A stretch of 56,547 bases of DNA. Source: Prevotella sp. (lineage in GTDB: Bacteria > Bacteroidota > Bacteroidia > Bacteroidales > Bacteroidaceae). Under the pieces are notes generated by a model. It saw only the letters and a list, made by a program, of their open reading frames with translations. It searched no databases and was not told where the DNA came from. Of this stretch, positions 1-56,547 are shown piece by piece (position 1 is the stretch's first letter; each line of letters begins with the position of its first letter). The position numbers and the translations under genes are program-made. The DNA lies in NCBI GenBank assembly GCA_017545045.1, contig JAFYDA010000036.1, positions 1 to 56,547 of the forward strand, read 5' to 3'.

Positions 1-255
1 CACCTTCTCGTCACGACGGAAAGCGGTCTCCAATGTCTTAATCACTTCTGGCTCAGCCTTGAACTCTACCAGGCAGTAGAAACCTGTAGACTTCTTCTGA
101 ATAGCATAAGCCATCTTCTTCAATCCCCAGGCCTCTTCGTTGAGAATCTCTGCACCATTATCGGTGAGGACCTTCTTGAATTTTGCGGCCGTTTCCTTCA
201 TCTGATCATCAGACAAAACGGGAGTTAAAATGAAAACGGTTTCGTATTGATTCAT
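1..255 (-). CDS. rpsF: 30S ribosomal protein S6, C-terminally cut by the window edge
   Basis: The reading frame begins [20 protein letters not shown] at 255 and runs off the left edge of the window, so only the first 85 residues are present. The sequence matches ribosomal protein S6, which binds 16S rRNA with S18 in the platform of the small subunit. The start is set by the conserved N-terminus of the family. A -7 box (TAccTTTG on the minus strand, 303-310) lies about 48 nt upstream, so the gene probably has its own promoter. In Bacteroidetes rpsF is usually followed by rpsR and rplI; these would lie outside the window. Confidence 0.97.
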
Positions 256-302
256 ACTACGTTAAATAATTAATAAATGTTACTTTTGCTCTAAAGCGGC
301 TG

Positions 303-335
303 CAAAGGTACTCATTTTATATGAGAAACGAGAAA
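303..335 (-). promoter_or_regulatory. probable promoter of rpsF
   Basis: The minus strand has TACCTTTG (303-310) with TTTC about 21 nt upstream (332-335). This fits the Bacteroidetes -33/-7 pattern, with one mismatch in the -33 box. Confidence 0.5.
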
Positions 336-369
336 TGTAGAATGAGAAATCCGTCTTCTTTAACGGTTT

Positions 370-546
370 TTAGTATTTCTGGCCCCATTTCTGCAACCTA
401 ATGTGCACAATATAGCCCACGATGACGAGGGCAAGTCCGATAAGCAACTCACCGTTCGACTGCCATCCGGCCAACTTACAAACAATCAAAAGGATGACGC
501 CGACCATCATCAGCGCCATCCCCGTGAAAGGTATTACGCGGTTCAT
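370..546 (-). CDS. small two-helix membrane protein translationally coupled to rprY
   Basis: This frame encodes 58 residues starting MNRVIPFTGMALMMVGVILL and ending LQKWGQKY. Two hydrophobic stretches (about residues 8-25 and 33-48) are joined by a short polar turn (KLAGWQSNGE), so it is probably an inner-membrane hairpin. Its ATG overlaps the stop codon of rprY by ATGA, which is typical of translational coupling and is the main reason to believe it is real. I do not recognise a named family. Membership of the rprXY operon suggests an accessory role in membrane stress sensing, but that is inference. Confidence 0.7.
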   Translation of the reverse strand: MNRVIPFTGMALMMVGVILLIVCKLAGWQSNGELLIGLALVIVGYIVHIRLQKWGQKY

Positions 547-1241
547 TCCGGATCAGGCGTAATGAGTTTGTAACCCTTACCGTGGATATTGATAATCTCA
601 ATCTGCGGGTCGTCTTTCAGATGCTTGCGCAACTTGGTGATATAGACATCCATAGAACGGGCGTTGAAGTAGTTGTCGTCTATCCAAATGGTCTTCAGGG
701 CGAAGTCGCGCTGCAGGATTTCATTGGCATGGCTGCAGAGCAGAGCCAGCAACTCATTTTCCTTGGTGGTCAGCTTGGTCTGCTGTCCACCAATGGAAAG
801 CAGTTGTTTCTGGGTGTCGAACGTGAAGTTACCAATATGGTAGAGCGTCGACTCCTTGCTCTTCTTGCCGTGTACGCGGCGCAGAATGGCCTCAATACGG
901 AATACCAGCTCCTCCATGGAGAAGGGTTTGGTGATATAGTCGTCGCCACCCAGCTTGAATCCCTCAAGGATATCCTCTTTCAACGTCTTGGCTGTCAGGA
1001 AAATAATGGGGATTTCCGCATTGGCCTGACGAATTTCCTGAGCCAGTGTGAAGCCGTCTTTCTTTGGCATCATCACGTCGAGCACGCAAATATCGAATTT
1101 GGTTTTGAGAAAAGCCTTGAAGCCAATTTCGCCGTCAGCACACAACTCAGCCTCGTAGCCTTTTGCGTCCAAATACTCACGAAGCAGCATTCCCAGGTTC
1201 TCATCGTCTTCACAAAGAAGAATTTTCAGTTTGTCGTCCAT
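543..1241 (-). CDS. rprY: response regulator RprY, OmpR/PhoB type
   Basis: The 232-residue protein has an N-terminal receiver domain (about 1-120) and a C-terminal winged-helix DNA-binding domain (about 130-228). The acidic pair EDD (11-13), the phospho-acceptor Asp55 in CVLDVMMPKKDG, Thr in FLTAKT and Lys in YITKPFS are all present. It matches RprY, partner of RprX in Bacteroides. I place the start at MDDKLKILLCEDD (1241); the frame stays open 111 nt further upstream but that part lies inside rprX. The gene follows rprX closely (25-nt gap) and overlaps the small membrane gene at its 3' end, so the three form an operon. Confidence 0.93.
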   Translation of the reverse strand: MDDKLKILLCEDDENLGMLLREYLDAKGYEAELCADGEIGFKAFLKTKFDICVLDVMMPKKDGFTLAQEIRQANAEIPIIFLTAKTLKEDILEGFKLGGDDYITKPFSMEELVFRIEAILRRVHGKKSKESTLYHIGNFTFDTQKQLLSIGGQQTKLTTKENELLALLCSHANEILQRDFALKTIWIDDNYFNARSMDVYITKLRKHLKDDPQIEIINIHGKGYKLITPDPE

Positions 1242-1266
1242 AATCTTAAAATATTTATTGTTAATA

Positions 1267-2832
1267 CTATGTTGTTTCTTGTAATATCGGCAAAGTAACG
1301 GTGAAGGTTGTTCCTTTCCCCAACTCGCTCTCACACCTGATGTCGCCCTCATGCAGGTTGATGATTTTCTTGACGTAAGCCAGTCCCAGGCCGAATCCCT
1401 TCACGTCGTGAACATTTCCTGTATGCACGCGATAGAACTTGTCGAAAATCTTCTTCACGTTCTCTTTCTTGATGCCAAGTCCGGTATCGCGAATCGAGAA
1501 GCACAGATGGTTTTTCTCGTTCCAGGTACGGATATACAGGTCTAACGGCTCGTCAGGCTTACGGTATTTCACGGCATTGTCCATCAGGTTGGTGATGGCA
1601 TTCTGGAAGTGCACCTCATCCACATAGATAGCCGAATCGACGGCCTCTATCTCAGTGTAAATCTTACCGCCGGTATGCTCCACGCGCAGGGAGAATGTCG
1701 AGGCAATCTGTTCCAACAGTTCATTCAGGTCCAATTCCTTTTTCTTGAAAGAGGCCGTCTTGCGGTCGAACATCGACATCTGGAGCACTTTCTCGACAAG
1801 GAATCTCAAGCGCTTCGACTCATCGTTGATGACACCGCCCAAATGCTTCATCATCTGCGGGCTCTTGCCCACGGTATCGTCGCTCAGCATCTGTGCTGCC
1901 AGCGAGATACTCGAGATGGGGGTCTTCAACTCATGCGTCATGTTGTTGATAAAGTCGTTCTTGATCTCTGTATAGCGCTTCTGACGGAAGATAATGACAA
2001 TCGTGAAAATAAACGTTATGAGCAGCACAACCGTGAACACGACGGCCGGAATCATAAAGCGGATGCTCGACATGATATACTTGTTCATGTCAGGGAAATG
2101 GATTTTCACGACACCCATCTTTGACGACGGGTCATTGCGGAACAGCACCTGCGAATAGCTGTACTCCAGCCCTTTTTCCGAATAGTCAGGACAGCGGTAC
2201 ACTTCGCGACCGTCGGCCGTCGACACCGTGAAGTGATAAGGGATGTTGATGCCGTTATTCAGAAGTTCGGTATTAATGTCGTGATCCAGGAGTTTGAAGT
2301 TGACACGTTCCCGCAACGGCTTCTCACTGGCCGTATAAAGTATATTGTACACAACCTCGTCGAGCAGGGCTTTCTGATAGATATAACGGTTGCGGGCTAT
2401 CTGCTGCAACGACTTCGAGGCTTCGTCTATCGCGCTCTTGTCTGAGCGTAATATCATGGCCTTGGGAATCGTAGACGGTTTGGTCGTAATGGTCTTCAAC
2501 TCGAACGAAGAATATACCGTGCCGTCCTTGCCGGCCACCGAATACTGATGGGTATGCTGAATGACATCGTTCAACTGACCGGAACGGGCCATGATGGAGT
2601 CCTGCCTGAAAGCGCGGCGCTCCGTCTCATTGATGTCTTTCTCCAAATAGCGCAGCGTCTCGTTCAGTTCCAGATTTCGCGAGGCTTGATACAGGCTGCG
2701 GTTCACCGACTCGTCAAACTGCTCTTTCTTCATCCTCGCCATCTGCTCAATATATGACAGCTGAAGGTAAAGCAGGCCCAGAAACGAGAACCCCATCACG
2801 ACGGCTATGATCCAAATTGTACTTTTCTTCAT
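1267..2832 (-). CDS. rprX: sensor histidine kinase RprX
   Basis: The 521-residue protein has two membrane segments (about 7-25 and 258-282) flanking a periplasmic domain of about 230 residues. A cytoplasmic HisKA domain carries the phospho-acceptor His300 in FINNMTHELKTPISS, followed by an ATPase domain with the N box (NLMDNAVKYR), G1 (DTGLGIKKEN) and G2 (GFGLGLAYVKK). This is the RprX sensor of Bacteroidetes, paired with RprY encoded immediately downstream. I place the start at MKKSTIWIIAVV (2832) because a signal-anchor starts there and a -7 box ends only 4 nt before the ATG. The frame is open for 5 more codons upstream, which would overlap that promoter. Confidence 0.93.
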   Translation of the reverse strand: MKKSTIWIIAVVMGFSFLGLLYLQLSYIEQMARMKKEQFDESVNRSLYQASRNLELNETLRYLEKDINETERRAFRQDSIMARSGQLNDVIQHTHQYSVAGKDGTVYSSFELKTITTKPSTIPKAMILRSDKSAIDEASKSLQQIARNRYIYQKALLDEVVYNILYTASEKPLRERVNFKLLDHDINTELLNNGINIPYHFTVSTADGREVYRCPDYSEKGLEYSYSQVLFRNDPSSKMGVVKIHFPDMNKYIMSSIRFMIPAVVFTVVLLITFIFTIVIIFRQKRYTEIKNDFINNMTHELKTPISSISLAAQMLSDDTVGKSPQMMKHLGGVINDESKRLRFLVEKVLQMSMFDRKTASFKKKELDLNELLEQIASTFSLRVEHTGGKIYTEIEAVDSAIYVDEVHFQNAITNLMDNAVKYRKPDEPLDLYIRTWNEKNHLCFSIRDTGLGIKKENVKKIFDKFYRVHTGNVHDVKGFGLGLAYVKKIINLHEGDIRCESELGKGTTFTVTLPILQETT

Positions 2833-2836
2833 GCTG

Positions 2837-2844
2837 CAAAGATA
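2837..2844 (-). promoter_or_regulatory. -7 box directly in front of rprX
   Basis: The minus strand reads TATCTTTG followed by CAGC and then the ATG of rprX. This is a perfect TAnnTTTG box. No clear TTTG is seen 19-21 nt upstream. If it is used, the mRNA leader is essentially absent. Confidence 0.55.
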
Positions 2845-2983
2845 CACGAATTATTAAATGTGACCATATTTTAAGTTAATTATTTGCCGATACTTTGTGA
2901 TAATTAACGTTTTTAATAATTTTAATTACGTATTTATAATCACACAACGCTTGCATGAAGAAAAAGAACGTCACGTTGTTTTT

Positions 2984-3173
2984 CTGTGATGGCTCCCCGT
3001 AATCCTGCGGAGGCGCTACAGAATTCTGTGGAGGCTCCCTGTGAATCTGTGGAGGCTCCCTGTGATTCTGTGGAGGCTCCCTGTGATTCTGCGGAGGCGC
3101 TACAGAAAAGTCCCACGGCCTGGGACAAATTTCCCACGGCCTGGGACAAACACGCGGAGGCTCCACAGAAATT
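2984..3173. repeat. 21-bp-phased array of palindromic units (array 1)
   Basis: Nine units begin at 2984, 3005, 3026, 3047, 3068, 3089, 3111, 3132 and 3153, that is at 21-bp steps with a single 22-bp step. Seven are of type A (CTGYGGAGGCTCC..., or the variant CTGCGGAGGCGCTACAG) and two are of type B (TCCCACGGCCTGGGACAAA). Both types are built around palindromic cores (GGAGGCTCC; TCCCA...TGGGA). There are no unique spacers. The array sits in the 479-nt gap between the divergent genes rprX and rpmE. The rest of that gap is AT-rich DNA plus the rpmE promoter. Confidence 0.95.
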
Positions 3174-3231
3174 GCATGCAAAGGCAGAGCGACACCCGCA
3201 TAGTCACATTAAACGAAAAAAAAGCTAAAAG

Positions 3232-3263
3232 TTTGGTGGAATCAGAAAAAAGTAGTACCTTTG
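3232..3263 (+). promoter_or_regulatory. promoter of rpmE
   Basis: TTTG at 3232-3235 and TACCTTTG at 3256-3263 are separated by 20 bp, an exact match to the Bacteroidetes primary sigma factor consensus. The start codon of rpmE is 48 nt downstream. Confidence 0.85.
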
Positions 3264-3311
3264 CACCCGAAAACTGAAAAAGTATTATAATAACATTACA
3301 AAACATTTAAA

Positions 3312-3566
3312 ATGAAACAAGGTATTCATCCCGAAAACTATCGCCCCGTCGTGTTCCGTGACATGTCCAACGGCGATATGTTCCTTACGAAGTCTACAGC
3401 AAAGACCAACGACACAGTGGAATTCGAAGGCGAAACTTACCCAGTGGTAAAAGTTGAAATTTCAAGCACCTCTCACCCGTTCTATACTGGTAAGAGCAAG
3501 CTCGTTGACACGGCTGGTCGTGTTGATAAGTTCATGAGCCGCTACGGTAAGGCTGCGAAGAAATAA
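3312..3566 (+). CDS. rpmE: 50S ribosomal protein L31, type B
   Basis: The 84-residue protein begins [20 protein letters not shown] and ends [11 protein letters not shown]. The N-terminal KxGIHPxYRxV and the [11 protein letters not shown] block identify L31. The zinc-binding cysteines of the zinc-ribbon form are absent, so this is the zinc-independent type B paralogue (RpmE2). It is a large-subunit protein at the subunit bridge. It has its own consensus promoter and a terminator 30 nt after the stop, so it is monocistronic. Confidence 0.96.
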
Positions 3567-3595
3567 GATATTTCACAACTTACAAACCTTTACAG

Positions 3596-3640
3596 AAAAG
3601 TGCGTCCAAGGTAGTTGCATATGCCGGGTCGCACTTTTTT
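3596..3640 (+). terminator. rho-independent terminator of rpmE
   Basis: The arms AAAAGTGCG (3596-3604) and CGCACTTTT (3630-3638) can pair. The loop is 25 nt and a T run follows. It lies between rpmE and the next gene. Confidence 0.75.
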
Positions 3641-3653
3641 GGCTTAAATTTAA

Positions 3654-4694
3654 ATGAAAATGAGGAACAAACAACTTGCAATTGCACTCGCTCTGACCAT
3701 CAGTTCGATGGCAGCGAATGCGCAGGAACAGAATGACAGGAAGAAAAACTTCTTCAACCACATGGACTTTGGTGTTACTGCCGGGTCAACCGGTCTGGGT
3801 TTCGATCTGGCCATGCCTGTAGGCAACTATGTCAGGTTGCGCACCGGCATGAGCGTCGTACCAAGATTAGAAGTCCCCATGACGTTTGGCGTACAAGTGG
3901 GCGACGACCCGGCAACAAGCCAGTCGAAATTTGAAAGACTCTCAGGCTACTTAAGCGGCTTGACAGGCAACAAGGTGAAACAAGACGTCGACATGATAGG
4001 TAAGCCCAAAATGTGGAACTGGAATTTCATGGTCGACATATATCCCCTGAAGAACAACCGCCACTGGCACGTCACCGCAGGATTCTTCCTCGGCCCGTCA
4101 AAAGTGGCCGAAGCCCAAAACGACATTCAAAGCATGGCTACCCTGATGGCGGTAGACATCTACAACAACTTGTATGACAAGGTGCATGATGCCCAAGGGA
4201 ATAAACTGCCATACACAGAACTCGCCAAGGTAAAGATCATTGACGTTCCGGGCGTTTCCAACGATCTTTATATGCTTAAAGAACTTCAGAGCGGACTGCA
4301 CTACAACGGCCGCATGGGTGTGCAGCTGGGAACCTACAGCCACGACATCGTCGACGATGAGGGCAACATCCTTCATAAGAAGGGAGAAAACTACATGATG
4401 GAACCCGACGAGAACAGCATGGTCAGCGCAGACATGAAGGTCAATGCCTTCAAGCCCTATCTGGGCGTGGGATACGACGGACGTCTGGTGAAGAAGAACG
4501 ACCACCTGCACATTGGGTTCGATGCCGGTGTCATGATGTGGGGAGGAACGCCTCACCTGACGACACACGACGGTACCGACATGATACACGACGTGGAGAA
4601 CATTCCAGGCAAAGTGGGCGACTACGTCAGTGCCATTGAGAAATTCAAAGTGTTCCCCGTAGCCAACCTGCGTATTTCGTACAGACTGTTCTAA
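3654..4694 (+). CDS. secreted protein, probable outer-membrane beta-barrel, unknown function
   Basis: The 346-residue protein has a cleavable signal peptide (about 1-23, ending MAANAQ). The rest alternates short amphipathic strands with aromatic ends (for example FGVTAGSTGLGFDLAMPVG, WNWNFMVDIYPL, HWHVTAGFFLG, FKPYLGVGYDGRL) and ends VANLRISYRLF. The terminal aromatic strand is typical of outer-membrane barrels. I do not recognise a named family. An alternative in-frame start lies two codons downstream (MRNKQ). It is flanked by terminators on both sides, so it is probably transcribed alone. Confidence 0.75.
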   Translation: MKMRNKQLAIALALTISSMAANAQEQNDRKKNFFNHMDFGVTAGSTGLGFDLAMPVGNYVRLRTGMSVVPRLEVPMTFGVQVGDDPATSQSKFERLSGYLSGLTGNKVKQDVDMIGKPKMWNWNFMVDIYPLKNNRHWHVTAGFFLGPSKVAEAQNDIQSMATLMAVDIYNNLYDKVHDAQGNKLPYTELAKVKIIDVPGVSNDLYMLKELQSGLHYNGRMGVQLGTYSHDIVDDEGNILHKKGENYMMEPDENSMVSADMKVNAFKPYLGVGYDGRLVKKNDHLHIGFDAGVMMWGGTPHLTTHDGTDMIHDVENIPGKVGDYVSAIEKFKVFPVANLRISYRLF

Positions 4695-4716
4695 CCTGCA
4701 GACACCCCATAACCAT

Positions 4717-4753
4717 AAGAAGGGCGACAGTGAATGCCACTGCCGCCCTTCTT
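4717..4753. terminator. bidirectional terminator
   Basis: The arms AAGAAGGGCG (4717-4726) and CGCCCTTCTT (4744-4753) pair perfectly. The hairpin lies between the convergent genes ending at 4694 and 4774. Confidence 0.75.
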
Positions 4754-4773
4754 CATATTCTTTACAGAAGAAC

Positions 4774-7290
4774 TTACTTCACCAGCTTACGTCCGTTGAC
4801 GATGTAGACGCCCTTGGGCAGGCCTGACAGTGAGGTGGCTTGGCTGCGCACCTTGCGGCCTCTCAGGTCATAGACATCGACGGGCCGTGCAAAGGCGGTG
4901 GTCAACGTCATGCCGGTATACTCTGTAATTCCAATGATATTGTCACCGAACTCCTTCCACACAGGCGCACTCTTGTACTTAAGCACACTCTCATCGGGAA
5001 CGATAAGCTTACACTTAGCAAAATCAACGCCCATGAAGACCGAGCCAGCGCCAGAACCAAGTGCTTCGAGGTTGACAGGCTCCGTGGCTTCATTGAAAAT
5101 CGTTTCCAGATTCGTGCATCCGGCAAAGGCGCTTTCGCCAATGCTCGTCACTGAAGCCGGTATCGTCACGCTCGTCAGCGACGTCTCATTCTGGAATGCG
5201 TCGGAAGCAATGGCTGTGACATCATAAGTCACGCCATCGTGCTCTATAGTGGCAGGAATCTCACACGTGCCGGTCTCGGATACCGTTTCCGTGGTACCCG
5301 TAAAGGTCACGGTCTTCTCATCCTCAACCTCGTAGTTACCGTCTTTTTCCTCAAACGTCTCCTTCGGCTCCGTGATGGTCAGCGTACCGTTCACGAGTTC
5401 TATCTTGTAATTGTCGGCCTGACCGCCTGTGACCATAATAACATATTCACCTATCGGACTATCCTTCGTAGCGTCGGTTGATACTTGGGGCTTCTCGGTC
5501 AGCACGCTCTCGTCTTCACCGAGCATAAAGCCTTCGTAATACAGCGTCAGCTCTGGATTCTCCTCGTTGACGTAGCGAGTCTTGTCGTATGCCTTAATGA
5601 GAAGCGGAGCCTTGGTGACAGTGAGTTTTCCACCTACATATTCGTTGAAATAGTAGTTCGTGGCCTCACCTTCAGACAAACTGGTCTCGTAGACACCGAC
5701 GGGACTGTCTATCGAAGCGGTCGAGGTGACGACGGGCTCAATGCCAATGGCAGAAGCATCTTCGCCGTTGACGAAGCCCTCGTAGACAAACTCGTATTCA
5801 GGATCGATGTCGCCATAGATACGGGTAGCATCCTTGACAGTCACCTTCAGCGGAGCCTTCTCAATAGTCAGTTCACCTGACACATATTCAAGTGCGTAAT
5901 TGTCGGCATCGCCGCCAGTGACATCAATCGAATAGGAACCGGCACTGCTGCTGACGTCAGCATTCACAATGGCCTCAGGCTTGGAAGTCAGGACAGACTC
6001 ATCATCTTCACCGACGAAACCGCTGTAGTCGAACGCGATCTTTGGATTTTCAGCACCATAAGTACGGACGGCATTGACGGCAGTAACGGTCAGAATAGCC
6101 TTGTTGACAGTCAACTGGCCTTCCTGATAGTCAAAGGTGTAGTTGTCGGCCTCACCACCACTAAGCTTGATGGGATAGACACCCACGGGACTGGTGACAC
6201 CTGCCTTGCACGAAGCGGTAGGTTTCGTTTTCACCACCTCTTCGGTCTCGTCATTGACGAAGCCTTCAAAGGTGTATTCAAACTCAGGATTCTCCTCACC
6301 ATAAGCCTTCTCGCCAGTTGCCGTCACAGTCAGCACGGCCTTCTTGACCGTCAGCTTGCCAGCGGTGATTTCCGTAATGGCGTAGTTATCGGCCTTTCCG
6401 CCTGTAGCTGTCAGATCATAAGTTCCGACAGGACTCTCCTTGGTGGCAGTAGTCGTTACGGTGGGCTTCTCAGCCAAGACAGCGTCTGTCTCATCATTGA
6501 CAAAACCAGTAATGGACAGCTCGAAGGCGGGATTCTCATCACCGTAAGTGCGCTCGGCATCCTTGACCTTAACCGCCAGCGGAGCCTGCGTCACGGTCAG
6601 CTTACCATTGATGCAGGTCACTGCCATGTCAGTAGCTGAAGAAGAGGCGGTGATGTCATAGACACCAACCTTTGAAGCCTTGGTAGCCTCACAGGAGAAG
6701 GTCAGCTTGTCCTTCAAGTCGGTTCCTTCAGGAAGCACCGTATAGGTAAACTCCGGATTGGCTTCACCATACTTACGGGTAGCGTCGGCAACGGTCACCC
6801 GAACAAGCTTGAAGTCGACATCGCCAAGAACCGTCAATTCATTGGAGGGATTCGTTGCCTGAATATTCTTGATATTGAGACTGCCGGCAACAAACGAGTC
6901 GTCGGCCTTCACTTTCATGGAAACGAACGCGCCTGTAGTGCCTTTCACGGCATCACCCTTTTCTGTATAGACAAGCACTGACAAGGCTTCGCCATTCTCA
7001 TTGGCGGCTATGGCATGCTGCGGAGCACGGGCTGCAGACAACGACATGTCGTAATTACCGTCAGTGCCCTTGACGACTGAAAGGCCTTTCGGCAACTTCA
7101 TGTCAAACTGCATCATCCAAACAGACATATCAGGATTGTTCAAATCTATCTTCAATGTAGCGGTCTCGCCTGCCTTGATGTTCAAAGTCTCGAAGGACAG
7201 AGAGGTCTCACTCTGGGCAAGGGACGCCATGGAAAGAAACGCAAGAAGCGAAAGGCAAGCTATGCGTCTGAAAATACTATTCTTGCTCAT
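4774..7290 (-). CDS. secreted cohesin-like / MBG-repeat / leucine-rich-repeat protein with sorting tail
   Basis: The 838-residue protein has a signal peptide (about 1-26). A cohesin-like domain follows (about 28-165; SLSFETLNIKAGETATLKIDL, WMMQFDMKLPKGLSV). Six MBG-type repeats of about 80 residues follow (about 166-650), each with a K/RxYGxENPxFxxxxxGFVNxE core and a SPVGxYxxxxxGGxADNY block. A BspA-like leucine-rich segment (about 690-760; SLTSVTIPASVTSIGESAF) comes next, and then a C-terminal tail (VYDLRGRKVRSQ...LPKGVYIVNGRKLVK) like type IX secretion sorting domains. It is probably a surface adhesin or scaffold. The gene starts 4 nt after a dockerin-bearing gene, so the two are co-transcribed, which makes a cohesin-dockerin pairing plausible. 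The cohesin call is from fold pattern only. Confidence 0.8.
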   Translation of the reverse strand: MSKNSIFRRIACLSLLAFLSMASLAQSETSLSFETLNIKAGETATLKIDLNNPDMSVWMMQFDMKLPKGLSVVKGTDGNYDMSLSAARAPQHAIAANENGEALSVLVYTEKGDAVKGTTGAFVSMKVKADDSFVAGSLNIKNIQATNPSNELTVLGDVDFKLVRVTVADATRKYGEANPEFTYTVLPEGTDLKDKLTFSCEATKASKVGVYDITASSSATDMAVTCINGKLTVTQAPLAVKVKDAERTYGDENPAFELSITGFVNDETDAVLAEKPTVTTTATKESPVGTYDLTATGGKADNYAITEITAGKLTVKKAVLTVTATGEKAYGEENPEFEYTFEGFVNDETEEVVKTKPTASCKAGVTSPVGVYPIKLSGGEADNYTFDYQEGQLTVNKAILTVTAVNAVRTYGAENPKIAFDYSGFVGEDDESVLTSKPEAIVNADVSSSAGSYSIDVTGGDADNYALEYVSGELTIEKAPLKVTVKDATRIYGDIDPEYEFVYEGFVNGEDASAIGIEPVVTSTASIDSPVGVYETSLSEGEATNYYFNEYVGGKLTVTKAPLLIKAYDKTRYVNEENPELTLYYEGFMLGEDESVLTEKPQVSTDATKDSPIGEYVIMVTGGQADNYKIELVNGTLTITEPKETFEEKDGNYEVEDEKTVTFTGTTETVSETGTCEIPATIEHDGVTYDVTAIASDAFQNETSLTSVTIPASVTSIGESAFAGCTNLETIFNEATEPVNLEALGSGAGSVFMGVDFAKCKLIVPDESVLKYKSAPVWKEFGDNIIGITEYTGMTLTTAFARPVDVYDLRGRKVRSQATSLSGLPKGVYIVNGRKLVK

Positions 7291-7294
7291 AACT

Positions 7295-8479
7295 TTATTT
7301 CTTTAAGATTTCTTTTACCAATATACCCATATCCAGAACGTCGATCTTACCGTCACTGTTCAGATCAGCAGCACTGTCGAACGACTCCTTTTTCAGAATA
7401 TAGCTGACCATGAGGTCAACATCCTTGCTGTCCAGCTTTTCATCACCGTTCAGGTCGCCAAAGATGCCATCGGGCAGAGCATCATACTCTTCCTGGGTAT
7501 AGATTTTCAGCTCGTCAGGAGCATCGGCGGTCACATTGATGTAAGCCGTGTTGGCAGGAATATACTTCAGCGTAGAAGACTTCACGAAAGCCAGCGAACC
7601 GTCGGAGGCTGTACCAAGAACGCGCATGGTCGAGGCCTTATAATCGACAACATTACGATGGCTTGTATTAGAGACATCGTTACAGAAGAAAACGCCCTTC
7701 AACAGGTTACCGGAAGCGGCGCCGCTCGTTGTAGCACCCACAATCAGCTTGTTGTTAGCAGGATCAGTAGACGAACACTTCACAATGACAGGCATCTTTG
7801 AAGGAACGCCGAAAGTCAGCTCCTTAATAACGGCGGCCTTCTTCTTCTCATCGACCTTACTGATATAGTAGGCATTCATTCCTGCGGAACCGAAGGCAAA
7901 GGGGAAAGCGGCATAGAACGACTTGTAATAACTGTCACCGACAGTCACGTCGGGCGTAATACCGAAATAGCAGCCCTCAGCCTGCGAAACAGGAATAATA
8001 TTCCAGTCGGCCTCATCTGCCTTAGGCACCTCGATGTTCGTCATATTGCCATAAATGCGGCGGGGGTCACTTTCGCCCCACATCCACGAGATAGTTTCAT
8101 CTGCCAGATACCTGGACATGCCCGCCTTGGTAGCCCATGCCCAGTAGATGCCCTCTTCAACTTCCATGATCTTTAGCGCGTAGGATACAATATCGTAGCT
8201 GCCAGTGCCTTGGGATCTCAAGTCGTAGCCGTCGCCATACTTCATAATATAAATGACGGTCGAAGGATCGGACACGACGCGGCTGAAGCCATAGACCGTG
8301 CGCAAAGCCGACATGTCTGCAGAAGTCGTGCTGGGATTGACAGAGCCGCGGTTGTCAACCAGAGACACGTAGCGGCCCTGCTTAGCGCTTTTGACGCGAT
8401 AGTAGCCGTCGCCGCCAAGTTGGGCAAAAGCGGACGACGCACAGACAGTCGTAAGCAAAATCAAAAACAATCTTTTCAT
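7295..8479 (-). CDS. secreted protein with C-terminal type I dockerin
   Basis: The 394-residue protein has a signal peptide (about 1-20, ending ASSAFAQ), a long central region of unknown fold, and a C-terminal dockerin (about 338-394). The dockerin has two calcium-binding repeats: GDLNGDEKLDSKDVDLMVSYI and, about 30 residues later, DLNSDGKIDVLDMGILVKEIL. I place the start at MKRLFLILL (8479); the frame is open 14 codons upstream but that part overlaps a terminator hairpin. The next gene in the operon carries a cohesin-like domain. Confidence 0.85.
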   Translation of the reverse strand: MKRLFLILLTTVCASSAFAQLGGDGYYRVKSAKQGRYVSLVDNRGSVNPSTTSADMSALRTVYGFSRVVSDPSTVIYIMKYGDGYDLRSQGTGSYDIVSYALKIMEVEEGIYWAWATKAGMSRYLADETISWMWGESDPRRIYGNMTNIEVPKADEADWNIIPVSQAEGCYFGITPDVTVGDSYYKSFYAAFPFAFGSAGMNAYYISKVDEKKKAAVIKELTFGVPSKMPVIVKCSSTDPANNKLIVGATTSGAASGNLLKGVFFCNDVSNTSHRNVVDYKASTMRVLGTASDGSLAFVKSSTLKYIPANTAYINVTADAPDELKIYTQEEYDALPDGIFGDLNGDEKLDSKDVDLMVSYILKKESFDSAADLNSDGKIDVLDMGILVKEILKK

Positions 8480-8490
8480 ATATATACCAC

Positions 8491-8545
8491 TAAAAAGTCT
8501 GACCCCGCTCTCCGTTCTCAAACGGAAAAGAGTAAGGTCAGACTT
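8491..8545 (-). terminator. terminator after the OmpA gene
   Basis: The 10-nt arms AAGTCTGACC (8495-8504) and GGTCAGACTT (8536-8545) pair perfectly. On the minus strand a short T run follows. It separates the OmpA gene from the dockerin gene, although the dockerin transcript could also start inside it. Confidence 0.7.
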
Positions 8546-8586
8546 AGTTATTTAAAAAATTCTTATTTCACCGTTCATGAGTATCC

Positions 8587-9735
8587 TTACTCAGCGATAC
8601 AGATAGACACACGGTTCTTGTCGTTCTCAGCGAACGGCTGAACACGGGCACCCTTTGAATCGTAAGTAATACGATCGGCGGAAATACCATACTGGGTCTT
8701 CAGAGCCTTCACAACGGCATCTGCACGCTGTGCTGCCAGACGGTCGTTGATACGATCGTTACCAGTACCAGCATCAGCATAACCTGTGATGACAACCTTC
8801 GAGTTGGGATACTTCTGCATGTAGTCCACGATATCCTTCACCTTCTGTTCCTCATTCTTAGCAATCTTGTAAGAGTTGATCTTGAAGAACACGTCGCGAC
8901 GGATAGGCTCGATGGCGGGAGCGGCCTCTACCTTAGCAGGAACCTCCACAACCTTCTCAACAACCTTCTCCACGTAGCGAATCTCAGGCTCTGGAGCGGG
9001 GATGAACTTCGTGCTGTAAGTCTTACCCAGGTTCACCTTCACACCAGCCAGTGCATTGAAGTACCAGTCAGCATTGCGGGCTCTCTTTGAGTTGTACTTA
9101 TCGCTCAGCGTATTAGCGTTCACCTCAACATTCAGGCTGATAGCGTCGGTAAGGCGGAAGTCGGCAATCAGACCAGCCTGTCCGAAGAATCTGGTCTTTG
9201 AGCCATCCCATACATAGTCCATGTTCTGGTCAGCGTCGTTCCAAATAAGGTACGGGCTGGCATTCATGTAAGCCTTCAGATTGTTCTTGGCCTTAACAGC
9301 ATCGTCATTGCCGGAAGCGAAGTTGGCACCTCCACCGACAAAAGCCGTCAGGTTGAAGAAACGATTAGGATTGAACCCACAAATCAGGTTAGAGAGGTTG
9401 AACGTCAGATCAAGAGAAGGAGCAACATACGTCCACTTCCAGTTCTGCTTGAAGTTGTCAACCTTGATACCAGCCTTGCTCTGCCATGCGTTGACAGCGA
9501 GACGGGCACCTACCACCTTCGTGAAGTTATAGCCAATGGCTCCCTGCACGTTATAGGAGAACAAATCACTGAAATCAACCTCACCCAGCGTGTACTGGCC
9601 GCCCACGGGCTGCAACTGAATGTACCAGTGAGGATTGAAGACATATTCTGTAGTGCCTTTCTGCTCTGCCTGGGCAGATGCTGAGAGCACGCCCAGGAAC
9701 AGCAGACCAGACATTATAATTTTCTTCATGTTCAT
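8587..9735 (-). CDS. OmpA family outer-membrane protein
   Basis: The 382-residue protein has a signal peptide (about 1-23), an N-terminal beta-barrel (about 25-250), a Val/Glu/Pro-rich linker (YVEKVVEKVVEVPAKVEAAP) and a C-terminal OmpA peptidoglycan-binding domain (about 275-382). The last contains VVITGYADAGTGNDRINDRLAAQRA, with the Asp and Arg that contact diaminopimelate. It links the outer membrane to the cell wall. A second possible start (MKKIIMSG) lies two codons in. It follows the large lipoprotein gene by 15 nt in the same operon. Confidence 0.92.
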   Translation of the reverse strand: MNMKKIIMSGLLFLGVLSASAQAEQKGTTEYVFNPHWYIQLQPVGGQYTLGEVDFSDLFSYNVQGAIGYNFTKVVGARLAVNAWQSKAGIKVDNFKQNWKWTYVAPSLDLTFNLSNLICGFNPNRFFNLTAFVGGGANFASGNDDAVKAKNNLKAYMNASPYLIWNDADQNMDYVWDGSKTRFFGQAGLIADFRLTDAISLNVEVNANTLSDKYNSKRARNADWYFNALAGVKVNLGKTYSTKFIPAPEPEIRYVEKVVEKVVEVPAKVEAAPAIEPIRRDVFFKINSYKIAKNEEQKVKDIVDYMQKYPNSKVVITGYADAGTGNDRINDRLAAQRADAVVKALKTQYGISADRITYDSKGARVQPFAENDKNRVSICIAE

Positions 9736-9750
9736 ACTTCTATTCCTTTA

Positions 9751-12700
9751 TTAAAACTTTACATAGTACTTTCTGATTGAAGACTTACCGAAGTAGTCGA
9801 CAGCCGCATAGGTAATCTCGTAGATGTAACCAGATGTACCAGCATTCAGAGTGCAGATCTTGTCAGAATCGACAACCTTACCCATGTTGGCACCGTTGGC
9901 GGCAGTTGCCAGAGACTTGGCGGTAGCAACGGGAAGTCCAGCTCCTGTACCGTCGAATACATCGGTCACTGCAACAAACTTCTTGTAGGCAGGAGCAAGC
10001 AGCTCGAGGCTGTAAGAAGTAGGAACGATCTCGATAGAACCATTAACCTTCGTAGGCTTCTTCTTTGCCATTGACAGCATACCAATGTTAGAACCCTCAG
10101 CACCCATCATGGTCAAATCCAAAATGTTGGAAGCGCGGTTGTACCACTTCGTCAGTTTCTTGTCAATCTTAGAGATATAGCCATTAATAGTATTCTTAAG
10201 ATCATTCTTGATAGCATTGTCAATCTTGGTATCGAGGTTACCAATTGATGCCACATCAGACAGCAGGTCAGCAAACGTCTTCTCCAAATCGCTGCCAGGT
10301 CCATACTGGGCATTCAAATTATCAATGATCTGATGGATCTCGCTAACCAGTTCCGGTCCAAGGTCTGTATTATCATACTGAACAGTATACTCAAAATTAA
10401 TAGCACCCCAAGCAGCCTGTTCATCGGCAGTGGCCTTATGATATGTACCTGTTGTAGGATCGTATACCCACAATTGCTGTTCAGTACCATCGGCATTTGT
10501 ACTAACCAAGGCGTATTGTGCATCCTTTACGTTGGTAACAAGGAAGAAGAGATCAGTATCTGCAACATCACCATAGAGCTTACCGTCATTAACCAAATCA
10601 CTAGACTTAATCGTCTGCTTGAAATGAATCTCTAACTTAGAGGCATCGACAGAAGGATAACCAACCTTAGTAAACGTGATACCTTTCTCATACTTAGAGA
10701 AGTCAGGCAAATCGAGGTCAATAGACTTAGCTAACTTGCTGACAAGCTCACCAACGAGGTTCTGCACGCGGTCAATACCAGGCATTGTGGTCTTGTAAGG
10801 CAGAGAGAATGCGAATGACAGCGGCTTAACAGCCGTAGTAGCGAGACCATACTGAGAGTAGACATTGTGAGTCTTAGCGTTAGACTTGTCATACCAAGAA
10901 GCCTTCACAGCGTATGCAGGAAGAACATCCTGAACATTCTCCAAGAGTGTCTTGCCAAAGTCGAGGAGACTACTCTTTGAACGCTCGTTAATCAATGTCT
11001 TCACATCATTCTTCAGAGCATTGTAGTCAATATGAAGTTTAGCTTTCTCAACATCTGTGATAACAGCAGTTGTCTGATAGAAGCCATTCTTAACGGCACG
11101 GGTGTAACCGAAGGAAATCTCCTTGTCAGAGGCCTTCAGCGGTGTCAGTGTAGCAGGAGAAGCCTTACCCTGGCTGGTCAACAGCTGCAGCGTCTTACCA
11201 GTGAAGTCAACATTGTCGGGGTTCACCGTCAAATAGAGCGTACCAGCATTACCCTTGATACCATCGGTTGTAGAGATAAGAGTTTCACCTTCCGTAGAAG
11301 CATCGATATGACCTTCGATTTCTGACAGTGCACCGATAATCTGAATGTTACGCGGTGTCCACTTGTTAAACTCATCCTTCACATAGTCTCCAGGAGCGTC
11401 AGAGGGGAACTGCCAGTCAGCATTATCGGGCTTACCATGGTACACCGCGAGAAGGTTCAGACGGCCGTCAAGCGGAGCATTGAAGTAACCAATAACAGGG
11501 CTGTAAGTACCGTTAATGATAACGCCGGTAATCATGTTGTCGAGATCCTGCTTCAGCTTCTCAACATCTTGCTCGATAGCCTTTGTAACCTCTGCCAAAG
11601 AGTCAACGCGCTTGTTCAGCTTGCTAATAGCATTCTTAAAGACATTCTGACCAATCAGAGTATCAAGAGCCAGCTCGACATCGCCGATACGATCATCCAT
11701 ATCGTCGAAATCGTCAGAGTCATAAGATCCCAGAGCATTCTCCAGATTTGTAACATCACCCTTCAGAGCAATGTAGAGAGGATCTGTGCTCAAATTATAA
11801 CTAGTACCAGGAGTACCCGGAGTCAAAGAGTAGACATAATTTTCCAGATCAACGATGCGTGAAATCAGGCAGTCGATGCAATCAATGTTGTTAATGCGAA
11901 TAGAGTCGGCAATAGCCAAATCCATAGCCAACTGAGCCAACAGCTTAGCCTGCTCAGAAGCGACCATCAACTCATTGCGCAGGGAATCTAGCTGACCGTT
12001 TGTCACGTAGTCATCCTCAACAGCCTTCAGGCGCTCTTCCAGCTCAGTCAGATTAACCGTAATTTTGGTTGTATCAATATTACTCAGGATTTCCTTCAGG
12101 CTGTCAATCTTTGCCTTGTTGGCTTCAATCAGCTTTGCGTTGGCCTCGGTATTGGCGAGAGCCTCCTCAGCTTTCTGGGAAACTTCAGTCAGTTTGTCGT
12201 TCCAACCAGCAACCAAGCCTTCCAGATCTTTCACTCTGTCTTCCAGAGCCTTGAAAGCATCCTCAGAAACGCCACCCTTCTTAGCCAGCTCAAGAGCCTC
12301 CTCGGCAGTAGCCTTCACTGCCAGCAAGGTAGAGTTCATAGTGCTCACCTGACCAGCCAGTCTAGCAATATCGGCAGTGTTGGTGTCCACCTGAATCAGC
12401 TTAAGATTAATAGTCTGGATAGCTTCCTGCAACGTCTTAATGGCAGCCTCAAGAGCAGCAATTCTCTTAGCATACTCAGCTACCTCCGACTGCTGAGCAA
12501 ACATAGCAGCAGCTTCTTCCTTGGGCAAGTACTTGGCAGCATCCAACTTCTTCAGATACTGGTCCAAGTTAGCCTCTTCCTTGGTCAGATACTTGCTCAT
12601 GTCGCACTCACAAGACTTAAAAGTCTTCATCAGAGCCTCAAGTTCATTCACCTGCTGCTGCAAAGCCTCACGCAGGGTAATTTCCTTGGAGAGTCTCCCC

Positions 12701-12810
12701 TTCACCTCTGAATACACGTCTTCGTCGTAGTCCTTACATGCGACGAATGAACTTACTGACGACACCACAAATGCCATCAGTAGAAGACCGTTCACAATTT
12801 TTCTCTTCAT
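9751..12810 (-). CDS. large coiled-coil lipoprotein, unknown function
   Basis: The 1019-residue protein has a lipoprotein signal with lipobox VSSFVAC (Cys25). About 330 residues of heptad-rich, Ala/Leu/Glu-rich sequence follow, forming a long coiled coil (EEAAAMFAQQSEVAEYAKRI, for example). The C-terminal two thirds looks beta-rich and globular, with no family I recognise. I place the start at MKRKIVNGLL (12810) because it gives a clean signal peptide; nine more codons are open upstream. A consensus promoter lies about 130 nt upstream, and the OmpA gene follows after 15 nt. The pairing suggests an envelope-spanning or S-layer-like structural role (inference). Confidence 0.85.
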   Translation of the reverse strand: MKRKIVNGLLLMAFVVSSVSSFVACKDYDEDVYSEVKGRLSKEITLREALQQQVNELEALMKTFKSCECDMSKYLTKEEANLDQYLKKLDAAKYLPKEEAAAMFAQQSEVAEYAKRIAALEAAIKTLQEAIQTINLKLIQVDTNTADIARLAGQVSTMNSTLLAVKATAEEALELAKKGGVSEDAFKALEDRVKDLEGLVAGWNDKLTEVSQKAEEALANTEANAKLIEANKAKIDSLKEILSNIDTTKITVNLTELEERLKAVEDDYVTNGQLDSLRNELMVASEQAKLLAQLAMDLAIADSIRINNIDCIDCLISRIVDLENYVYSLTPGTPGTSYNLSTDPLYIALKGDVTNLENALGSYDSDDFDDMDDRIGDVELALDTLIGQNVFKNAISKLNKRVDSLAEVTKAIEQDVEKLKQDLDNMITGVIINGTYSPVIGYFNAPLDGRLNLLAVYHGKPDNADWQFPSDAPGDYVKDEFNKWTPRNIQIIGALSEIEGHIDASTEGETLISTTDGIKGNAGTLYLTVNPDNVDFTGKTLQLLTSQGKASPATLTPLKASDKEISFGYTRAVKNGFYQTTAVITDVEKAKLHIDYNALKNDVKTLINERSKSSLLDFGKTLLENVQDVLPAYAVKASWYDKSNAKTHNVYSQYGLATTAVKPLSFAFSLPYKTTMPGIDRVQNLVGELVSKLAKSIDLDLPDFSKYEKGITFTKVGYPSVDASKLEIHFKQTIKSSDLVNDGKLYGDVADTDLFFLVTNVKDAQYALVSTNADGTEQQLWVYDPTTGTYHKATADEQAAWGAINFEYTVQYDNTDLGPELVSEIHQIIDNLNAQYGPGSDLEKTFADLLSDVASIGNLDTKIDNAIKNDLKNTINGYISKIDKKLTKWYNRASNILDLTMMGAEGSNIGMLSMAKKKPTKVNGSIEIVPTSYSLELLAPAYKKFVAVTDVFDGTGAGLPVATAKSLATAANGANMGKVVDSDKICTLNAGTSGYIYEITYAAVDYFGKSSIRKYYVKF

Positions 12811-12941
12811 TTGACTTAAAATTTTATTATTAAACATGTATATGAATTCTCTCTTCTATATATAATAAGGTATAAAGTTTCGCAACCGTTTACAACTGTT
12901 TTCTATGCACTCGGGCACAATAAACCCATGATATTTCCGTG

Positions 12942-12972
12942 CAAAATTAGGATTTTTTATTGAAACTGCAAA
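12942..12972 (-). promoter_or_regulatory. promoter of the lipoprotein-ompA operon
   Basis: The minus strand has TTTG (12969-12972) and TAATTTTG (12942-12949) separated by 19 bp. The predicted leader is about 125 nt. The rest of the 334-nt gap to the peroxidase gene is AT-rich DNA with the divergent promoter at 13074. Confidence 0.8.
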
Positions 12973-13073
12973 GAAAAAATCATTTTTTTTTCTGATATTC
13001 TGCTATTTTCTTCACATTTTGACACAAATCACTCCTTTTTCACAAAAGAAAAACATTAATTTTCCGTAAATCG

Positions 13074-13105
13074 TTTGGTTTTCACGATGAAAGTTTATAA
13101 ATTTG
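13074..13105 (+). promoter_or_regulatory. promoter of the glutathione peroxidase gene
   Basis: TTTG (13074-13077) and TAAATTTG (13098-13105) are separated by 20 bp. The start codon is 39 nt downstream. Confidence 0.8.
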
Positions 13106-13144
13106 TAGCAAAATTTCAACAACACATTATTAACAAAACGGAAA

Positions 13145-13693
13145 ATGAAAACAATTTATGATTTCTCTGTCAAGGACAGAAAAGGAAAAGACGTATCACT
13201 CAAGGAGTATGCCAATGAAGTTCTGCTGATAGTCAACACTGCAACGAAGTGCGGCCTCACACCCCAGTATGAAGAACTGGAGAAACTGTACGAGAAATAT
13301 CACAGCCAGGGATTCGAGATTCTCGACTTCCCATGCAACCAGTTTGGACAGCAGGCTCCAGGCACCGATGAGAGCATCCACGAATTCTGCAAGCTGAATT
13401 TCGGCACAGAGTTCCCCCGCTTCAAGAAAATCAAAGTCAACGGCGAGGACGCCGACCCCCTTTACAAGTTCCTACAGCAGGAGAAAGGGTTTGCCGGCTG
13501 GGACATGAGCCACCCCCTCGCCGGTATCCTCGACAAGATATTGAGCGAAGCCGACCCTGACTACAAACAGAAGCCAGACATCAAATGGAACTTCACAAAA
13601 TTTCTCATCAACAAGAAAGGAGTGGTCGTCGCCCGCTTTGAACCTACGGAAAAGATAGAAAACATCATCGCTAAAATTGAAGAACTGATTTAA
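13145..13693 (+). CDS. glutathione peroxidase family thiol peroxidase
   Basis: The 182-residue cytoplasmic protein has the peroxidatic Cys36 in NTATKCGLTPQY, in place of selenocysteine. Gln67 in FPCNQFG and Trp148-Asn149 in KWNFTKFL complete the catalytic tetrad. It reduces hydroperoxides; bacterial Cys forms of this family usually use thioredoxin rather than glutathione (family knowledge). It has its own consensus promoter. Confidence 0.95.
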   Translation: MKTIYDFSVKDRKGKDVSLKEYANEVLLIVNTATKCGLTPQYEELEKLYEKYHSQGFEILDFPCNQFGQQAPGTDESIHEFCKLNFGTEFPRFKKIKVNGEDADPLYKFLQQEKGFAGWDMSHPLAGILDKILSEADPDYKQKPDIKWNFTKFLINKKGVVVARFEPTEKIENIIAKIEELI

Positions 13694-13707
13694 CCAACGT
13701 CACAATC

Positions 13708-13857
13708 AAAAAGGGACTATGCCAAAAGAAAAGAAAGATGCGCCAACCCCCAGTCCGAAGCGGCACGGACTGTCAGTCCGTAGCGGTGCGGACTAACAGT
13801 CCGAAGCCTTCGGATTTTTACGAACAGCCTCCATTTTTTTATTTGACACAGCCACAC
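13708..13857. mobile_element. MITE-like element with imperfect terminal inverted repeats
   Basis: The left end GGGACTATGCCAAAAG (13709 on) and the reverse complement of the right end, GGCTGTGTCAAAT (13843-13856), match at most positions (GGnCTnTGnCAAA). Between them lie three palindromic units. There is no open reading frame of note. The pattern resembles a non-autonomous element of about 150 bp, but the ends are imperfect and no target duplication was confirmed. Confidence 0.35.
13752..13816. repeat. 23-bp tandem palindromic units (array 4)
   Basis: Units start at 13752, 13775 and 13798. The first two are AGTCCG-N8-CGGACT plus a 3-nt spacer, and the third is a shortened form (AGTCCGAAGCCTTCGGAT). 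Each unit is an inverted repeat, like the 21-bp arrays, but the sequence and the period differ. Confidence 0.85.
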
Positions 13858-13861
13858 ACGC

Positions 13862-13896
13862 AAAAAAAAAAGCCCCGCTTCACAGCGAGGCTTTTT
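13862..13896. terminator. strong bidirectional terminator
   Basis: AGCCCCGCT (13871-13879) pairs with AGCGAGGCT (13884-13892) with one wobble. Nine A's precede it and five T's follow, so it works for the peroxidase gene and, better, for a transcript on the minus strand. Confidence 0.8.
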
Positions 13897-13951
13897 CATA
13901 AAAACTAAATTAATCAACCATAAACCTTAACCATTAAAAATCATTTTTGAT
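13866..13951 (-). ncRNA. candidate small RNA of about 90 nt
   Basis: On the minus strand a perfect -7 box TACATTTG (13956-13963) is followed about 90 nt later by the strong terminator at 13862-13896. Nothing between them looks like a conserved protein. No good -33 box is seen at 19-21 bp (the nearest TTTG is at 16 bp), so the call is tentative. The rest of the 452-nt gap (13964-14145) is AT-rich with no clear feature. Confidence 0.35.
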
Positions 13952-14145
13952 GTTGCAAATGTAGCACATATTTCACAAACAAAGGTTCAACGACCATTAT
14001 TTGAGGTTTAAAATGCGTGAATTATCCCATTTTCGACCAAAATTCACGATTTTTCTACCTTTTTTTGCGGATTATGATGCTTTTTTCAAAACAAAATTAG
14101 CTCAAAACGAAAAAATTTTGTAATTTCGCACCACAAAATAAAACC

Positions 14146-15858
14146 ATGAACTTTCAAATATTACTCATCACACTGGCAGTCTTGGCCGTCATCGGACTCT
14201 TTTTCCTCGGACGAGAGTTGTTTCAGCGCGGTGTACGCATGAGAAACCGCTTGCATATGAGTGCTATTTACACAAACATTACCCATGAACTGCTTACCCC
14301 GCTCACCGTTATTTCTGCTTCCGTTGAACGGCTACGCGAAAAAGAGCCAAGCAACGAGCAGGACTACGACCTCATGCAGCTTAATATTGAACGCATGGTC
14401 AGACTGCTGCAACAGATTCTAGAAACCAGCAAATCGCACTCTGGCGAACTAAAGCTACTGGTAGCCCAAGGCGACATCATGCAGTATATCCGCCGTACGG
14501 CCCTCTGCATAGAACCGCTCATGGCCAAAAAAGGCCTCACCTTCAACATCCACTGCAAGCCGGAAAGCATGATGGGCTGGATTGACACCGACAAACTTGA
14601 CAAGATTATCTACAACCTACTCTCCAACGCCGCCAAATACACTCAAGGCGAGAACGGCGAAGTGACGTTGGAAGCACAAACCAACAAGAAATACGACCAT
14701 ATTATAATAAAGGTACGCGATAACGGCATTGGCATACCGCAGGAAAAGATGAAAAGACTGTTCCGCCGTTTCTACGACGGAGATTACCGTCGCCAACACA
14801 CTTTCGGCACAGGATTGGGACTGGCCCTGACCCGTGACCTGGTCTACCTGCACGGCGGCAACATCGAATGTGAAAGTGAAGAAGACAAGGGCACCACTTT
14901 CACCGTCACAATACCCATCAACAAGGAGTCGTTCCAACCATCACAGATAGACGAGAGCCACAAGATAGACATCAACACAGCCCCAAGCGCCATCTTGGAC
15001 ATTGCCAGGCGCATGCATAAACAGGAGCCTGAGGACAAGGACATACCACAAATCGACATCGATGAAGAAGCTTACAAGCTGCTGATTGTAGAGGACAACA
15101 TCGAACTGCTTATGCTCATGAGTCAGATTCTCGGTTCAAAATACCACGTCCATACAGCAACCAACGGGAAAGAGGCACTCGACATCATCCATCGCACAGA
15201 GCTCGACATCATCATCTCGGACGTCATGATGCCCGTCATGAACGGATTAGAACTGACACGCCGTCTGAAGAGCGACCCCAATTTCAAACACCTGCCCATC
15301 ATTCTGCTGACTGCAAAGACACAGGAGGAAGACCGTAACGAGGCCCTCCAGATTGGAGCCGACAGCTACGTGACCAAGCCATTCAAAGTGAGCGACCTGG
15401 AACTGCGCATCAACAACATCGTGGAGAACCGTAAGCGTATACAGGTAGAGTTTACCAACCAAACAGCACCGCCAGAACCTCAGTCCAATGCAGCGCCTAC
15501 CGCCGATGAACTTTTCCTGAAGCGAGCCTACGACTGCGTCCAAAAACATCTGGACGACAGCGACTATGACCGCGACACCTTTGCTGCCGATATGGGTGCG
15601 AGCGCCTCTACCTTATATAATAAGCTACGTGCCCTGACCGGACTCAGCGTATCAGGCTTCATCCGCGATATCCGCATGAAAGAAGCTATGCGCACTCTAC
15701 AGAACCAGCCCGAGATACGCATCAGCGACCTCGCCTATAAAGTAGGATTCAGGGATCCCAAGTATTTCTCCACCTGTTTCAAGAAGGAGTTTGGCATGCA
15801 GCCAACGGAGTACATCGAGAGCTTATCCACAAGCCAGCAAACGTCAGCAGACCGTTAA
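14146..15858 (+). CDS. hybrid two-component regulator (kinase-receiver-AraC) without a periplasmic sensor
   Basis: The 570-residue protein has one N-terminal membrane segment (about 4-24). A HisKA domain carries His47 in THELLTPLTV. An ATPase domain follows (about 150-265; NLLSNAAKYT, DNGIGIPQE, GTGLGLAL). A receiver domain (about 305-430; ISDVMMPVMNGLE with the phospho-acceptor Asp, TKPF) and an AraC helix-turn-helix domain (about 460-560) complete it. It resembles the hybrid systems that control polysaccharide loci in Bacteroidetes, but it lacks their large periplasmic sensor. Its 3' end overlaps the convergent symporter gene by 80 nt. Confidence 0.9.
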   Translation: MNFQILLITLAVLAVIGLFFLGRELFQRGVRMRNRLHMSAIYTNITHELLTPLTVISASVERLREKEPSNEQDYDLMQLNIERMVRLLQQILETSKSHSGELKLLVAQGDIMQYIRRTALCIEPLMAKKGLTFNIHCKPESMMGWIDTDKLDKIIYNLLSNAAKYTQGENGEVTLEAQTNKKYDHIIIKVRDNGIGIPQEKMKRLFRRFYDGDYRRQHTFGTGLGLALTRDLVYLHGGNIECESEEDKGTTFTVTIPINKESFQPSQIDESHKIDINTAPSAILDIARRMHKQEPEDKDIPQIDIDEEAYKLLIVEDNIELLMLMSQILGSKYHVHTATNGKEALDIIHRTELDIIISDVMMPVMNGLELTRRLKSDPNFKHLPIILLTAKTQEEDRNEALQIGADSYVTKPFKVSDLELRINNIVENRKRIQVEFTNQTAPPEPQSNAAPTADELFLKRAYDCVQKHLDDSDYDRDTFAADMGASASTLYNKLRALTGLSVSGFIRDIRMKEAMRTLQNQPEIRISDLAYKVGFRDPKYFSTCFKKEFGMQPTEYIESLSTSQQTSADR

Positions 15859-17197
15859 ACATCAGCAACTCATAGCCGAAATGGTAACCCCACAGCGTCT
15901 GTGCCAACAGATCCATGCCATAGCATAGCAGCGGTGAGGCAACACAAATATAAGGCGTCCACTTGTCATTAGGTTGTCGGTGAGTAAAAAGCCCAAAGGC
16001 AAACAGGCCAAGCAGAGGCCCGTATGTATAACTCACCATGATATAGATGGCATCGAGAAGCGACGTACTGTTGGCATAGCGAAACAACAGAATGAAAAGC
16101 ACAAACACAAGACACATTGCGACATGAACACGGCGACGCAGATGTTCATCGTCAGGACGCTGACAAACATCAACGCAATAACTCGTCGTCATCGATGTCA
16201 ATGCAGAATCTGCAGTAGAAAACGAGGCCGCCACAACACCTAATACAAACAGACATCGTATGCCAGATGCGCCTTGGACATACAATGGCAACAAATCGTC
16301 ACCTCTGGCCTCAACGCCTGACATTGTCAGCAAAACGCCCAACGACAAGAAAAGCAGATTGACAGGCACGAAGGCCACACCGTAAGAACACATGTCCTTT
16401 TGTGCTTCACGCAACGTCTTACATGTCAGATTCTTTTGCATCATATCCTGATCCAGTCCCGTCATCACCACAACAATAAACACACCACTAAGAAACTGTT
16501 TCCAGAAATTCTGCCGCGACATCCAATCATCAAAAACGAAGACCCGGCTCATTGGACTATTGGCCACTGTCTGCACCGTTTCGCTTGCAGACAGTCCCAG
16601 TTCACCGACCACCTTATATATAATAAGCAGCAAAACAGTAAACAGGCAGACGGTCTGCACCGTATCCGTCACCACCAGGGTCTTGATGCCGCCACGATGG
16701 GTATAGAGCCAGATAAGCAGAACCAATCCCGCTACATTAGCCCAAAAGGGAACCCTCAGGCCATCGAAGACAAACTGCTGCAAAATCATGCATACCACAT
16801 AGAATTTCGCCGCCGCTCCCGTCATCTTCGACAGCAGAAAGAACCATGCTCCCGACAAATACGACCGTCGTCCGAGCCGTTGTCCCAAATAAGCATAGAT
16901 ACTTGTCAGGTTCAGTCGATAATAGAGTGGCAGCAATACCAGAGCTACCAAAACATAGCCCACGACAAACCCCAAACAAACTTGCAGGTAAGTCATCTGC
17001 GACTGCTGCACCATGCCCGGGACACTCACAAAGGTGACACCAGAGATGGATGCCCCCACCATTCCGAAGGCGACCATGGGCCACGGCGACCGGCGCTCAG
17101 CCCTGTAAAAAGCCTCGTTCGTCGCACGTCGTCCCGTCCACCGGCTCACGACATAAAGCAGGCTGAAATAACATACTATTGTTAGCAGTATCATCAT
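15779..17197 (-). CDS. sodium:solute symporter family transporter
   Basis: The 472-residue protein has about 13 hydrophobic segments and the SSS family pattern (FGMVGASISGVTFVSVPG near the N-terminus; GLDQDMMQKNLTCKTLREAQ and FSTADSALTSMTTSY in the C-terminal half). The substrate cannot be read from sequence. I place the start at MMILLTIVCYF (17197), since upstream codons lie beyond a consensus promoter whose -7 box ends 8 nt before this ATG. The last 80 nt overlap the AraC-type regulator gene tail to tail. Confidence 0.88.
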   Translation of the reverse strand: MMILLTIVCYFSLLYVVSRWTGRRATNEAFYRAERRSPWPMVAFGMVGASISGVTFVSVPGMVQQSQMTYLQVCLGFVVGYVLVALVLLPLYYRLNLTSIYAYLGQRLGRRSYLSGAWFFLLSKMTGAAAKFYVVCMILQQFVFDGLRVPFWANVAGLVLLIWLYTHRGGIKTLVVTDTVQTVCLFTVLLLIIYKVVGELGLSASETVQTVANSPMSRVFVFDDWMSRQNFWKQFLSGVFIVVVMTGLDQDMMQKNLTCKTLREAQKDMCSYGVAFVPVNLLFLSLGVLLTMSGVEARGDDLLPLYVQGASGIRCLFVLGVVAASFSTADSALTSMTTSYCVDVCQRPDDEHLRRRVHVAMCLVFVLFILLFRYANSTSLLDAIYIMVSYTYGPLLGLFAFGLFTHRQPNDKWTPYICVASPLLCYGMDLLAQTLWGYHFGYELLMFNGLLTFAGLWISSRCTPLAACQTPS

Positions 17198-17205
17198 ACT
17201 ACATG

Positions 17206-17237
17206 CAAAGGTACAGCATTTTTGTGTGCCATGCAAT
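17206..17237 (-). promoter_or_regulatory. promoter of the symporter gene
   Basis: The minus strand has ATTG (17234-17237) and TACCTTTG (17206-17213) with 20 bp between. The ATG is 8 nt after the -7 box, so the leader is only a few nucleotides. Confidence 0.7.
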
Positions 17238-17274
17238 TTTTTTCCCCACAATTCCCATTTTTTCATTCTATCGC

Positions 17275-17305
17275 TTTCCGCTTTTCACTTTTTTTCTTAC
17301 CTTTG
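17275..17305 (+). promoter_or_regulatory. promoter of trpB
   Basis: TTTC (17275-17278) and TACCTTTG (17298-17305) are 19 bp apart. The start codon follows 37 nt later. Confidence 0.7.
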
Positions 17306-17342
17306 CAGTCGGATACACACAAATCCTAAAAACTAAAGTGTT

Positions 17343-18701
17343 ATGTCAAAACAAAAAAAATTCATTCTGCAAGAGAGCGAGATTCCTACACAGTGGTACA
17401 ACATTCAGGCCGACATGCCCAACAAGCCCATGCCGCCGATTCACCCTGCGACAAAACAACCGTTGGGTGTAGATGACCTCGCACACATCTTCCCCCGTGA
17501 GTGCTGCATTCAGGAATTAGATACCGAACACCGTTGGATAGACATCCCCGAAGACGTGCTCGAGAAATACAAATATTACCGTTCCACCCCGCTGGTGCGT
17601 GCCTATGCCCTCGAAGAGGCCCTCGGCACCCCTGCTCACATCTATTTCAAGAACGAGAGTACCAACCCCCTCGGCTCGCATAAGATCAACTCCGCCCTGC
17701 CCCAGTGCTACTATGCCAAGCAGGAGGGTACGACAAACGTCACCACCGAGACCGGTGCAGGTCAGTGGGGTGCCGCCCTTTCGTACGCCGCCAAGATCTA
17801 CGGCCTCGACTGTGCCGTCTACCAAGTGAAGATCACCATGCAGCAGAAGCCCTACCGCTCAAGCATCATGCGCACCTTCGGGGCTGTCGTTGAGGGTTCT
17901 CCCTCGATGTCCACCCGTGCCGGTAAGGACATACTGACGAAAGACCCGACACACAGCGGTTCTCTCGGCACCGCCATCTCCGAGGCTGTCGAATTGGCAA
18001 CGACCACTCCTAATTGTAAATATACGCTGGGTTCTGTGCTGAACCACGTTGGTCTGCATCAGACCATTATTGGTTTGGAGGCTGAGAAGCAGATGCAGAT
18101 GGCCGGCGAGTATCCCGACATCGTGATTGGTTGCTTCGGCGGCGGTAGTAACTTCGGTGGAATTTCCTTCCCCTTCATGCGTCACAACCTGAGCGGCGAG
18201 CGCCATACGGAATTCATCGCAGCCGAGCCCGACAGTTGTCCGAAACTCACCCGCGGACAATTCCGCTACGACTTCGGCGACGAGGCTGGCTACACACCCC
18301 TGCTGCCCATGTACACCCTGGGTCACAACTTCCGTCCGTCGAACATCCACGCCGGTGGTCTGCGCTACCACGGTGCAGGCATGATTATATCGCAACTCAT
18401 CAAGGACGGCCTGATGCACGGTGTCGACATTCCCCAGCTCGAAACCTTCGAGGCCGGTATGCTCTTCGCACGTACCGAAGGCATCATTCCCGCTCCCGAA
18501 AGCTGTCACGCCATCGCCGCCACCATCCGCGAGGCCAATAAGTGCAAGGAAAGTGGTGAGGAGAAAGTCATCCTGTTCAACCTCTCCGGCCACGGTCTTA
18601 TTGACATGCCTTCTTACGAGTCATTTATCAAGGGAGACCTGCAGAACTATACCGTCACCGACGAGATGATAGCAGAGAACCTGAAAGAACTGGACATGTG
18701 A
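17343..18701 (+). CDS. trpB: tryptophan synthase beta chain, TrpB2-like
   Basis: The 452-residue PLP enzyme has the Schiff-base Lys114 in NPLGSHKINSA and the phosphate-binding loop GCFGGGSNFGG. The length and the N-terminal extension match the TrpB2 group (TrpB-like), which condenses indole with serine. It is not next to trpA or other trp genes here, which is usual for this group and fits a role in indole salvage. It has its own promoter, and pepT follows after 19 nt. Confidence 0.93.
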   Translation: MSKQKKFILQESEIPTQWYNIQADMPNKPMPPIHPATKQPLGVDDLAHIFPRECCIQELDTEHRWIDIPEDVLEKYKYYRSTPLVRAYALEEALGTPAHIYFKNESTNPLGSHKINSALPQCYYAKQEGTTNVTTETGAGQWGAALSYAAKIYGLDCAVYQVKITMQQKPYRSSIMRTFGAVVEGSPSMSTRAGKDILTKDPTHSGSLGTAISEAVELATTTPNCKYTLGSVLNHVGLHQTIIGLEAEKQMQMAGEYPDIVIGCFGGGSNFGGISFPFMRHNLSGERHTEFIAAEPDSCPKLTRGQFRYDFGDEAGYTPLLPMYTLGHNFRPSNIHAGGLRYHGAGMIISQLIKDGLMHGVDIPQLETFEAGMLFARTEGIIPAPESCHAIAATIREANKCKESGEEKVILFNLSGHGLIDMPSYESFIKGDLQNYTVTDEMIAENLKELDM

Positions 18702-18720
18702 AGATTGAATTTTAATAATC

Positions 18721-19944
18721 GTGGATATCATAGAGAGATTTCTTAATTATACGAAGTTTGATACGCAGTCGGCAGAAGATGCCGACTGCGTACCAAGTAC
18801 AGCGAAGCAACTTGTTTTTGCGGAATATCTGAAGAAAGAGCTGGAAGCCGAAGGACTTAGCGACGTTGAGATGGACGACAAAGGCTACATTTATGCCACA
18901 CTGAAGGCCAACACACGCGAAAAGACACCCACCATCGGTTTCATATCCCACTACGACACCAGTCCCGACTATTCTGGTGCCAACGTCAATGCACAGATTG
19001 TACATCACTACAACGGTGGAGAAATTCTTCTTTCTGATGGTATCGTTTTAAATCCACGGAAATTTCCCGAACTGCTCAACCATGTCGGCGAAGATCTCAT
19101 CGTGACTGACGGGACGACACTGCTTGGTGCCGACGACAAGGCTGGCATTGCCGAGATTGTACAAGCCATGTGCTACCTGCGCGACCACAAGGAAATCAAA
19201 CATGGCGACATCCGCATTGCTTTCAATCCAGATGAGGAAATCGGTATGGGAGCGCATCACTTCAACGTCGAAAAATTCGGTTGTGAGTGGGCCTATACCA
19301 TGGACGGTGGTGACGTGGGCGAGCTGGAATTTGAAAACTTCAACGCAGCCTCGGCCAAAATAACCATCAAAGGCGTCAGTGTACACCCTGGCTATGCCAA
19401 GGGGAAAATGGTAAACGCCAACCGTCTGGCCGCAGAATTTTCTGCCATGTTGCCTGCCGATGAAACACCAGAAGCCACCGAAGGCTATCAGGGGTTCTAC
19501 CACCTGCTAAGCATTTCATCAAATATTGAGCAGGCGAAGATGAGCTACATCATCCGCGACCACGACCGCGACACTTTTGAAAACCGCAAACGCTTCATGG
19601 CCCGTTGTGTCCAACAGATGAACGAGCGTTACGGCGAAGGAACCGTCGACATTGAGCTGAAGGATCAATACTATAACATGAAAGAAAAGATTGACCCGCA
19701 GATGCATGTCATCGACTTGGTGCTGCACGCCATGCAGGCCGAGGGTGTGGCGCCGAAAGTGAAGCCAATCCGTGGCGGTACCGACGGGGCACAGCTGTCA
19801 TTCCGTGGCCTACCCTGTCCCAACATTTTCGCTGGCGGCGTCAACTTCCACGGACCTTACGAGTTCGTATCCATTCAGTCTATGGAGAAAGCCACGCAGG
19901 TCATCGTAAAAATCTGTGAACTGACTGCCGGCTACAACAGTTGA
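18721..19944 (+). CDS. pepT: peptidase T (tripeptide aminopeptidase)
   Basis: The 407-residue protein is a dinuclear zinc M20 peptidase. His77 and Asp79 ([11 protein letters not shown]), Asp138 (LLGADDKAG), the catalytic Glu172-Glu173 (NPDEEIGMG) and a C-terminal His (NFHGPYEF) are visible. It removes N-terminal residues from tripeptides in the cytoplasm. The start is a GTG (18721); the following [16 protein letters not shown] matches the usual N-terminus of PepT, and no better start exists. It follows trpB by 19 nt, so the two are probably co-transcribed. Confidence 0.94.
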
Positions 19945-19998
19945 TAGAGAGCGACATTCTGACAGTGGTAAGTAATTATACAAACAAACAGAACAGAA

Positions 19999-22260
19999 AT
20001 GGCTGAAATACCCACAATGATCCAGGATTTAGCGTTGATGCTCGTTGTTGCAGGCATCGTGACGCTGATTTTCAAACGGCTGAAACAGCCCTTAGTACTT
20101 GGCTACATCGTTGCTGGCTTCTTAGTGTCTCCCCACATGCCCTACACGGCATCGGTGGTCGACCAGCAGGGCATCCACCTATGGGCTGACATCGGCGTGA
20201 TGTTTCTGCTGTTCTCGTTAGGACTCGACTTCTCGTTCAAGAAGATACTGAAGATGGGTGCTTCACCCATTATCTCCACCATCACCATCATTTTCTGCAT
20301 GATGATGCTCGGCATGTTTGTCGGCCGTCTTTTCGAATGGAGCCAGATGGACTGCATCTTCCTTGGCGGCATGCTGGCCATGTCGTCGACCACCATTATC
20401 TATAAAGCGTTCGACGACTTAGGGCTGCGCCAGCAACAATTTGCCGGACTGGTCATGTCGGTACTGATACTGGAAGACATTCTGGCTATCGTGATGATGG
20501 TTATGCTGAGTGCTATTGCCAGCGGCTCCAATCCCGACGGTGGCCAGATGATCAGCTCTGTGGTAAAGATAGCCTTCTTCCTGGTATTGTGGTTAGTGGT
20601 GGGTATCTTTGCCGTTCCGATATTCCTGCGCCGTGTGCGGTGGCTTATCAACAACGAGGTGTTGCTCATTGTGTCGTTAGGCCTGTGCTGTGCCATGGCT
20701 GTCTTCTCTACCAAGGTAGGCTTCTCGTCAGCCTTCGGTGCCTTCATCATGGGCAGCATCCTGGCTGAGACGATTGAGGCCGAGAAGATCATCAAACTGG
20801 TAGAGCCTGTGAAGAATCTCTTCGGTGCCGTCTTCTTTGTGTCCGTAGGCATGCTCGTCGACCCTCAGATACTCGTGGCCTATGCCTTACCCATCTTCGT
20901 GCTCGTGATGACCATCCTCATCGGCCAGGCTCTCTTCGGCACCTTTGCCTTCATTCTTGGCGGCGAGTCGCTGAAGTCGGCCATGCGCTGCGGCTTCTCC
21001 ATGGCACAGATTGGTGAATTCTCGTTCATTATTGCCTCGCTCGGCCTGTCACTCGGCGTCATCGGCGATTTCCTCTATCCAGTTGTGGTGGCCGTATCTG
21101 TCATTACCACGTTCCTCACGCCTTACATGATACGTTTTGCCACTCCTGCATATACAAGCCTCGAAAAGCGACTGCCCAGAAAGATTATCCTGTCACTCAA
21201 CCATCTGGCCACCAGTCAGTCAGGCTCTCAGGAGACAAGCCTTTGGAAGCGATTACTGACGCAGATGTGCATGAACACGTTGGTCTATTCCATCCTCAGT
21301 GCAGCAGTCATCGCCGTCATGTTTACTTTCGTCCGACCGTTTGCCCATGGGGTGTCTTCCCGCTTAGGACTGCCCGATTTCATTGAGAATATCACTATCG
21401 GTATACTGACCGTCCTCTGCATTGCACCGTTCCTCAGGGCCTTCATCATCAAGAAGAACCACAGCGAAGAATGGAAGACACTATGGAAGCAGAGCAATCG
21501 TAACCGTCCGCCACTGATTTTCACCATTCTGGTGCGCATCATGATTGCCGTAGCTTTCATCTTCTACATCTGCCACCGACTGAGCCACTTCACCAATGCA
21601 GTTGTCATCACCATCTGCATCATCGTAGTGATAGGCATCATCTACTCACGCTGGACCAAACAGCGGAGCATCACGCTTGAGCGACTATTCGTACAGAACC
21701 TCCGTTCACGCGAAATCGAGGCTCAGGTACACGGTAAGAAACGTCCGCTGTATGAGGGAAAACTTCTCGACCGCGACATCCACATCGCCGACTTTGAGAT
21801 TCCTTACAATTCAGGGTGGATGGGTGAAACGTTGAAACAGCTGAATTTAGGACAGAAATACGGCGTGCATATCACCAGCATCCTGCGCGGCGGCTGGCGT
21901 CTGAACATTCCCGATGGCGACTACGTCATTTTCCCCGGCGACATACTTCAGGTCATTGGCAGCGACGAGCAGTTCGCAGCCTTCCACGATGCCATTGACA
22001 AAAGCCTTGTAGGCGAAGACCCCGACTTAGAGAGCCGGGAGATGAAGTTGCGCCAGATGATTATCAGCAGCGACAGTCCCTTCGTCGGCAAGACGCTGGA
22101 AGAGAGCGGCATCCGCAGTCTCTACAGCTGCATGGTGGTAGGACTGGAAGAAGGGAAGGAGAACCTGTCACGCGTAACACCACAGCGCAAGTTCCAAGAG
22201 GGCGACATCATCTGGATCGTAGGCGAACAGGAGGCACTCGACGCACTGATCAACTCATAG
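19999..22260 (+). CDS. monovalent cation:proton antiporter, KefB type, with two TrkA-C domains
   Basis: The 753-residue protein has a CPA2-type antiporter domain of about 12 membrane segments (about 1-385), including LLFSLGLDFSFKK and GAVFFVSVGMLVDP. A second hydrophobic block (about 425-550) and two cytoplasmic TrkA-C (RCK-C) domains follow (about 585-665 and 675-753; GDYVIFPGDILQVIGSDEQ and GDIIWIVGEQEAL). No TrkA-N nucleotide-binding domain is evident. It probably exchanges K+ or Na+ for H+. The gene lies 54 nt after pepT and ends in a strong terminator. Confidence 0.9.
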   Translation: MAEIPTMIQDLALMLVVAGIVTLIFKRLKQPLVLGYIVAGFLVSPHMPYTASVVDQQGIHLWADIGVMFLLFSLGLDFSFKKILKMGASPIISTITIIFCMMMLGMFVGRLFEWSQMDCIFLGGMLAMSSTTIIYKAFDDLGLRQQQFAGLVMSVLILEDILAIVMMVMLSAIASGSNPDGGQMISSVVKIAFFLVLWLVVGIFAVPIFLRRVRWLINNEVLLIVSLGLCCAMAVFSTKVGFSSAFGAFIMGSILAETIEAEKIIKLVEPVKNLFGAVFFVSVGMLVDPQILVAYALPIFVLVMTILIGQALFGTFAFILGGESLKSAMRCGFSMAQIGEFSFIIASLGLSLGVIGDFLYPVVVAVSVITTFLTPYMIRFATPAYTSLEKRLPRKIILSLNHLATSQSGSQETSLWKRLLTQMCMNTLVYSILSAAVIAVMFTFVRPFAHGVSSRLGLPDFIENITIGILTVLCIAPFLRAFIIKKNHSEEWKTLWKQSNRNRPPLIFTILVRIMIAVAFIFYICHRLSHFTNAVVITICIIVVIGIIYSRWTKQRSITLERLFVQNLRSREIEAQVHGKKRPLYEGKLLDRDIHIADFEIPYNSGWMGETLKQLNLGQKYGVHITSILRGGWRLNIPDGDYVIFPGDILQVIGSDEQFAAFHDAIDKSLVGEDPDLESREMKLRQMIISSDSPFVGKTLEESGIRSLYSCMVVGLEEGKENLSRVTPQRKFQEGDIIWIVGEQEALDALINS

Positions 22261-22267
22261 CAAATTT

Positions 22268-22292
22268 AAAAAGCCACTTCGGTGGCTTTTTT
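22268..22292 (+). terminator. terminator of the antiporter gene
   Basis: AAAAAGCCAC, a TTCG loop and GTGGCTTTTTT form a strong hairpin 8 nt after the stop codon. Confidence 0.9.
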
Positions 22293-22427
22293 ATTTGCCA
22301 TGAAAAGAAAACCCTTTATTCTTTTGGCAGTGTCGCTGAAAAACGCTAAATTTGCAGCACAAAACACACTTTATTTTCAGTTTTTCGTTCCAAAGGGCAT
22401 TAGTTTCCAAAGTTTTTCGTATCTTTG

Positions 22428-22715
22428 TCCCTTGAACATCGGTGTATAGCCTCGGTGGAGGTGCCGGTGCGACTTTCGTTGGTAAACAATAGCATCAGCT
22501 ATTATTTCGCGTATAGCCAAAAGCGTAGGAAACTGTTTGGAAATAAAAGAACGCACAGAAATAATATCTGGATAGGTGTCTGGACAGGACATCTTAGTTA
22601 TCTATTATAGCGATGCATACACACTTCGGTGTGGTGCATACTTGTTAGATAACTGGGGTTTCCTTCCTACGCTACCTCAAAGCTATACGCAATAAGGTGT
22701 GCCACACTTTTTGCG
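22428..22715 (+). ncRNA. structured RNA or attenuating leader upstream of hsdM, family not recognised
   Basis: A -7 box (TATCTTTG, 22420-22427) precedes it, although no good -33 box is seen. Two small hairpins come first: CCTC/GAGG at 22450-22461, and AATAGC/GCTATT at 22488-22503. A 182-nt nested hairpin follows: GCGTATAGC (22509-22517) with GCTATACGC (22682-22690); AGCGTAGGAA (22522-22531) with TTCCTACGCT (22664-22673); GGAAA (22539-22543) with TTTCC (22659-22663); 22591-22604 with 22646-22659 (14 pairs, three G-T, sharing one base with the previous helix); ATGCA with TGCAT; and CACAC-TTCG-GTGTG at the tip. A weak hairpin plus five T's (22694-22712) could end it. The helices are nested and mostly perfect, so selection on RNA structure is likely. 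A 6S-type RNA and a leader attenuator of the hsd operon are both possible. Confidence 0.6.
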
Positions 22716-22764
22716 TCTTGGCGTGATTGGATAGTATGGTGCCAAAATAAACTTAAAGCATGAT

Positions 22765-24624
22765 ATGAACCAATCACAGTATAACCAACTATTTTCGTTC
22801 ATCTGGAACATAGCGACAGATGTGCTTGTCTATGCCTTTGAGAAAGGCGACTATAAGAAGATCATCCTGCCCATGATGGTGCTCCGTCGTATCGATGTGT
22901 TGTTGGAGCCGACCAAGCAGCAACTGTTGACACAAAAAGAATTGCTGGATAGGAACAATATTCAGAACCAGGACCCTATTTTGTATAATGCGACGGGGTA
23001 TCCGTTCTATAACACGTCGAAATTTACGATGAAGACGCTGAAGAGCGAAACGGACCCATTGCGCTTGAAGATGAACTTCACGGACTATCTGAATGGTTTC
23101 AGTAAGGATGTGCAGGACATCATCGACAAGTTTAAGCTTCGTCAGATGGTGGACAATCTGACAGAAGCTGAGCGCTTAGGCAGTATCATCGAGAAGTTTA
23201 CGGACGACAAGATTAATCTCTCGAACAAGCCCGTTTTAGATGATGAGGGCAACGTGCGACTGCCAGCTCTTGATAACCACACGATGGGAACCATCTTTGA
23301 AGAGCTGCTTCGCAGATTCAATGAGGAAAACAACGTGACTGAGGCGGGTGAGCACTTTACCCCTCGCGATTATGTAAAGCTGTTGGCCGACCTTGCCGTA
23401 TTGCCTATTGCAGATAAGATTACGGACAACACCTATCATATCTACGACGGAGCGTGTGGCACGGGCGGTATTCTTACTATTGCCCAAGACCGTATTCAGG
23501 AGATAGCTGAGAAACAAGGGAAGCATGTAAATATCAACATCTTCGGACAAGAGTTAGAGCCTCATACCTTCGCCACTTGTAAGGCAGACCTGATGATTAG
23601 TGGCAACATCAAAGCTTTCCAATATCAGTATGGCGCAGAACAGCGAGAGTATATTGCCTACGACAGCACCATTTCTCGTGATGGACATGCTGGCGAGACC
23701 TTCGACTTCTGCATCTCCAATCCTCCCTTTGGCACACCTTGGAAAGAGGACCTAAAGAAGCGAGGCTTAGGCGAGAACGAGAAGAAGAAGTTTACCGATA
23801 GCCGTTTTACGGTACTCGATAGTGAGGGAAAAGAACTCTCTTTTATTCCTGACATTGGCGATGCGCAGATGATGTTCCTGGCCAACAACCTGTCTCGAAT
23901 GCGTGAAGACACTCAGTTGGGAACACGTATTGTCGAAGTGCATAATGGTTCTTCACTCTTTACGGGCGATGCAGGCTCTGGTGCCAGCAATCTTCGTCAG
24001 TACATTATTGAGAATGATTTGCTGGAGGCCATTATTGCGATGCCTGAAAACGACTTCTATAATACCGGTATTGGCACATATATATGGGTGGTGACCAATC
24101 GTAAGGAGGAACGTCGTAAGGGATATGTGCAATTGATAGATGCCACAGAGATTAAGTCACCCTTGCGCAAGAATCTGGGCATGAAGAATTGCGAGACTTC
24201 CGAAGCTGATCGTGAGCAGATTATCAAATTGCTCATGGACTTCGAGGAAACGCCACAAAGCAAGATATTCCCCAATAACGAGTTTGGCTATTGGAGTGTG
24301 AAGGTTTATCAACCCCAACGTGATGAGCAGGGCAACATCATCCTCAAGAAGGGTGTCCCTGTCATCGATAAGAAGAGCAAAGACACAGAGATTATTCCTT
24401 TCCGCTATGAGGGAGGCATCGAAGGCTTCTTCCTGAACGAAATATTGCCTTATTCCCCTGAGGCTATCTTAGACAAGAATAGTATTGAGACTGGCTATGA
24501 ACTCTCGTTCACCAAGTATTTCTATAAGCCAAAAGAACTGCGTTCGCTCAGCGAAATCAGTAGTGATATTCGTGCTATTGAGGAGCGCACGGATGGATTG
24601 TTAAACGAAATCTTAGGAAAGTAG
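22765..24624 (+). CDS. hsdM: type I restriction-modification DNA methyltransferase subunit
   Basis: The 619-residue N6-adenine methyltransferase has an N-terminal HsdM helical domain. The AdoMet-binding motif DGACGTGG starts at about residue 228, and the catalytic NPPF is at 319-322. It methylates the sequence selected by HsdS and also forms part of the restriction complex. hsdS starts 1 nt after its stop. No promoter with both boxes is seen between the upstream structured RNA and the start codon, so expression may depend on read-through of that RNA. Confidence 0.96.
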   Translation: MNQSQYNQLFSFIWNIATDVLVYAFEKGDYKKIILPMMVLRRIDVLLEPTKQQLLTQKELLDRNNIQNQDPILYNATGYPFYNTSKFTMKTLKSETDPLRLKMNFTDYLNGFSKDVQDIIDKFKLRQMVDNLTEAERLGSIIEKFTDDKINLSNKPVLDDEGNVRLPALDNHTMGTIFEELLRRFNEENNVTEAGEHFTPRDYVKLLADLAVLPIADKITDNTYHIYDGACGTGGILTIAQDRIQEIAEKQGKHVNINIFGQELEPHTFATCKADLMISGNIKAFQYQYGAEQREYIAYDSTISRDGHAGETFDFCISNPPFGTPWKEDLKKRGLGENEKKKFTDSRFTVLDSEGKELSFIPDIGDAQMMFLANNLSRMREDTQLGTRIVEVHNGSSLFTGDAGSGASNLRQYIIENDLLEAIIAMPENDFYNTGIGTYIWVVTNRKEERRKGYVQLIDATEIKSPLRKNLGMKNCETSEADREQIIKLLMDFEETPQSKIFPNNEFGYWSVKVYQPQRDEQGNIILKKGVPVIDKKSKDTEIIPFRYEGGIEGFFLNEILPYSPEAILDKNSIETGYELSFTKYFYKPKELRSLSEISSDIRAIEERTDGLLNEILGK

Positions 24625-24625
24625 T

Positions 24626-25903
24626 ATGGAGAGGTATAGTTCATATAAAGACACAGGGATCTCTTGGATCCCGTATGTACCTTCTCATTGGGAAGTTGCC
24701 CGAATGAAAAGGATTTTTTCGGAAGCAAAAGAGAAAACTATCGATGAAAATGGTGCTTTGTTGAGTCTATCACAATATACAGGTGTTACGCCAAAGGATG
24801 ACGCAAATAAAGTTGGCATGTTTGAGGCAGAATCCACAATTGGTTATAATGTGGTTCACGTTGGGCAGTTTGTCATGAACATTATGCTTGCATGGAATGG
24901 AAGTTATGCTGTTTCTGATTATGAGGGCATAATCTCCCCATCATATTGCATCTTTAATTTCAATGAAAAATGTGCACAAAAATATTTTCATTACTTATTG
25001 AGACTTCCGTCATATGCTGGTGCGTTTAAGACAATGTCTAAAGGTATAATTGAAAGTCGATTACGTCTTTATCCAATCTACTTTCTTGCTTTCAAAACCA
25101 TAATACCTCCTCTTGCTGATCAAGAGAAGATTGTGCGTTACTTGGATAGCAAAACCTCAAAGATAGATGCTTATGTAGCAGATAAGGAGAAAGAGATACA
25201 GCTTCTTCAAGAACTCAAACAGAAAACTATTGCCGAAGCCGTCACAAAGGGATTGAATCCTAATGCAAAGATGAGATATAGTGATATCTCATGGATTGGA
25301 ATGATTCCAGAACATTGGGAAATGAAACAATTACGTTCTTTCCTATCTTTGTTTACAGAAAAAGGACATGGCGATGCTCAGTTGTTATCCGTTACTCGCG
25401 AGCAGGGAGTAATCCTACGAGACAAAGACAACAAAGAAGAAAACCACAACTTTGTTCCAGAAGATTTAAGCGGTTATAAATACATCGAAAAAGGAGACTT
25501 TGCCATCAATAAGATGAAAGCATGGCAAGGTTCATATGCAGTTTCTGATTATTGTGGTATTGTTAGCCCTGCCTATTTTACTTGTAAGCTGAAAGGAGTC
25601 AACAAGGATTTCTTTAGCAGAGCTATTCGGAGTAAGGCATATATACCATTCTTTACGCAATACTCCAAGGGAATTAGAGTTGACCAATGGGATTTAAATC
25701 CCAATGCATTAAAAAGTATCCCGTTTTTACTGCCTCCTGTAGATGAGCAACGAGCCATCGTATCCTACATCGAAGAGAAATGCCAGAAGATAGATACCCT
25801 TATAACAGAACTACAGGCAGAGATAAACTACCTGAAGGAATACAAACAGCGCCTAATCGCTGATGTCGTGACAGGACAAGTTAACGTGCAAAACGAAATA
25901 TAA
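24626..25903 (+). CDS. hsdS: type I restriction-modification specificity subunit
   Basis: The 425-residue protein has two target-recognition domains, each followed by a helical spacer. The half-repeats begin SYKDTGISWIPYVPSHWEV (residue 5 on) and YSDISWIGMIPEHWEMKQL (about 214 on), and the spacers end in ...LQELKQKTIAEAVTKG and ...LKEYKQRLIADVVTGQ. It chooses the bipartite target. The sequence is more AT-rich than the flanking hsd genes, as is usual for recognition domains that are exchanged. A single intact copy is present, with no inverted partner or recombinase in view, so there is no sign of phase switching. Confidence 0.95.
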   Translation: MERYSSYKDTGISWIPYVPSHWEVARMKRIFSEAKEKTIDENGALLSLSQYTGVTPKDDANKVGMFEAESTIGYNVVHVGQFVMNIMLAWNGSYAVSDYEGIISPSYCIFNFNEKCAQKYFHYLLRLPSYAGAFKTMSKGIIESRLRLYPIYFLAFKTIIPPLADQEKIVRYLDSKTSKIDAYVADKEKEIQLLQELKQKTIAEAVTKGLNPNAKMRYSDISWIGMIPEHWEMKQLRSFLSLFTEKGHGDAQLLSVTREQGVILRDKDNKEENHNFVPEDLSGYKYIEKGDFAINKMKAWQGSYAVSDYCGIVSPAYFTCKLKGVNKDFFSRAIRSKAYIPFFTQYSKGIRVDQWDLNPNALKSIPFLLPPVDEQRAIVSYIEEKCQKIDTLITELQAEINYLKEYKQRLIADVVTGQVNVQNEI

Positions 25904-25915
25904 AATAGTGAGCCT

Positions 25916-28900
25916 ATGCCTACAAACTATAGCGAAATGGCCCTTGAGAATACAATTCTTGCTTACCTGAGAGACAAGCAGGGATACGAAGAGGGAACAA
26001 CCAATGACTATGTGAAGGATTACGCTCTGGATACGGAGCGGATAAAGCGTTTCCTGCTTTCTACGCAAAGACAGAAAGTGGAGAATACGGCATGCTTCAG
26101 TAATGCAATATCGGAGCGCAGATTTTTCACAGAGTTGGCTAAGCAGTTAGCTAATCGTGGCGTGACAGATGTGATGCGAAAGGGATTCCGCTTTATATCG
26201 GAACTATTCGACATGTACTATCCATTGCCCTCAGAACTGAATCCTACGGCTCAGGAGCTATATAAGAAAAATATCTTCTGCGTGACGAAGGAGTTGGCAT
26301 ATAGCAAGGAGAATGACAATCGCATAGACCTGATGGTGTCGCTAAATGGTCTGCCTCTGATAACGATGGAACTGAAGAACCATTATACAGGGCAGACGGT
26401 GGAGAATGCCGTGAAGCAATACCAGACAGACCGAGACCCAAAGGATCCCTTGCTTGCTCCAAAGCGTTGTGCCGTACACTTTGCGGTGGATGATGATGAC
26501 ATCAAGATGTGTACTTGGCTATGCGGTAAAGGGTCGTGGTTCCTGCCATTTAATAAAGGCGTAAATGGCGGAGCGGGTAATCCTGTCAATCTGAATGGTG
26601 TGAAGACGGCTTACCTATGGGAAGAAATACTGCAAAAAGAATCGCTGAGTGATATCATCGAGAACTATGCTCAGGTAGTAAAGCGCCTTGACCCAAAGAC
26701 GAACACAGAAAAACAAAGTGTGGTGTGGCCTCGCTATCATCAGCTGGATTGTGTTCGTAAATTGTTGGCAGAGACAAAGGCTAAGGGTGTAGGGCAGCGT
26801 TTCCTGATTCAGCATTCGGCAGGTTCAGGAAAGTCAAATTCCATCACGTGGCTGGCCTATCAGTTGGTGGGACTATTGGATGGAACACAAGCGTTGCTGG
26901 ATAGTGTCATCGTGGTGACAGACCGCGTCAACCTGGATACTCAGATTAAGAACAATATTGTTGCCTTCAAACGCCTGCAGAACTTGGTGGCTTGGGCAGA
27001 TAGTGCCCAGTCGTTGAGAGAGCATTTGGAAAGTGGCAAGAAGATTATCATCACCATTGTGCATAAGTTCCCATTTATCTTGGAGGCTATAGGAACGGAG
27101 CTGAAGCATAAACGATTTGGAATTATTATCGATGAGGCTCATTCGAGTCAGAATGGTTCGCTGAGTGCGAAGATGAATATTGCGTTGAGTGGTAATGCGG
27201 GTGACGATGAAGAAGATTTGGAAGATCGTCTGACGAAAATCATCGAGGGACGAGAGATGGTGAAGAATGCCAACTACTATGCATTCACAGCCACGCCCAA
27301 GAACAAGACGCTACAGATGTTTGGCACAGCCTATCCAAAACCTGATGGTGAGATAGAGCATCGTCCGTTCCATGAATACACCATGAAGCAAGCTATTGAA
27401 GAGGGCTTCATCATGGATGTATTAGCTCACTATACCACATATAACAGCTTCTACAAAATTATCAAGTCTGTGGAAGATGACCCTGAGTTTGACAAGAAGC
27501 AGGCGTCTAAAAAACTGCGTGCTTTTGTGGAATCTCAACCAGAGACGATACAGCAGAAGGCCAGCATCATTGTGGAGCATTTCCACACGCAGGTAATAGA
27601 TAAAGGTAAGGTTGGTGGTCAGGCAAGGGCTATGGTAGTGACAAGCAGCATCTTGCGAGCCATAGAATTCTATTACGAGATCAAGCGTTTGTTGGAAGAG
27701 CGCAAGAGTCCATATAAGGCCATCGTTGCTTTCTCTGGAGCAAAAGAATACGGAGGCAAGAGCGTTACAGAGGCTGACATCAATGGATTCCCCTCAAAGG
27801 ATATAGAGGAGAATATGGAGCATGACCCTTATCGCATATTAGTGGTGGCAGATAAGTTCCAGACTGGCTACGACCAGCCGTTGTTGCATACGATGTATGT
27901 CGATAAGGTGCTGACGGATGTGAAAGCCGTCCAGACACTTTCCCGTCTGAATCGTTGTCATCCCAAGAAACGAGATACCTTTGTGCTGGATTTCTGTAAC
28001 GATGCTGATAGCATTCAACAGAGTTTCCAACGTTTCTATAAGACAACCATTCTTTCTAAGGAAACTGATCCCAACAAACTGAACGACCTGATAGCAGAGG
28101 TTGAGGATGCTAATATCTATACGGAAGAAGAGGTCAAGGAGTTGAATGAGAAGTATTGGTCTGGAGCGTCAAGAGAGACGATTGACCCCATTATCAATTT
28201 GGCTGTTGAGAGGTTCAGGAAACTGGACGATAATGCGAAGATACGCTGTAAGAGTAGCATGAAGAGCTTCTGCCGCACCTATCCATTCATAGCAGCTGTA
28301 ATGCCATTCAAGAGTATTGAGTGGGAGATGCTGAACACCTACTATTCTCTGTTGGTTACAAAGCTGCCAAAGCTGAAGAATGAAGACTTCACAGAGGGAT
28401 TGATAGAGGCTATTGACTTTGACCAATATCGCATTATCAAGAATGAAGAACAGAAAATAGAACTAGAGAATAGGAACTCTGAAATAGACCCGATTCCCGT
28501 AGGTGGCCCCAAAGCACCACAACAGCCAGATATGGCTAAGCTCAGCGATATCTTGGACGAGTTTAACAGCATTAACTGGCAGAATATTGAATTGGCAAAG
28601 AAACAACTCGATGAATTGCCTGAACGGTTGGCTACTGATGTAACCTTTATTAATGCAGCCAAAAACAGCAATAAGGAAACTGCCATGCAGCAATGTGCAA
28701 GTTCGCTGATGATGATTGTAGCACAGATGCTGAGCGAGAATACGGAGTTCTGCAGGAACTATCTGGACAACCCAGATTTCATGAACTTCATCAATCAGCG
28801 GGTGTTTGAGACCGTTTATAAAGGTCTAACTTCCAAACTTCATCATGTAGAAGATGATAGAGAGGTTCGCAACCTGATATTTGATTTGTTACACATGAAT

Positions 28901-29104
28901 CGTGAAATAAGCGATTTGAGTATCCAGGAAAAAGTTATCAAGAGGTTTGGCGAGAAATATGGAGGCATGACGCTCAACGACTGGCGTCATATTATTGAAG
29001 AATATACGCCTATGATTCGTGCAAACGTGAAGGATTTCGCTTCAGAAAAAACAGCTAAAACAATCCAAATGAGTTATCCGATGGCAGCAGAGGATGATTT
29101 ATAG
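25916..29104 (+). CDS. hsdR: type I restriction endonuclease subunit
   Basis: The 1062-residue protein has an N-terminal nuclease of the PD-(D/E)xK type (Asp138 in RIDLMVSL, Glu152 and Lys154 in TMELKN). A superfamily 2 translocase follows, with Walker A SAGSGKSN (about 301-308) and DEAH (406-409). The helical C-terminal domain binds HsdM. It cuts unmodified DNA after ATP-driven translocation. It lies 12 nt after hsdS and completes the hsdMSR operon. The 3' end is followed directly by a 21-bp repeat array. Confidence 0.96.
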   Translation: MPTNYSEMALENTILAYLRDKQGYEEGTTNDYVKDYALDTERIKRFLLSTQRQKVENTACFSNAISERRFFTELAKQLANRGVTDVMRKGFRFISELFDMYYPLPSELNPTAQELYKKNIFCVTKELAYSKENDNRIDLMVSLNGLPLITMELKNHYTGQTVENAVKQYQTDRDPKDPLLAPKRCAVHFAVDDDDIKMCTWLCGKGSWFLPFNKGVNGGAGNPVNLNGVKTAYLWEEILQKESLSDIIENYAQVVKRLDPKTNTEKQSVVWPRYHQLDCVRKLLAETKAKGVGQRFLIQHSAGSGKSNSITWLAYQLVGLLDGTQALLDSVIVVTDRVNLDTQIKNNIVAFKRLQNLVAWADSAQSLREHLESGKKIIITIVHKFPFILEAIGTELKHKRFGIIIDEAHSSQNGSLSAKMNIALSGNAGDDEEDLEDRLTKIIEGREMVKNANYYAFTATPKNKTLQMFGTAYPKPDGEIEHRPFHEYTMKQAIEEGFIMDVLAHYTTYNSFYKIIKSVEDDPEFDKKQASKKLRAFVESQPETIQQKASIIVEHFHTQVIDKGKVGGQARAMVVTSSILRAIEFYYEIKRLLEERKSPYKAIVAFSGAKEYGGKSVTEADINGFPSKDIEENMEHDPYRILVVADKFQTGYDQPLLHTMYVDKVLTDVKAVQTLSRLNRCHPKKRDTFVLDFCNDADSIQQSFQRFYKTTILSKETDPNKLNDLIAEVEDANIYTEEEVKELNEKYWSGASRETIDPIINLAVERFRKLDDNAKIRCKSSMKSFCRTYPFIAAVMPFKSIEWEMLNTYYSLLVTKLPKLKNEDFTEGLIEAIDFDQYRIIKNEEQKIELENRNSEIDPIPVGGPKAPQQPDMAKLSDILDEFNSINWQNIELAKKQLDELPERLATDVTFINAAKNSNKETAMQQCASSLMMIVAQMLSENTEFCRNYLDNPDFMNFINQRVFETVYKGLTSKLHHVEDDREVRNLIFDLLHMNREISDLSIQEKVIKRFGEKYGGMTLNDWRHIIEEYTPMIRANVKDFASEKTAKTIQMSYPMAAEDDL

Positions 29105-29167
29105 TTAAGAGTCTCGAACCCCTGTCAAATTCCTGCCGAACAAATGTAAGTGAAATCAGCCAAAATT

Positions 29168-29293
29168 CTGCGGAGGCGCTACAGATTTCTGCGGAGCCTC
29201 CGCAGTTTTCTGGGGAGCCTCCGCAGTTTTCTGGGGAGCCTCCGCAGAATCACAGGGAGGCTCCGCAGAATTATAGGGAGGCGCTACAGAAAA
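29168..29293. repeat. 21-bp-phased array of palindromic units (array 2)
   Basis: Six units begin at 29168, 29189, 29210, 29231, 29252 and 29273, in exact 21-bp steps. All are type A. The second unit, CTGCGGAGCCTCCGCAG, is a perfect 17-nt palindrome around its central base. The first and last carry the GGAGGCGCTACAG variant seen in array 1. The array fills most of the 255-nt gap between hsdR and the kinase-like gene and stops 12 bp before that gene's promoter. Confidence 0.95.
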
Positions 29294-29305
29294 ATAGCTT
29301 CAAAA

Positions 29306-29337
29306 TTTGGGAATTCGGATTATTCTTCATATCTTTG
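29306..29337 (+). promoter_or_regulatory. promoter of the kinase-like gene
   Basis: TTTG (29306-29309) and TATCTTTG (29330-29337) are separated by exactly 20 bp. Confidence 0.8.
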
Positions 29338-29359
29338 CATCGCAAACGAAAAAACCGTA

Positions 29360-30046
29360 ATGAATGGAGATCACTCTGAACGAATATCACAAGAAGGTGA
29401 ATGCCGAGAAGCAGGCAAGTATGGCCTATTGGATGAAGCATCCGCTGTCGCGCAGCGAGTCCTTGAGGAGATTGAAGCTCTTGCGGGAACAACGGCTTGC
29501 AAGTCAGTCCAACTGGTAAGGCTCAAGAAGTGGGCGCAGGAAAACGAATACTGGTTTGACGACCGCAACGAGTTTGGTGATTTCTTTGACCGCGGGTCAG
29601 AGAATGAAGTTTACCTATCAACTAATGGTAAGGAAATCATCAAACTCAATGATTTTCGCTATTCAGATGATAATCTAACGTCATTTTTCGAGCGTATCAA
29701 GGCACATAACCAGTATTTCCCTGATTGTATCTACCGCATGATAGGCCTTGGCGAGAACTCAGACGGCAAGGTCTGTGCTGTGTTAGTACAAAGGTTTGTT
29801 CATTCTGTTCGTATTGCTACTAAGGAGGAAGTACACGATGAATTCATACGTTTAGGCTTTTATCCAGAGGACAATGGTGAATATTATACCAATGGCCAGC
29901 ACGACATCTTTGATGCTGTTGAAGGTAATGTGTTGATGGGTGACGACGGACATATTTACTTCATTGACACTATCATATACCCATCAGACACGGGCGGCTA
30001 CGAGACCTATTGCAGTCTGTCGCCAAGACATTCAAACTCTAGATAG
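29360..30046 (+). CDS. polyvalent protein kinase-like protein
   Basis: The 228-residue protein has features of the polyvalent kinase family seen in Bacteroidetes mobile elements: a glycine-rich start (FDRGSENEVYLSTNGKEIIKLNDF, with the Lys), a C-terminal YFIDTIIYPSDTGGYETY block and GQHDIFDAVEGNVLMG. I choose the ATG at 29360 because it lies 22 nt after a consensus promoter. The frame is also open back through array 2 to 29150, where it would read as seven-residue repeats. Function is not known to me; such genes often accompany conjugative or defence islands. A second open frame overlaps its first 160 nt. Confidence 0.65.
   Translation: MNGDHSERISQEGECREAGKYGLLDEASAVAQRVLEEIEALAGTTACKSVQLVRLKKWAQENEYWFDDRNEFGDFFDRGSENEVYLSTNGKEIIKLNDFRYSDDNLTSFFERIKAHNQYFPDCIYRMIGLGENSDGKVCAVLVQRFVHSVRIATKEEVHDEFIRLGFYPEDNGEYYTNGQHDIFDAVEGNVLMGDDGHIYFIDTIIYPSDTGGYETYCSLSPRHSNSR
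29364..29519 (+). CDS. short basic open frame inside the kinase-like gene (doubtful)
   Basis: This +1 frame encodes 51 residues from MEITLNEYHKKVNAEKQASM to RLASQSNW. It is rich in Lys, Arg and Leu, looks helical and protein-like, and starts 4 nt after the kinase start. Either it is a real overlapping gene or the kinase begins further downstream. I cannot decide between these from the sequence. Confidence 0.25.
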   Translation: MEITLNEYHKKVNAEKQASMAYWMKHPLSRSESLRRLKLLREQRLASQSNW

Positions 30047-30086
30047 AAATGCCGAAAGCTTAACGGTGTTGCTGTAGCCCGAAAGC

Positions 30087-33000
30087 TTAATACCACTGCA
30101 CGGTGTTGCTGTAGCCTGAGCGCTTGTCGTACTTCAAGGCGTCGGTGAGTGTCGACGCGTTGCAACGGAAGGAGAAATTATAGCTGGCGTATGGTGCCAA
30201 CACGATTGAGCACGTCATATTGAAGCAGTGCAGGTCGCGGCTTAGCGAGGCCGTGGTCATTGAGATTTTCTTGTTCTCGAAGTCGTAACCGCTGGAGAAC
30301 GAGATATTCCATCCTTCACTGAGTCGCAGGTTGCCGCTGATGTTCAGGTTCTGCGTGAACTTATAAGGATAGCGCATGGTGTTGTAGTTGAATTTCTTCT
30401 TGTCGTTATCCTCACGCATGGTGATACCATAGCCGATACTGATGGACCAGGGCAGACTGAACGTCATGTAGCCATCCTCGTCCGTATCGGCCTTGCCAGC
30501 ATTCTCTTTCTTTGCGCTGTGCTTGGCTTTCTCCATTTCCGGGTCTACATTCGACTCTATGTCGTAGTCATCTTCGTCCTCGTCATACTCATTCTCCTTT
30601 TTCTTGTCGTCTTTCTTTTTCGAGACTTTCTCTCCCCTTAGCCATTTGAAGAGGTTGGCCACCTTACTGTTGTCAAGCGTATAGGACAGATTCTGCGACA
30701 TGCCTTGGAAGCGGCCTATCTTTCCCTGCTGCCAGTATGTGGTGTGCTCACTGAGACGGGGCGTGGCACCAACGGAGTCTGCCTCATAGACATAGCTGGC
30801 AAAGGTGGCGCTCAGGTTCAATGTATAGCTCTTGGTAAGCTTCAGTCGCAAGCGTGTGCTCAAGTCACTCCATGGACGGATGTCAGCCGCCATGTTGTAT
30901 GACATGCTGGCACCCAGCTCGTCGATGAGGCTTATTTTCTTCGAGCCAATGGAGTCATCGTCTGTCCGCAGTTTCATTTCCACATTGTTGGAGATGTCGA
31001 GCGACAGGCTACCGGTCATTCCCTTTCCAGGGGGCGTTGCGATGCCTATTTGATAAGGCGAATACTCCACGAGCGTGACATTGCCTTGGGCATCGGTCTT
31101 CTGGTAGGTGTCATAATAACCATAGCGCGATGCGCCGAAGTTTGGCGCATAGCTAAAGCTGAGCGACGGCGTGAAGACGTGGCGGATGGCCTCAATCTTA
31201 TCGCCGAAGAGTTTTCTCGACGGTATGTAGAATCCATAGAGCTTGGTTGATGCCGAGAGGCTGAGGTTCCATTTATAGATATTATAGAATCCGCCAATCG
31301 TATCAACTTTTTCCACCTGCGAATCTTCGTCCCAGTATTTATGCACCTTGTTGAACGATGTGATGTCGTTGAAATTGAACGACGGCGTGAGGTTGAGAAC
31401 ATCGAACAGCGTAAAGCTGGCACTAACGGGGATGGAGTGAGTGATGCCGTTTCTCCAGTCGCGGCGGAAGTTGGAGTGCATCAGCTTATCCTCCTTCGTG
31501 GATATGGAGTTTGAGAACTGTCCCGTGTAGCTCATTGATATTTTCTCATACCACCGTTCCTTGCCCGCCATCTTCTTACGCTTGAAAGGATAGAAACGCG
31601 AGATGGATACATTCAGATCGGGCAGCGTCAGGGCTATCGTTGAGTCGCGCATGTTCTGATTCAGGTTCATGGTCGAGGTCAACGACATGCCGATGCTGGA
31701 GAAATTGGTGCTGTAGGACACTGACGATGTGCGCGTAGACTGCGTCATCGTCTGAGGATTGTACATCGATGTCAGGTTATTCGTCTCATAGCTGGAAGTG
31801 GCAAAGTTGACACTGGCCGACAGGTTGCTGTAGGGATTGGCCTTCGAATCCTGCCTGTGGCTCCACTGCACCTTAAAACTGGTTTCCTTTCTATAGTCAT
31901 CCATATTCTTCTCGCCAGTGACTGAGTTCTGGTAACTGGCATAGAACGATCCACTATACTTATAGCGCTTACGATAGTTGGAAGCAGCAGAAAGTCCCCA
32001 CGATCCCTTGGTGTAGATTTCGCCTATCATCTTCAAGTCCATCTTGTCGCTGATGGCGAAATAATAGCCGCCGTCGCGCAAGTAGAAGCCACGGCTGGTT
32101 TCATCGCCGTATGTCGGCATGATGAATCCGCTGCTGTAGCTCTTGGTAAAGGGGAAGAAGCCATAGGGAATGGCCAATGGCAGCGGCACGTCGCATACCA
32201 CCAGATAGGCAGGTCCGAACACCACGTCCTTGCCCGGGCGCACCTTGGCACGCGACAAGGCGAGATAGAAATCGGGATGAGGCTCGTCGCAGGTTGTGTA
32301 ACGGCCGTGCTGCAAGAACAATTCGCCATTGCCGCCACGCTTCGACAGTTCGCTGGTCAGGAATCCGTCGTCCTGCTGTGTGTACACCTGCGTTATCAGA
32401 CCCTTCTTCGTCTTGAAGTTGAAAGCCATGGTGTCGCTCTCGTATTCATCGCTACCCATCTTAAATACGGGTGTTCCTATCAGGCTGCCATCAAGTGAGT
32501 CTCTTTTGCCAGTGGCATGCACCAGACTGCTGTCGAGAACCATATAGATTTTCTCACTCTTCAAGTCCATATTGGTGTACTCCACATGGGAATCACCATA
32601 AAGGTGAGCCGTGCCCGTCCCAGCCTCGTATGTCAGCGAGTCTTTGGCAGAATACTTCACCGGCGCATCGATACCGTTCTTGCGTTGGCGGTTCAAGCTG
32701 TCGAGCCGCAGCGAGTCGTCTATTACCTTATTATATCTATAGATGGCCAATTCCAGCGAGTCCATCGTCGTGGTGTCGCGTTTCACCTTCGCTGCCGCAT
32801 CGCCGACGGCACGGCCGGCAATCATTGAATCCAACTTTTGTTCAAGCCCCTTCCGACGCTTGAGAGAATCAGCCTCAGAAACGGCGCGAGCCAAAACGGT
32901 TGAATCTGTCACCACCTGTCTCACAGAATCAGCCACAATAGCAGCCAGAGGTGCAGCATCCTGCAATGCCTCTTGCACGGCATCGGGCAACATTTCTTGC

Positions 33001-33188
33001 ACGGTGTCGGGCAATGCATCCTTCACGGCTTCATAAACAGAATCAAGTGGAACGGCATCGTCTTTAGGCAAACCTGCAACGGCCTTTGTCACCTCCCGGT
33101 TTTGATCACGGCGGAGTGACAAAGGCGTACATGCCCACATGAAAATGAAGGCTACGAACATCAATATGATGACCGTATGCTGTTTCAC
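30087..33188 (-). CDS. lptD: LptD-like LPS-assembly outer-membrane protein
   Basis: The 1033-residue protein has a hydrophobic N-terminal signal with a lipobox-like FMWAC (Cys19) and an Asp/Ala-rich linker (about 45-180). An OstA-type periplasmic jelly-roll domain follows (about 185-330; DSLTYEAGTGTAHLYGDSHV, YESDTMAFNFKTKKGLITQV), then a long beta-barrel with many aromatic strand ends, finishing TVQWY. It would insert lipopolysaccharide into the outer leaflet. The start is a GTG at 33188 lying 5 nt after a -7 box; no in-frame ATG precedes the signal. An acidic loop (KKENEYDEDEDDYDIESN) interrupts the barrel and looks unusual. Confidence 0.85.
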   Translation of the reverse strand: MKQHTVIILMFVAFIFMWACTPLSLRRDQNREVTKAVAGLPKDDAVPLDSVYEAVKDALPDTVQEMLPDAVQEALQDAAPLAAIVADSVRQVVTDSTVLARAVSEADSLKRRKGLEQKLDSMIAGRAVGDAAAKVKRDTTTMDSLELAIYRYNKVIDDSLRLDSLNRQRKNGIDAPVKYSAKDSLTYEAGTGTAHLYGDSHVEYTNMDLKSEKIYMVLDSSLVHATGKRDSLDGSLIGTPVFKMGSDEYESDTMAFNFKTKKGLITQVYTQQDDGFLTSELSKRGGNGELFLQHGRYTTCDEPHPDFYLALSRAKVRPGKDVVFGPAYLVVCDVPLPLAIPYGFFPFTKSYSSGFIMPTYGDETSRGFYLRDGGYYFAISDKMDLKMIGEIYTKGSWGLSAASNYRKRYKYSGSFYASYQNSVTGEKNMDDYRKETSFKVQWSHRQDSKANPYSNLSASVNFATSSYETNNLTSMYNPQTMTQSTRTSSVSYSTNFSSIGMSLTSTMNLNQNMRDSTIALTLPDLNVSISRFYPFKRKKMAGKERWYEKISMSYTGQFSNSISTKEDKLMHSNFRRDWRNGITHSIPVSASFTLFDVLNLTPSFNFNDITSFNKVHKYWDEDSQVEKVDTIGGFYNIYKWNLSLSASTKLYGFYIPSRKLFGDKIEAIRHVFTPSLSFSYAPNFGASRYGYYDTYQKTDAQGNVTLVEYSPYQIGIATPPGKGMTGSLSLDISNNVEMKLRTDDDSIGSKKISLIDELGASMSYNMAADIRPWSDLSTRLRLKLTKSYTLNLSATFASYVYEADSVGATPRLSEHTTYWQQGKIGRFQGMSQNLSYTLDNSKVANLFKWLRGEKVSKKKDDKKKENEYDEDEDDYDIESNVDPEMEKAKHSAKKENAGKADTDEDGYMTFSLPWSISIGYGITMREDNDKKKFNYNTMRYPYKFTQNLNISGNLRLSEGWNISFSSGYDFENKKISMTTASLSRDLHCFNMTCSIVLAPYASYNFSFRCNASTLTDALKYDKRSGYSNTVQWY

Positions 33189-33193
33189 GGGTG

Positions 33194-33201
33194 CAAAGGT
33201 A
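33194..33201 (-). promoter_or_regulatory. -7 box of the LptD-like gene
   Basis: The minus strand reads TACCTTTG, CACCC and then the GTG start. The -33 region is only TTT-like. Confidence 0.55.
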
Positions 33202-33208
33202 CAACAAA

Positions 33209-33290
33209 GAATTGAAGAATTAAAGAATGTAAGAATTAAAGTTGTGAAGCCTTGTATTTTTTAACTTTTCATTCCTTCATTTTTCAATTC
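33209..33290. terminator. imperfect inverted repeat, probable terminator of the EF-G/HD operon
   Basis: Two 21-nt AT-rich arms (33209-33229 and 33270-33290) pair with three mismatches. The repeat lies between the HD gene stop and the next minus-strand start. Confidence 0.5.
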
Positions 33291-33297
33291 TTCAACG

Positions 33298-33792
33298 TTA
33301 TTCGAACATTTTTGACCATCCTAAGAATTTCACCACGCCTTCATGACCGAATTTTTCAAGGCTCTGGGCTGCCTCGACAACGGTAAGCACGCGGTCAGGA
33401 CGAGACTTGGAGTAGAACTTGTCGGCATAGCAGACGACCTGCTCCTCTAATTGTTCGGGCTCGTAACCTGGAAGTCCCGTTCCCGTGTGACGCTCGGCAA
33501 CGCGAGCGTGGCGGTCCCAACCTTCGCGGCGCAGGACTTCACCGCCGATAAGACCGTGACGCAGGTAAGGCTCCGTGCCGTGACAATGAATGGACGGGGC
33601 ATCACACCAACGGATGCCGATGTCGTGCAGCATGGCGGCCTCTTCCACGAACTCTCTGTCAATTCGTAGTTCAGGATGGCGGTTACAGATGAGTATACAA
33701 CGGTCGGCGACCTGCCGCGAGTGCTTCAAGAGCAGCCGCCGCAGGTCGTCGTTCTCCGGGTAATACCTTTCGATAATCGATAGGTAGTTCAT
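33298..33792 (-). CDS. HD domain phosphohydrolase
   Basis: The 164-residue protein has the HD metal-binding motif: His24 in LKHSRQVADRC, the His-Asp pair in AAMLHDIGIRW, further His residues (IHCHGTEPYLRHG, ERHTGTG) and a late Asp in VCYADKFYSK. This is the HDIG type that hydrolyses a phosphate ester, often a nucleotide; the substrate is unknown. It follows the EF-G paralogue by 3 nt, so the two are co-transcribed. Confidence 0.88.
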   Translation of the reverse strand: MNYLSIIERYYPENDDLRRLLLKHSRQVADRCILICNRHPELRIDREFVEEAAMLHDIGIRWCDAPSIHCHGTEPYLRHGLIGGEVLRREGWDRHARVAERHTGTGLPGYEPEQLEEQVVCYADKFYSKSRPDRVLTVVEAAQSLEKFGHEGVVKFLGWSKMFE

Positions 33793-33795
33793 TGA

Positions 33796-35955
33796 TTAAT
33801 CTTCCTCCTTCAACTCAGCTTCATGCTGCTTGATAAGTTCCTGCTGGATGTCGTTCGGAACGAGTTCGTAGCTGCTGAACTTCGTGGTGAACGAAGCACG
33901 TCCACCTGTGAGCGAACTGAGTGCGATGGAGTAGCTGGCCAGTTCCTTGAGAGGAATCTTTGCCGAGAGCTTCTGATAGCCTGCCTCGCTGTCCATACCC
34001 ATGATGATGGCGCGGCGTCCCTGCAGGTCGCTCATCACGTCACCCATGTAGTCGCCGGGCACCAGCACCTCAAGGTCGTAGATAGGCTCAAGCACCTTAG
34101 GACCGGCCTCCTTGAAGGCAGCGCTGAAGGCGTTACGTGCGGCGAGCATAAACGACAATTCGTTGGAGTCCACCGGGTGCATCTTACCGTCGTAGACGAT
34201 AACGCGGACGTCGCGGGCATACGAACCGGTGAGCGGTCCCTGCTCCATACGCTCCATCACACCCTTCAGGATGGCGGGCATGAAGCGCATATCGATGGCA
34301 CCACCGACGACGCTGTTGATGAATACGAGCTTGCCGCCCCACTCCAGATCCTTCTCTTCCTTCGACTTGATGTTCATCTTGAACTCTTGGCCGTTGATGG
34401 TGAACGAAGTCGGATCAGGCATGCCGTCGGTGTACGGCTCCAGGATGAGGTGAACCTCACCGAACTGTCCTGCACCACCCGACTGCTTCTTGTGACGGTA
34501 GTCGGCGCGAGCCATCTTAGTAATGGTCTCACGATATGGAATCTTCGGCTCCTGATATTCAATCTGAATCTTCTCGTTGTTCTCCATACGCCACTTCAGC
34601 GTGCGCAGGTGGAACTCACCCTGACCGTGAACGATGATCTGGCGCAGTTCCTTCGACTGCTCCACCACCCATGTCGGATCTTCCTGACGCATCTTCTGCA
34701 GAGCGGCCATCATCTTCTCAGTCTCACTCTCGTTGACGGCCTTGATGGCACGCGAGAACTTAGAGTTAGGATATTTGATGAAGTCGAACTTATTATCAGT
34801 GTCCTTACCATTCAGGGTGTTACCAGTCTTCACGTCCTTCAGCTTCACGGTGCAGCCGATGTCGCCGGCACGCAATTCGTCGACCTGGATGCGGTTGGCA
34901 CCGGCGCAGGCATAGAGCGTACCCATGCGCTCCTTCGAGCCGCGGTCGGCGTTTGTCAGGTCGTCACCACTCTTGATGACACCGCTCATCACCTTGAAAT
35001 AGCTGACCTCACCGATATGAGGCTCCACGCCGGTCTTGAAGAAATAGAGCGAGGTGGGAGCAGATGCGTCGGCGGGAACGTCCTTGCCGGCAGTATTCTT
35101 GACAACAGGCATCTCGCTGACGAAAGGCACTACGTTGCCGAGGAACTCCATGAGACGGCGAACGCCCATGTCGCGGCCTGCGCAGACGCAGAAGACGGGG
35201 AAGATGCTGCGTGTGACGAGGCCCTTACGGATACCCTCGCGCATCTCGTCCTCAGAGAGGTCTTCCGTCTCGAAGAACTTCTCCATCAGCGTGTCGTCGC
35301 CAGCAGCGGCAGCCTCCACGAGGGCGGCTTTCATTTCCTTGGCCTTGTCGAGCTGGTCGGCGGGAATGTCCTCGATGATGGGGGCACCACCCTCGGGTTT
35401 CCACGAGTATTTCTTCATCAGCAGCACGTCGATGACGCTGTTGAAGCCGGCACCCGTGGCAATAGGATACTGTACGGGCACGCAGTTCGGGCCGTACACT
35501 TCCTTCAACTGGTTCAGAATCTGGTCGAAGTCGCAGTTGTCGCGGTCGAGCTGGTTCACCAGGAAGATGACGGGCTTCTTCAGCTTATCGGTGTTGCGGA
35601 AGGCGTTCATCGTACCCACCTCAGGACCGTACTGTCCGTTGACGAGGATGACGGCCTGGTCGGTGACGTTCAGAGCAGTGATGGCACCACCAACGAAGTC
35701 GTCCGAGCCCGGGCAGTCGATGATGTTCAGCTTCTTGTTGTTCCACTCCACATGGAAGACGGTAGAGAAGACTGAATAGCCGTACTCCTGCTCCACGGGG
35801 AAGTAGTCGCTCATGGTGTTCTTACCCTCTACGGTGCCGCGGCGCTTGATGATGCCAGCTTCGTAGACCATACTTTCGGCAAGAGTAGTCTTGCCGCTAC
35901 CCGCACTGCCAAGCAGTGCAATGTTTTTAATCTCGTTAGTTTGATAAACTTTCAT
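33796..35955 (-). CDS. elongation factor G paralogue (EF-G2 type) with altered GTPase motif
   Basis: The 719-residue protein has the five EF-G domains. G1 is GSAGSGKTT (16-24), G3 is DCPGSDDF (80-87) and G4 is NQLD (134-137). In canonical EF-G, G3 is DTPGHVDF, and its His activates GTP hydrolysis; here that position is Ser84. Domain IV is present (GQFGEVHLILEPY, for example). A Bacteroides EF-G2 has, as I recall, been reported to support translocation without GTP hydrolysis and to matter in the gut; this protein looks like the same type. The start MKVYQTNEIKNIALLGSAG gives the expected length. Confidence 0.88.
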   Translation of the reverse strand: MKVYQTNEIKNIALLGSAGSGKTTLAESMVYEAGIIKRRGTVEGKNTMSDYFPVEQEYGYSVFSTVFHVEWNNKKLNIIDCPGSDDFVGGAITALNVTDQAVILVNGQYGPEVGTMNAFRNTDKLKKPVIFLVNQLDRDNCDFDQILNQLKEVYGPNCVPVQYPIATGAGFNSVIDVLLMKKYSWKPEGGAPIIEDIPADQLDKAKEMKAALVEAAAAGDDTLMEKFFETEDLSEDEMREGIRKGLVTRSIFPVFCVCAGRDMGVRRLMEFLGNVVPFVSEMPVVKNTAGKDVPADASAPTSLYFFKTGVEPHIGEVSYFKVMSGVIKSGDDLTNADRGSKERMGTLYACAGANRIQVDELRAGDIGCTVKLKDVKTGNTLNGKDTDNKFDFIKYPNSKFSRAIKAVNESETEKMMAALQKMRQEDPTWVVEQSKELRQIIVHGQGEFHLRTLKWRMENNEKIQIEYQEPKIPYRETITKMARADYRHKKQSGGAGQFGEVHLILEPYTDGMPDPTSFTINGQEFKMNIKSKEEKDLEWGGKLVFINSVVGGAIDMRFMPAILKGVMERMEQGPLTGSYARDVRVIVYDGKMHPVDSNELSFMLAARNAFSAAFKEAGPKVLEPIYDLEVLVPGDYMGDVMSDLQGRRAIIMGMDSEAGYQKLSAKIPLKELASYSIALSSLTGGRASFTTKFSSYELVPNDIQQELIKQHEAELKEED

Positions 35956-35996
35956 AATAAATATGTTTTAGGATTGTTAGTTTCAAAAAACGAGGC

Positions 35997-36027
35997 TAAA
36001 GGTAGACATTTTCGAGGAAAAAACCAA
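35997..36027 (-). promoter_or_regulatory. probable promoter of the EF-G paralogue
   Basis: The minus strand has TTG (36025-36027) and TACCTTTA (35997-36004) with 20 bp between. The last base of the -7 box differs from consensus. Confidence 0.5.
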
Positions 36028-36106
36028 GGAAATGTTTCAAATATTAAACAAAATTAGTATTTTTGAACAAGCTTAGCGTTTCTCATGCTGGAAATTGCTC
36101 AAATTA

Positions 36107-36138
36107 TTTGGTATTTTGCTCGCATAATCGTAACTTTG
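36107..36138 (+). promoter_or_regulatory. promoter of hemW with almost no leader
   Basis: TTTG (36107-36110) and TAACTTTG (36131-36138) are exactly 20 bp apart. The hemW ATG is at 36147, 8 nt after the box. Confidence 0.8.
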
Positions 36139-36146
36139 CGTCCGAA

Positions 36147-37268
36147 ATGGCAGGAATATACATACATATCCCGTTTTGCAGCTCCCGATGCATCTATTGC
36201 GGCTTCTATTCCACGACAGCCCTTGAACAGCGTCAGCGATATGTCGATGCGGTGGTTAAGGAGTTAGAGGAAAGAAAAAGCCAGGGTGAGTCAGAGGACG
36301 AATGTATTGGCACCGTCTACTTAGGAGGCGGTACGCCCAGCCAGTTGACGCCATCCCAACTGCAACAGCTGTTTGATGCCATTCATCATACATATAAGGT
36401 GGAAACAGACGCAGAGATTACCATGGAATGCAACCCCGATGACATCACCGTGGAGTATGCCGCAGCCCTGTCGCAGTTGCCCGTCAACCGCGTCAGCATG
36501 GGAGCGCAGACATTCAGCGACGAACGGTTGCGTTTTCTGAGAAGGCGGCACACGTCGAGCCAGGTGACTCAGGCCGTGGATACGCTCAGAACGGCTGGCA
36601 TCGGGAACGTCAGTGTCGACCTGATGTACGGTTTCCCCGGCGAGACGCTCAATGACTGGACAGACGACATTGAGGCGGCCCTTGCACTTGACGCAGAACA
36701 CCTCTCGGCCTATTGTCTGACGATAGAAGAAGGCACGCCGCTCTACCAGATGTTTGCTTCTGATACAGCCCCAATATGCGAGGAAGAGCTGGAGCGTCAG
36801 ATGTATGAAGCGCTGATTGACAAGCTGACCGCTGCCGGCTATGAGCACTACGAGATTTCCAACTTCGCGAAGCCCGGCTACCGTTCCCGCCACAACAGCA
36901 GCTATTGGAACGGCACGCCCTACCTCGGTATAGGTGCCGCCGCCCATTCCTACAACCTGAAGAGCCGCCGATGGAACGTTGCCGATATCATCAAGTACAT
37001 GGAAGGCATTGAGCAGGGACACCCCCGCTTCGAAGAAGAAAAGATCGACAACGACACCCGCTACAACGACACCGTCACCGTAGCCCTTCGCACCTGTGAA
37101 GGCATCGACCTGAAGGCGCTCTCGCCAAAGCACAGGGACTACTGCCTGAGGAACGCCCGGCGATTCCTGGACGACCACCTGCTCGAACATGCCGGCGATT
37201 ACCTGCGCCTGACCCGCCGCGGGCTGTTCGTCAGCGACATGGTGATGAGCGAACTGATATGGATATAA
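36147..37268 (+). CDS. hemW: radical SAM heme chaperone HemW
   Basis: The 373-residue protein starts MAGIYIHIPFCSSRCIYCGF, with the CxxxCxxC cluster motif at Cys11, Cys15 and Cys18. It also shows YLGGGTPSQL and the HemN-family C-terminal domain. This is the HemW/HemN-like group, which transfers heme to target proteins. The frame is open 28 codons further upstream, but a full promoter lies within that stretch, so I use the ATG at 36147. Confidence 0.92.
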   Translation: MAGIYIHIPFCSSRCIYCGFYSTTALEQRQRYVDAVVKELEERKSQGESEDECIGTVYLGGGTPSQLTPSQLQQLFDAIHHTYKVETDAEITMECNPDDITVEYAAALSQLPVNRVSMGAQTFSDERLRFLRRRHTSSQVTQAVDTLRTAGIGNVSVDLMYGFPGETLNDWTDDIEAALALDAEHLSAYCLTIEEGTPLYQMFASDTAPICEEELERQMYEALIDKLTAAGYEHYEISNFAKPGYRSRHNSSYWNGTPYLGIGAAAHSYNLKSRRWNVADIIKYMEGIEQGHPRFEEEKIDNDTRYNDTVTVALRTCEGIDLKALSPKHRDYCLRNARRFLDDHLLEHAGDYLRLTRRGLFVSDMVMSELIWI

Positions 37269-37303
37269 ACATTTTTTTCTAACCATTTAAATAAAAAACT
37301 ATT

Positions 37304-40117
37304 ATGAAGAAAAAGCTACTTTTCATGGCTATGGCACTGTTCTCGCTGACATGTGTCTACGCTCAAGAAGAAGAAGAAGGCGGCGAGGAAACACCGCAGA
37401 CCGTCTTCACGAAGTCGTTGCTCTCTGTCATTGAGGACGCGAAGTTCATTGTGGCCGACAGCCACTACACCACGGGACAAACCGAATTGCAGACGGCCAT
37501 CACCGCCGCCGAGGGCGCCGTGACCACTCTGGCCGACAACGAGGCCGTTCGTTCCACCATCATCACCCTGCAGGCCGCCATCGACCAGTTCGTCTATGCC
37601 AACGGACATGTCGACGCCACAGAGAAAGTGCAGAACGCCAGCTTCAACATCGACGGCAACAACTCCACCTCCATCACGGGCTGGACGACGAAGAACATGA
37701 AGCAGAACCGCCGCAGCGTGAGCTACGCCACCACCCGCACCAGCGAAGACCCCGACATGGGCTACGCCATCACCGACTTCGTCGAGCAGTGGGCCAACAC
37801 CTCTAACGGCAACATCAACGGCACTGGCGACATCTCGCAGGTGGTCAAGGGACTGCCCGCAGGCCACTATCGTCTGACGGCCGACATCCTCGCCATCAAC
37901 CAGCGCACAGAGGGTGTCACCGAGGATGCTATCGGCTTCCAGCTCTACGCTGGCGACGTGGTTCGCGAGATTGGCCTCACCGACCAGGGCAGCGGTACGG
38001 CTGCCGTGGCCTTCAGCGTCGACTTCGACGTCAAGGAGGGCGAAGAACCCACCATCGGTCTGCGCTTCGATCACATCAATTTCAACTGGCTCGGCTGGGA
38101 CAATGTGACGCTCTACTTCATTGGCGATCCTGACATCTACAACAGTATCGTCGATGCCGAGAAGCTCATTGCCGCCAAGGAGGCACTGGCCGCCACACTG
38201 ACCGCCGCCAACGAAGCACTGGCCAGCGAGGATGCCCCCTTCTACCGTGCCGAACTGAAATCGGCCGTCGATGCAGCCGTCGCACTGACTGAGGCTGCCA
38301 CACTGGACGAAGTGACCGAGGCCAAGGCCGCCGTTGACGAAGCCCTGAAAGCCTTCAACGACTATAACAAACACTACACCAGTCTGAAGAGCGCCATCGA
38401 GAAAGCCGAGGCACTGATTGCCGCAGGCGAGATGACTGAGGGCGTCGACAAGTTCCAGGAAGCCATCAAGGCCGCCAAGGCCCAGCTGGCCAGTGCCGCT
38501 GCCGACTATGCTGCCGACGCTGAGGGCGGTGCTGCCCTGACAGACGCTGCCGCCGACGACCTGAAGAAGGCCGAGAGCAACTTCCGCGTGCTGAACGCCA
38601 GCTATGCCAACCCCGCCAACGTCATCACCAACGGCAACATGAGCTCCACCGCCGGCTGGGACATTCTGGCCGAGGGTGCCAACCCCGACCTGCACATCAA
38701 CACGTCGGGCACTGTCACCAACTTCTCGACACCGTTCATGGAGTGCTGGGTCAACAACACGAACTACGGCAAGCAGAACTATGCCCGCCAGACCGTCAAC
38801 GCACTGCCCGACGGACTGGAGCTGCCCAGCGGATACTACGTGCTGAAAGCTGCCGCACTCGCCACTCGTCAGGATCAGGCCGACCTCAAGGTCAGCGGCG
38901 TCACACTGAAGTTCCAGGATAAGGAAGTGGCCGTACAGACCGCTAACGGCGTTGCCAACATCTACACTATTGAATTCGACAAGAAGGAAGCCGGCGGCGA
39001 ACTGTCCTTCGGACTCTACATCGACGAGGCCACCGATGCCAACTGGATTGCCTGGGACGAGGTAGAGCTGCAGTTCGTCGGCGACAAAGCCAAGTACCTT
39101 GCCGACTACACCAAGGCTGTCCTCGGTGAGAGCCTCGACAAGCTGAAGGCTGCACTCGACGAAACGAATAAAGCTCTGGAGGACATCGACCTGACAAGCA
39201 TCGAATTCGAGAATACCGACCTCTACGACTACATGGACGGAGCACAGTTCTATCTGGAGAATCCTACCGACCCCGAAGTGACCAAGGAAGGCATCGAGCT
39301 GCAGATCACCCTGCTGAAGGACGCCCTCGACCGTTTCTTCACCAGCGGTGTCTCACCCAAGGAGGGCAAGTACCTTAACTACACCTCCCTCATCCGTAAC
39401 GCCGACTTCGACGTCGCCCCCGGCAACGAGTGGACCGTTGAGACCGAGAACGGCGTACTGCCCGGCGGCACCGACTGCGTCAACTGGTGGTTCGGCAGCA
39501 GCGGCCCCGCAGAGACCACGCAGGAATTCAGCCAGACCGTCAGCGGACTGCCCGCAGGTAACTACCTGCTCGACGTCAACGCCGCCATCCGTGTGGACAT
39601 GACCTACGCCACCACCAACTACACGGCCGAGAACCTGCCCAACTACGTCACGCTGTGCCAGGTCTATGCCAACGACAACCGTGCCGACGTACACCCCTTC
39701 TTCTACGAGGACGAGGCCAAGGGACTGACCCTTGAGAATATGATGGAAATGACCAACGACTGGGACTACCGTCACGGCAACGGCACCCTCATAGACTATA
39801 TGCTGAAGCAGACCGACTACTTCCACACCTACATACCGTTCAAGCTGGAAACCGAGGGCGACGTCAAGGTAGGCTTCCGCGTGGAGCTGCCAAGCAAGAA
39901 CGGCCAAATGCCGTTCATCGACTACTTCCACCTCTACTACTACGGCAAGCAGGAAGCTCAGATTCCCGATACCGGCATTGCTGACATCGCCAAGGTGAGC
40001 CGTACCGCAGCCGCTGGTATCTATAACATGAAAGGTCAGCTCGTCGGCCGCGGCTCCGCGTCCAACCTGCCCAAGGGCCTCTACATCGTCGGCGGCAAGA
40101 AAATTGTCGTGAAGTAA
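37304..40117 (+). CDS. large secreted protein with galactose-binding-like and helical-bundle domains and sorting tail
   Basis: The 937-residue protein has a signal peptide (about 1-20, ending CVYAQ). Three beta-sandwich modules of carbohydrate-binding type are marked by N.xF/M...W and LPAGxYxLxxxA: about 100-270, 440-590 and 690-895. They alternate with Ala-rich helical segments (about 28-100, 280-430 and 600-680) that resemble FIVAR domains. The C-terminal tail (YNMKGQLVGRGSASNLPKGL...GKKIVVK) is of the sorting type shared with two other proteins here. It is GC-rich, with strongly biased codons. It probably acts at the cell surface on glycans; no catalytic site is seen. Confidence 0.8.
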   Translation: MKKKLLFMAMALFSLTCVYAQEEEEGGEETPQTVFTKSLLSVIEDAKFIVADSHYTTGQTELQTAITAAEGAVTTLADNEAVRSTIITLQAAIDQFVYANGHVDATEKVQNASFNIDGNNSTSITGWTTKNMKQNRRSVSYATTRTSEDPDMGYAITDFVEQWANTSNGNINGTGDISQVVKGLPAGHYRLTADILAINQRTEGVTEDAIGFQLYAGDVVREIGLTDQGSGTAAVAFSVDFDVKEGEEPTIGLRFDHINFNWLGWDNVTLYFIGDPDIYNSIVDAEKLIAAKEALAATLTAANEALASEDAPFYRAELKSAVDAAVALTEAATLDEVTEAKAAVDEALKAFNDYNKHYTSLKSAIEKAEALIAAGEMTEGVDKFQEAIKAAKAQLASAAADYAADAEGGAALTDAAADDLKKAESNFRVLNASYANPANVITNGNMSSTAGWDILAEGANPDLHINTSGTVTNFSTPFMECWVNNTNYGKQNYARQTVNALPDGLELPSGYYVLKAAALATRQDQADLKVSGVTLKFQDKEVAVQTANGVANIYTIEFDKKEAGGELSFGLYIDEATDANWIAWDEVELQFVGDKAKYLADYTKAVLGESLDKLKAALDETNKALEDIDLTSIEFENTDLYDYMDGAQFYLENPTDPEVTKEGIELQITLLKDALDRFFTSGVSPKEGKYLNYTSLIRNADFDVAPGNEWTVETENGVLPGGTDCVNWWFGSSGPAETTQEFSQTVSGLPAGNYLLDVNAAIRVDMTYATTNYTAENLPNYVTLCQVYANDNRADVHPFFYEDEAKGLTLENMMEMTNDWDYRHGNGTLIDYMLKQTDYFHTYIPFKLETEGDVKVGFRVELPSKNGQMPFIDYFHLYYYGKQEAQIPDTGIADIAKVSRTAAAGIYNMKGQLVGRGSASNLPKGLYIVGGKKIVVK

Positions 40118-40138
40118 ACGGACATCGTGCCACTATAC

Positions 40139-40176
40139 AAAGGAGGGGAGCGCCGCCGCAGCGCTCCCCTCCTTTT
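40139..40176 (+). terminator. terminator of the 937-residue protein gene
   Basis: AGGAGGGGAGCGC (40141-40153) pairs perfectly with GCGCTCCCCTCCT (40161-40173) and is followed by TTTT. Confidence 0.9.
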
Positions 40177-40224
40177 TGCTGGTCATCTGACGTGTACTGA
40201 ATAACCTGTACGTTTTCGTCTTTG

Positions 40225-43200
40225 TCACTCTTTCACCATTACCTTGCGGCCAGCCCGGATATAGATGCCGGGAGCCAGCGGGCGGCTGTCGTTGTCACGG
40301 TTGCGCACCAGACGTCCACGCAGATCATAGATGCGGGCAGGGTCGCGGTCGGCAAGTGCAGCGGCAAGTCCTGAGACAACACTCTTCACCACGAGCACTC
40401 CCTCGCTGATGCGGCTGGTGTCCCACGTGACACCGCCCTGCATGTCGAATGTCGGTGTGCCGGCGAACTTGGTGGTCTCAGGCCAGAGGCGTATCTCGTC
40501 GCCCTCTTGCAGGGTATGGTCGTCAGCGACTTCAATGCGGAGGGTGCCGTTGATGGTGAGGGTGCTGATGCCGTTGAGACTGGTGTTAAGGGTTGCGCCG
40601 GCAGCTCGTATGACGAGGGTGCCGGTGGGGCTGACAGTGACTTTGCGGTTATCGAAGTAGAGGGTGCCGGTGACGGCTGTGGGCGTGGCGCCGGGCTGCA
40701 GGGTGCCGCCGACGGTGACGGTGGCATTGACGAGTGGCGTCTTGGCAGCGGTGACACCTGACAGGACGGCACCTGGGCTGACGGTGAGCGTGCCGGTGCC
40801 GAGCTGTGCGCCGGAGCGCAGGCAGAGTTCACCCTCCTTGACGGTGGTGGCGCCGCTGTGGTTGCTCTTGCCGCCGACGGTCATCTTGCAGGTGCCGATC
40901 TTGTTGAAGATGCACTTGTTGGCACCGCCGCCATCGGTGAAGGTGCCTTCGAAGATGAAGTCGCCGAGGTCGCTGTTGCCGATGTTCCAGGTGTTGTTAC
41001 CGCTGACGGCGGACTGGCTCTTGAAGTCGGCTACAGGGTGAGCAAGCGAACCCTTGCCCGTCAGCTTGCCGATGGTGAAGGCCTTGCAGACGTTGGTGGC
41101 GGTGCAGCCTTCGGCGAGGCTGAGGGTACCTTTGGGCATGCCCTTAGACATGTCGAGAGGCAGCCAGATGTCTTTGTTGGTGTGCTTGACAATGCCCTCG
41201 AACTCAGACCAGTCGCCGGTGATGCGCACGCGGCTGACGGTGTTGCGCGGTATGATGGTCAGCGTGCCCTGCCCCGTCAGGCGGTTGTTGTAGGCGGTGT
41301 AGTAGGTGTAGCTGAGCTGCCAGGTGGCCGACTTGCCCTGGGGCACGTAGATGGCGTGACCCGTGGCCTGGGCATCGTCATAGAGGGTGCCGCCCTGTAG
41401 TTCGACGGTAGCAGCGGGATTGCCTTTCTGGGCTGCGATGGATCCGGCGGCAAGCACGAGACGCTGCAGCGAGCTCTCATTGGTGAAGAGGCAGCCGGTA
41501 CCCTTCTTGGTGAGCACGGTGCCCGAGAGGGCTGCCGACATGCGGAAGTCTGCGCCGGCATTGATGACACCGCCTTCGTCGCCTACCATCTGCATAGGCG
41601 ACCCCATTTCGACAGCAGCGGTGGTCTGAAGGGTGGCGCCCTTCTCAATGGTGAAAAGGCTGGCTTTCTTGGTGAGACCGCCGAGGTTGCCGGTAGCAGA
41701 GTACTGGTTGGAGAGGAGGCTGACCTTGGTGATGCCGCCCTTCAGGTGGGTGCCGCCGGTGTAGGAGTTCTTGTTGCCAATGGTGACGGTGCCGGTGCCC
41801 TCGTGTGTGAAGGAGGCATCGCCGCACCAGCTGCCGGTGCCGCTGAAGGAGAACGAATTGGTGCCCTGCACGGTGACGGCACCGGGATAGAGGTCATCCT
41901 TCAGGACAATGTTCTTCGAGGAGGCCTCGTTGTTGAACGTCACGTCGTCGCCAGCCACGAAGACGGTGGGCTCGCCGTCAATCGTGAAGTTGTCGGTCTC
42001 GCCGTTGTCCCATGCATTGCCTGCCATGCCGCCCCACGTGACGGCATCAGGGCTGCGCAGTCCAACGACTTCAAGAATGAGGTTGCCATCCTCTATATAA
42101 AGATTCTTCTTTGTGGTCGACATGCCCTCGACAATCAGGTCGTCGACGCTGCCCTCGATCTCTCCTACTTCGGCAATGACGTACTTGCCGGGAGCCACGG
42201 CCGATGTGCCGTCGGCGGGATGGCCGACGACCTCGATGACAGGCGCAAGATACCGGGGACCGCCCTTCGTCCAGGCGGCGCCGGTCTTGCGCTCAATGGT
42301 GAGTTTCTTTGTTTTCAGACAGTCGGAAGAGAGGTCACCGCCAAAAAGGTCGAAAACCAGACGGGAGCCGAAGCCCAGGTTCACCTCACCGGCCGTGACG
42401 ACGCCCTTAGCATCGGCACCGCCGGGACGGATGACGGCTCCGTATTCGGCAGTGATGCCCTTGAACTCACCGTTGGTATTGAGCTGTGTAAAGCGGTTGA
42501 GCCACAGGGGAGACTGCTTCATCTGGCCGTCAAAGTTGAGTGTGCCGCCCCAGACGTCGGTGGCGCCCGTGTGGGTGAAGTCGGCATCGGGAAGGGTAAG
42601 CACGCCGTCGCCCTGCTTCACAAGACGGGCCGCGCCGCCGATACCGCTGCCGCTGACTTTACACTCATAGGTGGTATAGTTGATTTTTGTGTTTTGCGTC
42701 GTACACTCGCTGGGCGCAGTGCCTTGTACCCATGTCGGCACGTTGAAGGTGAGCACCGAGGGTTGTGCGCCGGCCTCAATGCTGACGGTACTGTTGGCGG
42801 TCTCGCAGACGATGACATGCTGCCCATTCAAGGCACTGCCGATGGTACCGCCACCAGCCACCTCCGTGCGTCCGGTCATGGTGAGGGGCGGCGGGGCCAT
42901 GGTGATGCCCTCAAGCTCGCCAAGGAAGTAGCTGACGTGGGGCGGCTGGTTGTAGCCGCACATCTGCCACACCATGGCATTGCGATACTGATGGTCGTGC
43001 CACAGGGTGTAGTTGCGCCACTTCGTTTCCTTCGGCGTAGAGTATATGCGGATGTTGCCGGCGGCGGTGCGCATGATGATTTCCTCGCGCCAGTCGCCGA
43101 GAATGTCGCCCTGGTAGCAGGGTGTACCCTTGGTGTCGTTGTTGGTCATCGAACCGGTACAGGTGTAAATAGGCGTCCACGAGCCGTACTTGGCTATGCA

Positions 43201-44724
43201 ACCCTCGGTGTTCTTGCCGTTCAGGTAATTGAAGGTCTCTTCACAGAGATCGCCGTCCCAGTAGATGCGGAAGTTGGTGTTGACGCCCGTGGCATCGAGA
43301 CCGCTGACGGCCTCACCCGTCACGGTGCTGATGGCTCCCTCGCGGGCAGAGCAGCCCAGGCCGCCGGGGAAGCTGTTGGTGAAGTTGCCGGCCATGCTGC
43401 GGCCGTCGTCGCGGCCAGCCACAAAGCGATGATAGATTTTCGACGTGGTGGCGTCGCGGTAGTTGTTGCCAGGGTTATCCTCTAAGCAGGCGTAAATCTC
43501 CAAGCCATGCACGTAGGGATTCAGGTCGCCTACGTGCTCGGCATCGCCGTGACCAAGACCAGTCGTGGAGAGTCCCTTGCCATTGTCGTCGATAACCATC
43601 GAGCCGAACACAATCTCATCACGGCCGTCCATGTCGACGTCAGCCACGGCATAGTTATGGTAGCCCTGACCCTTCCATGGGCCGTTGCTGTTGTTGAACC
43701 AGCGCCAACGTTCCTTCAGCTCGTGGGTGGCGGGGTCAACGTCGTAGGCTATCATCTTGTGGCGGGTATAGATACCGCGAGCCAGGAAGATGCTCGGCTT
43801 GCGGCCGTCAAAGTAGGGTGCACCGAAGAAGTGTTTCGACGCACGGTGACCGTAGCCGTCGCCCCATGCTTTGTTAAAATCGGTCTCACCACTCTCCAGC
43901 CTTTTCAGGGGATAGGGCAGACACTGGTAGGGCTTGCCTGTCTTACCGTCCATATAGACGAGGTATTCGCCATCGGTGGTCACGAACCAGTTAGTGCCGC
44001 CGCCCGTGGCGCCGCGCACGTTGACGGAGGCATTGCCCACGGTGTAGGTGGTACCGTCAGCCATGTGTATGACCGTACCGTCGGCAGCGCGCATCACGAC
44101 CTCGGCACAGCCGTCGCCGTCCCAGTCGTAGCCCACGATGTTCTGCTCATTGTTCTGGAAGTCGCCCATGTTGGGACCACAGTTGACCCACCACAGACGG
44201 GTGCCGTCGAGCTTCAGGCATTCAAAGATGGTGTACTCGCCCTTGTAGCCGCCCTTGGGGAAGCTGGCATTGATCTCGCTCTGGTTGTCGAACTTCATCA
44301 GTATCTCCAGTTCGCCGTCACCGTCGACGTCGGCACAGCAGGCATCGTTGGGCACCAGTGTGCTCTGAATACCCTCATGCTTCAGCTTGATTTCCTTGTA
44401 ACTGGTGGCCCACGGCGTCACCGACGGGCACTGTTCCTGCTCCTTGCCGTTCACCACGGCCGCCACGGTGTAAGTGCTGGCCGTAGACCCCGACTTGTCG
44501 GTAAAGTTCGACACGCTCAACGGTTCGTCGTTCACTTTGATGCCGTCGCGATAAACGTTATAGGCGACATCGTAATACTCCTCACCGAACACACGCCAGC
44601 TCACGTACACACCGCCGCTGACCTTCATGGCCACCAGGCCACGGTCCAGTCTGTCGGTCGTGCGCTGAGCATGCGTACCGACAGTCATCAGCCCCATCAG
44701 GGCCAAGAGCAATAATTTTCTCAT
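40225..44724 (-). CDS. rhamnogalacturonan lyase, polysaccharide lyase family 11, with long PATR-like C-terminal region
   Basis: The 1499-residue secreted protein has a signal peptide (about 1-19) and a family 11 lyase domain (about 22-640). The calcium-rich blades of that propeller fold are visible (DVDGDGELEILMKFD, DWDGDGCAEVVMRAAD, DVDMDGRDEIVFG). The next 820 or so residues contain passenger-type repeats (GDGVLTLPDADFTHTGATDVWGG; HEGTGTVTIGNKNSYTGGT; KSNHSGATTVKEGELCL). The C-terminal tail (IYDLRGRLVRNRDND...LAPGIYIRAGRKVMVKE) is of the sorting type. It would cut pectin rhamnogalacturonan I. Family members are usually about 600 residues, so this one is a large fusion. No SusC/D genes adjoin it. 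Confidence 0.88.
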   Translation of the reverse strand: MRKLLLLALMGLMTVGTHAQRTTDRLDRGLVAMKVSGGVYVSWRVFGEEYYDVAYNVYRDGIKVNDEPLSVSNFTDKSGSTASTYTVAAVVNGKEQEQCPSVTPWATSYKEIKLKHEGIQSTLVPNDACCADVDGDGELEILMKFDNQSEINASFPKGGYKGEYTIFECLKLDGTRLWWVNCGPNMGDFQNNEQNIVGYDWDGDGCAEVVMRAADGTVIHMADGTTYTVGNASVNVRGATGGGTNWFVTTDGEYLVYMDGKTGKPYQCLPYPLKRLESGETDFNKAWGDGYGHRASKHFFGAPYFDGRKPSIFLARGIYTRHKMIAYDVDPATHELKERWRWFNNSNGPWKGQGYHNYAVADVDMDGRDEIVFGSMVIDDNGKGLSTTGLGHGDAEHVGDLNPYVHGLEIYACLEDNPGNNYRDATTSKIYHRFVAGRDDGRSMAGNFTNSFPGGLGCSAREGAISTVTGEAVSGLDATGVNTNFRIYWDGDLCEETFNYLNGKNTEGCIAKYGSWTPIYTCTGSMTNNDTKGTPCYQGDILGDWREEIIMRTAAGNIRIYSTPKETKWRNYTLWHDHQYRNAMVWQMCGYNQPPHVSYFLGELEGITMAPPPLTMTGRTEVAGGGTIGSALNGQHVIVCETANSTVSIEAGAQPSVLTFNVPTWVQGTAPSECTTQNTKINYTTYECKVSGSGIGGAARLVKQGDGVLTLPDADFTHTGATDVWGGTLNFDGQMKQSPLWLNRFTQLNTNGEFKGITAEYGAVIRPGGADAKGVVTAGEVNLGFGSRLVFDLFGGDLSSDCLKTKKLTIERKTGAAWTKGGPRYLAPVIEVVGHPADGTSAVAPGKYVIAEVGEIEGSVDDLIVEGMSTTKKNLYIEDGNLILEVVGLRSPDAVTWGGMAGNAWDNGETDNFTIDGEPTVFVAGDDVTFNNEASSKNIVLKDDLYPGAVTVQGTNSFSFSGTGSWCGDASFTHEGTGTVTIGNKNSYTGGTHLKGGITKVSLLSNQYSATGNLGGLTKKASLFTIEKGATLQTTAAVEMGSPMQMVGDEGGVINAGADFRMSAALSGTVLTKKGTGCLFTNESSLQRLVLAAGSIAAQKGNPAATVELQGGTLYDDAQATGHAIYVPQGKSATWQLSYTYYTAYNNRLTGQGTLTIIPRNTVSRVRITGDWSEFEGIVKHTNKDIWLPLDMSKGMPKGTLSLAEGCTATNVCKAFTIGKLTGKGSLAHPVADFKSQSAVSGNNTWNIGNSDLGDFIFEGTFTDGGGANKCIFNKIGTCKMTVGGKSNHSGATTVKEGELCLRSGAQLGTGTLTVSPGAVLSGVTAAKTPLVNATVTVGGTLQPGATPTAVTGTLYFDNRKVTVSPTGTLVIRAAGATLNTSLNGISTLTINGTLRIEVADDHTLQEGDEIRLWPETTKFAGTPTFDMQGGVTWDTSRISEGVLVVKSVVSGLAAALADRDPARIYDLRGRLVRNRDNDSRPLAPGIYIRAGRKVMVKE

Positions 44725-44755
44725 CTGTAATATTAATAGTTAGTTTTTTGTGCTG

Positions 44756-44784
44756 CAAAGGTACAAAAAAACCGATAATCGCAA
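44756..44784 (-). promoter_or_regulatory. promoter of the rhamnogalacturonan lyase gene
   Basis: The minus strand has TTG (44782-44784) and TACCTTTG (44756-44763) with 18 bp between. The start codon follows after 31 nt. Confidence 0.6.
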
Positions 44785-44894
44785 CCTTTATTTTATGATT
44801 TTTTCGCCCCGTTTTTTGTCCTATTCGCTACAATCCGGAACGACGAACGCACGTTTGTAATTCTTAACACTTACGGATGCAAGTTTTCTGAGTT

Positions 44895-44929
44895 TTTGGA
44901 TTTATATTCATAGAAAAACTTTAATTTTG
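44895..44929 (+). promoter_or_regulatory. promoter of the serpin gene
   Basis: TAATTTTG (44922-44929) lies 4 nt before the ATG. TTTG (44895-44898) is 23 bp upstream of it, slightly too far. The mRNA would start at or beside the start codon. Confidence 0.55.
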
Positions 44930-44933
44930 CAAC

Positions 44934-46244
44934 ATGATGAAGAAAAGCGTACAATGGGCAGCCATCGCCCTTACCTTGATGGCTATGATGACAGCATGCA
45001 GCAGCGACTCGAACGACGGGACGGAACCTGAGCCAGAGCCAACGCCTGCGACAGTACAGGAAGAACTGCCTACGACACTGAAGCTGACGCGCTCAGAGCA
45101 GGAGATGGTGAACCAAAGCAACGAATTTGCCTTCAACCTGTTTGCAGAAATCACCGACCCCGGCTGCTTCGGCATACGTGAGAACCAAAAAAGCATCATC
45201 CTCTCGCCCATCAGCATCACCTATGCCCTCGGCATGCTTAACAACGGAGCCGCTGGCGAGACGCAACAGCAAATCAACAAGGTGTTAGGCTTTGGCGAGC
45301 AGGGAGCCGACAGCATTAACGCCTTCTGCTACAAGATGCTGAAGACGGCACCTGCCATCGACCCACTGACAAAGGTGCTCATCTCGAATACCATCTTTCT
45401 GAACAAAGACTATGTGTTGAAGCCCGACTTCGTGAGCAAGGCCAAGGCGTTCTATGAAGCAGAGCCTGAGACGCGTGACTTCAATGACGGCAAGACGTTG
45501 GACGTCATCAACAAATGGGCAGCCGACCACACAGAGCAGATGATTCAGAAAGTGCTCGACGAGCAGACGTTCAATCCCTCTGCCGTCAGCTATCTGATGA
45601 ACGCCATCTACTTCAAGGGCGAATGGGCCATGAAGTTCGACAAGGCCGAGACAGCAGACGAAATCTTCCATCAAACGCATGCCTACGACGCAACGGAGAA
45701 AGAGACAAAGATCCCGATGATGCACCAGAGGGGAACGTTCAACTATACCGAAACCGATGACTGTCAGGTGCTACAGCTACCCTACGGGAACCAGTCGTTC
45801 ACAATGACCATCCTGCTAACAAAGGATACCGACAAATTACCTTGTGTGCCGACGGCAAAGCAGTGGCAAGAAATGAGCCAAAGATTATACGGACATAACA
45901 TTGACGTCAAGCTGCCCCGCTTTGAGACCGACACCGATATCTACTTGAATGACTATATGGCGAAGCTCGGCATGCCCGATGCTTTTGACACAAACAAGGC
46001 CAACTTCAAGAACTTCTGCGAAAAGCCGACTTTTATCAGTATGATAAAACAGGTGGCTAAAATCGAGGTCAGCGAGGAAGGCACTGAGGCTGCTGCCATC
46101 ACCATCATTGGAATGGAGGAGGCCGCACTTCCCGACGACCAGCCAAGTTTCATCAATTTCCATGCCAATCGCCCGTTCCTCTACATCATCAGCGAAAAGA
46201 CGACGGGAGCCATCTTCTTTATCGGACAGTATACGGGACATTAA
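44934..46244 (+). CDS. serpin family lipoprotein
   Basis: The 436-residue protein has a lipoprotein signal with lipobox MMTAC (Cys21), an acidic linker (EPEPEPTPA) and a full serpin domain (about 60-436). Family motifs seen are SPISITYALGMLNNGA and VSYLMNAIYFKGEW, plus the hinge EEGTEAAAITII and distal FHANRPFLYIISEKTTGAIFFIG. The hinge is rich in small residues, as in inhibitory serpins, so it probably traps a serine or cysteine protease. The reactive loop is about 6 residues longer than in antitrypsin, so P1 cannot be fixed; it lies within GMEEAALPDD. A sigma factor gene starts 14 nt downstream. Confidence 0.93.
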   Translation: MMKKSVQWAAIALTLMAMMTACSSDSNDGTEPEPEPTPATVQEELPTTLKLTRSEQEMVNQSNEFAFNLFAEITDPGCFGIRENQKSIILSPISITYALGMLNNGAAGETQQQINKVLGFGEQGADSINAFCYKMLKTAPAIDPLTKVLISNTIFLNKDYVLKPDFVSKAKAFYEAEPETRDFNDGKTLDVINKWAADHTEQMIQKVLDEQTFNPSAVSYLMNAIYFKGEWAMKFDKAETADEIFHQTHAYDATEKETKIPMMHQRGTFNYTETDDCQVLQLPYGNQSFTMTILLTKDTDKLPCVPTAKQWQEMSQRLYGHNIDVKLPRFETDTDIYLNDYMAKLGMPDAFDTNKANFKNFCEKPTFISMIKQVAKIEVSEEGTEAAAITIIGMEEAALPDDQPSFINFHANRPFLYIISEKTTGAIFFIGQYTGH

Positions 46245-46258
46245 CAGCTGTGCTCTCC

Positions 46259-46819
46259 ATGGAGACACAAGAACAGCGTTTAGTCAAGCGCATGAAGGAC
46301 GGAGAAAAGAATGCCGCCAAGGAGTTCTATTCTCTCTATGCCGATTACTTGGCAGGCGTCTGCTCACGCTACATCGTTGACGAGGAAGATCAGAAGGATG
46401 TGTTTCAAGACTCGCTTGTTCACATCCTTTCTCACATCGGCCATTTCCACTATCGCGGAGCCGGCTCCTTGCGGGCATGGGCCACAAAGGTGGTGGTCAA
46501 CCAGTCGCTGAAATTCCTGCGCGACAGGAAGCAATACGAATTGGCGTCACTGAGTCCCGACATGGCCGACGAACAGGAAACAGACGACCCGCCTATCAGC
46601 GACATTCCGCCTGACGTCATCCGCCAGATGGTGAGCCTGCTGCCGACAGGCTACCGCACGGTGTTCAACCTCTATGTCTTCGAGAACCACAGCCACAAGG
46701 AAATTGCCCAACTGCTCGGCATCAGCGAACGGACGTCGGCCTCACAGTTGCATAGAGCCAAGAACCTGCTGGCAAGAATGATTCAACAGTACAACAACAA
46801 TAAACATCAACAACCATGA
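46259..46819 (+). CDS. ECF-type RNA polymerase sigma factor
   Basis: The 186-residue protein has sigma-70 region 2 (about 10-85; DEEDQKDVFQDSLVHILSHI, GSLRAWATKVVVNQSLKFLRD) and region 4 (about 120-175; LPTGYRTVFNLYVFENHSHKEIAQLLG). It has no extra domain. I use the ATG at 46259 rather than an in-frame GTG three codons earlier. The gene lies between a serpin and a membrane-anchored partner whose ATG overlaps this stop codon (ATGA), so the downstream protein is probably its anti-sigma factor. Confidence 0.9.
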   Translation: METQEQRLVKRMKDGEKNAAKEFYSLYADYLAGVCSRYIVDEEDQKDVFQDSLVHILSHIGHFHYRGAGSLRAWATKVVVNQSLKFLRDRKQYELASLSPDMADEQETDDPPISDIPPDVIRQMVSLLPTGYRTVFNLYVFENHSHKEIAQLLGISERTSASQLHRAKNLLARMIQQYNNNKHQQP

Positions 46820-48030
46820 CAGAACAATGGATACAACAGATGCGCGAGAAAATGGCAGACTACCGAAAGCCTGCCTCGGAGGTGTCATGGGACGAAATTG
46901 AACTGTTGGTGGCGGCCGAACGGCAAAGCCATACAGCGTGGTGGCGGCGGGGTGTGGCGGCAGCAGCCGTCATGCTGTTGTTGGCAGGAACAGCAAGCTA
47001 CTGGATGCTAACGGACAACAAGACGAACCAAGCGATGACAACAAGACCGAACACGCAGCGGCAGGCCTACAGGACGGAGCCGCCACAGCCGCAACAAAGG
47101 GCAGTGCCATGTCCGCCGAATGCTGCTGTTCGCCAGATTAGCGTCCCTCTCTTGTCGGAGGCGAGCCCTATACAGGAACAGTCTGCTGCGGATTCTGTCA
47201 TCACAAAAACGACGGACGCGGAGGAAAAGCAGGACACGGTGGTGGAACGCCCAAAGTTGCGAAGAGGAGTAACGAAAGAACGTAAGGATACGAAGAAGAT
47301 CTATCCTTCAGAACTGCGCAAGTCTTCAGCCAACCGACTGACGGCAAAGGTATATTTATCGAATACAATGGGCAGCAGCAATCGCGTCAAATCGTATTCC
47401 AACATGCTGACATCGACAACCGTGACAGAGAGAACTGACGAAACTACACACACCCATGTTTATGAATCCGACGGCAGTCAAGAGAAAGAGAATCGCGGCT
47501 TATGGGCAGAGCCTATCAAACATTTAGTGACTGTCTATGACACATTGAAAACTTACAGGACAGAACAGACGGAAGAGCGCACACACCACCACCAGCCCAT
47601 CCGCATCGGACTATCCCTGCGCTATCAGCTCGACAGACAATGGAGCATAGAGACAGGCGTGTCGTACACCCGCCTGACGACGGACTTCTTCAGGAATGTT
47701 GACGGCGTGTTCAGTAGCATGGAGGTGAAGACGGACTACATAGGCATACCTTTGAACGTAGGCTATCAGCTGTGGACAGAGCGGCGTTTCTCCGTCTATG
47801 CATCGGCAGGCGGCATGATAGAAAAGTCACTCAACAGCGCTGTCTGGCAGTTCTCGCTGAACGGGGCGGCTGGCATGGAGTTGAAATTGAACAGCTTGCT
47901 GGGCGTCTATGCGGAGCCCGGGCTGGGCTACTATTTCGATAACGGTAGCGTACTACCCACCATTTACCAGGAAAAACCTTTCAATTTCAACCTTAGCCTC
48001 GGCTTGCGATTCAACCTCACAGCACCCTAA
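46816..48030 (+). CDS. fusion of anti-sigma-like domain, membrane segment and beta-barrel domain
   Basis: The 404-residue protein has a cytoplasmic N-terminus (1-44; EKMADYRKPASEVSWDEIEL) and one membrane helix (about 47-64). A 190-residue low-complexity, basic linker follows (about 70-250). The C-terminal domain of about 150 residues looks like an outer-membrane beta-barrel (IRIGLSLRYQLDRQWSIETGVSY, DYIGIPLNVGYQLW, FNLSLGLRFNLTAP). The ATG overlaps the sigma factor stop (ATGA), so the two are translationally coupled. It looks like a single protein reaching from the sigma factor to the outer membrane. The family is recurrent downstream of sigma genes in Bacteroidetes, but its mechanism is not known to me. 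Confidence 0.8.
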   Translation: MTEQWIQQMREKMADYRKPASEVSWDEIELLVAAERQSHTAWWRRGVAAAAVMLLLAGTASYWMLTDNKTNQAMTTRPNTQRQAYRTEPPQPQQRAVPCPPNAAVRQISVPLLSEASPIQEQSAADSVITKTTDAEEKQDTVVERPKLRRGVTKERKDTKKIYPSELRKSSANRLTAKVYLSNTMGSSNRVKSYSNMLTSTTVTERTDETTHTHVYESDGSQEKENRGLWAEPIKHLVTVYDTLKTYRTEQTEERTHHHQPIRIGLSLRYQLDRQWSIETGVSYTRLTTDFFRNVDGVFSSMEVKTDYIGIPLNVGYQLWTERRFSVYASAGGMIEKSLNSAVWQFSLNGAAGMELKLNSLLGVYAEPGLGYYFDNGSVLPTIYQEKPFNFNLSLGLRFNLTAP

Positions 48031-48088
48031 GGACTGGATTGAGCGCGAACACTATGGATTTCTGTGGAGCAGAAAAATGAGGATTTTG

Positions 48089-48119
48089 TTGTTTATTTAC
48101 GAGTTTTTTGCTACCTTTG
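48089..48119 (+). promoter_or_regulatory. promoter of the TonB-dependent receptor gene
   Basis: TTG (48089-48091) and TACCTTTG (48112-48119) are 20 bp apart. The start codon is 22 nt after the box. Confidence 0.65.
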
Positions 48120-48141
48120 CACGTCATTACAAGAAATACAG

Positions 48142-50196
48142 ATGTACAAACCACAGTTCAACAAACGCCACGTACTCGTGTTCCATCAATTTGGGAACAA
48201 GGGCTGGTCACTCTTCAGCTGTCTGGGCCGCGAAGTGGTATGCTCCGTGCTCAGCGTGTCGACGCTGACCTACGCCTCGGCAGACTCCATCAGCACGCAC
48301 CCCGTTGTGACAGACAGCGTCGGCGTGACGACGGCCCGCGAGCAGGTGCTCGACGAGGTTAGCGTGACGGGCTCGAGGGCGCCACTGACGCGCAGCCAGG
48401 CCGCAAAAATGGTCACTGTACTGGACCGTGCCGACATTCAGCAGGCTCCGGTGCAAAGTATTAACGATTTGCTGAAATACGCCGTCGGCATCGATGTACG
48501 CCAACGCAGTCCGATGGGTGCACAAACCGACATATCAATAAGAGGCGGCACACAGGAGCAAATCATCGTCCTACTGAACGGCATCAACATCTGCGACCCA
48601 CAGACGGGACACAACACCATGGACTTGCCCGTCGACCCAAGCGACATCCAACGTATAGAAATCATCGAGGGACCTGCAGGACGCATCTACGGCACGTCCT
48701 CGCTCGTAGGAGCGATTAATATCATCACCAATGTGGCGGAAGGCGGGGAAGCAAAGGCGGAAGCGGGCTCTTACGGCTACGCCCGGCTCGGATTCAGGCA
48801 TTCATTCTCATCGCGGCCTTCCCCGCTATCTTCATCCATCTCTGCCTCATACGCTCGCTGCGACGGCTGGAGCCGGGCGGCGGCCGGTTCGCTCAACAGC
48901 GACTATAGCGGAGCGAAAGGTTTCTATCAAGGAGCGTACCACCATGAGCACCTTCACATCAACTGGAACTTCGGTGTCGCCGACAAGGGATGGGGCTCGT
49001 CCACGGCTTACGCCACGCCGAAATGGCGCACCGACGACCAGTACGAGCATACCACCAAGCTCATGGCCGCCGTCTACGGTGACGTCAAGTGGGGGGCGGC
49101 TGTGCTCCACCCTACCCTCTACTGGAACCAGCACCGCGACCGCTACGAAGGCTATCGAGGACAGCCGGAGAAAATGAAGTTCAACTATAACCGCACAAAC
49201 GTATTCGGCGCATCGCTCAACAGCCACTTTGACTGGAAAATGGGACGCACGGCCTTCGGAGCCGAAGTGCGCAACGAAGACCTGATAAGCACCAACCTCG
49301 GCGAACCGCTGTCACGTCCACGTCGCATCAGCGGCACCGACCGCGACTACACCCTCGGACTGAACCGCACCAACTTCAGCGCATTCGCCGAGCACAATGT
49401 GCTGCTGCGAGAGCTCACCATCTCGGCGGGCATCGTCATGGCCAAAAACACATGGGCTGATATGAACTGGAGGGTTTATCCCGGCATCGATGCCTCGCTG
49501 CGACTAAGTTCCCTATGGAGCCTGCACGCCTCGTACAATACTTCACTGCGCATGCCATCGTTCACGGAGATGTACTACCGGCTGCAAGGCTACGACGCCA
49601 ACCCTCACCTCAAGCCTGAGGAGATGCAAGCCGTAGAAATCGGCGCGTCCATGCATTCTTCACGCTTTACCGCCCACACCACTCTCTGGCATCATCACGG
49701 CCGCAATATGATAGACTGGATACTGGACACCAGACAGGGCACGGGGGCTACATGGCAAAGCGTCAACCACACCCGCCTGAACAGCATGGGACTGGAAGCC
49801 ACTATCCAACTATCCCTTTCGAATTCTCACACGCTGTCCCTTTCCTACGGCTACAGCCATCAGGAAAAAGACCTGGAATCTGGACTGGTGTCACAATATG
49901 CCATGGAATACCTGCGACACAAACTGGTAGCAAAAGCAGCCTTGCCGCTGGCTCAGCATCTGCTTCTCTACGCAACCTTGCGCTGGCAGGACCGTAATGG
50001 ACAATATACAGACTTCGACGGAAACGCTTGTGACTACAAGCCATACTGGCTGGCCGACACCCGTCTGGTGTGGAAAAAGAGTTGCTATGAAATATTTGTA
50101 GAAGCTAATAACCTACTAAATAACCGTTACCGCGACTATGGATTAGTGGAACAGCCTGGCAGGTGGATCATCGGCGGCATCAAAATCGCCTATTAA
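48142..50196 (+). CDS. TonB-dependent outer-membrane receptor
   Basis: The 684-residue protein has an atypical N-terminal signal region, a TonB-box-like segment (LDEVSVTGSRAPL), a plug domain (about 75-190; DLLKYAVGIDVRQRSPMG, IQRIEIIEGPAGRIYGTSSLVGAINIIT) and a 22-strand barrel ending GRWIIGGIKIAY. It resembles BtuB/CirA-type receptors; the ligand is unknown, and no cobalamin riboswitch is seen upstream. The start MYKPQFNKRHV (48142) follows a promoter by 22 nt; an open GTG 26 codons upstream would precede that promoter. Its stop overlaps the stop of dnaA, tail to tail. Confidence 0.9.
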   Translation: MYKPQFNKRHVLVFHQFGNKGWSLFSCLGREVVCSVLSVSTLTYASADSISTHPVVTDSVGVTTAREQVLDEVSVTGSRAPLTRSQAAKMVTVLDRADIQQAPVQSINDLLKYAVGIDVRQRSPMGAQTDISIRGGTQEQIIVLLNGINICDPQTGHNTMDLPVDPSDIQRIEIIEGPAGRIYGTSSLVGAINIITNVAEGGEAKAEAGSYGYARLGFRHSFSSRPSPLSSSISASYARCDGWSRAAAGSLNSDYSGAKGFYQGAYHHEHLHINWNFGVADKGWGSSTAYATPKWRTDDQYEHTTKLMAAVYGDVKWGAAVLHPTLYWNQHRDRYEGYRGQPEKMKFNYNRTNVFGASLNSHFDWKMGRTAFGAEVRNEDLISTNLGEPLSRPRRISGTDRDYTLGLNRTNFSAFAEHNVLLRELTISAGIVMAKNTWADMNWRVYPGIDASLRLSSLWSLHASYNTSLRMPSFTEMYYRLQGYDANPHLKPEEMQAVEIGASMHSSRFTAHTTLWHHHGRNMIDWILDTRQGTGATWQSVNHTRLNSMGLEATIQLSLSNSHTLSLSYGYSHQEKDLESGLVSQYAMEYLRHKLVAKAALPLAQHLLLYATLRWQDRNGQYTDFDGNACDYKPYWLADTRLVWKKSCYEIFVEANNLLNNRYRDYGLVEQPGRWIIGGIKIAY

Positions 50197-51602
50197 CTTT
50201 TCAACCGGAAAGAAACTTCTATACTCGAAACGTCAGCCTGGAAAGCCTTGTCAACTTTCAGACGCTGCTCTATGGTATTGCAACTATGCAACACCGTTGA
50301 ATGATCGCGACCGCCTATAAGCTGACCTATACGCGAAGCGGGCATCTTCGTGTACTTCTGGGCCAGATACATCGACAACTGTCGAACCTGCACATAGTCG
50401 CGCTTGCGGCTCTTGCTAAAGATGTGCTGCTGAGCAATTCCGAAATGGGAGCACACCTTCTCAATGATGTCATCGATGGTCAGCGGATGGTTGTCTACCT
50501 TGACTGCACGCTTGATGACACGCTCGGCCAATCGCATATCAACACTGCTGTTGTAGACGATGCTATAAGCCATCAACGAGTTGACAACACCATCTAAATC
50601 ACGGACGGAACCATTGGCTGTCGTGGCAATATACTGGATCACATCAGCGGGAATCTTCAGCCCATCACGACGGCATTTAGCCATCAGAATATCTACACAC
50701 AACTGCGTGTTAGGCTTCTCGAGCTCGGCAATCAGACCACATGAGAAACGAGTCAGCAAACGGTCCTTTACACCGTCAAGATCAACCGGCGGACGGTCTG
50801 AAGCCAGAATAATCTGCTTACCAAGGCGGAACAGATGGTCGAAAATATGGAAGAACGTGTCAAGTGTTTTGGGGGATGTTGCCCATTCTTGTATATCATC
50901 GACAATCAGCACGTCAATAGTCTGATAAAAGTTGATGAAGTCATTAGTGGTATTCCTCCGCACGGCATCCGTAAACTGCACCTGAAACAGGCGAGCAGAG
51001 ACATAAAGGACACGCTTTTGAGGATACATCTCCTTGCTATGCACGCCAATAGCGTTAATCAGATGGGTCTTACCGCAACCTGACGGGCCGTAAAGGAAGA
51101 AAGGATTAAAAGTTGATTCACCAGGATGCTCAGCTATAGAAAGTCCTACAGTGCGAGGCAATTTATTGCTGTCACCCTCAATAAACGTCTGGAAGGTCTT
51201 TTGCACATCCAACTGCGGATCAAGCTCCTGCGGCATAGCGGCATCAAGAACCGACGGTGACTGATTGGCACGTCTGGATGTCTGAGGCACATCTATCTGC
51301 ACCGGCTGACCACCTTCCACATCCTGTACAATCTTGTGAATCTTATCCGTAACAATACGATAATTAAGTTTAACACCGCACTTGAAACTTTGGGTCAGAG
51401 CCCAGTATATCAAGCGAATGTAATACTGTTCCAGATACTCATAAAAATAGGCGCTGGGAACCTGCAGCAACAACGCAGAGGTCTCCTCCGAGTAAGACTC
51501 GAAGACGATGGGCTCAAACCACGTTTTAAATTGCTGCTCGTTGACATTCTGCCTGATGAGTTGCAGGCAATTATCCCAGAGCGCCTTATGTTTATTTTGC
51601 AT
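50193..51602 (-). CDS. dnaA: chromosomal replication initiator protein DnaA
   Basis: The 469-residue protein has domain I (1-85), a short linker and an AAA+ domain with Walker A GPSGCGKT (172-179) and VLIVDDIQ. The C-terminal DNA-binding domain carries the DnaA signature GGRDHSTVLHSC. It melts the origin for replication initiation. Its promoter is close upstream. No cluster of DnaA boxes (TTATnnACA) is seen in the 270-nt upstream gap or elsewhere here, so oriC is probably not in this window. Confidence 0.97.
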   Translation of the reverse strand: MQNKHKALWDNCLQLIRQNVNEQQFKTWFEPIVFESYSEETSALLLQVPSAYFYEYLEQYYIRLIYWALTQSFKCGVKLNYRIVTDKIHKIVQDVEGGQPVQIDVPQTSRRANQSPSVLDAAMPQELDPQLDVQKTFQTFIEGDSNKLPRTVGLSIAEHPGESTFNPFFLYGPSGCGKTHLINAIGVHSKEMYPQKRVLYVSARLFQVQFTDAVRRNTTNDFINFYQTIDVLIVDDIQEWATSPKTLDTFFHIFDHLFRLGKQIILASDRPPVDLDGVKDRLLTRFSCGLIAELEKPNTQLCVDILMAKCRRDGLKIPADVIQYIATTANGSVRDLDGVVNSLMAYSIVYNSSVDMRLAERVIKRAVKVDNHPLTIDDIIEKVCSHFGIAQQHIFSKSRKRDYVQVRQLSMYLAQKYTKMPASRIGQLIGGRDHSTVLHSCNTIEQRLKVDKAFQADVSSIEVSFRLKS

Positions 51603-51661
51603 CTGGCGTTTTTAGTTACTTTTTATGACACAAGATTTCCTTGCTTTCAAATTTTCCGAGT

Positions 51662-51694
51662 GCAAAGTTCGCCTTTTTTTTTCAATTATGCAAA
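51662..51694 (-). promoter_or_regulatory. promoter of dnaA
   Basis: The minus strand has TTTG (51691-51694) and GAACTTTG (51662-51669). They are 21 bp apart, and the first T of the -7 box is changed to G. The predicted leader is about 55 nt. The rest of the 272-nt gap to the MlaD-like gene is AT-rich and otherwise featureless. Confidence 0.65.
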
Positions 51695-51874
51695 TACCTT
51701 TTTTTTCACAAAAAAACGTTTCTCACGTAACCTACTTGATTTTCGATATTTAGAACGTTTCATAAATATGTATACAACAAAAGGTATTGCAGATTACGAA
51801 CCTTCTGAATATCATAAACTTACAAAGCAAAATCACAACACTTCAAACACGATATTATTTAGACAAAATTAAAA

Positions 51875-52777
51875 TCACCGGTCTTTCTTGCCAAAAACGG
51901 AGAAATGAACGTAACGTTTGGGATGGCTCTTGAGGTCAATCATCAGCGAGTCGGCATGCATCATCGTAGCATTCAGATTATTATACAATTCCGGGTCGCG
52001 CATGAGTAGCCCAAGAGACCCCTCTTTACTGTTCAGTTGGGCAGACATCTGTTCCACATTTTTCAGCGTCTGGTCCACCTTGCTCATCATGCCGGCCACA
52101 TCAATATCGCTCAAGTTCTTTGTCAAAGTATTGGTATGGTCAAGTACGTCGTCGGCTTTAGTCATCATACCTGGCACCTGACGATTCAGTTCAGCAGAAA
52201 GCCTATGCAGCTCATCAGTGGTGACGGTCAACTTAGAAGTGATTTGCTCCACATTATGAAGCGAACCTGCCAGGGCAGGATCAGCCAGCAAAGCGTTAAC
52301 ATGGCTTAAGATAGAATCCAGTTTAGGCAGCATCTGCTCTATCTGAGGCACCATGGCAGAGGCCTTGCTCATCAGTCCCATTTGCTGCTGACCATAAATA
52401 GTATCGCCAACCGCGATACGATGACCCCCGAAATCGCCAAGTTTCAGTACCAACCTGACATTACCAAGTAGGTCGCTGGCAATCTCGGCAACGGTACCCT
52501 CCGGTACTTGCATCTGCTCATCCAGCCCCACAACGGCTATGATATTGTCAGGGCGAGTATAATCGTAGTCGATACTCTCAACGGTACCGACCTTCACACC
52601 ATTGGCATAAACCGGACTGGCAGAAGACAAGCCGGTAACATCATTAAACTTGACAATATACTTATTGCCGGCCGAAAACATGGTGAGTCCCTTCAGGAAC
52701 TGCATACCGAAAAACAGCACCACAACGGCCACAATAGTCACCAGTGCTATTTGTACTTCCTTGGTAAAGAATTTCAT
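51875..52777 (-). CDS. MlaD/MCE family lipid-transport protein
   Basis: The 300-residue protein has one N-terminal membrane anchor (about 9-27), an MCE domain (about 38-120; YIVKFNDVTGLSSASPVYANGVKVG) and a long helical C-terminal part (about 140-290). It belongs to the periplasmic substrate-binding family of ABC lipid transporters (Mla). Permease and ATPase genes are not in view. It follows the amidase gene by 5 nt, so the two are co-transcribed. Confidence 0.92.
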   Translation of the reverse strand: MKFFTKEVQIALVTIVAVVVLFFGMQFLKGLTMFSAGNKYIVKFNDVTGLSSASPVYANGVKVGTVESIDYDYTRPDNIIAVVGLDEQMQVPEGTVAEIASDLLGNVRLVLKLGDFGGHRIAVGDTIYGQQQMGLMSKASAMVPQIEQMLPKLDSILSHVNALLADPALAGSLHNVEQITSKLTVTTDELHRLSAELNRQVPGMMTKADDVLDHTNTLTKNLSDIDVAGMMSKVDQTLKNVEQMSAQLNSKEGSLGLLMRDPELYNNLNATMMHADSLMIDLKSHPKRYVHFSVFGKKDR

Positions 52778-52782
52778 ATCTT

Positions 52783-53958
52783 CTATTTTTTATTTTTCAT
52801 CTTACGCGCCTCGTTGACGTCCATTTTCACTCCGCCTCTGAAAGCAATGATAAAAGCCTGAGGGAACTTTGTCAGCAGTTCCTTGCGAAGTCGGTATATG
52901 GTCATATAGTCGGTAGAGGAACCTATCGTGTACTTATACATGCCATTTTCCTGATAGTAATCAACATCCTGACAACCCTTCAGCAACGGACTGTTTTTCT
53001 TCAGTTTGGTCGCATTTGCCAATATCTGAACCTTGAAGACAGGACTGTCAACAGTGTCAGCCGACAATTCCGGAACGGCAGGAGCTTCTTGTTTCTCTTG
53101 TATTTCCGGCTCAACGGGCTTTTCCTGTCCTATAGGCAGTTGAGGTAGCGGATTATAGACCGACTTGCGACCCGTCACCTTATTTTTATATGCGACAAAC
53201 GCATTGTAGAAACCTCGTGAATACTGCGACACGGCACGGTCGCTGTTCAGAAACTGCTCCTCATCGGGCGTGGAAATAAAGCCAAGCTCCATCAGGCAGG
53301 CTGGCATCGAGGCCTTGCGTAACACGGCGAGATTGTCCTGATGCACACCTTTGTTCTGGCGACCTGTGGCTGCACAGATTTGCTGCTGCATGAATTTGGC
53401 CAACGAGATGCTCTGCTCCATGTTTTTGTCCTGTATCAGTTCAAAAAGAATGTTGCTTTCGGGTGAATTAGGATCAAAGCCCTCGTAATGCTCCTGATAG
53501 TTATCCTCATAGAGGATGACGGCATTCTCACGCTTAGCCACCTCCAAGTTCTCTTCAAAGCCATGAGTATTACCATCACGACGGCTACGACCCAGCGTAT
53601 AGGTTTGATATCCACGTGACACATGACCGCGGGGTAACGCATTGATATGGACAGAGACAAAAAGATCTGCCTTGGCGTTGTTGGCTATTTCTGCGCGTTG
53701 CCACAACTCCAGGAAGCGATCCGTTTTCCGTGTATAGATGACCTTTACGTCCGGACAATTCTGCTCAATGATACGTCCGAATGCCAAGGCATAGCGCAAC
53801 GTCAGCGTCTTTTCCTTCGACATTTTGCCTAAAGCGCCTGTGTCCTTGCCACCGTGGCCTGCATCGATGCACAGCGTAAATGGCTTCGTTGCACTGTTCG
53901 CTGACAGCACAAATAGCAAGAGCATGACGGGAATCAATAAGAGTCTTTTCTTTAACAT
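52783..53958 (-). CDS. N-acetylmuramoyl-L-alanine amidase with C-terminal SPOR-like domain
   Basis: The 391-residue protein has a signal peptide (about 1-22) and an amidase_3 domain (about 26-260). Zinc-site His35 (IDAGHGGKDTGALG), Glu49, His104 (FVSVHINALPRG) and the catalytic Glu in CLMELGFIS are present. A Pro/Glu-rich linker and a C-terminal segment like a SPOR domain (about 310-380; VFKVQILANATKLKK) follow. It cleaves peptide stems from peptidoglycan glycan strands, often at division. A -7 box ends 5 nt before its ATG. Confidence 0.92.
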   Translation of the reverse strand: MLKKRLLLIPVMLLLFVLSANSATKPFTLCIDAGHGGKDTGALGKMSKEKTLTLRYALAFGRIIEQNCPDVKVIYTRKTDRFLELWQRAEIANNAKADLFVSVHINALPRGHVSRGYQTYTLGRSRRDGNTHGFEENLEVAKRENAVILYEDNYQEHYEGFDPNSPESNILFELIQDKNMEQSISLAKFMQQQICAATGRQNKGVHQDNLAVLRKASMPACLMELGFISTPDEEQFLNSDRAVSQYSRGFYNAFVAYKNKVTGRKSVYNPLPQLPIGQEKPVEPEIQEKQEAPAVPELSADTVDSPVFKVQILANATKLKKNSPLLKGCQDVDYYQENGMYKYTIGSSTDYMTIYRLRKELLTKFPQAFIIAFRGGVKMDVNEARKMKNKK

Positions 53959-53963
53959 CCGTG

Positions 53964-53971
53964 CAAAGGTA
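53964..53971 (-). promoter_or_regulatory. -7 box of the amidase gene
   Basis: The minus strand reads TACCTTTG, CACGG and then the ATG. No clear -33 box is seen at 19-21 bp. Confidence 0.55.
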
Positions 53972-54000
53972 CTGTTTTTTTGTTAAAAGACGCGTAAACG

Positions 54001-54378
54001 TCAGTCTGTTTTATCATTTATTAAATGTAGCTCCACTCCGGCACCTTCACAGTCTCCACCCATCGGAGGAGTCACTTTGGTCAACCAGAGGTCTATAGAC
54101 ATGATTTGAGGGAATTCATTCTGAAGGGCACTGACAATGCGCCCGGCAACATGCTCCAACAACTGTGACGGCACGGCCATTTCACGCTGTACAAGTCGGT
54201 AGACGGCGGCATAATCCAAGGTATCCTTCACGTTATCGCTCTCCATGGCCAACCGCCACGGATAACCTATACGCAAGCTAACGAGAAAGTCGCCCCCTAC
54301 AGAACGCTCCTGTTCCAGTACACCATGGAACGCCCTAATCCTCAGCTTCTCTATCCGGATGTATGTCTGTAGTGTCAT
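54001..54378 (-). CDS. folB: dihydroneopterin aldolase
   Basis: The 125-residue protein begins MTLQTYIRIEKLRIRAFHGV and has the FolB pattern: FHGVLEQER, DYAAVYRLVQ, LLEHVAGRI, and a C-terminal KVTPPMGGDCEGAGVEL with the family Lys. It converts dihydroneopterin to hydroxymethyldihydropterin in folate synthesis. Its ATG lies within the last 44 nt of the upstream gene, in another frame, so the two are coupled. Confidence 0.93.
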   Translation of the reverse strand: MTLQTYIRIEKLRIRAFHGVLEQERSVGGDFLVSLRIGYPWRLAMESDNVKDTLDYAAVYRLVQREMAVPSQLLEHVAGRIVSALQNEFPQIMSIDLWLTKVTPPMGGDCEGAGVELHLINDKTD

Positions 54379-55063
54379 CGGTTATTTCTATCGTATCATT
54401 GCCACTGGCATACTTTTTCAAGGCACGCTCAACGCCGATTTTCCACGTGTTGATGCTTTCGTTCTGCAATTGCAGAGAGGCCACTAACTTTATAACGTGA
54501 TCAATGGGCATGCGATAGCGCAGCACACCGCTGATAAGTTTTGCATAGTTCCAGTATTCTGGGTTGAACTTTTCCGAAAGTCCTTCTACAGTGGTTTTGT
54601 AACCACGCTTATTCTCAAACTGAAAATCATAACGCTTCGAACCGTCAGGATTCATCTGCTTCAGGATCTTTCCATGGGTCACAGTCTTTGGCAGTACAAT
54701 TCCCTCATCATCATCCTGGAGACCAGTGAAAATCTCATAAGGATAGCCGTCGAGTAAACCGACGAAAGCAACCCATTTCTCCTTATTGTTCTGAAAACGC
54801 ACTACATCACACTCTAATACTTGAGGACGAACTTCTGTCACTTCCGGATGGTGATCTGCAGCAACATCGGCCAATACCTGTGCAGCCAACCTTGTCAAGA
54901 GTTCAGCTTCATCCATATTTAGCGACTGAAAGCAACGTACAAGCAACTCATAGAGAATTCCTTCCGTCACAGGCGCGTCGCCTTTTTGGCTGATACAGGC
55001 AAGCTCATGAGCCACTTTCAGAAGAACACTCTGTTGTTCTGTTTGATTTTGATCTTTTATCAT
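54335..55063 (-). CDS. orphan protein like the C-terminal domain of class II ribonucleotide reductase (TSCPD-like)
   Basis: The 242-residue protein has a helical N-terminal part (about 1-80). A domain of about 130 residues follows (WVAFVGLLDGYPYEIFTGL, GIVLPKTVTHGKILK, KFNPEYWNYAKLISGVLRYRMPIDHVIKLV), resembling the tail of adenosylcobalamin-dependent ribonucleotide reductase (NrdJ). No reductase gene is in the window, so it would act alone or with a distant partner. I use MIKDQNQ (55063) as the start, 20 nt after a -7 box (TAATTTTG on the minus strand, 55084-55091). The N-terminal domain is not one I recognise. Confidence 0.6.
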   Translation of the reverse strand: MIKDQNQTEQQSVLLKVAHELACISQKGDAPVTEGILYELLVRCFQSLNMDEAELLTRLAAQVLADVAADHHPEVTEVRPQVLECDVVRFQNNKEKWVAFVGLLDGYPYEIFTGLQDDDEGIVLPKTVTHGKILKQMNPDGSKRYDFQFENKRGYKTTVEGLSEKFNPEYWNYAKLISGVLRYRMPIDHVIKLVASLQLQNESINTWKIGVERALKKYASGNDTIEITDDTTDIHPDREAED

Positions 55064-55198
55064 AAATATTCTCGATTTGGTTGCAAAATTACAAAATAAA
55101 TATGAAATGAGCACTTTATTTCCATATTTTTTTACAACACACGAAAGGGGCTGTGTCTAAAGAGAAAGAGGCTGTGCCAGAAGAAAAAGGGCATTTTT

Positions 55199-55303
55199 CT
55201 GGGGAGGCTCCACAGATTTGTCCCACGGCCTGGGACAAAATTCCCAAGGCCTGGGACAAAAATCCCAAGCCTTGGGAATTTTCTGGGGAGGCTCTACAAA
55301 TTA
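55199..55303. repeat. 21-bp-phased array of palindromic units (array 3)
   Basis: Five units begin at 55199, 55221, 55242, 55263 and 55283 (steps of 22, 21, 21 and 20). The first and last are type A (CTGGGGAGGCTCYACA) and the middle three are type B (TCCCAMGGCCTGGGACAAA, and TCCCAAGCCTTGGGAA, a near-perfect palindrome). The same two unit types occur in arrays 1 and 2. About 50 bp to the left (55148-55185) GGCTGTGyC-AGAAA is also repeated at 22 bp. The block lies upstream of the NrdJ-tail-like gene. Confidence 0.93.
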
Positions 55304-55319
55304 AATGGGCAGCGGACTA

Positions 55320-56042
55320 AAATCGAGTAGGAGGTGAACACTAATCAGAGGTGTTCACATCTTTTCGTGTTCACTTGTCCTCTCACACCACCGTACAAGC
55401 GGTTCCGCATACGGCGGTTCCTCAACCTTTCGCCAGCGCGGATGCGCTGTAGTAACAACCTATCCAGCTATAGCCTGCCCTGCGGAGTGGCTCATCCCCG
55501 ATTGCTCGGGCGAGTATCCAACTGTCGGCTATGCGCCAATAACCCTTCCTCGTATTGCCCCATTGCTAGGCGTGCCATCTGTCTATACCGCATCGGATGA
55601 GGTTCTTAACCCTTGTTCGTGGTTTCTTCCACGACTTCCAAATGCACATTCTCAGACGACGGCGAAGCCATTTGTCTATCTCTACGACCTTATTGATCAT
55701 ATCGCCATACTTGAAATATTCCGACCAGCCTCCCAGGTAGTTCCGCAGGGCTGTCTTGCGCTGCTCATAACCCATGCCGTTACTTCGCGAAGTAATCTGC
55801 TTGAGTTTGCGGCGCAACTTGGCCTCGCTTCTCTCATGTAGTCGCATACGGAACTTCCCGTTGCTCACATAGAAGCCGTAGCCAAGGAATTTCAACTTGC
55901 CAATATAGGCGCATTCGGTCTAAGGCCGTCATCAGCATAGCGAACAAAGGGGTGTCCTCTCCGTTCCAGTTCCTTGTCGAGTTCATTCAGTAGGATGTTG
56001 GCAAGCAGGGGGCTCAGCGGACCTCCTTGCGGAGTCCCTTCA
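55320..56042 (-). mobile_element. group II intron remnant (3' part)
   Basis: On the minus strand the element ends with a domain V hairpin (55387-55418), ACCGCCGTATGCG-GAAC-CGCTTGTACGGTGGT, with a GNRA-like loop. A domain VI-like region follows, with GTGAACAC/GTGTTCAC arms, and the usual end CCTACTCGAT (about 55321-55330). The 5' ribozyme domains and the start of the reverse transcriptase are missing. The left end abuts a long palindrome at 56046. Confidence 0.85.
55566..56042 (-). pseudogene. group II intron reverse transcriptase/maturase, broken
   Basis: Two pieces remain. The first has [20 protein letters not shown] and the catalytic YADD (55928-55939). The second (to 55566) has the maturase domain: [36 protein letters not shown] and IRGW-like YLGGWSEYFKY. 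They are in different frames, and the expected sequence between them is missing, so an internal deletion has occurred. The N-terminal half of the protein is absent too. The gene cannot be functional. Confidence 0.85.
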
Positions 56043-56045
56043 TCC

Positions 56046-56107
56046 CAAATCAGTCATTAGGATTTCTCAGTGCTGTATGGCAGTGAGAAATCCTAATGAC
56101 CGATTTG
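56046..56107. repeat. long perfect-arm hairpin
   Basis: Arms at 56046-56069 and 56084-56107 match at 23 of 24 positions, with a 14-nt loop. The reverse transcriptase remnant ends exactly here. It looks like a closed pair of terminal inverted repeats or the target of the intron. No protein gene is seen from here to the 5S rRNA; the region holds this hairpin, a small GTCGCG/CGCGAC hairpin (56144-56163) and terminator-like structures. Confidence 0.85.
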
Positions 56108-56299
56108 AGTTTAATAAGCTGGAACTCCTCCTCCATGTCCACGTCGCGAGCGGTGACGCGACAGCCCCAAATTTCGTTGTAAAGTTACGAAATTCTCCCA
56201 ACATACTTCATGTTTTTCCTGATTTATCTACATTTTTTAACACCCGCCGCCTGTATCCGCACACACCGCCCAGCGAGTCCAAATGCATGCAAAACAAAA

Positions 56300-56338
56300 C
56301 GCCGAGCCCATCTCTCGATGTCTCGGCGCATATTTTTC
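56300..56338. terminator. terminator-like hairpin
   Basis: CGCCGAG (56300-56306) pairs with CTCGGCG (56322-56328). T-rich sequence follows on the minus strand (CGTTTTGTTTTG) and on the plus strand (ATATTTTT). Confidence 0.6.
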
Positions 56339-56427
56339 TCTACCGTACTCTGGCCGATATGACGCGGGCCATGCGGCCAGTCGGGTTGCTTATTGTTCTT
56401 GCTTCCATGTTCCTGTCTTGACACAAC

Positions 56428-56462
56428 AAAGCCCTGCTATCGTTGCTGATAACAGGGCTTCT
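56428..56462 (-). terminator. terminator of the rRNA operon
   Basis: AAGCCCTG and CAGGGCTT pair perfectly, with TATC/GATA extending the stem. The hairpin lies directly downstream of the 5S rRNA on the minus strand, and TTTGTTGTG follows. Confidence 0.75.
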
Positions 56463-56470
56463 CCTGAAAA

Positions 56471-56547
56471 GGCGGCGGCCTCCTACTCTCCCGCATTGCA
56501 TTGCAGTACCATCGGCGCAGGCGGGCTTAACTTCTCTGTTCGGAATG
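56471..56547 (-). rRNA. rrf: 5S ribosomal RNA, 3' part, cut by the window edge
   Basis: The minus strand reads CATTCCGAACAGAGAAGTTA, then AAGCCCGCC...GCCGATGGTACTGC, and ends GGAGAGTAGG...GCCGCC. This is the 3' two thirds of 5S rRNA. The 5' part and presumably 23S and 16S lie beyond the right edge. The exact 3' end is uncertain by a few bases. Confidence 0.93.

What the first reader, a model, noticed from the sequence alone, without database searches (positions are those of the whole stretch)
2984..3173. Strictly 21-bp-phased array of two unrelated palindromic units
Nine units keep a 21-bp register although two different sequences are mixed: CTGYGGAGGCTCC... and TCCCACGGCCTGGGACAAA. Ordinary tandem duplication would not give one register for two unrelated unit sequences. 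A 21-bp step is two helical turns, so the palindromes face the same side of the DNA, as expected for cooperative protein binding; it is also seven codons, so all frames stay open. The array sits between divergent rprX and rpmE. I do not know a described element of this kind.
Basis: partly seen in the sequence, partly recalled or inferred. Interest (0 to 1): 0.78.

Follow-up and report, generated by a model that had tools for sequence, protein, structure and literature searches.

The report
Genome-wide 21-bp-phased palindrome arrays
Between genes of this Prevotella-like bacterium lie many short arrays in which different DNA palindromes sit on one 21-base grid; related species keep the grid with other palindromes, an unusual and apparently undescribed kind of bacterial mosaic repeat.

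Summary
The window array is nine 21-bp units (2982-3170; AAAAAABBA, first one degenerate). The same units recur across the genome, with two more arrays in the window. Using exact cores only, 118 of 118 site pairs within 150 bp in 453 kb lie at multiples of 21 bp, 35 of 35 between the two unit types; block shuffles give none.

The grid recurs in related species with other mixtures: A without B, B without A, A+B, or B with a third palindrome. Between two sister species (about 90% identity), 7 of 8 matched B arrays persist, one differing by exactly one unit; the eighth site holds A and other units instead.

Arrays are non-coding and mostly near gene 3' ends. No match was found in the viral, phage and plasmid collections, and no shared ends. 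They resemble REP/BIME mosaic repeats but lack the GTAG/CGTC tag and a consistent RAYT transposase, so they fail those membership tests.

Best reading: accessory BIME-like mosaic elements constrained by DNA geometry. Protein binding is inferred, not shown; neutral copying is a serious rival. 'All frames open' is wrong: three of six are closed.

The parts
2982..3170 (.). whole array, nine 21-bp units in one register
   Evidence: phased listing; TRF rows 2982-3107 and 3111-3150
2982..3002 (.). degenerate A-type unit
3003..3107 (.). five A-type units, three of them (3024-3086) a direct repeat whose arms are not complementary
3108..3149 (.). two B-type units (TCCCA-CGGCC-TGGGA)
3150..3170 (.). A-type unit with the ACACGCGG arm, an arm class found at 16 of 42 junctions between a B unit and a non-B arm
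29166..29291 (.). second array in the window, six A-type units (outer two by eye)
   Evidence: TRF, sequence, four inner units called
55197..55301 (.). third array in the window, order ABBBA
   Evidence: TRF, phased listing
1270..2832 (-). histidine kinase next to RprY, left neighbour
3312..3566 (+). type B 50S ribosomal protein L31, right neighbour

Best explanation
A family of non-coding, accessory, interspersed mosaic repeats that works like the BIMEs of enterobacteria but is built on a 21-bp grid. Shown by sequence: several palindromic unit types share the grid within and between species; arrays are present or absent at matched intergenic sites; one site differs by a whole 21-bp unit; unit type can differ at a matched site. 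Inferred: the feature kept by selection is DNA geometry (GC-rich palindromic core with AT borders once per two helical turns), read by a protein that bends, wraps or bridges DNA near gene 3' ends; units change number by replication slippage or unequal exchange, and new arrays arise by copying from elsewhere through an unidentified agent.
For: Register: 118 of 118 and 268 of 271 pairs at multiples of 21, mixed pairs included. With gaps of 0-30 allowed, every listed B pair (from G000, G398, G401) has period 21 or 42 and every listed A pair (from G000, G321) period 21; lists are cut short, matches exist in 6 of 8 and 5 of 8 genomes, reversed-pattern control 0. Another mixture: in G059, C half-words (AAATTTGG / CCAAATTT) lie in exact register with the B unit in 15 of 20 cases, at least one at 8 of 9 loci. 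G321 has A pairs but no B pairs, G106 the reverse. Sister species G398/G399: B arrays at 7 matched loci, one whole-unit difference; an eighth site holds other unit types; one A array at a matched site with different arm words and the same period, by eye. Constraint: B arms 0 of 200 changed against 11.4% in intergenic DNA and 20.4% at third codon positions; in the 5 units not used to find the G399 locus, 1 of 50, P = 0.017. Placement: array edge to gene 3' end median 40 bp (n = 44), to 5' start about 147 bp (n = 42). Absent from the relative at the 4 sites with both flanks aligned, one of which also differs by about 1 kb beside the array.
Against: No binding protein is identified. The grid is not absolute: in G059 5 of 20 C half-words are off by one or two bases, because some C units are 22 bp, and TTTCC/GGAAA units in G399 are 22 bp apart (read by hand). 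The one-peak-per-21-bp GC profile does not reproduce the 10.75-bp GC period of the E. coli gyrase motif (PMC6379681, passages), so gyrase is only an analogy. The 0-of-200 figure is biased, since loci were found by these arms; the less biased figure rests on 50 bases. Sameness of arms could be concerted evolution rather than selection. Within A units arms are less complementary than shuffled arms (4.49 against 5.22 of 8), against selection for a hairpin in each unit.
Confidence: 0.47

Rival explanations
1. Neutral or selfish minisatellite-like repeats: ancestral 21-bp modules spread and diverged, and exact copying alone keeps the period.
For: Recurrent composite order A-BB-A, often with the a3 arm beside B (16 of 42 junctions), suggests copying of a module; arrays are accessory and turn over; 22-bp units exist in G059.
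Against: Different units share the register in several species; non-core positions of aligned sister arrays show 14 substitutions and 0 gaps in 146 positions while intergenic DNA has 72 gap positions in 2157 (with the same selection bias); off-register pairs are 3 of 271, from one array.
Confidence: 0.32
2. Transcript 3'-end elements: arrays are transcribed and fold, ending or protecting mRNAs.
For: Placement near 3' ends; strong folding on both strands, mean z -8.0 for 17 A arrays and -6.9 for 26 AB arrays. In the window a terminator-like B hairpin with TTTT lies on the minus strand at 3126-3110.
Against: Inverted-repeat DNA folds well whatever its role. The longest T run just after the array is 1-2 at 71 of 96 ends. 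A terminator pattern lies inside the array for 2 of 32 genes, but that scan finds one for only 4 of 109 genes without arrays, so it is weak. At L155 hairpins with a T run flank the array and G067 has them without it (by eye). The window array lies between divergent genes.
Confidence: 0.18
3. REP/BIME elements proper, spread by a RAYT (Y1) transposase.
For: Mosaic palindromic units, high copy, extragenic, close to 3' ends, as described for REPs (PMC3733652, PMC2817692, passages).
Against: No Y1_Tnp match in G000, G106, G398 or G400, all array-bearing (G000 is only 59% complete); matches do occur in array-bearing G059, G321, G399, G401 and in array-poor genomes such as G004, G016, G051. GTAG occurs 79 times and CGTC 8 times over 454 unit-strands.
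Confidence: 0.05
4. The repeat encodes a seven-residue peptide repeat.
For: 21 bp is seven codons; three frames are open in the window array.
Against: Only 7 of 43 arrays are open in all six frames, and neither of two long frames across the window array has a Pfam hit up to E = 1.
Confidence: 0.01

Closest known systems
BIME (bacterial interspersed mosaic elements, clusters of REPs)
   Same: Mosaic of more than one palindromic unit type, many copies, extragenic, near 3' ends, patchy between species (PMC2817692, PMC3733652, PMC6379681, passages).
   Different: A 21-bp register rather than linkers of varying length; unit sequences differ between species; no general GTAG/CGTC tag; no consistent RAYT.
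BrickBuilt minisatellite/MITE of Porphyromonas gingivalis (PMC4596501, passages incl. part of the abstract)
   Same: Bacteroidota; intergenic; tandem short units without spacers; unit number varies between strains.
   Different: One 23-nt unit with leader, tail and small inverted-repeat ends; here 21 bp, mixed palindromes, and no shared flanks found.
PINSR, 188-bp repeat of Prevotella intermedia/nigrescens (PMC4755523, passages)
   Same: Prevotella-lineage-specific high-copy intergenic repeat without terminal inverted repeats.
   Different: A 188-bp consensus, not described there as an array of 21-bp palindromes.

Membership tests
REP/BIME | short palindromic units in high copy, extragenic | tested here: met
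   75 exact B sites and 252 strand-matches of an A pattern in the genome; 43 arrays placed between called genes, two overlapping a gene end (by 42 and 2 bp) (the gene caller dropped ORFs lying over 20% in arrays, so this is partly built in)
REP/BIME | terminal GTAG or CGTC tag | tested here: not met
   79 and 8 occurrences over 454 unit-strands; GTAG comes mainly from one arm variant
REP/BIME | cognate RAYT (Y1_Tnp) in the genome | tested here: not met
   no Y1_Tnp in array-bearing G000, G106, G398, G400; present in G059, G321, G399, G401, where kinship to RAYTs was not examined
REP/BIME | binding of gyrase, IHF or DNA polymerase I | not testable with these tools
   needs an experiment
BrickBuilt | 23-nt direct repeat | tested here: not met
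   period 21
BrickBuilt | leader and tail with inverted-repeat ends | tested here: not met
   90 flanks compared: 9 pairs match, most with the L31-side flank of the window array and not at a fixed distance from the array end; one pair (L149/L151) matches over 105 bp
Transposon/MITE | target-site duplication | tested here: inconclusive
   direct repeats of 8 bp or more near both ends in 4 of 45 arrays against a mean of 0.65 at random positions; may be unit remnants
CRISPR | repeats separated by unique spacers | tested here: not met
   units are contiguous 21-mers; 34 B-B gaps are 6 bp, of 13 kinds

The most novel reading that the evidence does not exclude
A two-turn DNA grid is itself the conserved trait: lineages swap the palindromic unit sequence while selection holds the 21-bp step, so an unknown architectural protein or topoisomerase reads geometry and symmetry rather than sequence at dozens of intergenic sites per genome (48 clusters seen in 35% of this one).
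Probability: 0.18. Interest if true: 0.85.

Novelty: new variant of a known kind. Interest (0 to 1): 0.62.

Why it matters
As described in the passages I read, REP/BIME repeats keep the unit and let linkers vary. Here the step is kept and the unit varies, within arrays, between sites and between species. That separates what is copied from what is constrained and makes a DNA-geometry hypothesis testable with a simple bait experiment. The arrays could also serve as typing markers for rumen Prevotella.

Tried and rejected
Coding repeat (stops, no Pfam hit). Hairpin-per-unit selection for A units. RAYT-driven REPs. Phage or plasmid origin: no match. Rfam: no family reached its threshold at the window arrays. 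Canonical terminators: scan too insensitive to decide. A search for phased palindromes of any sequence found no period-21 array in 60-80 kb samples of G016, G384 and G157 and one AT-rich hit in 100 kb of G067; it found none in 80 kb of G059 either, where such arrays exist elsewhere, and only 13 in the 453 kb of own sequence, so its sensitivity is limited. Searching G399 with flanks of two more G398 arrays (L221, L222) gave array hits only and no matched site. Literature: searches in the held open-access library listed no paper that by title or abstract start describes a 21-bp phased palindrome array in Prevotella; most subscription papers are not held.

Rows left out: of 48 clusters, 3 with two units and 2 without a called neighbour on one side were left out of placement, leaving 43; folding and frame counts used the 43 with at least four units. 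Of 12 G398 loci, 8 were matched to a G399 site.

Full report
WHAT IS THERE. The window array is nine contiguous 21-mers from 2982 to 3170. Written as 8-bp arm, 5-bp centre, 8-bp arm, the A consensus is about TTCTGYGG-AGSCT-CCRCAGAA and the B consensus TTGTCCCA-nGGCC-TGGGACAA. Over 227 own units (162 A, 65 B) both types have nearly AT-only ends and a GC-rich core centred on G-S-C. Two further arrays lie in the window at 29166-29291 (A only) and 55197-55301 (ABBBA).

GENOME SCALE. The own assembly (2.36 Mb, 59% complete) holds 75 exact B sites (0 with the reversed pattern) and 252 strand-matches of the A pattern (control 2). In 825,657 bp 48 clusters were found; neighbouring spacings were 21 (155), 42 (9), 22 (2) and 9, 20, 43, 51 (1 each). 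With exact cores only, 268 of 271 pairs within 150 bp are multiples of 21 and the other three come from one array. The commonest orders were AAAA (7), ABBA (7) and AAAAAA (4). The contigs were chosen because they carry hits, so this is not a density estimate.

OTHER SPECIES. Within the genus, exact B sites occur in 12 of 200 genomes and exact A sites in 20 of 398, the own genome counted in both; many are one or two sites and may be unrelated. Strong carriers are G059, G106, G321 and, reached by a named scan, G398-G400. The scan of genome contigs for a B-B pair at 21 bp gave 36 stretches from five assemblies, named Prevotella, Prevotellaceae or, once, Bacteroidales. That pattern fixed the spacing; free-gap searches did not, and gave 21 or 42 for every listed pair, the lists covering G000, G398, G401 for B and G000, G321 for A. 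G059 joins B to a third palindrome: 15 of 20 half-words in exact register, 5 off by one or two bases. In G400 a fourth palindrome adjoins B in register, but several of those loci are near-copies of one longer repeat. Relatives close by rprX (G067, G384, G157) showed no clear array in the samples taken.

TURNOVER. G398 and G399 are sister species at about 90% identity over matched loci, range 84-94%. Seven matched loci keep B arrays; L213 and L196 differ by exactly one unit. These loci were found by their B pairs, so conservation is overstated. At an eighth site, L205, the G399 counterpart has no B units but A units followed by TTTCC/GGAAA palindromes. At L248/L260 both species have A arrays with different arm words and the same period (by eye). 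Four own arrays with both flanks aligned to a relative are absent there. B arms did not change in 200 bases, or once in 50 in units that did not serve to find the locus.

PLACEMENT. Of 43 arrays with both neighbours called, 30 are tandem, 7 convergent, 6 divergent; of 171 gaps of at least 100 bp, 102, 19 and 50. Array edges lie near 3' ends (21 of 44 within 31 bp) and rarely near starts (3 of 42). The array at L155 sits between hairpins with a T run that G067 has without the array (by eye).

WHAT IT IS. The pattern matches REP/BIME biology in placement, copy number and mosaic make-up (passages), but the tag and transposase tests fail, and no defined ends were found. I therefore say it works like a BIME and do not call it one. 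That the step reflects a protein reading DNA geometry is inference; neutral copying is a serious rival.

Noticed in passing
window 55322-55419 (-) and 56470-56547 (-): A group II intron match (RF00029, 42.7 bits) lies 20 bp from the third array, and a partial 5S rRNA at the window end.
   Followed up: no
window 13751-13807: A 23-bp tandem repeat, CAGTCCGAAGCGGCACGGACTAA, 2.5 copies.
   Followed up: no
window 55143-55189: Another 21-bp repeat (GAAAGAGGCTGTGCCAAAAGA, 2.2 copies) just before the third array.
   Followed up: no
L213/L241, L205/L233, L211/L239, L201/L243: At 4 of 9 matched array loci, alignment between G398 and G399 breaks at or beside an array, with 126 bp to 4.4 kb differing where measured.
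   Followed up: partly
L130-L133 (G321): A arrays are flanked by repeats of the TTGCACTACTTGCACC kind, inverted on the other side (by eye).
   Followed up: no
window 1270-3566: rpmE is beside rprX here but was not found beside it in 30 relatives' loci (29 best rprX matches and G059); the array sits at that junction.
   Followed up: partly
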